Assembly (NCBI GenBank): GCA_020247395.1
Contig: JADCJC010000116.1
Location: forward strand, 1-39,460
Origin: Rhodocyclaceae bacterium
GTDB taxonomy: Bacteria; Pseudomonadota; Gammaproteobacteria; Burkholderiales; Usitatibacteraceae
Direction of reading: 5' to 3'
DNA: 39,460 bases
The notes under the pieces were generated by a model. The model saw only the letters and a list, made by a program, of their open reading frames with translations. It searched no databases and was not told the origin of the DNA. Below are positions 1-39,460 of the stretch, piece after piece. The number at the start of each line of letters is the position of its first letter. The stretch's first letter is position 1. The position numbers and the translations under genes are program-made.

Positions 1-738
1 CCCAAAGTAAGGTGCGTCGCGCGAGATATCCCAGTCGTTCAAACTTCTCAAGCCAGTTTCAGGGTCCACTGCTAGCCACTCGGCGAGTTTGTTTTTTACT
101 TCCGGCTGCAACGGTGTTTCTTCAACCCATTTCTGCAGAAAGTTAACGCAGCGTTTGTCGGATAACTTGAAGAACAGGTGTTCTGATTTTTTCAACACCG
201 GCGTAGCACCGGTGAGCACTGAGTAGGGATTTTTTAACTCTGCGGGGGAATACACTGCGCCACATACTTCGCAAGAGTCGCCGTACTGATCCTTCGCGCT
301 GCACTTCGGGCACTCGCCTTTGATGAATCGATCGGCGAGAAACATCTCTTTGACGGGGTCAAAGAACTGCTCGATCTCGCGGGACGCGATCAGTTTGTTG
401 GCTTTCAGCGCCTTATAAATTGCCTGCGCTAATTCGACGTTTTCCGCAGAGTGGGTTGAGTGCCAGAAGTCGAAGCTGATATGAAATTGCGGCCACTGTG
501 CAATGTGCTCGGCGGCGACTTTTGCTACCAGCGCCTCAGGCGTGATCCCCTGTTTTTCGGCGTTCAGCATGATCGGTGCGCCATGCGTATCGTCAGCACA
601 AACAAAATGCACTTGGTGCCCCTGCATGCGCTGGAATCGTACCCAAATATCGGCTTGGATGTACTCCATCATATGGCCAATGTGAAACCCGCCATTAGCA
701 TAGGGAAGGGCCGTGGTGACGAAGAGTTTGCGTTGCAT
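1..738 (-). CDS. metG: Methionyl-tRNA synthetase, N-terminal part (cut by window edge)
   Basis: Charges tRNA-Met with methionine in the cytoplasm. The reverse strand reads [20 protein letters not shown] and continues with the class I HIGH-type signature (HIGH of [11 protein letters not shown]), then [12 protein letters not shown] and a Cys4 zinc-knuckle pair (CPKC and CEVC). This is the long zinc-containing MetG form. About 246 residues are present; the KMSKS half lies beyond position 1. The start is the ATG at 738, which gives the usual MetG N-terminus. It is divergent from apbC, as in many Betaproteobacteria. Identification is certain; only the end is missing. Confidence 0.95.
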
Positions 739-777
739 GTACTGGGCAGTTAGATCAGGAGAGGTAAATCACGAAGG

Positions 778-819
778 GCAGATGACGAAAAGCAGATGAC
801 GAAAAGCAGATGACAAAAG
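778..819. repeat. Short tandem repeat, 14-bp unit, 3 copies
   Basis: The unit GCAGATGACGAAAA occurs at 778-791 and 792-805, with a third, slightly changed copy at 806-819. It lies in the 286-base metG-apbC divergent spacer (739-1024), where I see no gene. No function is evident; slippage is the simplest origin. Confidence 0.7.
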
Positions 820-1024
820 AGCAAATGTAATGCGCTTGGCGCGGTATTCGCGCGCAGTAATTCAACAACGCGTTGGGCACTAAATGTGCAACGTCCCCCG
901 AGGTCACGCAATAATTGCTTAGGCAGTGTGATTGTATCAAGCCTAATCCGTTAAAGATACCAAGTACATCGTATGTCAGAGCGGCAAAGCCGATAAAATA
1001 ACGACTCGAATTTGAGGAAAACAC

Positions 1025-2113
1025 ATGAGTATCACGAACGAACAAATTCTTAATGCACTTCGCGAGCTGATCGATCCGGTCACCGACCAAAACTACGTCG
1101 AAGGCAAGGCCGCTAAGAACATCGTAATTCAGGGTGGCAAGATTGCGCTGGAGATCGCACTAGGATACCCTGCTAAAAGCGTGATCGAGTCTATTCGCAA
1201 GCAGGTGGTGGATCGTCTGATGAAGATCGACGGCGTGGAACATGTTGCGGCAAATGTGTATTCGCGCATCGTCTCACACAGTGCGCAGCGTGGGGTCAAG
1301 CTCAACCCAAACATAAAGAACATTATCGCAGTGGCTTCGGGCAAGGGCGGCGTCGGCAAGTCGACAACAGCGGCGAATCTGGCGCTGGCGCTGGCCGCAG
1401 AAGGTGCCGTCGTGGGAATGTTGGATGCCGATATCTACGGGCCGTCGCAGCCAACGATGTTGGGAATCACCGGCCGCCCGCAGTCGAAGGATGGCAAAAC
1501 AATGGAGGCGATGGAAGGCCACGGCATCCAGGCGATGAGTGTGGGCTTTCTTATCGACCCTGAAACGCCGATGGTATGGCGCGGTCCGATGGTCACGCAG
1601 GCGCTAGAACAATTGTTAAACGAGACACGCTGGAACAATCTCGATTACCTAGTGATTGATCTACCGCCAGGAACCGGTGATATCCAACTCACCTTGGCGC
1701 AAAAAGTGCCCGTCACCGGCGCAGTGATTGTCACGACGCCGCAAGATATTGCGCTGCTTGACGCGCGCAAGGGTTTGAAGATGTTTGAAAAAGTGGGTGT
1801 GCCGATCATCGGTATTGTTGAAAACATGGCAATGCATACTTGTTCGAACTGCGGACATACCGAACACATCTTTGGTGAAGGCGGTGGTCGCCGAATGGCG
1901 TCGGATTACAACGTCGAGTTGTTGGGCTCACTGCCCCTAGATACCAAGATTCGGGTGATGGCAGACAGTGGCAAGCCTACCGTTGTATCGGAACCCGACG
2001 GGCCCGCATCATTAATCTACAAGTCCATTGCGCGAAAATGCGCCGCCAAGATTGCCAAACAGTCGCAGGATCGCTCGGCGATTTTCCCCAAGATCGTCAT
2101 TCAAAACACCTGA
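1025..2113 (+). CDS. apbC: Mrp/ApbC iron-sulfur carrier ATPase
   Basis: A Mrp/NBP35-family P-loop protein of 362 residues, thought to load or carry Fe-S clusters in the cytoplasm. The N-terminal 80 or so residues form the MIP18/DUF59-like domain (ITNEQILNALREL). The deviant Walker A GKGGVGKST follows, then DADIYGPSQP, the PPGTGD motif and a CxxC pair (CSNC) that in this family bridges the cluster. Length is normal. A GAGG ribosome site lies about 7 bases before the ATG. It is divergent from metG. The TPR gene starts 14 bases after its stop. Confidence 0.95.
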   Translation: MSITNEQILNALRELIDPVTDQNYVEGKAAKNIVIQGGKIALEIALGYPAKSVIESIRKQVVDRLMKIDGVEHVAANVYSRIVSHSAQRGVKLNPNIKNIIAVASGKGGVGKSTTAANLALALAAEGAVVGMLDADIYGPSQPTMLGITGRPQSKDGKTMEAMEGHGIQAMSVGFLIDPETPMVWRGPMVTQALEQLLNETRWNNLDYLVIDLPPGTGDIQLTLAQKVPVTGAVIVTTPQDIALLDARKGLKMFEKVGVPIIGIVENMAMHTCSNCGHTEHIFGEGGGRRMASDYNVELLGSLPLDTKIRVMADSGKPTVVSEPDGPASLIYKSIARKCAAKIAKQSQDRSAIFPKIVIQNT

Positions 2114-2127
2114 GCGCTGTGGTCGAC

Positions 2128-2628
2128 ATGTCGCACGACCCATCCGCCGACATCGATCGAGCCATTGCGCTGCGTAAGTCGGGGCAGCATACGGTTGCAC
2201 TGGCGATTTTGCTCGATCTTCTGAGAATTGTGCCGATGGATGCGAGACTGAATTACGAAATCGCGCGCACCTACGACCCGCAGGGGCTTGAAGCAGAGGC
2301 AATTCCATTTTACGAGCGGGCTTTAGAGCTAGGACTTTCCGGCGCGGACCGCTGCGGTGCATTGTTGGGGCTCGGTAGTTCTTACCGCTGTGTCGAACAG
2401 TATGCCGACGCAGTGCGAACGCTGGAGCGTGGCGGCGTGGAGTATCCCGACGCGCCAGAGTTCGATATTTTTTTGGCGCTGGCGTTGTACAACATGGGCG
2501 AATACCGCCGATCAACGCAGTTACTGCTCAACCATGTCGCCAAGTTTCCGGGGAGGGACCGTATTGTGCAATTTCAGCGGGTAATTCACTACTATGCGGG
2601 CCAACCTGATCCACCGTATGAGCGCTAG
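2128..2628 (+). CDS. Tetratricopeptide repeat protein
   Basis: A protein of about 166 residues made of helical TPR-type repeats (for example AEAIPFYERALELGLSG and CVEQYADAVRTLERG). It looks like the short TPR_5-type family, with no signal peptide, so probably a cytoplasmic scaffold. An upstream in-frame ORF exists from 2038, but it overlaps apbC and its first 30 residues have no TPR character. I therefore place the start at the ATG at 2128. Its partner is unknown. Confidence 0.8.
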   Translation: MSHDPSADIDRAIALRKSGQHTVALAILLDLLRIVPMDARLNYEIARTYDPQGLEAEAIPFYERALELGLSGADRCGALLGLGSSYRCVEQYADAVRTLERGGVEYPDAPEFDIFLALALYNMGEYRRSTQLLLNHVAKFPGRDRIVQFQRVIHYYAGQPDPPYER

Positions 2629-2630
2629 CG

Positions 2631-2927
2631 ATGCCCTCCTACTACGTTGGAACAATCCAGGTCACGAATGTCGAAATTTGGCAGCAATATCTCAGCCAAG
2701 TTGGCGCGACTATTAAGGTGTATGGCGGGGAAGTCTTGTTGCGCGGCAGTAGGTACGGTGGCCCCATCTCCGAAGTAAGCTCTGGCAGCCAGCTGATTGT
2801 TGTAGTGCGGTTCGACGATGAAGCCGCGGCGATTCGCTGGCATGAGTCCGCCGAGTACCAGCAGTTGGTGACGGTTCGTGACAATGGTGCGGAGGTCAGC
2901 CTGGTGCTTTACTCCGGAACGGCTTGA
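2631..2927 (+). CDS. DUF1330 family protein
   Basis: A 98-residue protein that begins MPSYYVGTIQVTNVEIWQQY and has the small dimeric alpha/beta-barrel-like pattern of DUF1330 proteins (YYVGTIQVTN ... GGEVLLRG ... LIVVVRFDDEAAAIRWHES.EYQ). The family's biochemical role is not established. The ATG is 2 bases after the TPR stop, so the two are probably cotranscribed. Confidence 0.8.
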   Translation: MPSYYVGTIQVTNVEIWQQYLSQVGATIKVYGGEVLLRGSRYGGPISEVSSGSQLIVVVRFDDEAAAIRWHESAEYQQLVTVRDNGAEVSLVLYSGTA

Positions 2928-2937
2928 TCCCGGCGCT

Positions 2938-2946
2938 TGCTAGAAT
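2938..2946 (+). promoter_or_regulatory. Possible extended -10 promoter of dcd
   Basis: TG-C-TAGAAT lies 43 bases before the dcd ATG, in the spacer after the DUF1330 gene. No good -35 is seen, so it would be an extended -10 promoter. Inference from sequence only. Confidence 0.35.
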
Positions 2947-2988
2947 GGTGCTTGGTTTCCTAAACATAGAATCGAAAGACAACACGCA

Positions 2989-3555
2989 ATGAGCATCAAG
3001 AGCGACAAGTGGATTCGGCGCATGGCGGAAGCGCACGGCATGATCGAACCGTTCGAGGCGGGGCAGGTTCGAGAAGCTGACGGCAAACGTATTGTCAGCT
3101 ACGGCACGTCGAGCTACGGCTACGACATTCGATGCTCGAGTGAATTTAAGCTCTTCACCAATATCAACTCGACGATTGTTGACCCCAAAAATTTTGATCC
3201 GAATTCATTCGTTAATGTGAATGCGGATTTTTGTATCATTCCACCGAATTCGTTTGCGTTGGCGCGTACGGTTGAGTATTTTCGGATCCCGCGCAATGTG
3301 TTGACCGTCTGTTTGGGTAAGTCGACCTACGCGCGGTGCGGCATCATTGTAAACGTCACGCCGTTTGAGCCGGAGTGGGAAGGCTATGTTACGCTGGAGT
3401 TTTCGAATACAACGCCGTTGCCCGCAAAAATCTATGCCAACGAAGGCGTGGCACAAGTGCTGTTCTTTGAAAGTGATGAAGTCTGCGAGACTTCTTACAA
3501 GGATCGCGGTGGCAAGTATCAGGGTCAGAAGGGCGTGACGCTGCCAAAGATGTAG
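2989..3555 (+). CDS. dcd: dCTP deaminase
   Basis: Deaminates dCTP to dUTP, which dUTPase then converts to dUMP for thymidylate synthesis. The protein has 188 residues, the normal length. Recognisable segments are [21 protein letters not shown] at the N-terminus, [12 protein letters not shown], the [11 protein letters not shown] phosphate-binding motif, and [20 protein letters not shown], which carries the catalytic Glu (TLEFSN). The C-terminus [13 protein letters not shown] matches the trimeric deaminase's lid. The order apbC, then dcd downstream is common in Betaproteobacteria. Confidence 0.96.
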
Positions 3556-3605
3556 CATCTGGCTACTGCGCAACCTAATGGCGTCGTTCTCGCTTGTTTG
3601 CTCTC

Positions 3606-3714
3606 ACCGTATTGCCCCATACGGTTGCGTCGCGCACTGCGCTGCGGCCTCGCCCTTAGGTCGCTCGCTACGCCATCCGCAATCGTCTTACGCGGCGACG
3701 GTGAAGAGCCGTCG
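3606..3714 (+). other. Two hairpins in the dcd-gltX spacer
   Basis: In the 195-base gap before gltX, ACCGTAT/ATACGGT (3606-3625, 6-nt loop) and CGACGG/CCGTCG (3696-3714, 7-nt loop) can form stems. Neither is followed by a T-run, so they are not standard terminators. No ORF of note is present. Function unknown. Confidence 0.4.
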
Positions 3715-3750
3715 TGCACTCGTTAGCTCTCTTTCTTCCATCTACCCTAA

Positions 3751-5154
3751 ATGACCATCCGCTCCCGTTTTGCTCCCAGCCCTACCGGCTACCTCCATAT
3801 TGGTGGTGCTCGCACTGCGCTGTATGCGTGGGCATTTGCCCGGCGCTACGGTGGCACCTTCATTTTACGTATTGAGGATACGGATGTGGAGCGTTCCACA
3901 CCCGAGGCAGTTCAAGCCATTCTTGATGGCATGCAGTGGCTGGGTTTGACGCCGGACGAAGGTCCGTTCTATCAGATGCGCCGGATGTCCCGATATAAGG
4001 AGGCTATCGACACGATGTTGGCGGCCGGTACTGCATACCATTGTTATATGTCGGCGGCTGAGCTGGATCAGTTGCGTGAAGCGCAGCGTGCCCGCGGACA
4101 TAAGCCGCGCTACGATGGAACATGGCGTCCGGAGCCGGGAAAAACCCTGCCGCCGATCCCGGCAGGTGTTCAGCCGGTCGTGCGCTTCCGCAACCCCGAG
4201 GAGGGCGTGGTGGCGTGGGAGGATGCGGTCAAAGGGCGCATTGAAATTGCCAACGCGGAACTCGATGACCTCGTCATTGCCCGGGCCGACGGCACGCCCA
4301 CATATAATTTTTGTGTCTGTGTCGATGATTGGGATATGAAGATTACCCATGTCATCCGCGGTGATGATCATGTCAACAACACCCCCCGTCAGATCAATAT
4401 CTTGCAGGCGCTTGGGGCGAAGGTCCCCGTGTATGCACATCTGTCGATGATTCTTGGGGACGATGGACAAAAACTATCAAAACGCCACGGCGCTGTCTCG
4501 GTGATGGAATATCCGGCAAACGGCTACGTGCGCGACGCCGTACTGAACTACCTCGCGCGACTCGGCTGGTCACACGGTGACGACGAAGTGTTCTCGATGG
4601 CGCAGTTTTGTGAGTGGTTTGATCTGGACCACATTACCCCTTCGGCGGCGCAATTCAACACCGAGAAACTGAATTGGCTGAACCACGAATACATTAAGCA
4701 GATGCATGGCGATACGCTAGGCGGAATGCTCCGCCCGTTCCTTCTCAAGGCGGGCTTGGATCCCGCGGCAGGGCCTGATGTAGTGAGGGTCGCTGAGTTG
4801 TTGCGCGACCGCGCGCCTACACTGGTTGAGATGGCGGCTCAAGCGCACTATTTCTACGCCCGCCCCCAAGTTGAGGCGGGCCTGCTGGCGCAGCACTTGT
4901 CGGACGCTGCAAAGCCGGCCGTTGTCTCGTTGGCGGGAAAACTCGCGCATATCGGCTGGACCAAAGCCGACGTTAGTGCGGCGATTAAGGCTGAAGTTGC
5001 CCAATTTGGCTTAAAAATGCCGCAGTTGATGATGCCTTTGCGGGTGTTGCTGACGGGGCAGACGCAGACGCCTGGCGTGGATGCTGTGATCGAAGTGCTT
5101 GGTCGGGAGGAAGTCCTCGCTAGGCTCGAGCGCGCGAATTTGCGCGCAGCCTGA
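3751..5154 (+). CDS. gltX: Glutamyl-tRNA synthetase
   Basis: Class I synthetase that charges tRNA-Glu; 467 residues, full length. The HIGH-type motif is in [18 protein letters not shown] and the KMSKS-type motif is KLSKRHGA. The C-terminal helical anticodon-binding domain runs from about residue 310 to the end. The start ATG precedes [13 protein letters not shown], the standard N-terminus. It sits just upstream of a tRNA-Ala/tRNA-Glu pair. Confidence 0.97.
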
Positions 5155-5188
5155 TTTCGGCTGTTTTTCCGGGCTGTTTTTCTGAGTT

Positions 5189-5217
5189 TTGCAAGTGCAC
5201 GTCCTTCTGGCTATAAT
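5189..5217 (+). promoter_or_regulatory. Strong sigma70 promoter of the tRNA pair
   Basis: TTGCAA (5189-5194), a 17-base spacer and a perfect TATAAT (5212-5217) lie 14 bases before tRNA-Ala. Near-consensus sequence and position fit a stable-RNA promoter. Confidence 0.8.
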
Positions 5218-5231
5218 CATGGTCTTTCCAA

Positions 5232-5307
<76 letters not shown>

Positions 5308-5339
5308 CAGAATTTGCGGCACTGTAGTATGACGATTCC

Positions 5340-5415
5340 GTCCCCATCGTCTAGAGGCCTAGGACATCGCCCTTTCACGGCGGTAACCGGGGTTCGAATC
5401 CCCGTGGGGACGCCA
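5340..5415 (+). tRNA. tRNA-Glu (TTC)
   Basis: A 76-base cloverleaf with encoded CCA. The acceptor stem is GTCCCC/GGGGAC, the T-loop is GGTTCGAATCC, and the anticodon is TTC within CCTTTCA. It is cotranscribed with tRNA-Ala. The prophage integrase gene lies immediately downstream and reads toward it, so its 3' half is the probable integration site. Confidence 0.95.
5377..5415 (+). other. Probable attL core (3' half of tRNA-Glu)
   Basis: Tyrosine-recombinase phages commonly insert in the T-arm and acceptor part of a tRNA gene and rebuild it. Here the tRNA is intact and phage genes begin 120 bases downstream, with int closest. The exact crossover limits cannot be set, because the matching attR copy is not in this window. 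Confidence 0.55.
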
Positions 5416-5433
5416 GCAATACGCAGCAAAAAC

Positions 5434-5467
5434 AACGGCTTGCCTTCGGGCAGGCCGTTTGTTTTTT
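5434..5467 (+). terminator. Rho-independent terminator after tRNA-Glu
   Basis: An 11-bp stem, AACGGCTTGCC/GGCAGGCCGTT with one T-G pair and a TTCG tetraloop, is followed by TGTTTTTTT. It ends tRNA transcription. Because it lies past the tRNA 3' end it may be phage-supplied, restoring the terminator lost on integration. Confidence 0.85.
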
Positions 5468-5507
5468 TGCGTCAAATGCCATATTGCGCCATAGAGTGCT
5501 ATAGAAA

Positions 5508-5527
5508 ATCGGCAAATTATCGGCAAA
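5508..5527 (+). repeat. Paired 9-bp direct repeats near int (possible arm-type sites)
   Basis: ATCGGCAAA occurs at 5508-5516 and 5519-5527, one helical turn (11 bp) apart, between the tRNA and the int stop codon. Position and phasing suit integrase arm-type binding sites. This is inference. Confidence 0.4.
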
Positions 5528-5534
5528 GGTTTGG

Positions 5535-6563
5535 TCATAGTTTTAGCTCTCTCAAAATGTCATCACTCGCGCTTTCGCGCATGTGCATGTATTGCTCTGT
5601 CACTCGGATGGTGCTGTGCCCTGCCCATGTTTTGATAGCCACAATAGGGATGCGTGGATCTGCGGCCAAGTGGCTGAGAAACGTGTGCCGAAAGGTGTGC
5701 AGGCTACCTTTGAGCCCGGCCCGGCGGATGCACCGAGCAGCAACGCGCGAGAGGCTGGATGCGTGGACCCGTGGCAGCACGTACAGGTCACTTTTGCCAT
5801 CCCACGTGCGAAAGTAGGCCAGCGCCTCACGCGCACCCGTGCTGATCGGTACGTCGCGGCCTTCGCCACTTTTGGTGCGCTCTTCGCCGGTGCTGATCAG
5901 GTGTATGGTGCGATCGTCAACGTCTGCCCATTTGAGGTTCAGCAGCTCCTGCCGCCGTGCGCCGGTGCCAGCGTAGAGCATCCATGCGTACTTGTGCCAC
6001 GGCTCGATGGTGCCGGTGTTGTATATACACGCGAGATCGGCGGTGCTAAAAAAGGCAAAGCCTTTGCGATGGTTCAGTGACTTTGGCGCACGCACCAGTG
6101 CGGCGGGGTTGATGGCGATCATGCCCAGCTGGTGGGCGCGGTTGAGTATTGCCTTCAACGTGCGCAGCTCTTTGGTGACGGTGCCTGGTGCGGCATCGGC
6201 ATGGGTGCGGGCGTGTTTGTATCGCTCAACGTCGATCTGCGTGATGCAATCGATCGCGCCGGTGAAGTGGTCAAGCAAATGCTGCTCAACGATCTGCGCC
6301 ACGCGCTGGTGGCTGGCGCGGTATTCGGTGGCGTGCCAGCTCAAGTAGTCACCACAAAAGGCGGCGAAGCTGTGCTGTATTCGTGCGCCGCTGTGCTCGG
6401 CAATGGCAAGCTCACGACTTTTGCGGCGGGTGATTTCTCTGACTTCGGCTTCGCGCAATCGGGCGACAGGCCCGAGGGATTGCGTGCGCGTCTTGCCGTG
6501 TTCGCGCCATGTGATCTCCCAATATTCTGTGCCTGCGCTTGCGCGCTTTCGATACCCTGCCAT
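5535..6563 (-). CDS. int: Tyrosine recombinase (phage integrase)
   Basis: Catalyses site-specific integration and excision. From the chosen start it has 342 residues: an N-terminal arm-binding part, a SAM-like core-binding domain (about 75-155) and the catalytic domain. The active-site set is visible: Arg in TGARRQELL, Lys in RTKSGEGRDVPIS, HTFRHTF (His and Arg), AGHST, and the nucleophile Tyr in EQYMHM. The ORF opens farther upstream at 6641. I prefer ATG 6563 because GGAGG lies 5 bases before it and the protein then begins MAGYRKRASAG, typical of the family. It overlaps the Xis-like gene by 223 bases. Confidence 0.93.
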   Translation of the reverse strand: MAGYRKRASAGTEYWEITWREHGKTRTQSLGPVARLREAEVREITRRKSRELAIAEHSGARIQHSFAAFCGDYLSWHATEYRASHQRVAQIVEQHLLDHFTGAIDCITQIDVERYKHARTHADAAPGTVTKELRTLKAILNRAHQLGMIAINPAALVRAPKSLNHRKGFAFFSTADLACIYNTGTIEPWHKYAWMLYAGTGARRQELLNLKWADVDDRTIHLISTGEERTKSGEGRDVPISTGAREALAYFRTWDGKSDLYVLPRVHASSLSRVAARCIRRAGLKGSLHTFRHTFLSHLAADPRIPIVAIKTWAGHSTIRVTEQYMHMRESASDDILRELKL

Positions 6564-6751
6564 TGTGCCTCCACGTAGCGGTCTAAATCCCCGCGCCGGT
6601 ACATAATACGCCCCATGATTTTTTGCGGCACAAGGCCGCACACCGGGGCGAGTGCGCGGAATTGTGAGGTGCTGACGCCCAAGTAAAGTGCAGCCTCCTC
6701 GATGGTGAGGGTTGGCACTTGGTCGAGCGGACGGACGGCGCGGGGTTTCAC
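6341..6751 (-). CDS. HTH protein, probable excisionase/AlpA-like
   Basis: The first 60 residues form a MerR-like winged helix (TLTIEEAALYLGVSTSQFRAL ... GRIMYRRGDLDRYVEA), as in Xis/AlpA-type directionality factors. It lies directly upstream of int and in the same direction. The start is a GTG at 6751; no better start is present. The last 75 residues (Ala/Ser/Lys-rich, no evident fold) overlap the int N-terminus in another frame, so the C-terminal half is dual-coded. A role in excision is inferred from fold and position. Confidence 0.7.
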   Translation of the reverse strand: MKPRAVRPLDQVPTLTIEEAALYLGVSTSQFRALAPVCGLVPQKIMGRIMYRRGDLDRYVEAQWQGIESAQAQAQNIGRSHGANTARRARNPSGLSPDCAKPKSEKSPAAKVVSLPLPSTAAHEYSTASPPFVVTT

Positions 6752-6773
6752 GTCTTGGCTGCGCTGGTGATGG

Positions 6774-6968
6774 TCATGGCGTCTCCGGCTGCGGGATTGG
6801 CTTGGCGCGGGAGATTATTCCGGCCTTGCCTCTTTCTACAATGGCTAGGCTCATTTTGGCGCTTGCCTCATAGGCCGTATGCGCGTACTTGGAGTAATTG
6901 GTCGTTCCCGTTAGCACTTCGGCCAACCCGTTTAGCCGTTTGGTTAGTGTTGCCTTATCGTTACTCAT
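6774..6968 (-). CDS. Small phage protein, unknown
   Basis: A 64-residue protein starting MSNDKATLTKRLNGLAEVL. Its ATG overlaps the TGA of the ASCH gene (ATGA), which fixes the start and implies translational coupling. The predicted structure is helical (LTKRLNGLAEVLTG, YEASAKMSLAIVE), with no membrane segment and no family I recognise. It is part of the leftward early operon. Confidence 0.6.
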   Translation of the reverse strand: MSNDKATLTKRLNGLAEVLTGTTNYSKYAHTAYEASAKMSLAIVERGKAGIISRAKPIPQPETP

Positions 6969-7663
6969 TGTTTGACTCGTCGAAACGAAATCACCCAAAC
7001 CCAAGGATTCAGCGTCCACGATTCGCGCCCATTTATGGATTCCCATAGCTCCTGAAAGTCGCGTCGGAGAATGTCGTCAGGATCGCTCTCGGGCGGATAT
7101 GTGCCGCGCTCGGGGATGCCCTCGGCTATCGCATCAGCCTCGCTGATGTCCTGCAATCTCTCGACGCGAACACCGGTTACTTCCAATTCAATGCGGCAAG
7201 CCCAGCGGGGCATGTGGATAGATGGTTTGCAGGCTTGCGAAATGTTGTCGTCAAGGTCGATGAACTCGCCAATACCATCGGTAGCTGGATAGCCAATCTT
7301 GTAGCCTTTGCCGGTTTTCCAATCGACGTCGCAGTAATCAACGCCGTCAGCAAAAAACGGTTGAAACGTCTCACGCACCCATAGCCGGTCGCCTACTTGA
7401 CCGTAGGGACAGTCAATATTTGCTACGGTGGTATAGCCGGACAAACCAAACCACTGACCGTCTTGCTCTCGCCACTCGACTATGCCGCCGACGCCATGCC
7501 CTAGTGCCACGGCTGCACTTCCGCCGTTCAAGTAGGCTGACGCATCGTGCAAATCTTTGTCGCGCAGCTTCACCACTCGCCGCGTCATTACCTTCCGCCC
7601 GTCAAATATCGCTTGAACCATCGGCGCGGAAAAGAGAATCGGTCGTTCTTTAACGTCAGTCAT
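6965..7663 (-). CDS. ASCH-domain phage protein
   Basis: A protein of 232 residues with an ASCH-type N-terminus (ERPILFSAPMVQAIFDGRKV, then TRRVVK) and the later motifs GDRLWVRETF and ITGV-like VTGVRVERLQDISEADAIAEGI. ASCH domains have a PUA-like beta-barrel and are predicted to bind RNA or modified nucleotides. Such phage versions are usually labelled only as conserved or morphogenetic. A GTG one codon upstream (7666) is also possible. It overlaps the preceding gene by 8 bases. The function in the phage is unknown. Confidence 0.8.
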   Translation of the reverse strand: MTDVKERPILFSAPMVQAIFDGRKVMTRRVVKLRDKDLHDASAYLNGGSAAVALGHGVGGIVEWREQDGQWFGLSGYTTVANIDCPYGQVGDRLWVRETFQPFFADGVDYCDVDWKTGKGYKIGYPATDGIGEFIDLDDNISQACKPSIHMPRWACRIELEVTGVRVERLQDISEADAIAEGIPERGTYPPESDPDDILRRDFQELWESINGRESWTLNPWVWVISFRRVKQ

Positions 7664-7931
7664 CACACACCGCCTTTCTCGATTTCAATTCCCACTGTTG
7701 GCACCTAGCTTTCGATGCAGCAATCTTGACCATCGCGCCCTTGGCGTAGGCGCTGCTGACGGCCTGCGCGGTGTTTGCGGTGCGCAGCGGGTCAAGCACC
7801 AGTAGCACAAAGAGGCCGCAGGCCAATACGCCGGCGATCATGCAGGCAATAGATGCGGCCACTAGCAGCGACCAGAACTCGCGCGGTGACATGACAATGG
7901 TTCGCGTGTGGATGTGGGCGTAGTCGATCAT
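7656..7931 (-). CDS. Small single-pass membrane protein
   Basis: 91 residues. A cytoplasmic or periplasmic N-terminus (IDYAHIHTRTIVMSPREFW) is followed by a long hydrophobic helix at about 23-46 and a charged C-terminal tail. The ATG shares bases with the TGA of the preceding HTH gene (ATGA), which selects this start over an upstream opening at 8015. It matches no family I know. Early phage membrane proteins can affect superinfection, but nothing here shows that. Confidence 0.6.
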   Translation of the reverse strand: MIDYAHIHTRTIVMSPREFWSLLVAASIACMIAGVLACGLFVLLVLDPLRTANTAQAVSSAYAKGAMVKIAASKARCQQWELKSRKAVCDD

Positions 7932-8206
7932 GCTGCAAATAACTCCCGTTGTAGTGGCACCACGCGTAGTACGCTGACGTTGTTGTGTGTGACGGAGCAT
8001 TCCTTTTTCCCGCACTCTTCAATGGCCGCGCAATCCAGCAACTCACGGACGCGACCGCAGATGCAATTGATTGGCAGCCCGGTGCCGACGCTGATTTCCT
8101 GCCGGGTGCATCGTGGATGGTCGGCGATGTACCCCAACACACGGGCCGATTGCTGGCCCCGCGCAGGAGTGTGGTAATGCGAGATTGACGTGAGAGTGGC
8201 GGTCAT
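7928..8206 (-). CDS. Small winged-helix DNA-binding protein
   Basis: 92 residues with a MarR/ArsR-like winged-helix pattern: ARVLGYIADHPRCTRQEISVGTGLPINCICGRVRELLD, then a wing-like CAAIEECGKKECSV. It has several Cys residues (C33, C49, C51 region and later), which may be structural. It lies in the leftward early operon, 4 bases after the preceding gene, and is coupled to the membrane protein. Its target is unknown. Confidence 0.6.
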   Translation of the reverse strand: MTATLTSISHYHTPARGQQSARVLGYIADHPRCTRQEISVGTGLPINCICGRVRELLDCAAIEECGKKECSVTHNNVSVLRVVPLQRELFAA

Positions 8207-8210
8207 TGCC

Positions 8211-8699
8211 TTACGCTGCTTTCTGCATTTCTGGCAATTCCGGCGGCTCCACGCTGATGATCGTGGTCATGCCGATAAGCTCGCTGGCACGGCCAAGCTG
8301 CGATGCGTCCGGGTACACGCTAACCGTGAACCCAATAATCACGGTGCCACCGTTTTGCGGCGCGATGGTGAATTTGTGCAGCAGCGCCTCCGGGAAGGTG
8401 ATTGGCTTGCCACCCTCTCCCACAATCTTGACGTGCGCTCCAACAAGCTCTGCGTCCCAATGCAGCGGCAATTTCAAGGATGGGTAGCGCACCATCAAAT
8501 CACCGGCCAAGTCCGTCATGCCGGAAGTGTCGAACAGAAACGACTTGAGCGTCGGCGAGAAGACGGCAAGTGCGTCGTTGGTCAAGCCCACTTCACACTT
8601 GATGTCACAAGCCAACACCTCTTTCTCTTTGCCTTCCTTGCGCGGGTTAACATCAAGCACTAGCGCTTTGATTTGGGTCAGTTCGATTTCGAGTCGCAT
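8211..8699 (-). CDS. Unknown protein in the recombination operon
   Basis: 162 residues, starting MRLEIELTQIKALVLDVNPR. It is beta-rich with no catalytic motif that I recognise. The ATG overlaps the recT stop (ATGA), so its synthesis is coupled to RecT. That position suggests a DNA-recombination accessory role, for example a single-strand-binding-like factor, but the sequence itself does not show an OB fold. The role is inferred only. Confidence 0.65.
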   Translation of the reverse strand: MRLEIELTQIKALVLDVNPRKEGKEKEVLACDIKCEVGLTNDALAVFSPTLKSFLFDTSGMTDLAGDLMVRYPSLKLPLHWDAELVGAHVKIVGEGGKPITFPEALLHKFTIAPQNGGTVIIGFTVSVYPDASQLGRASELIGMTTIISVEPPELPEMQKAA

Positions 8700-9721
8700 C
8701 ACTTGGCCCCTTTCTCTTTCTTCGCCGTCGCCGCGTCAAACTCGGCACGAATCTCGGCGGCCATGTCGTCCGGCAAATCCCGCGCAAGATCAAGTGAGAG
8801 GTCATTGCCTTTTTTGGCGGCGGCTAGGGCCTCTTGATACAGCGCGGGGATGTCCGGTGCATCCGTCGCCGGTTGTGCGCTTGGCGGGGCTTGTGGCGAT
8901 TCTGCGGGGGTGATTTCGCCGGTGGCGGTGTCAACACGCTCTGATTCGCCGTCGATTGCTGGTGGCACGAAAGTGTTGTTGATTGCATCTTGCACATTCA
9001 GCGCTTGTGCGCCACGATCACCGGCATCGTTGAGGTTCAGTGCCGTGGCGAGTTCGTTTGACTTCGGTAGGTACTTGCAGATGCGTCGAATCAGCGTCTT
9101 GCGCGCCATCTCGTCAAAGTCGGTATCCCAAGGTGTTTTCTTGTCCCACTTCTTGGCGTTCTGCACGTTCTGCGAACGGTCGCGGATTTTCTTAATTTCC
9201 GCCAGCGTCATCACTTCGACGTGAGTACCGCCGCCCTTCAGCTTGGCGACCGCATAACCAAATTTGACTTCACCGGCGTCGCCCTCGATGTACGGGATGT
9301 GTTTCACGCCCGGCTCGGTGCCAAATTGAACTTCGTAATCGTCTTTTTCGTGAACAAGGTATGCGCCGATGCTTTCGACCAAGCCGCTGCGGCGCGCCAA
9401 CTCAAGCATTCCTTGGTATCCGATTTGGAGAGTGCATTGATCCTTGTAAGGAATCAGAAAGCACTCGCCTAGCATGCCTGGGCGCAGGCCCAGCTGCGAC
9501 GCCTGAATGACGCTGGCAAACACGCTGGCCGGTTGGCATTCGGCAAGTTTGGCATTCATGCGAAAACACGTTAGCGCAACGCGCATCATCGTGTCGGGGT
9601 TTAGGTGTTTCGGCAGCGCCCGCGCAATCTCCCCTTTATACGCTTCGAGCATTGCGGGAAAATTGGCGGGTTTCTTTTGCTCCTGACCGGTTGCAACTGC
9701 TTTTAGTGCGGATGTACTCAT
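8699..9721 (-). CDS. recT: RecT-family single-strand annealing protein
   Basis: Anneals complementary ssDNA and works with the exonuclease encoded next to it. 340 residues from ATG 9721, with GGAG 8 bases upstream; the ORF opens 8 codons earlier but has no such site there. Family segments visible are ALTCFRMNAKLAECQPASV, ASQLGLRPGMLGECFLIPY, LQIGYQGMLELARRSG and the MARKTLIRRICKYLP region. The C-terminal 80 residues are Pro/Ala/Asp-rich, an acidic tail common in these proteins. Confidence 0.93.
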   Translation of the reverse strand: MSTSALKAVATGQEQKKPANFPAMLEAYKGEIARALPKHLNPDTMMRVALTCFRMNAKLAECQPASVFASVIQASQLGLRPGMLGECFLIPYKDQCTLQIGYQGMLELARRSGLVESIGAYLVHEKDDYEVQFGTEPGVKHIPYIEGDAGEVKFGYAVAKLKGGGTHVEVMTLAEIKKIRDRSQNVQNAKKWDKKTPWDTDFDEMARKTLIRRICKYLPKSNELATALNLNDAGDRGAQALNVQDAINNTFVPPAIDGESERVDTATGEITPAESPQAPPSAQPATDAPDIPALYQEALAAAKKGNDLSLDLARDLPDDMAAEIRAEFDAATAKKEKGAK

Positions 9722-9731
9722 GTGAAAACTC

Positions 9732-10703
9732 CTACTTAGTGGCAAGCCTGAAAACCCGGCTCATGGTGATGCGCTTGTATTTCTCAAATTGCTCTGGGTG
9801 CTCAGCGCTGAATGCCTTCTGGTCGAATCGCTTGGTTTCTTGCGTCTTCCATGTGCAGAGCTTCTTCTCGCCGTCCATCAGCGCGGCGGCGGGTTCCATG
9901 AATGCCTGAATCTGAAACTCCAGTTCATCAGCCTCATCGCCGGTGCTTTTCAAAATCCGCTTCAGGCGCGCGAGTTCAGCGATCTTTTGCTGAATCTCGG
10001 GTGTGGCCTGTTTGGTCAACCCGTTGTCGATTGGGAACAAGATCGACAGGTCCTGAAAATTCAGAGGGTCTGGCGGCGTGTCGCCTTCGACGTGAATCGT
10101 CCAGAACTCAGTGCACTTGGCGCGCATGGCGGCAATGGTTTCGTCATCGCGTTCAACGAAGTACGGCACCAGGTTGTCCGCACCGATCAAGCAACCAACA
10201 ACACACAGGCGACGCTTGGTGATGCCTAGCCCGTGCATCACTTGCGCGGCGTACTCGATAGGCACTTCGTCGGTGTCCATCTCGCCCCACTTCTTGGAAG
10301 CAAACGCATGCACGGTTTTGATTTCGACGTTGACGTGTTCGCCGTCTAGCAGAATCTCGCGGTCGATCTCGCAAGCCAGAAACGGCAGGTCGGCGTCTTG
10401 ATAGCGCTGAGACGTCGCCACAGCCTCAACCGTGTGGCCACGCGCCTCCAGCTCATCGACCAGCATTTCGAATGCCGGTTGCTCCCAACGATGGCCGCGA
10501 CTAAACAGCTTCGCTTTGCTGCGTTGTTCAACATCACGAGCATCGGCAGTGCGCCTTCCGGTTTTGTCTTCCCAGACTTGCACCGGCGTTCGCCACGGCG
10601 ATACACCCATGATGGCGGCCACATCTGATCCGCCGATGTATTTGGTGCGGTCACTGCCCGCGCCAGTTTCGCCGGTGTTGATAGGTTGGCTAAGGTCGTT
10701 CAC
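9732..10703 (-). CDS. YqaJ-type viral recombinase / lambda-exonuclease-like nuclease
   Basis: 5'-3' dsDNA exonuclease that makes the substrate for RecT. 323 residues. The motifs are IGGSDVAAIMGVSPWRTPVQVW at the N-terminus (broken here by no gap), then GHRWEQPAFEMLVDE, CEIDREI and the nuclease core HVNVEIKTVH (E-x-K), followed by the Gln/Tyr helix PIEYAAQVMHGLGI. The GTG start overlaps the TGA of the upstream gene (GTGA). The exonuclease plus annealing protein pair is the Red-like recombination module. Confidence 0.9.
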   Translation of the reverse strand: MNDLSQPINTGETGAGSDRTKYIGGSDVAAIMGVSPWRTPVQVWEDKTGRRTADARDVEQRSKAKLFSRGHRWEQPAFEMLVDELEARGHTVEAVATSQRYQDADLPFLACEIDREILLDGEHVNVEIKTVHAFASKKWGEMDTDEVPIEYAAQVMHGLGITKRRLCVVGCLIGADNLVPYFVERDDETIAAMRAKCTEFWTIHVEGDTPPDPLNFQDLSILFPIDNGLTKQATPEIQQKIAELARLKRILKSTGDEADELEFQIQAFMEPAAALMDGEKKLCTWKTQETKRFDQKAFSAEHPEQFEKYKRITMSRVFRLATK

Positions 10704-11086
10704 GCCGCACCCCGCCCAGCAAACGCGCCGATCACAATCCGGCCGATCACTTCTGCTGTAACGCGGGCATCACCTTTGAAATGCGCCACCAGCGCGTTTT
10801 TGAGCGCCTCAAACTGGTCATCGTCTTGGCACAAGCAATCGCTGATAAACCAATCCGGCTCGGTGGCGATCTCTTTTGCGATAGCAGCAAGCCGTGCGCT
10901 TTCACGCTTGGCCACGGCGGCGGGATAGCGGATTTCGGTCAGCCGACGCTCAAGAAACTCGCGCTCGTCGCGGGAAAGTGCGCCGCGCAATTCATTGGCG
11001 ACCGGACGGACGTCGACGCCGGTATTGGCGCGGATGACCGCAGCGGCGGCATTGACGGCACGGGCGTCGAAGTCTCCGGCGCTCAT
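10700..11086 (-). CDS. Unknown phage protein, helical
   Basis: 128 residues, starting MSAGDFDARAVNAAAAVIRA. It is strongly helical and charged (EREFLERRLTEIRYPAAVAKRESARLAAIAKEIA cut into helices). A TTG opening at 11188 exists, but the ATG at 11086 overlaps the stop of the small membrane peptide (ATGA), which favours it. No family recognised. Lies immediately before the exonuclease gene. Confidence 0.6.
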   Translation of the reverse strand: MSAGDFDARAVNAAAAVIRANTGVDVRPVANELRGALSRDEREFLERRLTEIRYPAAVAKRESARLAAIAKEIATEPDWFISDCLCQDDDQFEALKNALVAHFKGDARVTAEVIGRIVIGAFAGRGAA

Positions 11087-11184
11087 GCCTGCACCGCCGG
11101 TAAGCAGAACAACACGATCAGGCCGATGGTGCAGGCCCACGCAATGATGGCGTCGATACGGTCTTTGGATGGTATTTTCATCAT
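11083..11184 (-). CDS. 33-residue membrane peptide
   Basis: The reverse strand reads MMKIPSKDRIDAIIAWACTI, followed by a hydrophobic stretch GLIVLLC-like and PAVQA, then TGA. It is a basic N-terminus plus one membrane helix. Its stop overlaps the next ATG (ATGA), in line with the overlap style of the whole operon. It has no strong ribosome site. Too short for most gene callers; the call is based on composition and coupling. Confidence 0.4.
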   Translation of the reverse strand: MMKIPSKDRIDAIIAWACTIGLIVLFCLPAVQA

Positions 11185-11197
11185 TCAAATAACTAAA

Positions 11198-11653
11198 TTA
11201 CTGAATGACTAATCTGCGGACGGCGCGGACTCGGCCGCCGTCGTCCTTGTGACAGCTGACCTGGTAGCCGTAGCTGAAGTTCTGCATCCAGGCGTAGTTC
11301 GCCGAGTACTGCTCACCAGACCAATACCACGCGGCCTCAAAGTGTTCAGCCGCATTGGCGAACAGTAGGGCCTGCTCTTTGCGGGTAGGTAGGCTGTATG
11401 TGCCAACGGGGTGATCGTTGGTGGCCAGAGCAGCGGCCAGTGCTTTGGCCTTATCCCACGGCGCGTTTTCGTGCAGAAGCAGGTTTAGGTAAAGCGCAAT
11501 GTCGCCTGCGCCTTCGGTGCCGCTGCGGGTGATGCCCACAAAGATGTCGTCGCCAATGCGGGTGCCAATGGCCAGAAGATCGGCTCGGGCGATGGTAGAA
11601 AGCGGGATTGCTGCTGGGGTGGTCTCGGTGACCGGCTGTGCTCTGGATTGCAT
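11198..11653 (-). CDS. DUF1566 (Lcl C-terminal)-like protein
   Basis: 151 residues and the first gene of the pL operon. The C-terminal half has the DUF1566 pattern: tightly packed Trp/Tyr (AAWYWSGEQYSANYAWMQNF) ending in GRVRAVRRL, a C-type-lectin-like fold. Also visible is SLPTRKEQALL, the family's PSDAEW-like spot. A GGAGG box lies 6 bases before ATG 11653. In phages such genes are common near the immunity region but have no assigned role. Confidence 0.7.
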   Translation of the reverse strand: MQSRAQPVTETTPAAIPLSTIARADLLAIGTRIGDDIFVGITRSGTEGAGDIALYLNLLLHENAPWDKAKALAAALATNDHPVGTYSLPTRKEQALLFANAAEHFEAAWYWSGEQYSANYAWMQNFSYGYQVSCHKDDGGRVRAVRRLVIQ

Positions 11654-11687
11654 GTGACCTCCATATGCCCGATGGGGCGATAGGGAG

Positions 11688-11717
11688 AATATAAGGCAAT
11701 GCCTTTATGCTTGTCAA
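11688..11717 (-). promoter_or_regulatory. Leftward early promoter pL
   Basis: On the minus strand a perfect TTGACA (11717-11712), an 18-base spacer and TATATT (11693-11688) precede the DUF1566 gene. The repressor operator AGGCAATGCCT fills the spacer (11694-11704), so bound repressor would block polymerase directly. Confidence 0.85.
11694..11704. promoter_or_regulatory. Operator OL1 (AGGCAATGCCT)
   Basis: An 11-bp palindrome within the pL spacer; with flanks, AAGGCAATGCCTT. It is shared with pR and is presumed to be bound by the prophage repressor. Confidence 0.75.
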
Positions 11718-11718
11718 T

Positions 11719-11729
11719 AGGCAATGCCT
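11719..11729. promoter_or_regulatory. Operator OL2 (AGGCAATGCCT)
   Basis: A second exact copy, just upstream of the pL -35, with its centre 25 bp from OL1. A pair of sites allows cooperative binding. Confidence 0.75.
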
Positions 11730-11748
11730 TATATTTTTGCGCTTGTCG

Positions 11749-11772
11749 TAAAAAAACCCGCCGAAACGGGTT
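11749..11772 (-). terminator. Terminator of the repressor operon
   Basis: On the minus strand AACCCG/CGGGTT (6-nt loop) is followed by seven T. It lies 18 bases after the zinc-ribbon gene and directly upstream of pL, so it shields pL from repressor-operon readthrough. Confidence 0.85.
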
Positions 11773-11789
11773 GTGCTGAAGGTTGGGGG

Positions 11790-12329
11790 CTAGTTTAAAA
11801 CGCTAGACCTGCGGATAAATTCAGTCAGATTTTCACCGCGCTTTGTGCATGATGAGTTCCACGCGTTCACAAACGTATTGCCATCGGCCTCTTTTACAAG
11901 CAACTTTGATTTTGGCGTCAATATGGCCTGCCCTGGCAATATTGCGCCAAAGCTGTTTTTGGCGCGATATTCATAGCAAACCGCACCATCTTCGGGAAGA
12001 TGGACTTTCGTAATGTCGAATGTCGCCGGGTCTTTTGCGGAGTTTTTTAAGGAAAGTGCGCCGACTGCGGCCATTTGAATCAATGCTGTGCGTTTCTTTT
12101 CTTTTTCAATTTCCGCTTGTGTTTTTTGCGGCGGTGGCGGTGGTGGCGGGGCAGAGGCGCGATCAGTTTGCCCAACTAGTGCGGTGACAACGCCAACAGC
12201 AAAAATTGACGCGACCAAAACGGCCAAAAGCGATGTTTTCTTTACGGGATTTTTAATGCCGCACGACGGACAAACCTTTGCGCTATCGCTTACCTGGGCC
12301 TTGCATTCCCTGCATGGTTTCAGAGCCAT
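11790..12329 (-). CDS. Zinc-ribbon membrane protein in the repressor operon
   Basis: 179 residues. The N-terminal zinc ribbon has CxxC pairs (CREC ... CPSC), then one membrane helix ([20 protein letters not shown]), a run of Pro (7), a charged linker, and a C-terminal domain of about 100 residues ([20 protein letters not shown] ... NAWNSSC), which probably lies in the periplasm. ATG 12329 has AAAGG 7 bases upstream; a TTG two codons earlier is less likely. It lies 19 bases after the repressor gene, so it should be expressed in the lysogen. A lysogenic-conversion or exclusion role is inferred from this. Confidence 0.7.
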
Positions 12330-12348
12330 TGACAAACCTTTTCAGTAT

Positions 12349-13044
12349 TTAAAGTCCGTTTTTCCCACTACGGTCTCGCACCCTGCCGATGACCTCTGGT
12401 TGATCGTCAATAGATAAATACTCGTCAGGATAAAGGTTCTTGTCAGGATTGTCGCTTACGACTCTGACGCGACCATCCAGCTGTCGAAACAACCGTTTGA
12501 CCCTGATTTCGTCACCTACACGAAACGCATACACTCGACCGCCGATCTTTTTTTCCGCCAAATTTATGAGAAGGGTATCACCGTCCGCAATGGTTGGGAG
12601 CATGGAATCGCCTTCGCCTTTCATGCGCACCAAATTTTTGACGTCTAGCGCTTCTTCAAGCAGCCACGCTTGTGAATAGGAGTGTTTGCCCTCAATTTCT
12701 TCGTGGTGATAGGCGCTGCCGTTCCCCATGCTGCCGCGCACGTTGTACACGGGTACGTAAACATATCTGTCGGAAGACGCGTTGTAGGCCGTCCGCTCTT
12801 GGTCTACGTTTGGCGCCACAACTCCGCCAAGAGGTCCGGTCAAACCCCAGAACGCCATATCGCAAACGTCCGAAAAAAAATCAAATAGGCGCTCAAGGTG
12901 TCGTTTATCTATCCGACCGAACTTTATCCAGTCAGAAACTGACGGCGCTTTCACGCCGAAATAGCGTGCAACTACAGCTTGCGACACCCCTTTGCGCCGC
13001 ATCGCCTCTTGCAACGCATCTCCTAAGTCTTTCCCTGTAAGCAT
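12349..13044 (-). CDS. Prophage repressor, HTH plus S24 peptidase (CI-like)
   Basis: 231 residues. An XRE-type HTH spans about 18-45 (VSQAVVARYFGVKAPSVSDW), and the C-terminal LexA-like domain has catalytic Ser147 in GDSMLPT and Lys183 in RVKRLF, the usual distance apart. It should repress pL and pR and maintain lysogeny. I see no Ala-Gly or Cys-Gly cleavage dipeptide in the expected linker (about 95-125, VYNVRGSMGNGSAYHH). Its start codon lies inside a half-matching operator, suggesting autoregulation. Confidence 0.9.
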   Translation of the reverse strand: MLTGKDLGDALQEAMRRKGVSQAVVARYFGVKAPSVSDWIKFGRIDKRHLERLFDFFSDVCDMAFWGLTGPLGGVVAPNVDQERTAYNASSDRYVYVPVYNVRGSMGNGSAYHHEEIEGKHSYSQAWLLEEALDVKNLVRMKGEGDSMLPTIADGDTLLINLAEKKIGGRVYAFRVGDEIRVKRLFRQLDGRVRVVSDNPDKNLYPDEYLSIDDQPEVIGRVRDRSGKNGL

Positions 13045-13049
13045 TGCCT
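13039..13049. promoter_or_regulatory. Degenerate operator over the repressor start codon
   Basis: AAGCATTGCCT matches 10 of 11 positions of the operator and includes the repressor ATG (13044-13042). Binding would let the repressor limit its own synthesis. Inferred. Confidence 0.5.
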
Positions 13050-13074
13050 AATTTTCCTTTGCACAACAAAGTTT

Positions 13075-13085
13075 AGGCAATGGCT
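13075..13085. promoter_or_regulatory. Operator OR2 (AGGCAATGGCT)
   Basis: A one-mismatch copy that overlaps the upstream edge of the pR -35, at the same relative place as OL2. Its centre lies 22 bp from OR1. Confidence 0.7.
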
Positions 13086-13113
13086 TGCATTTGTAAAGGC
13101 AATGCCTTATACT
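13085..13113 (+). promoter_or_regulatory. Rightward early promoter pR
   Basis: TTGCAT (13085-13090), a 17-base spacer and TATACT (13108-13113). The operator lies in the spacer, as in pL. It drives the Cro/YdaS-like gene. Confidence 0.8.
13097..13107. promoter_or_regulatory. Operator OR1 (AGGCAATGCCT)
   Basis: An exact 11-bp copy inside the pR spacer; with flanks, AAGGCAATGCCTT, the same as OL1. Confidence 0.75.
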
Positions 13114-13143
13114 TGCGCCATTGACCACGCAGAAAGGTTTGCA

Positions 13144-13383
13144 ATGACACGCGCAGCAATTAAGCAAGCCGCTGAAATTTGCGGTAGCCAGTCTCGGCTG
13201 GCGGCGCTTATCGGCGTAAAGCCGCCGACTGTTCACCAATGGGCGACCGGTGACAGGCCTGTGCCGGCCGGTCGTTGCATTGATATTGAAACCGCTACCA
13301 ATGGCGCAGTTACTCGCCAACACTTGCGCCCAGACGACTGGCACCGCATATGGCCCGAGCTGGCCGAACAAAAGGCCGCGTGA
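13144..13383 (+). CDS. Cro/YdaS-like HTH protein
   Basis: 79 residues from ATG 13144, about 25 bases after the expected pR start. The HTH is AEICGSQSRLAALIGVKPPTVHQW, followed by the YdaS/Cro segment VPAGRCIDIETATNGAVTRQHLRPDDW. This is the divergent partner of the repressor and probably competes for the same operators to favour lytic growth. The upstream opening at 13102 lies inside the promoter and is rejected. Confidence 0.85.
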   Translation: MTRAAIKQAAEICGSQSRLAALIGVKPPTVHQWATGDRPVPAGRCIDIETATNGAVTRQHLRPDDWHRIWPELAEQKAA

Positions 13384-13455
13384 TGCAAAACGCCACGCCA
13401 GCCGTGCATCTTGAGGCATTTATGCCTGAAAACGCCCGCCAATCCACGGGTTTGT

Positions 13456-13692
13456 TTATGCCTTTTTGTTTGCGCGGATTTTCGCTAGAGCGGTGCTTAA
13501 GCCATAAGCCAGCCGCTCTATGGATGCCGCGTCCAGAATCATCGGAATTGTTTCCGGTGCCGATGGCCCGGTGGCGGTGTGGTGGACAAGCGAAAAAGTG
13601 ACCATGAGCCCATTTTTCCCATGGCTGTCCTTGATGATGTCCATTTCCCATTCGGTCGGGAAGCGCCAGCGCGCAAGGTCTGTTTTGTCCAT
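13456..13692 (-). CDS. Unknown small protein, antisense in the cro-cII interval
   Basis: 78 residues, starting MDKTDLARWRFPTEWEMDII. Its composition looks protein-like (beta strands with GLMVTFSLVHH, then a helix SIERLAYGLSTALAKIRANKK). AAGGA lies 7 bases before the ATG. It runs against the surrounding rightward genes. A competing plus-strand ORF at 13383-13601 starts at the Cro stop, but its sequence is less protein-like. No family recognised. Confidence 0.55.
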   Translation of the reverse strand: MDKTDLARWRFPTEWEMDIIKDSHGKNGLMVTFSLVHHTATGPSAPETIPMILDAASIERLAYGLSTALAKIRANKKA

Positions 13693-13829
13693 TGGGGTTC
13701 CTTTTTTGTTGGTTGACAGTTTGGAAGCCAGATTCTGACATGACCGCGAACCCCACCCTTTTTGTGTTTTCCTCGCCCACCTTCGCGCCGGATTGGGGCT
13801 CTCTCACCCCTATAAGCAAGGTGGTTTTT

Positions 13830-13858
13830 ACCCGTGAATGGTTCTCGCGGGTTTTTTC
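13830..13858 (+). terminator. tR1-like terminator between cro and cII genes
   Basis: An 8-bp stem, ACCCGTGA/TCGCGGGT (one T-G pair, 7-nt loop), is followed by TTTTTTC. It lies 31 bases before the CII-like ATG. Transcription from pR must pass it to reach the replication genes, as at lambda tR1. Confidence 0.75.
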
Positions 13859-13889
13859 TTTGTTGTTTCGTGGTCGGTAGGTAAGCGCC

Positions 13890-14204
13890 ATGACGACACT
13901 TTCAGACGACGCGCTTGCAAGGGCTAGAAAAATCCAATCGACGGTGTTGCAGGCCGTTGCAAGCGATGCAACCGGCGTCGAATTGGCCGAAAAAACAGGG
14001 CTCTCTGAATCAAAGATTTCGCGCCTCAAAACCGAACATTTAGGCGATTTTGCAGCCATGCTCGCAGCGGTCGGCTTGAAAGTGGTTTCGGCGCGCCTTA
14101 TGTGCGTTGACCCGGACGAGTATCAGTTTTTGAACCGCATGGCGATGCCGGAAATTGCGCGCCGTGCGAAGGCTCCGGTGTTGGATTGGTCGGGGGTCGA
14201 ATGA
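13890..14204 (+). CDS. CII-like phage regulator
   Basis: 104 residues: TVLQAVASDATGVELAEKTGLSESKISRLK is a lambda-CII-type HTH, followed by a short helical tetramerisation-like stretch. The position (first gene after Cro and the terminator, before the replication genes) is that of cII. If it acts like CII, it would activate the repressor and int promoters in the lysis-lysogeny decision. Function is inferred from fold and position. Confidence 0.75.
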   Translation: MTTLSDDALARARKIQSTVLQAVASDATGVELAEKTGLSESKISRLKTEHLGDFAAMLAAVGLKVVSARLMCVDPDEYQFLNRMAMPEIARRAKAPVLDWSGVE

Positions 14205-14665
14205 AAATGACTCAGCCAAAAGTGACCCGCAAGTTTGAGATATGGGCCATCGTGAAAGCCTTTGGCAAGACTGGTGCAACCTCCAGCGAGGTTTTGGCAC
14301 GGCTGAACGCGCCCCGCATTGCGCTCGGTTTGCCGCCGCTGTCGCACATTGCCGCTTGCCGCGCGCTGGCACACTTGGAAAATGAAGGCGGGCACATCGT
14401 GCATTTTTGCGATGGCTCAACGCACGGGCGGCGGTATCGGTACTTCACAACAGGCACGGATGGGCCGCTGCCGTATCACGGCGGGCGCAATTCTATTGCC
14501 AATTGCATTCACCGTGGTGAGCCGGTGCGTCAGATCATGTCGGCGGTTCCGAAAGTTGAGTTGCCGGTTATGGCTGCGGCCCCAAAGCGCAAGTCCGCCC
14601 GGTTGATGCCGCTGGTGAAGCAATCACCGATGGACGCGTTTCTCGGCATCAGGATGGCATTGTGA
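14201..14665 (+). CDS. Unknown protein, possible winged helix
   Basis: 154 residues from an ATG that overlaps the CII-like stop (ATGA). The first 75 residues look like a winged helix (KFEIWAIVKAFGKTGATSSEV ... AACRALAHLENEGGHIVHF), followed by GRRYRYFTTG. The remainder is basic. It may act in replication or regulation; no family is recognised. Confidence 0.6.
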   Translation: MKMTQPKVTRKFEIWAIVKAFGKTGATSSEVLARLNAPRIALGLPPLSHIAACRALAHLENEGGHIVHFCDGSTHGRRYRYFTTGTDGPLPYHGGRNSIANCIHRGEPVRQIMSAVPKVELPVMAAAPKRKSARLMPLVKQSPMDAFLGIRMAL

Positions 14666-15132
14666 TGGTCGATATGCGCCAGATGCGATTTGACAACATT
14701 CCCGACGCGCCGCAGGACGGTGTGACGGTTGCGCCGCTGTCGTTGGTGCGCCGCGCCGTTGGCCGTGCTTTGGCGTTGTTGGCAGAGCTATCACGCACCG
14801 ACCCCGCAACGGCCCAGCATGTGCGCCGTGCGTTGATGTCGGACATGGGCGCACCGTTGACGCAAGCGGAGCGTCTGCGGCTTGGCAATATTTTTCGGGC
14901 ATCGCTATTTCAGCGGCAAGAATTGATGCTGTATTGGCTGCCATCGGAACGGCATATCACGACGCGCCGCACGTTTGAGGGCACGCTCCCGCGCCGGAAG
15001 GTGCCAGCAAACGCGATCTACATCGGCAGCTATCGTGATCCGTTTCCTGAATCGGGTTTTTTGGAAGACCTCGACGCGTTGTTGGCGTCGATTCGCGCTG
15101 GAGAGATTCCGCCGCAAGGTGGTGCGGAATGA
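14665..15132 (+). CDS. Unknown early phage protein
   Basis: 155 residues. ATG 14665 shares a base with the preceding TGA; a GTG one codon earlier also exists. Predicted helices are LSLVRRAVGRALALLAELSR and AERLRLGNIFRASLFQRQEL, with a C-terminal GSYRDPFPESGFLEDLDALL. No domain recognised. It is coupled on both sides by stop/start overlaps within the replication operon. Confidence 0.6.
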   Translation: MVDMRQMRFDNIPDAPQDGVTVAPLSLVRRAVGRALALLAELSRTDPATAQHVRRALMSDMGAPLTQAERLRLGNIFRASLFQRQELMLYWLPSERHITTRRTFEGTLPRRKVPANAIYIGSYRDPFPESGFLEDLDALLASIRAGEIPPQGGAE

Positions 15133-15278
15133 ATTTGCCGACTTGGTATTTCTGCCTGCCGTGCATTCATTGCGATGCCGCAGGGCCGACTGAGCAACCG
15201 CCATTCTGCAAGCGGACGCGAACCCGTTGCATCGAGAAGTGTAAAGCGTATGAGGCGACTGGAGGCCGCAAGATATGA
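15129..15278 (+). CDS. Cys-rich 49-residue mini-protein
   Basis: It starts MNLPTWYFCLPCIHCDAAGP. Six Cys occur at residues 9, 12, 15, 27, 34 and 38, with CxxC and CxxxC spacings, so a zinc-binding knuckle is likely. The C-terminal half is basic (KRTRTRC, KCKAYEATGGRKI). The start overlaps the preceding stop and its own stop overlaps the resolvase ATG, both as ATGA. That tight packing is the main support for it being a gene. Function unknown. Confidence 0.6.
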   Translation: MNLPTWYFCLPCIHCDAAGPTEQPPFCKRTRTRCIEKCKAYEATGGRKI

Positions 15279-15811
15279 CCTATGCCACCCTTGCCCTAGA
15301 CCTCGGCACCAAGACCGGCTATGCGCTTCGTCGTGCGACTGGCCGCGTCGAACATGGCACGGTCTCGTTTGCAATCAAAAAAAGCGAACAGCCAGGGAAA
15401 CGGTGGACGAATTTCCGGCGGTGGCTGGTCGATCTGAAAGCTGCGAACCCTGACATTCGGCGCATTGTGGTTGAAGATGTGCGCCGTCACCTTGGCACCG
15501 ATGCTGCTCACGCCTATGGCGCTTTCAGGGCCATCGTCGAGATGTTTGGCGATCACCACCAGATTGAAGTGGAAGCGATTGGCGTCGGCACTTGGAAAAA
15601 ACGTTTCACGGGAAACGGTGCGGCAAAAAAGGAAGAGGTGATTGAGGCGTGTAAGCGCGTCGGGTTTCAGCCGCAAACGGATAACGATGCAGACGCCATT
15701 GGCGTGTTGTTCGTGGCGATGGATGCGTGTCCGGTATTACAACCGTCACGCCCGCCGAAGTCGGCGAAGCATTTGAAAGTGGCTGGTCAGTTGCCAGCAC
15801 AACCGTTTTGA
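15275..15811 (+). CDS. RuvC-like Holliday junction resolvase
   Basis: 178 residues with the RNase H-like RuvC core: Asp9 in ALDLGTKTGYA, Glu67 in VVEDV, and Asp138 and Asp140 in DNDADAIGVL. It should cleave branched phage DNA before packaging. It is a phage version, distinct from host RuvC in its short C-terminus. Its ATG overlaps the stop of the mini-protein. Confidence 0.85.
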   Translation: MTYATLALDLGTKTGYALRRATGRVEHGTVSFAIKKSEQPGKRWTNFRRWLVDLKAANPDIRRIVVEDVRRHLGTDAAHAYGAFRAIVEMFGDHHQIEVEAIGVGTWKKRFTGNGAAKKEEVIEACKRVGFQPQTDNDADAIGVLFVAMDACPVLQPSRPPKSAKHLKVAGQLPAQPF

Positions 15812-15895
15812 AGTACCCCGCAGCAACAGCTTTGCAAGGCTGGCGATCAAGATTCAAGCCCTTGGTCACATGCTGCGGCCCCTTTAGTTGGCTTG

Positions 15896-16462
15896 ATGAA
15901 AGGCTTGGTTTTGGCGACTAAAAGGAAGGCGATTAGCACTCGAACGCGATTCGAGATTTTTAAGAGGGATGGATTTACTTGCCAGTATTGCGGCGGTCAC
16001 CCGCCATCGGCGATTTTGCATGTCGATCACATTGTTCCGGTATCGAAAGGTGGAACCAACACCGTTAGCAATTTGATCACCGCGTGCGCAGCGTGCAATT
16101 TTGGGAAGTCCAATGTTTCGTTAACTTTAGTGCCGCAGAGCTTACGGGAAAAGGCTAAGGAAATTGCCGAACGTGAAAAGCAGTTGAAAGGTTATCGAGA
16201 CGTCTTACAACAGCAGCGCGACCGTATCGAAAGGGATGTATGGCAAGTAGCGAACACCCTTATCGATGACGCTGGCATTAACGGCATTTCGAAGCAGTGG
16301 TTGGAGTCGATTCGAATGTTTAACGAACGCTTGGATTTGGAAGAGGTGATCGATTGCGCTCGGATCGCCAACAGTAAATGTTTTTATTCCGAAAAAAAGA
16401 CGTTCTTGTACTTCTGCGGAGTGTGCTGGAATAGGGTTAAGGAAAAAAATGGCGCGTGCTAG
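15896..16462 (+). CDS. HNH endonuclease (early region)
   Basis: The HNH fold is clear near the N-terminus: RDGFTCQYCGG, LHVDHIVPVSKGG, and NLITACAACNFGKSN, with two Cys pairs for zinc. A helical C-terminal domain of about 100 residues follows (QRDRIERDVWQVANTLIDD). The start is uncertain: ATG 15896 has no ribosome site, whereas TTG 15911 has AAAGG 7 bases upstream and would give LATKRKAISTRTRF. It may be a nicking or homing-type nuclease near the replication genes. Confidence 0.8.
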   Translation: MKGLVLATKRKAISTRTRFEIFKRDGFTCQYCGGHPPSAILHVDHIVPVSKGGTNTVSNLITACAACNFGKSNVSLTLVPQSLREKAKEIAEREKQLKGYRDVLQQQRDRIERDVWQVANTLIDDAGINGISKQWLESIRMFNERLDLEEVIDCARIANSKCFYSEKKTFLYFCGVCWNRVKEKNGAC

Positions 16463-17312
16463 AAATATCAAACCGAGCTTCTTCAAGAATCCAGAACTGG
16501 TTGAGTGCAGCCTTGAGGCGCGCTTGCTGTTTATCGGTCTGTGGACGTTGGCCGACCGAGAAGGATACCTAGAGGATCGCCCTAAGCGGATCAAGATGGA
16601 GCTGTTCCCTGGCGACGATGTGGATGTTAATCGGTGCCTTGATGAACTCGATGAACACGGGCTAATTGATCGGTACACGGTGGGCGAATCTAGGTTTTTG
16701 CACGTGTGCAAATTCCTAAAACACCAGCATCCGCACCATTTGGAGAAGCCTTCCACGATACCAAGGTCTCAGACCGGCCTAAAAGTAAACCTAGATAAGT
16801 CTCAGACAAATCTTAGACAAAACTTAGATAAGACTCAGGCGAATCCGTCTGATTCACTGAATCCTGATTCACTGAATCCTGAATCCCTTAGGAATGAGAG
16901 TGATTTATCAACCACTGTTGGGGTTGTGGATAACTCGTCCCCGTCCTTGGAGGCTCAGGCTTGCATCGAAATTCGCAAAGCTGGCATTGAGCGTGTCAAT
17001 CCATCTCACGCGAAGATGATCGCACTCTGCAAAGCCGGTGCAACACCCGATGAATTCCGCGACGCGGCAATCGAGGCAAAAGGCCGTGGCAAAGCGTCGT
17101 TTGCCTACGTTCTCGCTACCGTCGAAGGCCGAAGGCGAGACGCATCCGAGCTTGGCAACTTAACCACCAAACCCCGCAACCACACCAGAGCAAACGTCCA
17201 TGATGATCGCAAGCGAGCGTATGCAGAGCTCACCGGCCAATCCAAGCCAGAACCAGCCCTCGTTGCAGCGCAGCGACAAGCAATCGAAGGTGCTGCCAAT
17301 CGATTGGATTGA
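16449..17312 (+). CDS. O-like replication initiator
   Basis: 287 residues. The first 100 form a winged-helix DNA-binding domain typical of phage initiators (ARNIKPSFFKNPELVECSLE, LDELDEHGLIDRYTV). A low-complexity linker at about 110-145 (NLDKSQT, NLRQ, DSLNPDSLNPES) is encoded by DNA repeats, as in lambda O, where the iterons lie within the gene. A C-terminal helical domain follows. AAGGA precedes the ATG; the gene overlaps the HNH end by 14 bases and the P-like gene. Confidence 0.75.
   Translation: MARARNIKPSFFKNPELVECSLEARLLFIGLWTLADREGYLEDRPKRIKMELFPGDDVDVNRCLDELDEHGLIDRYTVGESRFLHVCKFLKHQHPHHLEKPSTIPRSQTGLKVNLDKSQTNLRQNLDKTQANPSDSLNPDSLNPESLRNESDLSTTVGVVDNSSPSLEAQACIEIRKAGIERVNPSHAKMIALCKAGATPDEFRDAAIEAKGRGKASFAYVLATVEGRRRDASELGNLTTKPRNHTRANVHDDRKRAYAELTGQSKPEPALVAAQRQAIEGAANRLD
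16787..16933. other. Probable phage replication origin inside the O-like gene
   Basis: Three repeat groups lie here: AAACCTAGATAAGTCTCAG (16787-16805) with a close copy at 16819-16838; a partial copy (16808-16818); and two perfect tandem copies of GATTCACTGAATCCT (16851-16865, 16866-16880). A perfect DnaA box, TGTGGATAA, lies at 16925-16933. The region is relatively A/T-rich. Compare the lambda ori, which lies within O. Confidence 0.65.
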
Positions 17313-17706
17313 GCGGCTTTTTCAGGTGATGGGCGCAACCTACGGCGCTCGGTTTATCGATCTTTGGAAAGACGTTGACCTGACGAAAGTCAAGGCGCAT
17401 TGGGCAGTTGAGTTGGCTGAGTTTCGTGGCGAAACGATTGGTGATGCGCTCAAGATGATGATTTGGCACGGCGGTGATTGGCCGCCAACATTGCCGACGT
17501 TCATCGGCTTTTGCGAAGAGGCGCGCAAGGCTAACCCGCGCCCCGTCACCAACCCGCTTATTGGCACAATGGTTGGCGGTTCTGAAAAGTGCGATCCGAA
17601 TGCGCCGGAAGTGGTGGAAGCGCGAGCGCGTTGCATGGCAACCGCGCGGCGTTTGGGCATGCTGAAGCTGGTGGGTCAAACGGTCAACGGCGATGCAGCG
17701 CAATGA
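17200..17706 (+). CDS. P-like helicase loader
   Basis: Resembles lambda/P22-type gpP: PIDWIERLFQVMGATYGARF, then DLWKDVDLTKVKAHWAVELA and GDWPPTLPTFIGFCEEAR. Such proteins recruit the host DnaB helicase to the initiator-bound origin. 168 residues from the longest opening; an internal ATG at 17221 is equally possible. It overlaps the O-like gene by about 113 bases, a translational coupling common for O/P pairs. Confidence 0.75.
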   Translation: MMIASERMQSSPANPSQNQPSLQRSDKQSKVLPIDWIERLFQVMGATYGARFIDLWKDVDLTKVKAHWAVELAEFRGETIGDALKMMIWHGGDWPPTLPTFIGFCEEARKANPRPVTNPLIGTMVGGSEKCDPNAPEVVEARARCMATARRLGMLKLVGQTVNGDAAQ

Positions 17707-18028
17707 ATACCAGCGGCTCTACGCTACCGCGCACTGGAAGCGATTACGTGCGCTGCATCTGTCCGGCGATCCTCTTTGCGCCATTTGCAAGCAACAGGGC
17801 TATCGCACCGTCGCAACCGTCGTCGACCACATCAAGGCGCATCGAGGCGACACGTCGCTGTTCTACGATTCGGAGAACCTGCAATCGCTTTGCAAGCTGC
17901 ATCACGACAGCGTCAAGCAGGCCGAAGAGAAGGGCGGCGTCGTGCGTGGCTGCACGAAAGATGGGCTGCCGCTTGACCCGTCACATCGATGGGGAGGGGG
18001 CGTCGAAAGTCTGGACAGTGGGCGCTAA
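17693..18028 (+). CDS. HNH endonuclease next to terminase
   Basis: 111 residues: HWKRLRALHLSGDPLCAICK, VVDHIKAHRGD and NLQSLCKLHHDSVK give the HNH core with its zinc Cys. It sits just before the terminase genes, as HK97 gp74-type HNH proteins do, where they assist TerL in cos cleavage. The start ATG overlaps the P-like gene end by 14 bases. The last 20 residues (GGGVESL) match the usual end of this group. Confidence 0.88.
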   Translation: MQRNEYQRLYATAHWKRLRALHLSGDPLCAICKQQGYRTVATVVDHIKAHRGDTSLFYDSENLQSLCKLHHDSVKQAEEKGGVVRGCTKDGLPLDPSHRWGGGVESLDSGR

Positions 18029-18087
18029 CATCGAACGTGGGCAGTCGTTTTTAGAAATCTGATTTTAGGTTTAGGGGGTTTTACAAC

Positions 18088-18558
18088 ATGAAGGGCAGAA
18101 AACCAATACCGACGCACTTGCACATCGTAAGCGGCTCGAAGAACGGAAAAGGCCGGACACGTGAGCCTAAGCCGGTGGGCGATCTTGCGGAGCATCCAGA
18201 CTTTTTCAGCGAGTCGCAACGCGAGGTGTGGAATTACGCGATTGCCAATGCTCCGAAGGGATTGTTGAAAAAGCTAGATCGAGACGTGTTGGCAGTGTGG
18301 GTGGTGTCGCGTGACATCTGGCAGAAGGCGATCATTGCGCAGGCTGAACTTGATAAGCTGGTTGCACTTCCGCTGACACAGGTGACGCCAAATGGCATGA
18401 ACCAGCAATCTGCATACGTTGGCATCATCAATAAACAGGCCGTCATTATGATGAAGGCCGCAAGCGAAATGGGCTTCACCCCCAGCTCCCGCGCTCGCGT
18501 TTCGATAGACCCAAATGCCGACGACGAAGACGACCTCGAAAAAGCGCTCGCCGGTTGA
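18088..18558 (+). CDS. Terminase small subunit (P27 family)
   Basis: Recognises phage DNA and guides TerL to the packaging site. 156 residues: MKGRKPIPTHLHIVSGSKNG, then EHPDFFSESQREVWNYAI, and a helical C-terminal part with GFTPSSRARV, hallmarks of the P27 family. A G-rich ribosome site region (AGGGGG) lies upstream. It overlaps TerL by 44 bases. Confidence 0.9.
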   Translation: MKGRKPIPTHLHIVSGSKNGKGRTREPKPVGDLAEHPDFFSESQREVWNYAIANAPKGLLKKLDRDVLAVWVVSRDIWQKAIIAQAELDKLVALPLTQVTPNGMNQQSAYVGIINKQAVIMMKAASEMGFTPSSRARVSIDPNADDEDDLEKALAG

Positions 18559-20266
18559 CCGTGCGACGGACTATGCCGAACAAGTCGCCGCTGGAAAGAT
18601 CATTGCAGGGCCAAGTGTTCGAGCGGCTTGTTCTCGGCACTTGGCCGACCTCAAGCGGCCGGCGAAAGACCGACTCGTTTGGTCGCTCGATCACGCCGGC
18701 CGCGTTTACCGATTCTTTGAAAACGTACTCCGGCTCAACGGCGGCGAGCACGAGGGTGCGCCGTTCAAGCTGCAACCGTGCCAAGCGTTTATCCTGGGCA
18801 ACTTGTTCGGCTGGCGTAACGCCGATTTAAGCCGTCGTTTTCAGACGGCCTATATCGAGATGGCAAAGGGGAACGGAAAATCGCCCCTAGCGGCTGGAAT
18901 TGGGCTGTATGGCCTAATTGCAGACGACGAACCCCGGGCTGAAATCTACGCTGCCGCCACAAAAAAAGAGCAGGCGCAAATTCTGTTTCGTGATGCCGTG
19001 GCGATGGTGGAACTCTCGCCGCTGCTGTCGGCGCAGATTGCCAAGTCAGGAGGCACACCCGTCTGGAACTTGGGACATCGAAAATCTGGCTCATGGTTTC
19101 GGCCGATTTCTGCCGACGACGGTCAATCCGGCCCGCGCCCGCACATTGCGCTGGTAGATGAGGTACACGAGCATAAGAACGCGCTGGTGATCGACATGCT
19201 CCGCGCCGGTTTCAAAGGGCGCAGCAATCCCATGATCGTGGAAATCACCAACAGTGGCGTAGACCGCACAACCGTGTGCTACCAGCATCACGAATACACA
19301 AAGCGCGTTGTGACTGGCCAAGTCAAAAACGATACGTGGTTTGGATTTATTACCGACCTCGATGAGGGCGATGACCCATTTGAAGATGAATCGTGCTGGG
19401 CAAAGGCCAATCCGCTGCTAGGTGTATCGGTCACACTCAAGTATTTGCGCGGCCAAGTCGGCGAAGCCAAGGGCATGCCTGCGAAGGCTTCCATCGTGCG
19501 CCGATTGAATTTTTGCCAGTGGGTTGACGCTGAAAACCCGTGGATTGACGGCGACATCTGGCGAAGGGCCGAGATTGAGCCGGAATACTTTGAGCCGCCC
19601 GATGTAGAACCGGTTGGCGCGATTGACCTGTCAGGCACCAAGGATTTAACCGCGCTGTCGCTGGTGTGGCGCGACGGGGACAAATTCGCCGGAAAAGTCT
19701 ATTTTTGGACTCCCGCCGATACCCTGATCGAGCGAGCCAAAACCGACCGCGTGCCGTATGACGTGTGGGTCAACGAAGAGCACGTGATTGCCACGCCTGG
19801 GCGAGCCGTGGACTTTGCCTACGTTGCCCAAGCGCTTGCCGATATTCAGCAAGAAACCGGGCTGCGTCGCGTCGCGTTTGACGCGTACAAGATCAAGTAT
19901 CTCGAAAAAGAGCTTGACGCTATTGGTTGCGAAATAGAGCTGGTTCCCCACGGCCAGGGCTTCTACAAATCAGCGGCCTACAAGGACAAAGACGGGAACG
20001 CCAAGCCGGGCGGATTGTGGATGCCGCACAGCATCGCGGAGACGGAACGGCTGTTATCAATGGGGGCACTCACAGTCTGTAAAAACCCAGCATTAACATT
20101 TGCCGCCGCGTCTGCGGTCACCGAAATGGACGCTCAAGAAAACCGCCGATTCACCAAACGCAACTCCAAAGGGCGCATCGACGGATTGGTTGCCCTTGTG
20201 ATGGCGGTGGGCTTGGCGCTCGAAGGTGCCGACAAGGAAGCCGAACCGGGGATTATTGTGCTATGA
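18515..20266 (+). CDS. Terminase large subunit
   Basis: Motor ATPase and nuclease that packages DNA into the prohead. 583 residues. The ATPase has a deviant Walker A (KGNGKS near residue 120) and a Walker B (IALVDEVHE near 210). The C-terminal RNase H-like nuclease has DLSGTKDLTAL and FDAYKIKYLEKEL. Length is normal. It is followed by the portal gene with an ATGA overlap. Confidence 0.95.
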   Translation: MPTTKTTSKKRSPVDRATDYAEQVAAGKIIAGPSVRAACSRHLADLKRPAKDRLVWSLDHAGRVYRFFENVLRLNGGEHEGAPFKLQPCQAFILGNLFGWRNADLSRRFQTAYIEMAKGNGKSPLAAGIGLYGLIADDEPRAEIYAAATKKEQAQILFRDAVAMVELSPLLSAQIAKSGGTPVWNLGHRKSGSWFRPISADDGQSGPRPHIALVDEVHEHKNALVIDMLRAGFKGRSNPMIVEITNSGVDRTTVCYQHHEYTKRVVTGQVKNDTWFGFITDLDEGDDPFEDESCWAKANPLLGVSVTLKYLRGQVGEAKGMPAKASIVRRLNFCQWVDAENPWIDGDIWRRAEIEPEYFEPPDVEPVGAIDLSGTKDLTALSLVWRDGDKFAGKVYFWTPADTLIERAKTDRVPYDVWVNEEHVIATPGRAVDFAYVAQALADIQQETGLRRVAFDAYKIKYLEKELDAIGCEIELVPHGQGFYKSAAYKDKDGNAKPGGLWMPHSIAETERLLSMGALTVCKNPALTFAAASAVTEMDAQENRRFTKRNSKGRIDGLVALVMAVGLALEGADKEAEPGIIVL

Positions 20267-21567
20267 AGCAAGCCGCAAATTGGTACAACAAGGAGCGCGT
20301 GAGTCAATCCGGCTCAGTGATTCTGAACGCGTGGCGTGAGCAAAGGCAGGCGCTGCGCAACGACAACGCAATCACGACCAACAAAACGCTGCAAGAGCTT
20401 TCCGATATGTACGGATGGCAAACCAGTTACGCGGGCGTAGCGGTCAACGAATCGACCGCCATGGCTGTGTCTGCCGTATACGCGTGTGTTGCGCTCATCG
20501 GCGGAGCTATTGCAAGCTGTTCGCTGCCAATCTACGAGCGCACGACGGACAATCGGAAACGTGTCGATCATCCCGTATGGTGGCTGCTGAACGAGCGCCC
20601 AAATCCAAACATGAGCGCAGCGACGATGTACGAGTACATCGCAGCGTCTATCTTGCTTCACGGCGATGCGTTTGTCGAGATTCAGCGCCGCCCCAACAGT
20701 GCTGAGATTCGCGGGCTATGGCCTTACCATCCGAGTCGCGTTGAGGTTACGCAGTCGTCTATTGATCGTCAGCTTTACTATCGGATTACAGACGAAAACG
20801 GGAATCAGCGCACGTTGTCCGGTATCGACATGCTGCACTTCCCGTCGGTCGGTTTTGACGGCAAACGCTCGATGTCGGTTGTCCAGCACGCCGCCAGACA
20901 AGGCATAGGCACCGCGCTTGCGGCAGAAGAATACAGCGCCCGATTTTTTGGCAACGGCGCGCGGCCCGATATGGTGCTTAAGGCCGAAGGCAAACTCAGT
21001 GACGAATCCATCAAGACGCTTCGCACGACGTGGGCACAACGACACCAAGGCGCGTCGAACTCGCACCTTCCCGCCATTCTGACTGGCGGCTTATCGCTTG
21101 AGAAAATCACAATGACTTCTGAAGATGCGCAGCTTATTGCGACGAGAGGTTTTCAGGTTGAGGATATTTGCCGATTCTTCGGCGTCCCACCGCATATGAT
21201 TGGGCACACCGAGAAAACATCCTCGTGGGGTTCCGGCGTCGAAAACATGGGACGCGGGTTTGTGAAATTCGCGCTGTCGCGCCATCTTGGCAAAATTGAG
21301 CAAGAAATCAATTACAAATTCTGGCCGTTGCGTGAGCGATTCTTTGCCGAGTTCAACGTGGCGGCGCTTGAGCGTGGCGACCTGAAATCCGAAAACGAAG
21401 CGCTCCGCGTTGCGCTAGGCCGCGCGGGTGAAGATGCTTGGATGACCATCAACGAAGTTCGCAAGATCAAGAATCTCCCGCCAATCGACGGCGGGGACGA
21501 TATTAAGAAGGCAACGGCGTTGCCCGCGCCGTCTGACCCTGCCGAGCCGGACCCGCTGCCAGCATAG
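20263..21567 (+). CDS. Portal protein (HK97 family)
   Basis: 434 residues forming the dodecameric ring for DNA entry at one capsid vertex. Visible family segments are VSAVYACVALIGGAIASCSL, HPVWWLLNERPNPNMSA, LHGDAFVEIQR and FFGVPPHMIG, typical of HK97 gp3-like portals. The start overlaps the TerL stop (ATGA). It is followed by the protease. Confidence 0.95.
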   Translation: MKQAANWYNKERVSQSGSVILNAWREQRQALRNDNAITTNKTLQELSDMYGWQTSYAGVAVNESTAMAVSAVYACVALIGGAIASCSLPIYERTTDNRKRVDHPVWWLLNERPNPNMSAATMYEYIAASILLHGDAFVEIQRRPNSAEIRGLWPYHPSRVEVTQSSIDRQLYYRITDENGNQRTLSGIDMLHFPSVGFDGKRSMSVVQHAARQGIGTALAAEEYSARFFGNGARPDMVLKAEGKLSDESIKTLRTTWAQRHQGASNSHLPAILTGGLSLEKITMTSEDAQLIATRGFQVEDICRFFGVPPHMIGHTEKTSSWGSGVENMGRGFVKFALSRHLGKIEQEINYKFWPLRERFFAEFNVAALERGDLKSENEALRVALGRAGEDAWMTINEVRKIKNLPPIDGGDDIKKATALPAPSDPAEPDPLPA

Positions 21568-21633
21568 TCTGTCGTTATCAAGCGCCAACCGCGCGCCGCG
21601 ATAGTCTGCCCATCAAGTCAACTGGTGGCGGCA

Positions 21634-22389
21634 ATGCCGAAACAATTACTTAAGCTGTTGATGGACAACCGTGGCGAGCGTAAGCCGCTTGTTGCGCAAG
21701 TCAGCGACGACGAAGAGACCCTGTATATCTATGACGCCATTGTCTCGACGGCAGTTGAGGCCGACTGGTTCGGCGGCGTATCCGCACAAGAGTTGGTGCC
21801 GTTAATCCGGCAGTCCAAGTCGCCCAAGTTGGCGCTCCGAATCAACAGCGGCGGCGGCGACGTGTTCGCCGCACAAGCCATCGCGCAAGCCATCCGAGAC
21901 TTTGAAGGCGACGTCACTGTCTATGTTGACGGCACCTGTGCCAGCGCGGCCACCGTTATTGCGTGCGCCGCCGACAAGATCGTGATGGCGTCCGGTGGGC
22001 TATGGATGGTGCATCGCGTTTGGACGATGGCGATGGGAAACACCAACGACTTTCTCGAAATGGCCGACCTGCTAGACAAGGCCGACGGGCTGATTGCGCA
22101 AGCATATGCGGCCAAAACTGGCGCAAACGCGGACGCAATGCTCGGCCTGATGGACGCTGAAACGTGGATGACGGCAGAAGAGGCATTAAGCGCCAAATTT
22201 ATTGACGAGGTTTCGCCCGTTATCAAAGCCCAAGTCAACAAATGGAACCTCTCGGCTTATGCAAACGCGCCGGAACCAAAAGCGGAACCGACGCCAGAGC
22301 CGAAGCCAACAGCGGACGAAGTATCAAGCGAAAGGCAGCAGTTTCTTTCCCGCCGCACACGAATTATCAACGCGCAAGCGAATCACTAG
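21634..22389 (+). CDS. ClpP-like prohead protease
   Basis: Cleaves the capsid N-terminal scaffold during maturation. 251 residues from ATG 21634. The S14 fold shows INSGGGDVFAAQAIAQAI, the catalytic Ser in CASAAT (about residue 104) and His in MVHRVW (about 127). The C-terminal Pro/Glu-rich tail is probably removed in assembly. GTG 21625 is a weaker alternative start. The arrangement portal-protease-capsid is that of HK97. Confidence 0.92.
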   Translation: MPKQLLKLLMDNRGERKPLVAQVSDDEETLYIYDAIVSTAVEADWFGGVSAQELVPLIRQSKSPKLALRINSGGGDVFAAQAIAQAIRDFEGDVTVYVDGTCASAATVIACAADKIVMASGGLWMVHRVWTMAMGNTNDFLEMADLLDKADGLIAQAYAAKTGANADAMLGLMDAETWMTAEEALSAKFIDEVSPVIKAQVNKWNLSAYANAPEPKAEPTPEPKPTADEVSSERQQFLSRRTRIINAQANH

Positions 22390-22398
22390 GAGCCAAGA

Positions 22399-23664
22399 AT
22401 GTCAGCAAAATTAATTCAACTCAGAGCGCAGCGCGACGCGAAAGCGAAAGAAGCGCACGCGATTAACAACAAGTATTCTGCCGATGTTCGCATGACCGGC
22501 GCAGATGCCAGTGCGCTAGACGCGCTGTTGAATGAAGTCGAATCCATCGACGCTGAAATTGCCCGTGAAAATCGCTTGGTCGCGGCAGCATTTGACGGCG
22601 ACGAGGCTGCACAACAAGATATTGCGCTCAACGCCGCTGTTCAAGCCGGTCGCGGCAATAGCCAGTCTGATGAATCGCGTGCAATGCGCGCATTCTTGTC
22701 AGGCGGCATTGCGCACATGCAAGCTGAAGACCGCGCACGCATGGCCGCGCGTCAGACCCCGGACATTCGCAACGCGATGTCCACTACCACGAACTCGGAA
22801 GGTGGCTTCACGGTTGCGATTGAGTACTATCGTGAGCTTGAAATCGCCATGAAAGCGTATGGCGGAATGCGGCAGGCCGCCAAAGTCATCCGCACCGCAA
22901 CCGGCGCGACAATGAACTTCCCAACCACCGATCCAACCGCAGAAGAAGGCGAGATCGTTGGTCAGAACACCACCGCTACGCTGGGCGAGACGACCTTTGC
23001 AAATATTGCACTGGACGTGTACAAGTATTCGTCAAAGCGTATCGCGCTGCCGTTTGAATTAATCCAAGACTCCTTCATCGACATCGAGTCGTATGTCCGC
23101 ACGTTGCTTGCGATGCGCCTAGGCCGGATTACCAACAAGCACTACCAAATCGGCACCGGCACTGGTCAGCCGCGCGGCTTGTCTGTCGCAGCGACGACGG
23201 GTCGCACGGGCACGTCAGGCCAAACGACCAGCGTCACTTATGATGACTTGGTTTTCTTGGAGCACTCAGTTGACCCTGTGTACCGCGCGATGCCCGACTG
23301 CGGCTACATCATGAACGACGCCACGCTTGGTGCGATTCGTCGCATCAAAGATACGCAAGGCCGTCCGATCTTTGTGCCGGGCTACGAAGTCGGCGTTCAC
23401 GGCGGCGCGCCAGATCGCTTGTTGGGTCGTCCAATCACTATCGACCAGTACATGCCAGTGATGGCTGCAAACGCCAAGTCAATCGGCTTTGGTCACCTAT
23501 CGCAATACGTCATTCGTGACGTAATGGACCTGACTCTGTTCCGGATGACCGACAGCGCATTTACGCTGCTAGGTCAAGTCGGTTTCGTCGCGTTCATGCG
23601 CACGGGTGGCAACTTTATCGACGTCGGCGGTGCTGTGAAGTTCTACGCCAACAGCGCAACTTAA
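22399..23664 (+). CDS. Major capsid protein (HK97 fold)
   Basis: 421 residues. The first 115 or so form the coiled-coil delta/scaffold domain (QLRAQRDAKAKEAHAINNK). The HK97 core starts near the NSEGGFTVAIEYYRELEI segment and includes ATGATMNFPTTDPTAEEGE and SKRIALPFELIQDSFIDIES. A matching protease gene lies immediately upstream, so the delta domain is presumably cut off. The ATG follows an AGGAGCC site. Confidence 0.95.
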   Translation: MSAKLIQLRAQRDAKAKEAHAINNKYSADVRMTGADASALDALLNEVESIDAEIARENRLVAAAFDGDEAAQQDIALNAAVQAGRGNSQSDESRAMRAFLSGGIAHMQAEDRARMAARQTPDIRNAMSTTTNSEGGFTVAIEYYRELEIAMKAYGGMRQAAKVIRTATGATMNFPTTDPTAEEGEIVGQNTTATLGETTFANIALDVYKYSSKRIALPFELIQDSFIDIESYVRTLLAMRLGRITNKHYQIGTGTGQPRGLSVAATTGRTGTSGQTTSVTYDDLVFLEHSVDPVYRAMPDCGYIMNDATLGAIRRIKDTQGRPIFVPGYEVGVHGGAPDRLLGRPITIDQYMPVMAANAKSIGFGHLSQYVIRDVMDLTLFRMTDSAFTLLGQVGFVAFMRTGGNFIDVGGAVKFYANSAT

Positions 23665-23676
23665 TAGGGGGTTGCG

Positions 23677-23868
23677 ATGGCGAAAGATCAAAAGAAAGAT
23701 GCTGTCGAAGTCGTGCTGCTTTCGGATTGCGTAGCAGGCAAACATGGCGAAATTCTCGTCGTGTCGGTCGCAGTCGCAGAATCGTTGAAGGCAAACGGGT
23801 TTGCAGATGATTCTGACGGCGCAGTTGAATACGCAAAGTCATTAGCTTCGGAACCCGCACAAGCATAG
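23677..23868 (+). CDS. Small capsid-region protein, unknown
   Basis: 63 residues, starting MAKDQKKDAVEVVLLSDCVA, 12 bases after the capsid gene and followed by a terminator. It looks like one beta-rich domain (EVVLLSDCV, HGEILVVSVAVAESLKANG). It could be a capsid accessory or connector-neighbour protein, but the sequence gives no decisive motif. Confidence 0.65.
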   Translation: MAKDQKKDAVEVVLLSDCVAGKHGEILVVSVAVAESLKANGFADDSDGAVEYAKSLASEPAQA

Positions 23869-23883
23869 ACAAAGACGCTTGAG

Positions 23884-23918
23884 AAAAAGCCCCGCGCCTA
23901 AATGGTCGGGGCTTTTTT
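23884..23918 (+). terminator. Terminator after the capsid module
   Basis: AAAAAGCCCCG/CGGGGCTTTTTT with a 12-nt loop. It separates the head genes from the connector genes and probably tunes capsid transcript levels. Confidence 0.88.
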
Positions 23919-24026
23919 ATTGTGCAGCGAAGAATGCGCAGCACTGTTATCCGAATCGAGCGCGCGCCATCTATAAATGCAGAGCGTCAACCCCTTAGCG
24001 GTTGCGCATGACGCGAGAGAAAACGA

Positions 24027-24602
24027 ATGACGACCTTTCTAATTACTGCGCCTGCAACTGAGCCGGCCACGCTTGATGAAGTGAAGCTGCATATTCGGCA
24101 AGATTCGAGCATCGGCGCGCTTGAAGACGCTTTACTTAATCGCTTGATTAAGAGCGCGCGACAACGCGCGGAGCACATGACCTCGCGCGCATTTATTACT
24201 CAAACGTGGGGCGTGAGGCTTGATGCGTTTCCGACGCTAATCGAGCTAGTGCGCTCTCCGGTCATTTCAATTACGGACGTCAAGTATCTTGACTCTACCG
24301 GCGTCGAGCAAACCATAAACGCAGCCGACTATATTCTCGATAATTTTGGAACGACCGGCTTTATCGCGCCTGCTTACGGCAAATCGTGGCCATCAACTTA
24401 TCAGCAGATCAACGCCGTTCGAGTTCAATACGTCGCGGGGTACGGCGCTGCGGCAGCGGTGCCTGAGTGCGTTAAAGACTGGATGCTTCTAGTTATTGAA
24501 GACGCTTACCGCAATCGAGGGGCGACGGTCGACGCGACGATTAAGCCGCATCCGTTCTTGGATTCGATTCTCGACCCGATTACTGTGCAAAGGATTGGAT
24601 AG
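24027..24602 (+). CDS. Head-tail connector (gp6-like)
   Basis: 191 residues resembling HK97 gp6/phiE125 gp8-type adaptors: PATLDEVKLHIRQDSSIGAL, LIKSARQRAEHMTSRAFITQ, and INAVRVQYVAGYG. It forms the ring beneath the portal. The gene is preceded by a 108-base spacer after the terminator, in which I see no gene. Confidence 0.88.
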   Translation: MTTFLITAPATEPATLDEVKLHIRQDSSIGALEDALLNRLIKSARQRAEHMTSRAFITQTWGVRLDAFPTLIELVRSPVISITDVKYLDSTGVEQTINAADYILDNFGTTGFIAPAYGKSWPSTYQQINAVRVQYVAGYGAAAAVPECVKDWMLLVIEDAYRNRGATVDATIKPHPFLDSILDPITVQRIG

Positions 24603-24937
24603 TGAACGTGCCTGCCGGAAGGCTCGACAAGCGCATTAGCATTCGCTCGCAGTCGGCGTCACGCGATGCGCTGAACCAAAAAATTCTGACATGGACTGAG
24701 ATTGCAAACGGCGCTGTGTGGGCGCACGTTGCGCCGGTTCGTGCTTCCGAGAGCTTCGCCGCGCTCGCAAATCAACAGAAGCTGTCGCATCGAGTCACGA
24801 TTCGCTACCGCAGCGACGTCACGCCGGACATGAGACTTTTTTACGGTGCGCGACAACTTGCGATTACCGGCATACGCAACCCTGACGAGCGCGGGGAATA
24901 TCTCGAAATTACTTGCATCGAGGGGAATCATGTCTGA
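24602..24937 (+). CDS. Head closure protein
   Basis: 111 residues, from a GTG that shares a base with the preceding TAG. The head-tail joining (SPP1 gp16-like) pattern is present: AGRLDKRISIRSQSASRDAL, WAHVAPVRASESFAA, then VTIRYRSDVTPDMRLFYGAR. It closes the DNA channel after packaging. Confidence 0.85.
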   Translation: MNVPAGRLDKRISIRSQSASRDALNQKILTWTEIANGAVWAHVAPVRASESFAALANQQKLSHRVTIRYRSDVTPDMRLFYGARQLAITGIRNPDERGEYLEITCIEGNHV

Positions 24938-25493
24938 CGCCATCCGAGTGACGGGTCTTAAAGAGTTGAATGATGCGCTGAATAAACTCACCGCAAACGT
25001 CGCTCTTAAACATGCGCGAGGCGCGGTTGCTGCGGGTGCGCGAGTGATACGTGACGCCGCAATCGAAAACGTTACCAAGGGCAACCCTGAGATTCAGACC
25101 GGCACGTTAAAGCGCGCAATCTATTCGCGTTGGATGCGCGAAATGTCGACGATGGAACGAATTAGCTTTTTCGTCTCCGTCAAGCGCGGGAAGGTCTATC
25201 GACCTAAAACCCGCAGCACGAAAGGCGGGAAGGTTCGCATCACCGCAGACAGGGACGCGTTTTACTGGACTTGGGTTGAATTCGGACACTTGGCGCGTAC
25301 CAAAAAAAGCGGCGCGGTAAAAGGTGGCAAGCGTCGGCGCGACGCAACTCGCAACAGTTTGAAAGATCAGGGCGCAAAGTTTGTCGCAGCCCGTCCGTTT
25401 ATGCGCCCCGCGTATGAAGCCAACAAGCGCAAGGCCATCGAGGCCATCCGCGACGAGCTGACAAAGCGCATTTTTGAAAATCTTAGGGGCTGA
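24930..25493 (+). CDS. HK97 gp10-like tail completion protein
   Basis: 187 residues from ATG 24930. Visible features are GLKELNDALNKLTANVAL, the basic strand RSTKGGKVRITADRD, WTWVEFGH, and AARPFMRPAYEANKRKA, typical of gp10/HK97 tail-completion proteins. The ORF opens earlier (24846), but the internal ATG, overlapping the previous gene by 8 bases, gives the normal N-terminus. Confidence 0.88.
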   Translation: MSDAIRVTGLKELNDALNKLTANVALKHARGAVAAGARVIRDAAIENVTKGNPEIQTGTLKRAIYSRWMREMSTMERISFFVSVKRGKVYRPKTRSTKGGKVRITADRDAFYWTWVEFGHLARTKKSGAVKGGKRRRDATRNSLKDQGAKFVAARPFMRPAYEANKRKAIEAIRDELTKRIFENLRG

Positions 25494-25495
25494 TT

Positions 25496-25882
25496 GTGGC
25501 AACACTTGAGGAAACCATTGTCAGCGTCGTCACGCCAGTATTCGGTGCGGGCAGGCTGTTCTATATCGAAGCAGACGAACAGGCCGACACCGCTACAGAC
25601 TATTGTGTTTTCAGCATCGTGGGAAGCGATGACCCGGCCAATACGCTAACGGAGTTCTCCCGCTACACAACGGCACGTGTGCAGTTCACGATCTTGGCGC
25701 GTCGTGCAATCAATCTGGCGACTAAGGCAAAAGCACTCCGCGAGGCGATGGCAGCCGCAAATGCTTCACGAACGCTGCAGTGTCGGCCGCTTGGGGCGGG
25801 GTTCGATTTGCCGTCCGATGATTCGCTGCTATTTGCACGGGTGGTCGAGTACCAAATCACCAGCTACGACCCGCTGGCGTAG
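25496..25882 (+). CDS. Tail terminator-type protein (DUF3168)
   Basis: 128 residues from a GTG start 2 bases after the gp10-like gene. The DUF3168 pattern is visible: LEETIVSVVTPVFGAGRLFY, DYCVFSIVGSDDP, ARVQFTILARR. These proteins cap the tail tube. They are followed by the small protein and the tube gene, as expected. Confidence 0.82.
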   Translation: MATLEETIVSVVTPVFGAGRLFYIEADEQADTATDYCVFSIVGSDDPANTLTEFSRYTTARVQFTILARRAINLATKAKALREAMAAANASRTLQCRPLGAGFDLPSDDSLLFARVVEYQITSYDPLA

Positions 25883-25945
25883 TGCCGTTATCAAGCGCAA
25901 GGCCGACACCGCCAAATTGTCATTATCAATACGGGAGCGCAGCAG

Positions 25946-26131
25946 ATGAGCAAAGTCGTCGTCATTCGGGATTTCGGAACCTACCTCGCGGGGCAGACCG
26001 TGACAAACCTACTCCCACACCAAATCGACTCGCACATTAAATCGGGCGATCTTGCGCTTGTCGAAGACGATCCCGCGCCGATTTCCCGACAGTTTCCCAA
26101 ACAAATCACGCAACCTAACGAAGCGGAGTAA
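25946..26131 (+). CDS. Small protein before the tail tube, unknown
   Basis: 61 residues, starting MSKVVVIRDFGTYLAGQTVT. The gene lies between the tail terminator and the tube gene. Acidic and short, with no recognised family. GGGAG lies 12 bases before the ATG. Confidence 0.6.
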   Translation: MSKVVVIRDFGTYLAGQTVTNLLPHQIDSHIKSGDLALVEDDPAPISRQFPKQITQPNEAE

Positions 26132-26136
26132 TCACC

Positions 26137-26817
26137 ATGCCAAGTCCAGCATTTAACGCCCAAGGCTCCACCGTCCAGTTTGGACAAACTCAAGGCACTG
26201 CCATTACAGCAACGGCTGGCACCGCTGCGAATCCGGTGGTTATCACGGCAACCAACACGACAGTTGCGGGTGATTTGGTAGTCTGTACCTCTTCGACTGG
26301 TCAAGCGCAACTTGCAAGCCGCGCTTTTATCGTTACCGCACCCAGCGGCACAAGCTTCACGCTGTTTGGTGAAGATGGAACGGGGCGCTCTGCCCTGACT
26401 GCGGGCACGTTCCGTCCGTGGACACTGACAGCAGTTGCGGGTGCGGACGCTTTTCAAACGGCATCGTCAGGCGGTTCGGCCAACAACACGATTGACGTCA
26501 CGACTCTAACCTCGGTCAGCAAGGAATATGTCGCGGGCCTGCCCGATAGTCCTAGCCTGTCGTTCACGATGGTTCCGTCCTTGCGTGACGCAACCTTCAA
26601 GTATCTGCGTACAGTGCAGAAGGCGCGAACAACTATCCCTATCTATATCAAGGTGCCCAACCCTGACACGACCGCAACGTTGCAATCGGCTTTCTTTCAC
26701 ATCTGCGCGCTCGGATTTGTTCAGTCGATCACTGAGTTTAGTCTCGGCGTCGATCAGCCCGTTTCGGCGCAGGTGCAATTCAAGTGTACCAACGGCTTGG
26801 AGATTTACACCAACTAG
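26137..26817 (+). CDS. Major tail tube protein
   Basis: 226 residues, beta-rich: ATAGTAANPVVITATNTT, then a central VTTLTSVSKEYVAGLPDSP and QPVSAQVQFKCTNG. The position between the terminator protein and the tail chaperones, and the repeated Thr/Ser strands, fit a siphovirus tube protein. It forms the stacked hexameric rings of the tail. Confidence 0.85.
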   Translation: MPSPAFNAQGSTVQFGQTQGTAITATAGTAANPVVITATNTTVAGDLVVCTSSTGQAQLASRAFIVTAPSGTSFTLFGEDGTGRSALTAGTFRPWTLTAVAGADAFQTASSGGSANNTIDVTTLTSVSKEYVAGLPDSPSLSFTMVPSLRDATFKYLRTVQKARTTIPIYIKVPNPDTTATLQSAFFHICALGFVQSITEFSLGVDQPVSAQVQFKCTNGLEIYTN

Positions 26818-26850
26818 AAACCGCGCAGACATTCCGCGCTTTTCAAACCG

Positions 26851-26892
26851 AAAAGCCCGTGGCGCCCTTTTAAGGGTTCCTCGGGCTTTTTT
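26851..26892 (+). terminator. Terminator after the tail tube gene
   Basis: AAAAGCCCG/CGGGCTTTT with an inner GCGCCC stem and a T-run. It lowers transcription of downstream tail genes relative to the tube. Confidence 0.85.
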
Positions 26893-26928
26893 CGTATGTA
26901 GCAAGTCAATTTTTAGGAGAAAAATCTA

Positions 26929-27312
26929 ATGAGCAACACGAGCCTTAAAGACAAATTCTTTGCAACCAAATTGGCGCGGATCGTGCCCATCGGCGCTTTG
27001 AAGTCGAAGCCAGAAATCACCGAGTTATGCGTCCGCCGATTTACCCTGGCAGAACGCAATGCGTTTATTGCGAACGCACCTAAAGCCGGTGACAACGCGA
27101 GCGACGCTGACAAGGCCGCTGCAAATTTGCAGGGACAACTTTTCTTGGTCACGCAAGGTGTATGTGACGCCGACGCAAACGCTGTATTCACGCAGGAGGA
27201 CGTTGAAGCGCTGCAACAAGAAGATGCGGCAGTAATCGATGAACTGTCGAAGGCGGTGATGGACGCGAACGGCATGAGCGCTAAGAGCGTAGACGCAGCA
27301 ACAAAAAACTGA
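26929..27312 (+). CDS. Tail assembly chaperone, short form (gpG-like)
   Basis: 127 residues, starting MSNTSLKDKFFATKLARIVP. It is helical with an acidic C-terminus and ends TKN-stop. In lambda-like phages gpG and its frameshifted form gpGT chaperone tail assembly around the tape measure. The slippery heptamer A AAA AAC covers the last sense codons, and the next gene continues in the -1 frame. Confidence 0.85.
   Translation: MSNTSLKDKFFATKLARIVPIGALKSKPEITELCVRRFTLAERNAFIANAPKAGDNASDADKAAANLQGQLFLVTQGVCDADANAVFTQEDVEALQQEDAAVIDELSKAVMDANGMSAKSVDAATKN
27303..27309 (+). other. -1 ribosomal frameshift site (A AAA AAC)
   Basis: Zero-frame codons ACA AAA AAC TGA. Slipping back one base on AAA AAC gives AAA AAA CTG ATT GAG and so on, which is open through the next ORF (including ATG 27330) to 27710. 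Position at the chaperone stop, just before the tape-measure gene, matches the conserved G-GT frameshift of tailed phages. Confidence 0.8.
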
Positions 27313-27329
27313 TTGAGGACGCGGAGCTT

Positions 27330-27710
27330 ATGTTTATGTTTCGGCTCGCCTTGCAACTCGGCTGTACGGTCGAGGAGCTAGGCAACCGCATCACAGCGCA
27401 TGAGTTCCTTCAATGGCGCTCGTTCTCACTCTATGAGCCGTTTGGGTCACAGGCAGAGGACTTTCGCGCCAGTCTGTACCCGCTGCTCAAAATCAATTCG
27501 TCAAAATCGAACGGCGAAAAATTGGCGCACCCCGCCGATCTTTTCCCGTGGGGTCGTAGTTATGAAAACGCGGTAAAGGCTGCACAGGACAAGCGCGACG
27601 AGACGGCGCGACAGAAGCAACTCGCAGACGAAGCAGAACGGGCGGTCAAAATTTCTCGCAGCGAGAAACGCGCTCGGTTGATGGCAATGCTACTCGGCAA
27701 AGGCGGCTAA
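27330..27710 (+). CDS. Tail assembly chaperone extension (T part, made by frameshift)
   Basis: The ORF encodes 126 residues from its first ATG (FMFRLALQLGCTVEELGNRI, GSQAEDFRASLY, a basic coiled-coil tail). Its real expression is probably as the C-terminal part of a G-T fusion read from 26929 to 27710 through the slippery site. The ATG has only a GGAG 3 bases away, too close for a good start. It is followed 1 base later by the tape-measure gene. Confidence 0.8.
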   Translation: MFMFRLALQLGCTVEELGNRITAHEFLQWRSFSLYEPFGSQAEDFRASLYPLLKINSSKSNGEKLAHPADLFPWGRSYENAVKAAQDKRDETARQKQLADEAERAVKISRSEKRARLMAMLLGKGG

Positions 27711-27711
27711 G

Positions 27712-30700
27712 ATGGCAGACGGATTACTTGGGCGGCTGGGCGTTGAACTTTATGCGGACATGGCGAAGTTCACGGGCGATCTCGGCAAGGCGACCAAGGA
27801 AGTCGACGGCTTTGTCAGCAACGCGACAAAAGGATTTACGAACGCACACGGCGCGATCATGGGATTGGCCGGTGCGTTGGGCGTCCTGGGCTTCGCCAAA
27901 ATCATCGACGATGTGGCAAAGGTGCGCGGCGAACTTGACGACCTTGCCGACTCAGGGCTTGGCAGCGTCGAGGCGCTATCAATCTTGAAGCAACAAGCCA
28001 AACTTTCCGGCGCCGAGTTTGGCGAGGTTACTGGCGCATTGTCGAAAATGTCGCGGGGCTTGCTCGGCACCGAAAAAGAAACGAGCAAAGCTGGCGACGC
28101 GCTCGGGCGGCTCGGTATCTCTGCGCGTGACGCTAACGGAAACCTTCGTGCCTCTGCGGACGTTATGCAGGACGTCTCAAAGGCGCTCAACGGCTATCAA
28201 GACAACGCTGACAAGGCCGCATACGCACAGGCGATATTTGGTAAGGGCGGCGAAAAGATGTTGCCTCTGTTGAAGGATATGGCTGAGTTTGGCGAAATAA
28301 ACGCGACTGTGACATCGAAGCAGGCGGCAGAGGCCGACGAGTACGGCAAGGCGCAGAAACGCCTAGAAGTGGCGTTAATTGGCAGCAAAAACGCGATTGC
28401 TGGCGCAATGATTCCGGCTGTCTCGGCATTCACAAGCGCATTTGCTGACCTTGTTAAAGAAAACAACAACGCGAACAATGGTATCAAGAATTTAGCGAAG
28501 GACGGCACACTGACCGATTGGGGAACGAAAGCGGCGTTTGCTGTTGGTGCCGTAATCGACGTCTTCCAAATCCTCGCTCGCATGGTCAAGAGCATTGGCG
28601 AAACCATCGGCGCTTTTGTCGCGGCGGCGGTCGATAATTTCTCGTCGGTGGGTACGGCTATCAGCCAGCTTGCGTCTGGCAAATTTTCAGAAGCACAGAA
28701 GACGATGCAGGGAAGCAGCGAGCGCACCCGCGTCATTTTTGGCTCGCTTGGCGACAACATCAAAGACATTTTTAGCGGTGAAAAATTCACCGACAAACTC
28801 AGCGCGAAGTTTATCGAGCAACAACAAAAGATTGCCGCCTCGGGAAACGACACGCGCGCCAAACTCGACTCGTCCGGGCTGGGAATTATTGAGAAGCAAA
28901 AAGAGGTTGCGGTCAAAGTTACGGACTACGGAAAAGATATTGCAAAAGCCTATGAAACATGGGTCAAGGCAATGGAGGCCGTTGAGAAGCAATACGACGC
29001 CGTTGCGGGTTCGTTCGCCAACGAAAAGCAGCGGCTGGAGTTTGAAATTTCGCTGCTCGGTCAGTCGAAACAAGCAATTGCGGCGGCGAATGAAGTTCGC
29101 AAGATCGACCTCGCGTTGCGCAAAGCAATCTCAGAGTTGCCGGAAGATGCGAGCAGCGAAGCAATCACGCGCCTTATTAACCTTGCCGACCAAGCCAAGA
29201 AAGACCTTCCAGCGTTAGCGCAGCAACTCGCAGACGGTCAAGAAGCGATTAAGGCCGCGCAAGATGAATTCAAGTCGATGTACGACATCGTTGACGGCGG
29301 TTTTAAGGCCGCGCTCAACGGCGCAAAGTCATTCGGTGACTACATCAAAAACGGCTTAAAAAACGCGCTGTATCAGCTAGTGGCCAAGCCGTTCATTGTG
29401 CAGATTACGGGGCTGCTGACCGGACAAAGCGGCTTCAATTTTGGCAACCTATTTTCTGGCGGCACAGGCAGCGCGAACAGTGCCAATGGACTCAGTGGGC
29501 TTGGTAACCTTTTCAGCGGCTTCTCAAATCTGGCAACGACAATCACAAACGGCGTATCGACTGGAATCGCAAATATTTTTGGTGCTGGAAATGTGGTGAG
29601 CAATTTTCTCGGCGGGGCGACGGGTGCACTGCAGGGGCCGACACTCACCGGCGCGGCGCTTGGAGGCGGTGCGGCCACAGCCGGGTCAACCATTGCTGGC
29701 TCTCTTGCTGCGGCTGGCCCATACATTGCTGCGGCGCTTGCAGCGTACCAGCTCTATAACACCTTCCGCGACAAGGGCGAAAATCCGAAGTACCGAATTG
29801 GTTTTGGTAGCCAAGCACAGGGCTACGCTAGCGATAGCGTGTTCGGACGTCAGGGCTTTGTCTACGCGCAAGGCAACGACGCGCAGAATCAAGAGTTTCG
29901 CAATGTTCAACGCGCCACGGACGGGCTAGACAAGCTGCTTGCGAAGCAGATGACACCCGCGCAAATCGCGGCGGCGACGGCGCGGCTCAATGGTGCCACG
30001 GGAACCGAGTTCAGCTTTCCAAAAGGCGACCCCACCGCCAGCGAGCAACTGCTACTTGATTTCACAAAGATCAAGTACAAGTCCGTTTTCGCTGACCTTG
30101 ATAAAGACTTCTCGGACTTCATTGGCGGCTTCACAGGCAAGTCGGAGGATTTGATCAAGTCCATCGGGGAAATGGCGGTTGTACTTGAAACGCTTTCCAG
30201 CGGCGCTATCAAGGGGTTAACGCTCGACGCGCTCAAGGCGATGCAGCTTGAAACGGAGTCGCTAGCGCAAACCCTGACGCGGGTATCGAACGCATACGGG
30301 AATTATGAAAAGCTGTTTATTCCGCAAGAGGAACGCAACAAGAAAATGTTCGATGCGTTTAAGAAGCAGATTACCGACCTCGGCGGTACGTTGCCGACGA
30401 CGCGGCAGGGATTCCGCGACTTGGTGGACAGCTTAGACCTCAACGACGAAAAGCAGCGCAAGTTATGGCAGGCGCTTATCGACGGCGCGAGCGTTGCAGA
30501 CGCTTACTACTCAGCACTTGTTGACGTGAACGCGTCGGTTAAAAATATGACGGCTTCGCTCGAAGACTTGGGGCTGACCGCAGAGGAAATTTCCAAAATT
30601 CAGGTGACGCAAGCGAGTTCTGCGATGGCTGCGATCAATGCGGCAATGGAGACGATCAAACAGCTTCAAGGGTTCCGCGCTCAGAACAACGCCACGATTG

Positions 30701-31692
30701 CTAGCGTCATGCGGCAACGCGACCCGCAGGGGTACTCGACATTTATGCAGGGCAACGTCAACACGGCCCGCGCCGGGCTGATTACGTCGCTTAGTGCAGG
30801 GTATACCACCGGACAGCGATTACAAGCCGCTGGTGGGCTTCGTGACGCGTTAGGGGCGCAGTATGAGTACCGCATGAGCGAGGCGAGTGCAGCGCGTGAC
30901 AATGCGGCGGCAGCGATGCGATTGCAAGCGCAAGCGTACCGCGACCTTGCGGCGCAGACCCAAGCACTCGCTAATTCGTTCCGCAGCGTTGCGGCTTATG
31001 GCCGTTCGTTGGGCGTGTCAGCTTATTCAACAATGTCGCCAAGCGATCAACTTGGCGCGGCGGCGGGTCAATATGCGTCCTTGCTGTCTCGCGCTCGCGG
31101 CGGCGATGCGAATGCGGCTGGCGGGCTGGCAAGTGCGTCCCAGAGTTATTTGTCGTTGGCTCAAGATTTTTACGGAAGCACTGGGGCATACGCGCAGATA
31201 TTTAGTCAGGTGCAAAGCGATCTGATGGCTTTTGAGGGCATGGCAGACGCAGCGGACGCAGCGGCGGCGGCGTTGCTTAGTCAAGCCACAACGACTGCCG
31301 AGGCCGCTGATCGTCTCGCGTCGTCACTCACACCGCAGATGATCGACTTGCAGGACAAGTATGTTCAAGAATTAGAAGCCCTCAACACAATGACCGAGGC
31401 ATGGGAAGCCGAACAGCGGACAATTCTGTCCGAGCAATCTGTCGTCTACGTTCGCATTGCAAATGCGTCCGAAGCGGTGCGCGATGGCGTTGGTTCACTG
31501 AACCAAGAAGTTAGAAATCTGTTATTGGCAACGAACGCGGCAAACGCGGCGCTGCTGACCGCGCTTGCTGCTGTCGTGCGCTCGACGACTACAACGGCAA
31601 CGGCAACGACCTCACAAGCCAACAGCCTTGCAGCCGTGGCAACGATTGGCGAGCAGCGTAAAGCCAAAACCGTCTTAGAGCTGACGCAATAA
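27712..31692 (+). CDS. Tape-measure protein
   Basis: 1326 residues, with GLGRL-type N-terminus (LLGRLGVELYADMAKFTGDL), long helical coiled-coil runs, and central Gly/Ala-rich hydrophobic segments (about 590-720, for example FGNLFSGGTGSANSANGLSG). It sets tail length and may form a channel in the membrane during DNA injection. By the usual relation of about 0.15 nm per residue it predicts a tail near 200 nm. Position after the chaperones is standard. Confidence 0.95.
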   Translation: MADGLLGRLGVELYADMAKFTGDLGKATKEVDGFVSNATKGFTNAHGAIMGLAGALGVLGFAKIIDDVAKVRGELDDLADSGLGSVEALSILKQQAKLSGAEFGEVTGALSKMSRGLLGTEKETSKAGDALGRLGISARDANGNLRASADVMQDVSKALNGYQDNADKAAYAQAIFGKGGEKMLPLLKDMAEFGEINATVTSKQAAEADEYGKAQKRLEVALIGSKNAIAGAMIPAVSAFTSAFADLVKENNNANNGIKNLAKDGTLTDWGTKAAFAVGAVIDVFQILARMVKSIGETIGAFVAAAVDNFSSVGTAISQLASGKFSEAQKTMQGSSERTRVIFGSLGDNIKDIFSGEKFTDKLSAKFIEQQQKIAASGNDTRAKLDSSGLGIIEKQKEVAVKVTDYGKDIAKAYETWVKAMEAVEKQYDAVAGSFANEKQRLEFEISLLGQSKQAIAAANEVRKIDLALRKAISELPEDASSEAITRLINLADQAKKDLPALAQQLADGQEAIKAAQDEFKSMYDIVDGGFKAALNGAKSFGDYIKNGLKNALYQLVAKPFIVQITGLLTGQSGFNFGNLFSGGTGSANSANGLSGLGNLFSGFSNLATTITNGVSTGIANIFGAGNVVSNFLGGATGALQGPTLTGAALGGGAATAGSTIAGSLAAAGPYIAAALAAYQLYNTFRDKGENPKYRIGFGSQAQGYASDSVFGRQGFVYAQGNDAQNQEFRNVQRATDGLDKLLAKQMTPAQIAAATARLNGATGTEFSFPKGDPTASEQLLLDFTKIKYKSVFADLDKDFSDFIGGFTGKSEDLIKSIGEMAVVLETLSSGAIKGLTLDALKAMQLETESLAQTLTRVSNAYGNYEKLFIPQEERNKKMFDAFKKQITDLGGTLPTTRQGFRDLVDSLDLNDEKQRKLWQALIDGASVADAYYSALVDVNASVKNMTASLEDLGLTAEEISKIQVTQASSAMAAINAAMETIKQLQGFRAQNNATIASVMRQRDPQGYSTFMQGNVNTARAGLITSLSAGYTTGQRLQAAGGLRDALGAQYEYRMSEASAARDNAAAAMRLQAQAYRDLAAQTQALANSFRSVAAYGRSLGVSAYSTMSPSDQLGAAAGQYASLLSRARGGDANAAGGLASASQSYLSLAQDFYGSTGAYAQIFSQVQSDLMAFEGMADAADAAAAALLSQATTTAEAADRLASSLTPQMIDLQDKYVQELEALNTMTEAWEAEQRTILSEQSVVYVRIANASEAVRDGVGSLNQEVRNLLLATNAANAALLTALAAVVRSTTTTATATTSQANSLAAVATIGEQRKAKTVLELTQ

Positions 31693-31693
31693 A

Positions 31694-33244
31694 ATGGCCT
31701 TCTCTGACCAAGCCATTCTCGCGGTCGAGTTGGGGTTTCATGATGGAACCAGCGCTAAAACGCGCTATGTGACCGACGCAGACGCGTTTATCACTTCGCC
31801 AACGGACACGCCGCCAAGCGTGGCATTTTTACCCAGAGTCTTAGGGCGCGGTGTTTACAGCATAAACGCAATCTCACCGTCGAGCACGTTCGGCGTGAGT
31901 GAGGCAGGATTTGGCAATCTTGAACTCGCCAACATTGACGGCGGCTTAGACTCTTGGGTGACCGATGGCGTGTCCGGTCGTTCGATCACGATTCGGCGCG
32001 GCTTGCTTGGCGCGGCTTATCCGTCCGCGTGGACAACGATCTTTGTCGGGCAGCAAGCGGCTATCGAGTCGAACTACAAGAGCGTGTCGATCACGTTTGC
32101 CGACCGCCAAGCGGATTTGTTGAAGCCGTTGCAGACGGCCTTTTATCTCGGCAACAACGCGCTACCGGCGGGGCAGGAAGGCGTCGCAGATTTGAAGGGC
32201 AAGCCCAAGCCTCGCGTCTATGGGCGATGTCGCAAAGTCGCGCCCGTGTACGTGAACACCTCGCTGTTGATTTACCAAGTGAGCGACAAGGAGGCCGTCA
32301 TTTCGGGCGTGTTCGATGGAGGTGCGGCGCTGACAGCGGGTGCTGCATACGCCAGCATCGCAGCGATGGAAGCGACCGCACCAGCGGCGGGGCAGTATCG
32401 CGTCTTTGCGCCAGCTGGCGGGCCTGCATATTTCCGGCTCGGCTCAACGGCGGCGAAAGTAATAACTGCGGACGTTGATGCAGCAGGCGCGGCGGCAAAC
32501 TGGACTGCGGCGCAACTTCTCAAGAGCATCGCGCTTGATGCGGGAATTTTGAACGCAAATATCAACGCTGGCGATGTAACCGCGCTCGATACCGCCAATA
32601 GCGCTGTGTGCGGGTATTACCTCGATGGCACTCAGTCGGCAATGGACGCCATGAACGCGGTCGCCGCGAGCATCGGCGCGTCCTTCTGGACAGACGCGCT
32701 TGGTTCGCTGCGAATGTTTAGGCTTGCTGCGCCGTCAGGCTCGCCAGTCGTGTCTTTGACAGACGCGCAAATTATGAGCATTGACCGACAAGCGACTCAA
32801 GATCGTGGTGCAGGTGTTCCAGCTTGGCGGGTTGAGGTGAATTTTCAGCGGTATTGGAAAACGCAAAGCACGACCGAAACGGTTGGCGCGGCAGAGGCGT
32901 CACGCGCTGACCTCGCGCAAGAGTTCCGGCGCGTATCGTCGGAGGACGCTTCGATTAAGACAAAGCACACGAACGCGCCGACGCTGCGGTTTAACACGCT
33001 TCTGGACGTTCAATCGGCGGCGCAGACCGAAGCCGATCGACTGTTATCGCTGTACAAGGCCGACCGCACCATGCTCAAGGTGACGGTAGACGTACCAGCG
33101 GCAACGCTCGCGCTGCTGACGCTTGGCGCGGTTGTCAATGTCATGTTACCTAGATTTGGCTGCACTTCTGGAAAATCGTTTGTACTGATCGGCTTGGTCG
33201 TCTATCTTAATCAAGGCCGCGCCGACTTGACGCTCTGGGGCTAA
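31694..33244 (+). CDS. Tail tip protein (hub or distal component)
   Basis: 516 residues, beginning MAFSDQAILAVELGFHDGTS. It comes directly after the tape measure, the place of the tail-tip assembly proteins. The sequence is beta-rich, with VAASIGASFWTDALGSLRMF and VNFQRYWKTQSTTETVGAAE. It resembles tip proteins of beta-proteobacterial phages more than lambda gpM/L. The exact ring or hub role is not resolved. Confidence 0.75.
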   Translation: MAFSDQAILAVELGFHDGTSAKTRYVTDADAFITSPTDTPPSVAFLPRVLGRGVYSINAISPSSTFGVSEAGFGNLELANIDGGLDSWVTDGVSGRSITIRRGLLGAAYPSAWTTIFVGQQAAIESNYKSVSITFADRQADLLKPLQTAFYLGNNALPAGQEGVADLKGKPKPRVYGRCRKVAPVYVNTSLLIYQVSDKEAVISGVFDGGAALTAGAAYASIAAMEATAPAAGQYRVFAPAGGPAYFRLGSTAAKVITADVDAAGAAANWTAAQLLKSIALDAGILNANINAGDVTALDTANSAVCGYYLDGTQSAMDAMNAVAASIGASFWTDALGSLRMFRLAAPSGSPVVSLTDAQIMSIDRQATQDRGAGVPAWRVEVNFQRYWKTQSTTETVGAAEASRADLAQEFRRVSSEDASIKTKHTNAPTLRFNTLLDVQSAAQTEADRLLSLYKADRTMLKVTVDVPAATLALLTLGAVVNVMLPRFGCTSGKSFVLIGLVVYLNQGRADLTLWG

Positions 33245-33245
33245 C

Positions 33246-34106
33246 GTGGCAAACGTCATCATCGCTTTTCCAAATATTGCAGACAAAGGCACTCTTTCCG
33301 GTGGCTCTTGGGTTAGCACGTTGCCGCTCTCGTTTTTGCAAGACGAGATTCTCGGCACAGTCGCAAGGTCAACGAACGCGCTTGCGTCTTCGACTTTGAT
33401 AGAGCAAACGCTCGACAAGCCGAGAGGCGTTGCTGTTATCGGGTTCCACAAGCACAACCTGTCGACCGACGCTCAATATCGTATTCGCGCCTATTCCGCT
33501 GCAACGCGGCTCGACGGTGAAGCGATTTATGACAGCGGCTTGCAAGATGTCTGGCCGACTGTTTACACGGTTGGCGTCGTCGAATGGGAAAGTGACTCAT
33601 TTTGGTCGCTGAAATCGTCGTCAGAAGAATTGGCAAGCATCAATACGGCATTGATTGTGAAAATTCCATCGATTGCTGCGCAGTGGTGGCGCTTTGAATT
33701 TTTCGACACAACGAACGCAAACGGCTATGTGCAGATCGGTCGCTTGTTCATGGCGCTCGCATGGCAACCGACGCGCAATGCGCTACTAGGCGCAACGCTC
33801 GGACTCCGCGACCGTTCCGAGGTACAGGAGTCTATTGGCGGCACGACCTACGCTGACCGCCGCAGCGTCAAGCGCGTCGCAACGCTATCCGTGGCGGCTA
33901 TCTCAAAAGACGAAGTTATGCAAAACGCTTTTGAGATCAAACGGCAGGCTGGCAACACTCGAGAAGTGCTGCTTGTGTGGGACGCGGACGACACAATCAA
34001 CTTGCAGCGTATGAGTTTTTTAGGGCGTCTGACTGACCAAGCGCCTATCGTTATGCCGTTGCCTGACTTATGGGACACGCAGTTTGAAATTGAGGAGAGA
34101 GTCTAA
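33246..34106 (+). CDS. Tail tip protein, beta-rich
   Basis: 286 residues from a GTG just after the previous TAA. It has a jelly-roll-like look: WWRFEFFDTTNANGYVQIGR, and DTQFEIEERV at the end. The terminal segment EVLLVWDADDTINLQRMSFL and the context put it in the tail tip. No enzyme motif is visible. Confidence 0.72.
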   Translation: MANVIIAFPNIADKGTLSGGSWVSTLPLSFLQDEILGTVARSTNALASSTLIEQTLDKPRGVAVIGFHKHNLSTDAQYRIRAYSAATRLDGEAIYDSGLQDVWPTVYTVGVVEWESDSFWSLKSSSEELASINTALIVKIPSIAAQWWRFEFFDTTNANGYVQIGRLFMALAWQPTRNALLGATLGLRDRSEVQESIGGTTYADRRSVKRVATLSVAAISKDEVMQNAFEIKRQAGNTREVLLVWDADDTINLQRMSFLGRLTDQAPIVMPLPDLWDTQFEIEERV

Positions 34107-34846
34107 TGGCAGCCGTCACATTTAACGCACCCGGCGGCGATGGCAGCACCGTCACCGACGACAGTAATCCAACAACCGGACTCGGCAACGGCGGACATCG
34201 AACGCGATTCGTGCCGGCGTTGGCGCAGCTTGTCGCTATTTCAGCAGTCGCCAATACCAACGCGACCAACGCTGCGGCGAGTGCCGTAACCGCTGTAAAC
34301 GCTCCAGGCACTAATGGCACTAGCAGTACGTCTCTAACAGTCGCCACTGGCGCTCAAGCCTTCACGACACAGACGGGCAAAGCGTGGGCGGTAGGACAAC
34401 CCGTTGCAATCTCGCGCACAAGCGCACCAGCGACCACACAGATGTTCGGCACCATAACTGCCTACAACTCTGGCACTGGCGCGATGAGCATCGCGGTTTC
34501 GCAGAGCAAAGGCAGCGGCACATACACCGATTGGACTATCGCGTTGACAGGCGCTCCGGCTCCGCAATATTCGCTCGTCGCGGTCACGGGCAACGTGACG
34601 CTGGTCGCAAACGCAAACGACTATTTCGTGACGGCCAACGCGGTGATGACATTCCCCAGTTCGCCAGCAGTTGGCGACACGATTCCATTCCGACTTGCTC
34701 GTTCACCAGCGACCCTAACAGCGGTGAGCTTTGCGCGTAACGGCTCAAACATCATGGGCCTGGCAGAGGACTACACGGTCGATATTCCATACCTCGCGGG
34801 GGAGTGGAAATACGTTGATGCGACGTTCGGCTGGTCATTGAGATAA
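34106..34846 (+). CDS. Tail fibre or tip protein, Thr/Ala-rich
   Basis: 246 residues of low-complexity beta-rich sequence (Ala, Thr, Gly and Val abundant), starting MAAVTFNAPGGDGSTVTDDS and ending in an aromatic WKYVDATFGWSLR. The ATG overlaps the previous stop (ATG within TAATG). It is probably a fibre or a connector between tip and adhesin. No clear family. Confidence 0.6.
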   Translation: MAAVTFNAPGGDGSTVTDDSNPTTGLGNGGHRTRFVPALAQLVAISAVANTNATNAAASAVTAVNAPGTNGTSSTSLTVATGAQAFTTQTGKAWAVGQPVAISRTSAPATTQMFGTITAYNSGTGAMSIAVSQSKGSGTYTDWTIALTGAPAPQYSLVAVTGNVTLVANANDYFVTANAVMTFPSSPAVGDTIPFRLARSPATLTAVSFARNGSNIMGLAEDYTVDIPYLAGEWKYVDATFGWSLR

Positions 34847-34856
34847 GGAGAGAAAC

Positions 34857-35918
34857 ATGAGCACAGCATCACAATTTGCAAATCGAAGCATCCGATATTC
34901 CGCAATGTTTTTTGCGGTGTCCGGCACATTCACAGTGCCAGTCACGGGCATCTATCGCATCCAAGCAATCGGTGCTGGCGGCAGCGGCGGCGCTATGTGT
35001 TTAGGTAGCGGTTCCGCTGCATCGGGCGGGGGTGGCGGTGGGTATTGTGAGACTGAGCAACTGCTAAACGCTGGCACTGTTCTTAATATCACAATCGGCG
35101 CGGGTGGTGCGGCGCATACAAGAACAAACGGCAATCGGGGCGATGGGTCGGCGGGTGGGGCAACCTCTGTATCAGGCGCGGGCTTAACCACAATGACGGC
35201 CAACGGCGGCGCATTTGGCACAACCGCTACGACTGGCACAGCATCGGGCGGCGCTGGCGGTACAGCATCGGGCGGCAACGTCTTAAACAACACAGGCGGC
35301 GCGGGTGGTTCGGTCGTCTATTCATCAGGCGGTGGCGCTGGCGGCGGCGGGTGCTGCGGTAGTCCTTTCGGTACTTTTGCGGGTGGCGCGGCAACTCCAC
35401 CGGCGGCGGCGGCGTGTGCGGGCGGCGGTGGCGGTTTGGGCGGTGCGGGTGGCGCGGGGAGTACCACGAACGGGTCATCTGGCGGCGGCGGTGGTACGGG
35501 CGGCGCAGGTACAGCAAACACAGCAGGGACAGACGTTTTTGGGGCAGGGGTGAATCGCGCAGGGCTTATAACTTTTGTTAATCCAGCGGCGGGCGTGTGG
35601 ATGCTTTCCGCAAATGACCCAATGCGTTCGGCCTATGGCAGCGGCACAAATGGGAAAAACAGCGGCGGTAGCGAGACTCCAGGCTGGGGCGGTGGTTCTG
35701 GCGGCACGATGGGCGGCGGTGGTTGGGGGCCAGTTTCAGGGAATACGTTTTTTGGTGGCTCGGGCGGCGCGGTAACGGCTACGACATTTAGCGCATGCGT
35801 AAGCGGCACAGCGCAATGGGGCGGCGGCACAGGCGGTGCGGCTAATTTCGGCGGCGCCAACTCCGCAATAGTCGGCAAAGCTGGCGACGGTTTAGTAATC
35901 ATCGAGAGGCTCACATAA
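34857..35918 (+). CDS. Glycine-rich tail adhesin (candidate receptor-binding protein)
   Basis: 353 residues. The N-terminal FTVPVTGIYRIQAIGAGGSG is the usual start of the phage glycine-rich domain; then comes a region packed with GG, GGG and GGGGG runs (from about 40 to 340) ending GDGLVIIERLT. Such sequences form bundles of polyglycine II helices whose loops bind the host receptor, as in T-even gp38-type adhesins. Two Cys-Cys clusters (CCGS) add an unusual feature. Host receptor unknown. Confidence 0.72.
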   Translation: MSTASQFANRSIRYSAMFFAVSGTFTVPVTGIYRIQAIGAGGSGGAMCLGSGSAASGGGGGGYCETEQLLNAGTVLNITIGAGGAAHTRTNGNRGDGSAGGATSVSGAGLTTMTANGGAFGTTATTGTASGGAGGTASGGNVLNNTGGAGGSVVYSSGGGAGGGGCCGSPFGTFAGGAATPPAAAACAGGGGGLGGAGGAGSTTNGSSGGGGGTGGAGTANTAGTDVFGAGVNRAGLITFVNPAAGVWMLSANDPMRSAYGSGTNGKNSGGSETPGWGGGSGGTMGGGGWGPVSGNTFFGGSGGAVTATTFSACVSGTAQWGGGTGGAANFGGANSAIVGKAGDGLVIIERLT

Positions 35919-36364
35919 TGCGATACAACATCAAAGACGAAAACGGTAATGTCATTAACACGATTCTTGCCACGCCAGAATTTATGGCGGCTAACTATGC
36001 TGCGGGTACTTACGAACTCGCAGCGCAGCAAGACAGCGCGCCAGCTTTCGAAGACCCTTCCGCATGGTTTATCAGCAAAGACAAATTCAATGCTCGATTT
36101 ACTCCAAGCGAGTCGATTAGGCTAGAGCTTGCGCAGATTCACAACCCAGAGGCTTCGCTACAAGCTCAGCAGATCGCCGCAGCGTTGCGTGTCGTCGAGA
36201 AACAAAAGAGCGACGTGCAATACCTTGACTTGACACCGAACAGCGCGAACCGTGCGCGCATCGAGGCAGGGCTTGGTTACGGCAAAGCTGCCGGTGTGCT
36301 TACTGATGCGCGCATTGCAGAGATGATGGCAAAGCCTGCGCCAGCTGAGCGATACAGGGGCTAA
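35918..36364 (+). CDS. Small tail or fibre-associated protein
   Basis: 148 residues, starting MRYNIKDENGNVINTILATP, a pattern found in the N-terminal region of fibre-assembly or fibre-partner proteins. The ATG overlaps the preceding stop (TAATG). The middle part is helical (QAQQIAAALRVVEKQKSDVQ). A chaperone or assembly role is inferred from its place just after the adhesin. Confidence 0.6.
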   Translation: MRYNIKDENGNVINTILATPEFMAANYAAGTYELAAQQDSAPAFEDPSAWFISKDKFNARFTPSESIRLELAQIHNPEASLQAQQIAAALRVVEKQKSDVQYLDLTPNSANRARIEAGLGYGKAAGVLTDARIAEMMAKPAPAERYRG

Positions 36365-36367
36365 GCG

Positions 36368-36865
36368 ATGAGATACGCTGACGTTCGCGACAAGATCAAG
36401 ACAGGCGACCTCCTCGCATGGTCAAACGGCGGGTGGGGTAGTTGGCGCGACATTCAAGTCAATCTCGTGCGCATGTTCACACGCTCAGAGTTCTCGCACG
36501 TTGGCTTGGCATGGGTGGCGAACGGTCGCGTGTTCGTGATCGAGGCAGTCGGCACCGGTGTTCGCATCTTTCCACTATCGCGTGAGCTGCCGTTTTATTG
36601 GGTGCAGAAGCCCAGCCCGTTGACGCAAGCGGCCATTGAGTTTCTGTTCGAGCGCATCGGCGCACCATACTCGAAGTTACAAGCGATTCTGGCCGGTATC
36701 GGTGCGCTCGCAAAAGGGCGCGACGATGTTTGGCAATGCGCTGAGCTCGTCCTGAGTGCGCTCGCACTTGATGACGATGGGTTCGGTGACATCAACGCAA
36801 CACCAACGGCGGTAGTGCGAGCTGCAATGCGTCAATGGGGCGCTGTTGAATTTGTCGAGGAATAG
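36368..36865 (+). CDS. YiiX/C92-type permuted papain-like hydrolase
   Basis: 165 residues. The N-terminal LKTGDLLAW-like KTGDLLAWSN and the catalytic His44 in FSHVGLAW precede Cys123 in WQCAELV, the reversed order of permuted papain-like enzymes (YiiX/YaeF group). Glu58 in FVIEAVG may be the third residue. The gene lies between the adhesin module and the holins; it could act on peptidoglycan during entry or lysis, but the substrate is not known. Confidence 0.75.
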   Translation: MRYADVRDKIKTGDLLAWSNGGWGSWRDIQVNLVRMFTRSEFSHVGLAWVANGRVFVIEAVGTGVRIFPLSRELPFYWVQKPSPLTQAAIEFLFERIGAPYSKLQAILAGIGALAKGRDDVWQCAELVLSALALDDDGFGDINATPTAVVRAAMRQWGAVEFVEE

Positions 36866-36869
36866 CGAA

Positions 36870-37208
36870 ATGAAAGATTTCAACAACTGGCAAGGCTTCG
36901 AGCTGATCACCGCCGTGCTCGGCTTTATCGGCGCGGCGCTGGGTATCAGCTACAGCCCGCCTATGACCAAAAAAGAGATGTTCGCTGCGCTATTGGCGGG
37001 CGTTGTGTGCGCCGTGCTAGGTCCGCAATTGGCCATGCAAATCTACACACTGCCGCCGATTGTGAACAACGCGCTGGCGTTCATTTTTGGTATTGGCGGC
37101 ATGTTTATCGTGCCCGGGTTATTGTCGCTATGGCGCGGTTTTGCAAGCGACCCGTGGGGCTGGCTGGATAAGCTGCGTGGCGCACGAAACAACGGGAGCG
37201 CCAAATGA
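36870..37208 (+). CDS. Holin-like membrane protein 1
   Basis: 112 residues from ATG 36870 (the ORF opens earlier at 36846). Three hydrophobic segments are visible: LITAVLGFIGAALGI, MFAALLAGVVCAVLGPQLAM and LAFIFGIGGMFIVPGLLSL, with a basic C-terminus. Three membrane spans and the next-to-lysis context suggest a class I-type holin. It couples to the next gene by overlap. Confidence 0.68.
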   Translation: MKDFNNWQGFELITAVLGFIGAALGISYSPPMTKKEMFAALLAGVVCAVLGPQLAMQIYTLPPIVNNALAFIFGIGGMFIVPGLLSLWRGFASDPWGWLDKLRGARNNGSAK

Positions 37209-37525
37209 TTGAAAACATCATCAATACCATCGCGCTGCTGGTGCTATGCCTTGCCGTGCTGCTTTACATCAATCAGCACATGGATCGCCACACAGCAGGC
37301 TGCGAACGCTGGGGCTTCGTTCTCACGGCGGCCGGTGCTTTCGGCCATGCGTGTGCGTATTGGTGGCCGTGGGATGGTGGCGATGAAGTGGAGACCATCA
37401 TGCACATCGGCTTGGCGCTGGTGGCCATTGCAATGGTACGCGGCGATTTACGCGCCATGATCGCCCGTGCCCAATCGTGGGACGGCATAGACAGGAGAGG
37501 AGAGCGTCGTGAATCTACTACTTGA
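37205..37525 (+). CDS. Holin-like membrane protein 2
   Basis: 106 residues, start ATG overlapping the previous TGA (ATGA). Hydrophobic spans are IINTIALLVLCLAVLLYI, FVLTAAGAFGHACAYWWPW and IMHIGLALVAIAMV; the tail is basic (RRGERRE). It may be a second holin, a pinholin or an antiholin. The function cannot be fixed from sequence. Confidence 0.65.
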   Translation: MIENIINTIALLVLCLAVLLYINQHMDRHTAGCERWGFVLTAAGAFGHACAYWWPWDGGDEVETIMHIGLALVAIAMVRGDLRAMIARAQSWDGIDRRGERRESTT

Positions 37526-37949
37526 GCGCACACCATCGGGCACCACCTGCACCATCGGTGATCTGTACATCGACGGCGATTGGTTTTGCTTCATTTTGGA
37601 AGACCTCGTGCGCGAGGTGGAGGGCCAGCCAGTCGAGAGCTGGAAGGTCAAAGGCGTAACGGCCATCCCCGCCGGCACGTACCGCGTGCAGATCACCTAC
37701 AGCAACCGCTTCAAACGCGACTTGCCGCTGCTCGTGGGTGTGCCTGGCTTTGAGGGCATCCGCATTCATCCGGGCAATACCGATGCCGACACCGAAGGCT
37801 GCCTGCTCCCTGGCATGGCCTTGGGGCTGGGTGGCGAAAGCATTAGCCGCAGCCGCGAGGCATTCGAGGCACTCTTTGCCAAGCTGGATGCGGCAGAGGA
37901 CGCAGGCGAGGAAGTGGAAATCACCATTACCAACGCGAGGCAGATGTGA
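37509..37949 (+). CDS. DUF5675 protein, candidate endolysin
   Basis: 146 residues from a GTG inside the previous gene. Family features are LLLERTPSGTTCTIGDLYID, VTAIPAGTYRV and, most notable, IRIHPGNTDADTEGCLLPG (His87, Cys98), which recalls the H-x-N...S/T-x-GC active site of L,D-transpeptidase-type enzymes. It sits exactly where an endolysin is expected, between holins and spanins, and no other lysin gene is present. Peptidoglycan activity is inferred. Confidence 0.7.
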   Translation: MNLLLERTPSGTTCTIGDLYIDGDWFCFILEDLVREVEGQPVESWKVKGVTAIPAGTYRVQITYSNRFKRDLPLLVGVPGFEGIRIHPGNTDADTEGCLLPGMALGLGGESISRSREAFEALFAKLDAAEDAGEEVEITITNARQM

Positions 37950-38530
37950 TTGCTCTCGCGATGCGATGGCTTGATGTGGCGCTCCCCTTGTGGCGCATCG
38001 TCGCGGCCTTTACCGTGGTGGCCGCATTTGCCGCTGCGATTTGGTGGATACGCGGTACCGGCGTGCAGGCTGAGCGTGCCGAGTGGGTCGCCAAGATGGC
38101 CACCGCCAAGGCCGAGTGGCAGGCGGAGCTGGATAAAGCCAACGCCGCCAACCGCGCCACCGAGCGGCAAAGCGCTCAAGTTATTGCGGATGTCTCAACC
38201 TATTACCAAACGGAGCTGAAAAATGTGCAAGCCCAAAAAACTGCTGATCGCGCTGATGTGCAGCGCGGCGCTCTCCGGTTGTTCGACCCTTTTCAGTCCT
38301 TCCGGCTCGACGCTAACCCAATCCTGCCCAGATCCGGTGAGGCTTGCACCACCGCCGGCAGACGTGATGGTGAAACGGGACGCGAACTTTCGCGCGAGGT
38401 TACTGGCGATCTTCTCGATTTTGCCAACGACGCCAACGCCATCGTCAGCCAGCTCACCGCTGCCCAAGCCGTGATTATTGAGTATCAGCGGGTTTGCGGA
38501 GCTACTGCAAACGCCGCACCGCCGCGATAG
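37946..38530 (+). CDS. Rz-like inner-membrane spanin
   Basis: 194 residues from GTG 37946 (alternative ATG 37961). An N-terminal membrane helix (LPLWRIVAAFTVVAAFAAAIWW) is followed by a charged helical periplasmic part (AEWVAKMATAKAEWQAELDK) that would form the coiled coil. It works with Rz1 to fuse inner and outer membranes at lysis. Start overlaps the DUF5675 stop (GTGA). The C-terminal third, coded over the Rz1 frame, is less regular. Confidence 0.8.
   Translation: MIALAMRWLDVALPLWRIVAAFTVVAAFAAAIWWIRGTGVQAERAEWVAKMATAKAEWQAELDKANAANRATERQSAQVIADVSTYYQTELKNVQAQKTADRADVQRGALRLFDPFQSFRLDANPILPRSGEACTTAGRRDGETGRELSREVTGDLLDFANDANAIVSQLTAAQAVIIEYQRVCGATANAAPPR
38223..38474 (+). CDS. Rz1-like outer-membrane lipoprotein spanin (embedded)
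   Basis: 83 residues in a different frame, wholly inside the Rz gene. The signal peptide MCKPKKLLIALMCSAALSGC ends with lipobox LSGC, so Cys20 would be lipidated. A Pro-rich C-terminal part follows (LAPPPADV, LPTTPTPSS). GGAG lies 7 bases before the ATG. A nested Rz1 is the classical spanin arrangement. Confidence 0.85.
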   Translation: MCKPKKLLIALMCSAALSGCSTLFSPSGSTLTQSCPDPVRLAPPPADVMVKRDANFRARLLAIFSILPTTPTPSSASSPLPKP

Positions 38531-38549
38531 GCGGGCCGTAGCGCCAATA

Positions 38550-39005
38550 TCAGGAGGCAGGCGGTATGGTAGCCGCCCACACCGCCCGTTCGGGGCTGGA
38601 ATCGGCCTTCTGGCCAAGCCAAGCGGCATAGGCCGCGCTGTCGAATGGCACCAGCCGCACGAGCGGTTCGCTGGCCAGTAGTGCGGCACACGCTGATTGA
38701 TGTGGTCGCCACAAAATCGGCTCCCCGTCCCAGTCGTACATGTTGGCGTACCACACAAGCGGGATCGACTCTGGTTTGCCGAGACGCTCAATTTTGTCAT
38801 CAACCGCTTCAAGGATCGTGTCTATGGCGCGCTCCCGCCAGTCGCACAACTCACGCATGCGGCCAGCCACATCGGCGGGGACGGCGCGTTTGCCGTCCTC
38901 CCAATGCTGCCACGCACGATGAGAGGTGCCGCTGATCAGTGACGCAGCTTCTTGTTGCGTGAAAAAAAGCAAGCGCCGAAGCGCTTGCAATTCGGCGGCG
39001 GTCAT
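38550..39005 (-). CDS. Aca2-like (DUF1870/YdiL-type) HTH repressor
   Basis: 151 residues. The HTH is AELQALRRLLFFTQQEAASL, then SHRAWQHWEDGKRAVPADV, which closely follows the DUF1870/YdiL and Aca2 pattern I recall (ELQAIR..., WQ.WE.G..AVP.DV). The rest (VWYANMYDWDGEPILWRPHQ) matches too; the last 35 or so residues extend beyond Aca2's usual size. Aca2 proteins repress acr-aca operons by binding inverted repeats and, as reported, mRNA. The ATG overlaps the preceding stop (TAATG). It converges on Rz. Confidence 0.7.
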   Translation of the reverse strand: MTAAELQALRRLLFFTQQEAASLISGTSHRAWQHWEDGKRAVPADVAGRMRELCDWRERAIDTILEAVDDKIERLGKPESIPLVWYANMYDWDGEPILWRPHQSACAALLASEPLVRLVPFDSAAYAAWLGQKADSSPERAVWAATIPPAS

Positions 39006-39313
39006 TAAATTTCGATGCGGTCAATGATAGTCGCTGGAATTTCGTGGTCAAGCGTTAAATCGCCGTTTGGGCAGACCGTCTTGCCAAAAATGATGCCGTT
39101 TTCGCAGCGGCTAAAAGCCGCACATTGCACAATTGAATCGTCGTCAATGTAGAAAATCTTGGTGCCTTCGGTCATTGGCAAATACGAGGCAGAAAGTAGG
39201 TCGTTCCAACGCGGCAGGCCTGTCGAAAGTATTACGTCAAACGGATCGCCCCCTCGATTCGCTGTGCCGTAGACACCAGACGGGGCCGCTTTAATATTTG
39301 TGATTTTGCTCAT
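39005..39313 (-). CDS. Small acidic protein, candidate anti-CRISPR
   Basis: 102 residues from ATG 39313: SKITNIKAAPSGVYGTANRG, ILSTGLPRWNDLL, IFYIDDDSIVQCAAF and LDHEIPATIIDRIEI. By my count net charge is about -5. No recognised family, signal peptide or membrane helix. It comes first in the operon, and its stop overlaps the Aca2-like start, the acr-then-aca order. The same frame is open upstream through the (Gly-Arg)n repeat to the window edge, so the true N-terminus could be longer. Anti-CRISPR activity is inferred from context only. Confidence 0.55.
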   Translation of the reverse strand: MSKITNIKAAPSGVYGTANRGGDPFDVILSTGLPRWNDLLSASYLPMTEGTKIFYIDDDSIVQCAAFSRCENGIIFGKTVCPNGDLTLDHEIPATIIDRIEI

Positions 39314-39323
39314 ATTTAGCTCA

Positions 39324-39338
39324 CTTTCTTGAAGAAAG
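39324..39338. promoter_or_regulatory. Perfect inverted repeat upstream of the acr-like operon
   Basis: CTTTCTT-G-AAGAAAG, 7-bp arms, 10 bases before ATG 39313. It lies just after a possible -10 (TATATC on the minus strand, 39343-39338), so it is well placed to be the Aca-like repressor's operator. In mRNA the same bases could form a small hairpin next to the start codon. Confidence 0.6.
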
Positions 39339-39367
39339 ATATACGAATCCTTTCTGTTCCTACTAAG

Positions 39368-39460
<93 letters not shown>

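Follow-up and report, generated by a model that had tools for sequence, protein, structure and literature searches.

A putative acr-aca2 type operon with an exchangeable first gene at the end of a Rhodocyclaceae prophage

At one end of a 39,460-nucleotide stretch of Rhodocyclaceae DNA (the window, meaning the whole stretch that was analysed) two minus-strand genes lie beyond the phage spanins, and they raise the question of whether the first encodes an unrecognised anti-CRISPR or other anti-defence protein and the second an Aca2-like repressor of the operon, as a preliminary description had proposed. Both open reading frames (ORFs) are present where they had been placed. The features of the locus are as follows.

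39005..39313, minus strand: first gene (ORF), encoding a 102-aa acidic protein of no known family, a candidate anti-CRISPR or counter-defence protein
38550..39005, minus strand: aca2-like gene, whose 151-aa product is an HTH protein in the Aca2/YdiL family (PF08965 and PDB matches), a probable autorepressor
38969..38988, minus strand: terminator-like hairpin in codons 7-15 of aca2, with an 8-bp stem (GCAAGCGC/GCGCTTGC), a 4-nt loop and then 7 T
37946..38530, plus strand: Rz-like spanin gene (phrog_2466, E 6e-15), convergent with the operon
38223-38474, plus strand: 83-aa ORF inside the Rz-like spanin gene, whose start resembles a lipoprotein signal by eye
39314..39460, minus strand: contig end as read from the sequence, about 56 bp and then a hexamer repeat (about 39370-39460, GACCCC type)

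The first product is indeed small and acidic, with 13 Asp and Glu against 8 Lys and Arg among its 102 residues, and without a known family. The overlap of stop and start also stands: one base, within TAATG, is common to the two ORFs, and this suggests that the 102-aa gene and aca2 are carried on one transcript. The pair goes beyond chance ORFs for two reasons: first, another viral contig (L004) carries a full-length homologue of the 102-aa gene, 60% identical, in the same place. Second, the two 102-aa genes differ with a dN of 0.32 and a dS of 1.62, and are therefore under purifying selection.

The window is the whole of one contig (C20) of a 3.9-Mb genome in 133 contigs. Its left part is host-like, with an Mrp/NUBPL-type gene and a class I (Glu/Gln) tRNA synthetase gene followed by tRNA-Ala and tRNA-Glu; at the tRNA-Glu a prophage starts, with integrase, RecT, YqaJ nuclease, S24-type repressor, terminase, tape measure and spanin. 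The mobile-element setting looked for in such an operon is thus found, with a small gene directly upstream of aca2 and on a prophage. The tRNA-Glu 3' region has a counterpart in two viral relatives, L003 and L006, where 97 nt that are 94% and 98% identical to it, respectively, separate the integrase match from the operon promoter; in L004, which has no integrase match, a 30-nt stretch just upstream of the promoter is 97% identical to it. Given these tRNA-Glu 3' stretches in the relatives, the operon is probably the final module of the prophage, next to the right attachment site.

Residues 1-113 of the 151-aa protein match Pfam PF08965 (Aca2_YdiL) at 77 bits against a cut-off of 23.8, in agreement with its earlier description as a DUF1870/YdiL-type HTH protein. 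A PDB search with a profile made from six relatives returned four solved Aca2 chains as its best matches (7ezy at E 1e-15, 8w35, 7vjo and ZF40 7b5j at E 5e-13), with YdiL 1s4k (E 7e-13) ranking just after them. The AF2 model of the protein has a pLDDT of 49, and its sequence alignment with solved Aca2 covers residues 1-118. Compared with the Aca2 of phage ZF40, the protein is 35 residues longer and identical at 46 of 124 positions (37%), and R30 and R57 are present in both. In the part of PMC8434428 drawn on here, R30 is required for autoregulation and R57 forms a dimer salt bridge. E. coli YdiL has an arginine in the R57 column and a glutamate in the R30 column.

Relatives that are 75-85% identical lie on five viral contigs, and contig C71 of this host carries a second copy of the gene. 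PF08965 is found in one of 369 genomes of the class (the host's own) and in two of 150 relatives (the host's own and G140), and the 151-aa HTH gene is for this reason taken as accessory rather than as a host ydiL. The preliminary description had allowed that the protein might cluster with host YdiL. Such a clustering was not seen, but in a tree of 18 members, in which one of 15 inner branches is well supported, the window's clade joins neither YdiL nor ZF40 Aca2 with support.

The four relatives that reach upstream of the first gene (L003, L004, L006 and C71, out of six, L002 and L005 being cut before this DNA) all carry GTTCGC-N5-GCGAAC between a -35-like box, TTGACA or TTGACT, and a -10-like box. 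ZF40 has GTTCGC-N4-GCGAAC between its own -35 and -10 boxes. When this inverted repeat is combined with TCATCGG downstream at the same distance, the composite pattern has four matches in 2.9 million viral contigs: those of L003, L004 and L006, and one identified as ZF40 itself (100% over 4755 nt). Among 300 genomes of relatives, one of them the host's own, the pattern occurs once, at the host's own C71. The proposal of an Aca2-like repressor is therefore backed by the family profile, by solved structures, by R30 and R57, and by a ZF40-type operator in all four relatives that include the promoter DNA. The locus is very probably an Aca2-type autorepressor operon, and the case for repressor and operon is roughly as strong as sequence allows; the 151-aa protein itself would be the one that represses.

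The 102-aa start and the end of the window are 147 bp apart; the promoter would lie beyond the contig end, and neither a ZF40-type operator nor an operator-type inverted repeat is present in these 147 bp (39314..39460). Upstream of the 102-aa gene there would be either more genes, as in L006, or a different promoter, and 39314..39460 may hold the end of a further operon gene. The GACCCC-type repeat pattern, with up to 2 mismatches allowed, has no other occurrence in this genome. Of the minus-strand frames that cross the hexamer repeat, one stops 2 nt before the 102-aa gene.

In Pectobacterium phage ZF40, gp31 of which we take to be acrIF8 and gp30 aca2, the order is that of the window, with a small protein first and an Aca2-family HTH gene second, and the pair is encoded opposite to two putative lysis genes, one small ORF lying in between. 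The half-site GTTCGC between the -35 and -10 boxes and the TCATCGG downstream of it are common to ZF40 and the window's relatives, whereas the spacer of the repeat is 5 nt in the relatives and 4 nt in ZF40, and the window's first gene has no sequence match to that of ZF40. YdiL/DUF1870 (E. coli b1689; Salmonella 1s4k) belongs to the same Pfam family, has the same two-domain plan and, as 1s4k, scores near ZF40 Aca2. E. coli ydiL is, however, annotated between the small RNA rprA and ydiM without a small protein gene directly upstream, its product has a glutamate in place of the R30 of the window protein, and no GTTCGC-N4/5-GCGAAC site was found in its 15-kb stretch. Three Pasteurella phages (Pm86, Pmp12 and CFP3) resemble the window's relatives in having a small ORF (76-79 aa) before an Aca2-like gene, with -35- and -10-like boxes that flank an inverted repeat, and differ from them in their half-sites, TGTTCT and TGGTCG, and in their first genes, which are unknown small genes and candidate acr genes.

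Pm86, L008 2730-2960, plus strand: candidate acr gene
Pmp12, L009 2726-2956, plus strand: candidate acr gene
CFP3, L010 2708-2947, plus strand: candidate acr gene

As to the function of the first gene, searches of Pfam, NCBIfam, PHROGs, PADLOC, phage sequences and PDB sequences gave no match to the 102-aa protein. Its AF2 model, built from three sequences, has a pLDDT of 80.6 and is all-beta, with residues 46-102 forming a small SH3/Tudor-like barrel, and in neither PDB nor BFVD did Foldseek find a match to this model with an E of 0.001 or lower; the predicted fold thus offers nothing firm as a pointer to function. What bears on function is the variation of the first gene between loci. It is 102 aa in the window, L004 and L002 (cut), 86 aa in L003 and 144 aa in C71, and in L006 three ORFs of 118, 71 and 89 aa take its place; these families are mutually unmatched (best E 0.4), so that different first genes stand beside the same aca. 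L003 and L004 are the closest comparison: their aca2 genes are identical at 448 of 462 nt and their promoters at 163 of 181 aligned nt, and their first genes, of 86 and 102 aa, are unrelated. Because first-gene swapping marks acr-aca operons, the 102-aa protein is best read as a counter-defence protein, and this reading is a probable one.

The swapped genes are as anonymous as the first. In a Pfam scan of nine proteins, comprising five first-gene proteins (L003, three from L006, and C71), two Pasteurella small proteins, the product of the L006 gene after aca2 and the Aca2-like protein of G140, the last matched PF08965 and the eight small proteins stayed below every cut-off; in PHROGs the same eight, together with the 102-aa protein of L004, gave nothing below E 0.1. 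For L006, the sequence of the 118-aa protein used in the scans started at position 4111 and so carried two additional N-terminal residues. The L006 operon (4117-4999, plus strand) is of the same type, with its three small ORFs before aca2 and more ORFs after, for which no known family was found.

An operon of this type also occurs on a second contig of the same host, at L021 4471-5354 on the minus strand (contig C71, about 12470-13353). It consists of the 144-aa first gene, of no known family, and a 149-aa Aca2-like gene, with a ZF40-type operator at C71:13391-13423. C71 also carries PRTRC ParB and a TraB-like gene, and is a plasmid-type contig.

An alternative is that the locus is a toxin-antitoxin pair in which the first gene is the toxin and the HTH protein its autoregulating antitoxin, in the toxin-first order of MqsRA and HigBA. 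Gene order and an autorepressor layout are common to type II loci of this kind in the account given in the part of PMC9410906 considered here, and the HTH protein weakly resembles MqsA (TIGR03830, E 5e-4), although its 19.8 bits against a cut-off of 61.8 do not place it in the MqsA family. The alternative is nevertheless improbable for two reasons: first, given that an antitoxin that binds its toxin should co-vary with it, unrelated first genes (86, 118/71/89 and 144 aa) beside a near-constant HTH protein count against an antitoxin role. Second, the scanned first-gene proteins gave no match to a toxin family above cut-off.

It could also be that the first gene is an ordinary phage moron, or a superinfection or lysogeny gene, under an Aca2/YdiL-type regulator and without a role in counter-defence. 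The main caution comes from the portion of PMC9410906 used here, in which 35 of 1223 Aca2-like proteins in bacterial genomes had upstream acr genes; the count rests on the acr genes then known, and at such a rate Aca2-like proteins mostly have no known acr gene beside them, and kinship with Aca2 alone is insufficient for an acr call. In addition, homology of the 102-aa protein to a known Acr was not found in Pfam, NCBIfam, PHROGs, PADLOC or PDB. Against this stand the operator, whose half-site and place are those of ZF40, the swapping of cassettes and the occurrence of the aca2-type operon twice in one host, once on a prophage and once on a plasmid-type contig, and a moron is accordingly judged unlikely. 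The claim of an unrecognised anti-CRISPR or anti-defence protein is therefore supported in part: the exchange of cassettes between a conserved promoter and a conserved aca2 argues for it through strong guilt by association, and the libraries searched yielded no match to a known Acr.

If the first gene does encode a counter-defence protein, its target may be the CRISPR system of the host, in which the Cas12c gene is split by a contig break.

L020 3-3650, contig C108: type V-C system, comprising Cas12c (N-terminal half), Cas1 and an array
L045 4245-6002, minus strand, contig C120: C-terminal half of Cas12c, 372 bits

The one Cas1 gene found in the host lies beside an array of 14 spacers of 17-18 nt with 25-nt repeats, the last repeat being degenerate, and next to the N-terminal half of Cas12c, which matches cas12c2 7v93 at E 3e-52 and the NCBIfam Cas12c model at 225 bits over half the model, below the cut-off of 250. 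Cas12c gene, Cas1 and short spacers together identify the system as type V-C, and no Cas3_HD domain was found in the host. Spacer 11 has an exact 18/18-nt match in a resident contig, C9 (L046 10148-10165, plus strand), with TA on the 5' side, and is thus self-targeting; no spacer matches the prophage of the window. With the whole 609-nt array as query this match has a BLAST E of 0.17, and seven further matches listed, the array itself aside, are weaker. By our own arithmetic, with base composition taken as even, 14 spacers would be expected to have about 0.004 exact matches over their full length in this genome. The flanking TA and the spacer length are in line with the TN PAM and 17-nt guide given for Cas12c2 in the part of PMC9522604 drawn on here.

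Given its TrfA replication gene, C9 looks like a plasmid, and the host tolerates this element although its own spacer matches it. An inhibitor would explain such tolerance, but a broken Cas12c gene or a Cas12c that does not cut would explain it too; in the same part of PMC9522604, Cas12c2 does not cut dsDNA in vitro. The link from operon to Cas12c is thus circumstantial, and it is rather unlikely, though conceivable, that the 102-aa protein is an anti-Cas12c; that it is an anti-CRISPR of some kind is about evenly balanced.

A counter-defence protein under an Aca2-type repressor may instead act on restriction, abortive infection or some other non-CRISPR target. Aca2-like regulators in diverse contexts (PMC8434428) and the clustering of anti-defence genes (PMC7648647), each as described in the part of the source considered here, are consistent with this, as is the finding that Cas12c was matched in one of 120 relatives, namely the host's own genome, and, within the genus, in none of the 12 other genomes searched, several of which are incomplete. 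The host does have CRISPR and a spacer that matches its own resident plasmid-type contig; nothing specific speaks against a non-CRISPR target, which is nonetheless a doubtful reading.

It is suggested that the operon as a whole is a prophage acr-aca2 type operon at the right attachment site with a swappable counter-defence first gene, and this explanation is the likely one. Upon infection, a strong sigma-70 promoter would drive the immediate production of the small counter-defence protein (102 aa here), while the second gene would supply an Aca2-type dimeric HTH repressor. Bound to the inverted repeat that lies between the -35 and -10 boxes, the repressor would switch the operon off, and this shut-off would limit the amount of the first protein in the lysogen. 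In this reading the first gene is a cassette open to exchange, and inhibition of a CRISPR-Cas system is the foremost role proposed for its 102-aa version. The gene pair, its family, the operator of the relatives and the exchange of first genes are visible in the sequence, while repression by this protein, counter-defence activity and a CRISPR target are deduced.

A further level of control may lie within aca2. The stem and T run of the hairpin at its start are unchanged in all six copies compared (window, C71, L002, L003, L004 and L006; L005 is cut, and L002 and L004 are near-copies in this part), with changes confined to the loop or outside; the ZF40 aca2 has no such hairpin. Downstream, in codons 17-72, the window differs synonymously from four copies at 20-21 of 56 codons and from C71 at 3 of 56. 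Constancy of the stem and T run beside synonymous change suggests an RNA-level constraint on the start of aca2, and the hairpin is possibly an attenuator between the first gene and aca2, albeit one noticed after the fact in a region where a general scan expects 1.3 terminator-like sites. This raises a more speculative scenario, to be regarded as unlikely, in which the swapped first genes are natural Cas12c inhibitors, carried in one host on prophages and a plasmid-type element, and the terminator at the start of aca2 throttles the repressor and leaves the inhibitor in excess.

Although the operon type (acr-aca) is already known, the 102-aa candidate is new, and the locus and its relatives provide a short list of candidate counter-defence genes that have an operator and a repressor in common, in a host where the one Cas1 gene found is of the little-studied type V-C. 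A specific inhibitor of Cas12c, if confirmed, would be new and would bear on how phages and plasmids coexist with an effector of this kind. In the parts of the open-licence literature consulted no natural V-C inhibitor was found, the one report of Cas12c inhibition there being that of the Cas12a inhibitor AcrVA1 in yeast (PMC10523329).

The operator can be used to search for further genes of this kind. Separately, on the Shewanella baltica plasmid pSB01-1, GTTCGC-N4-GCGAAC occurs at L048 1950-1965 (plus strand), downstream of a DUF1870 gene and before the next gene.
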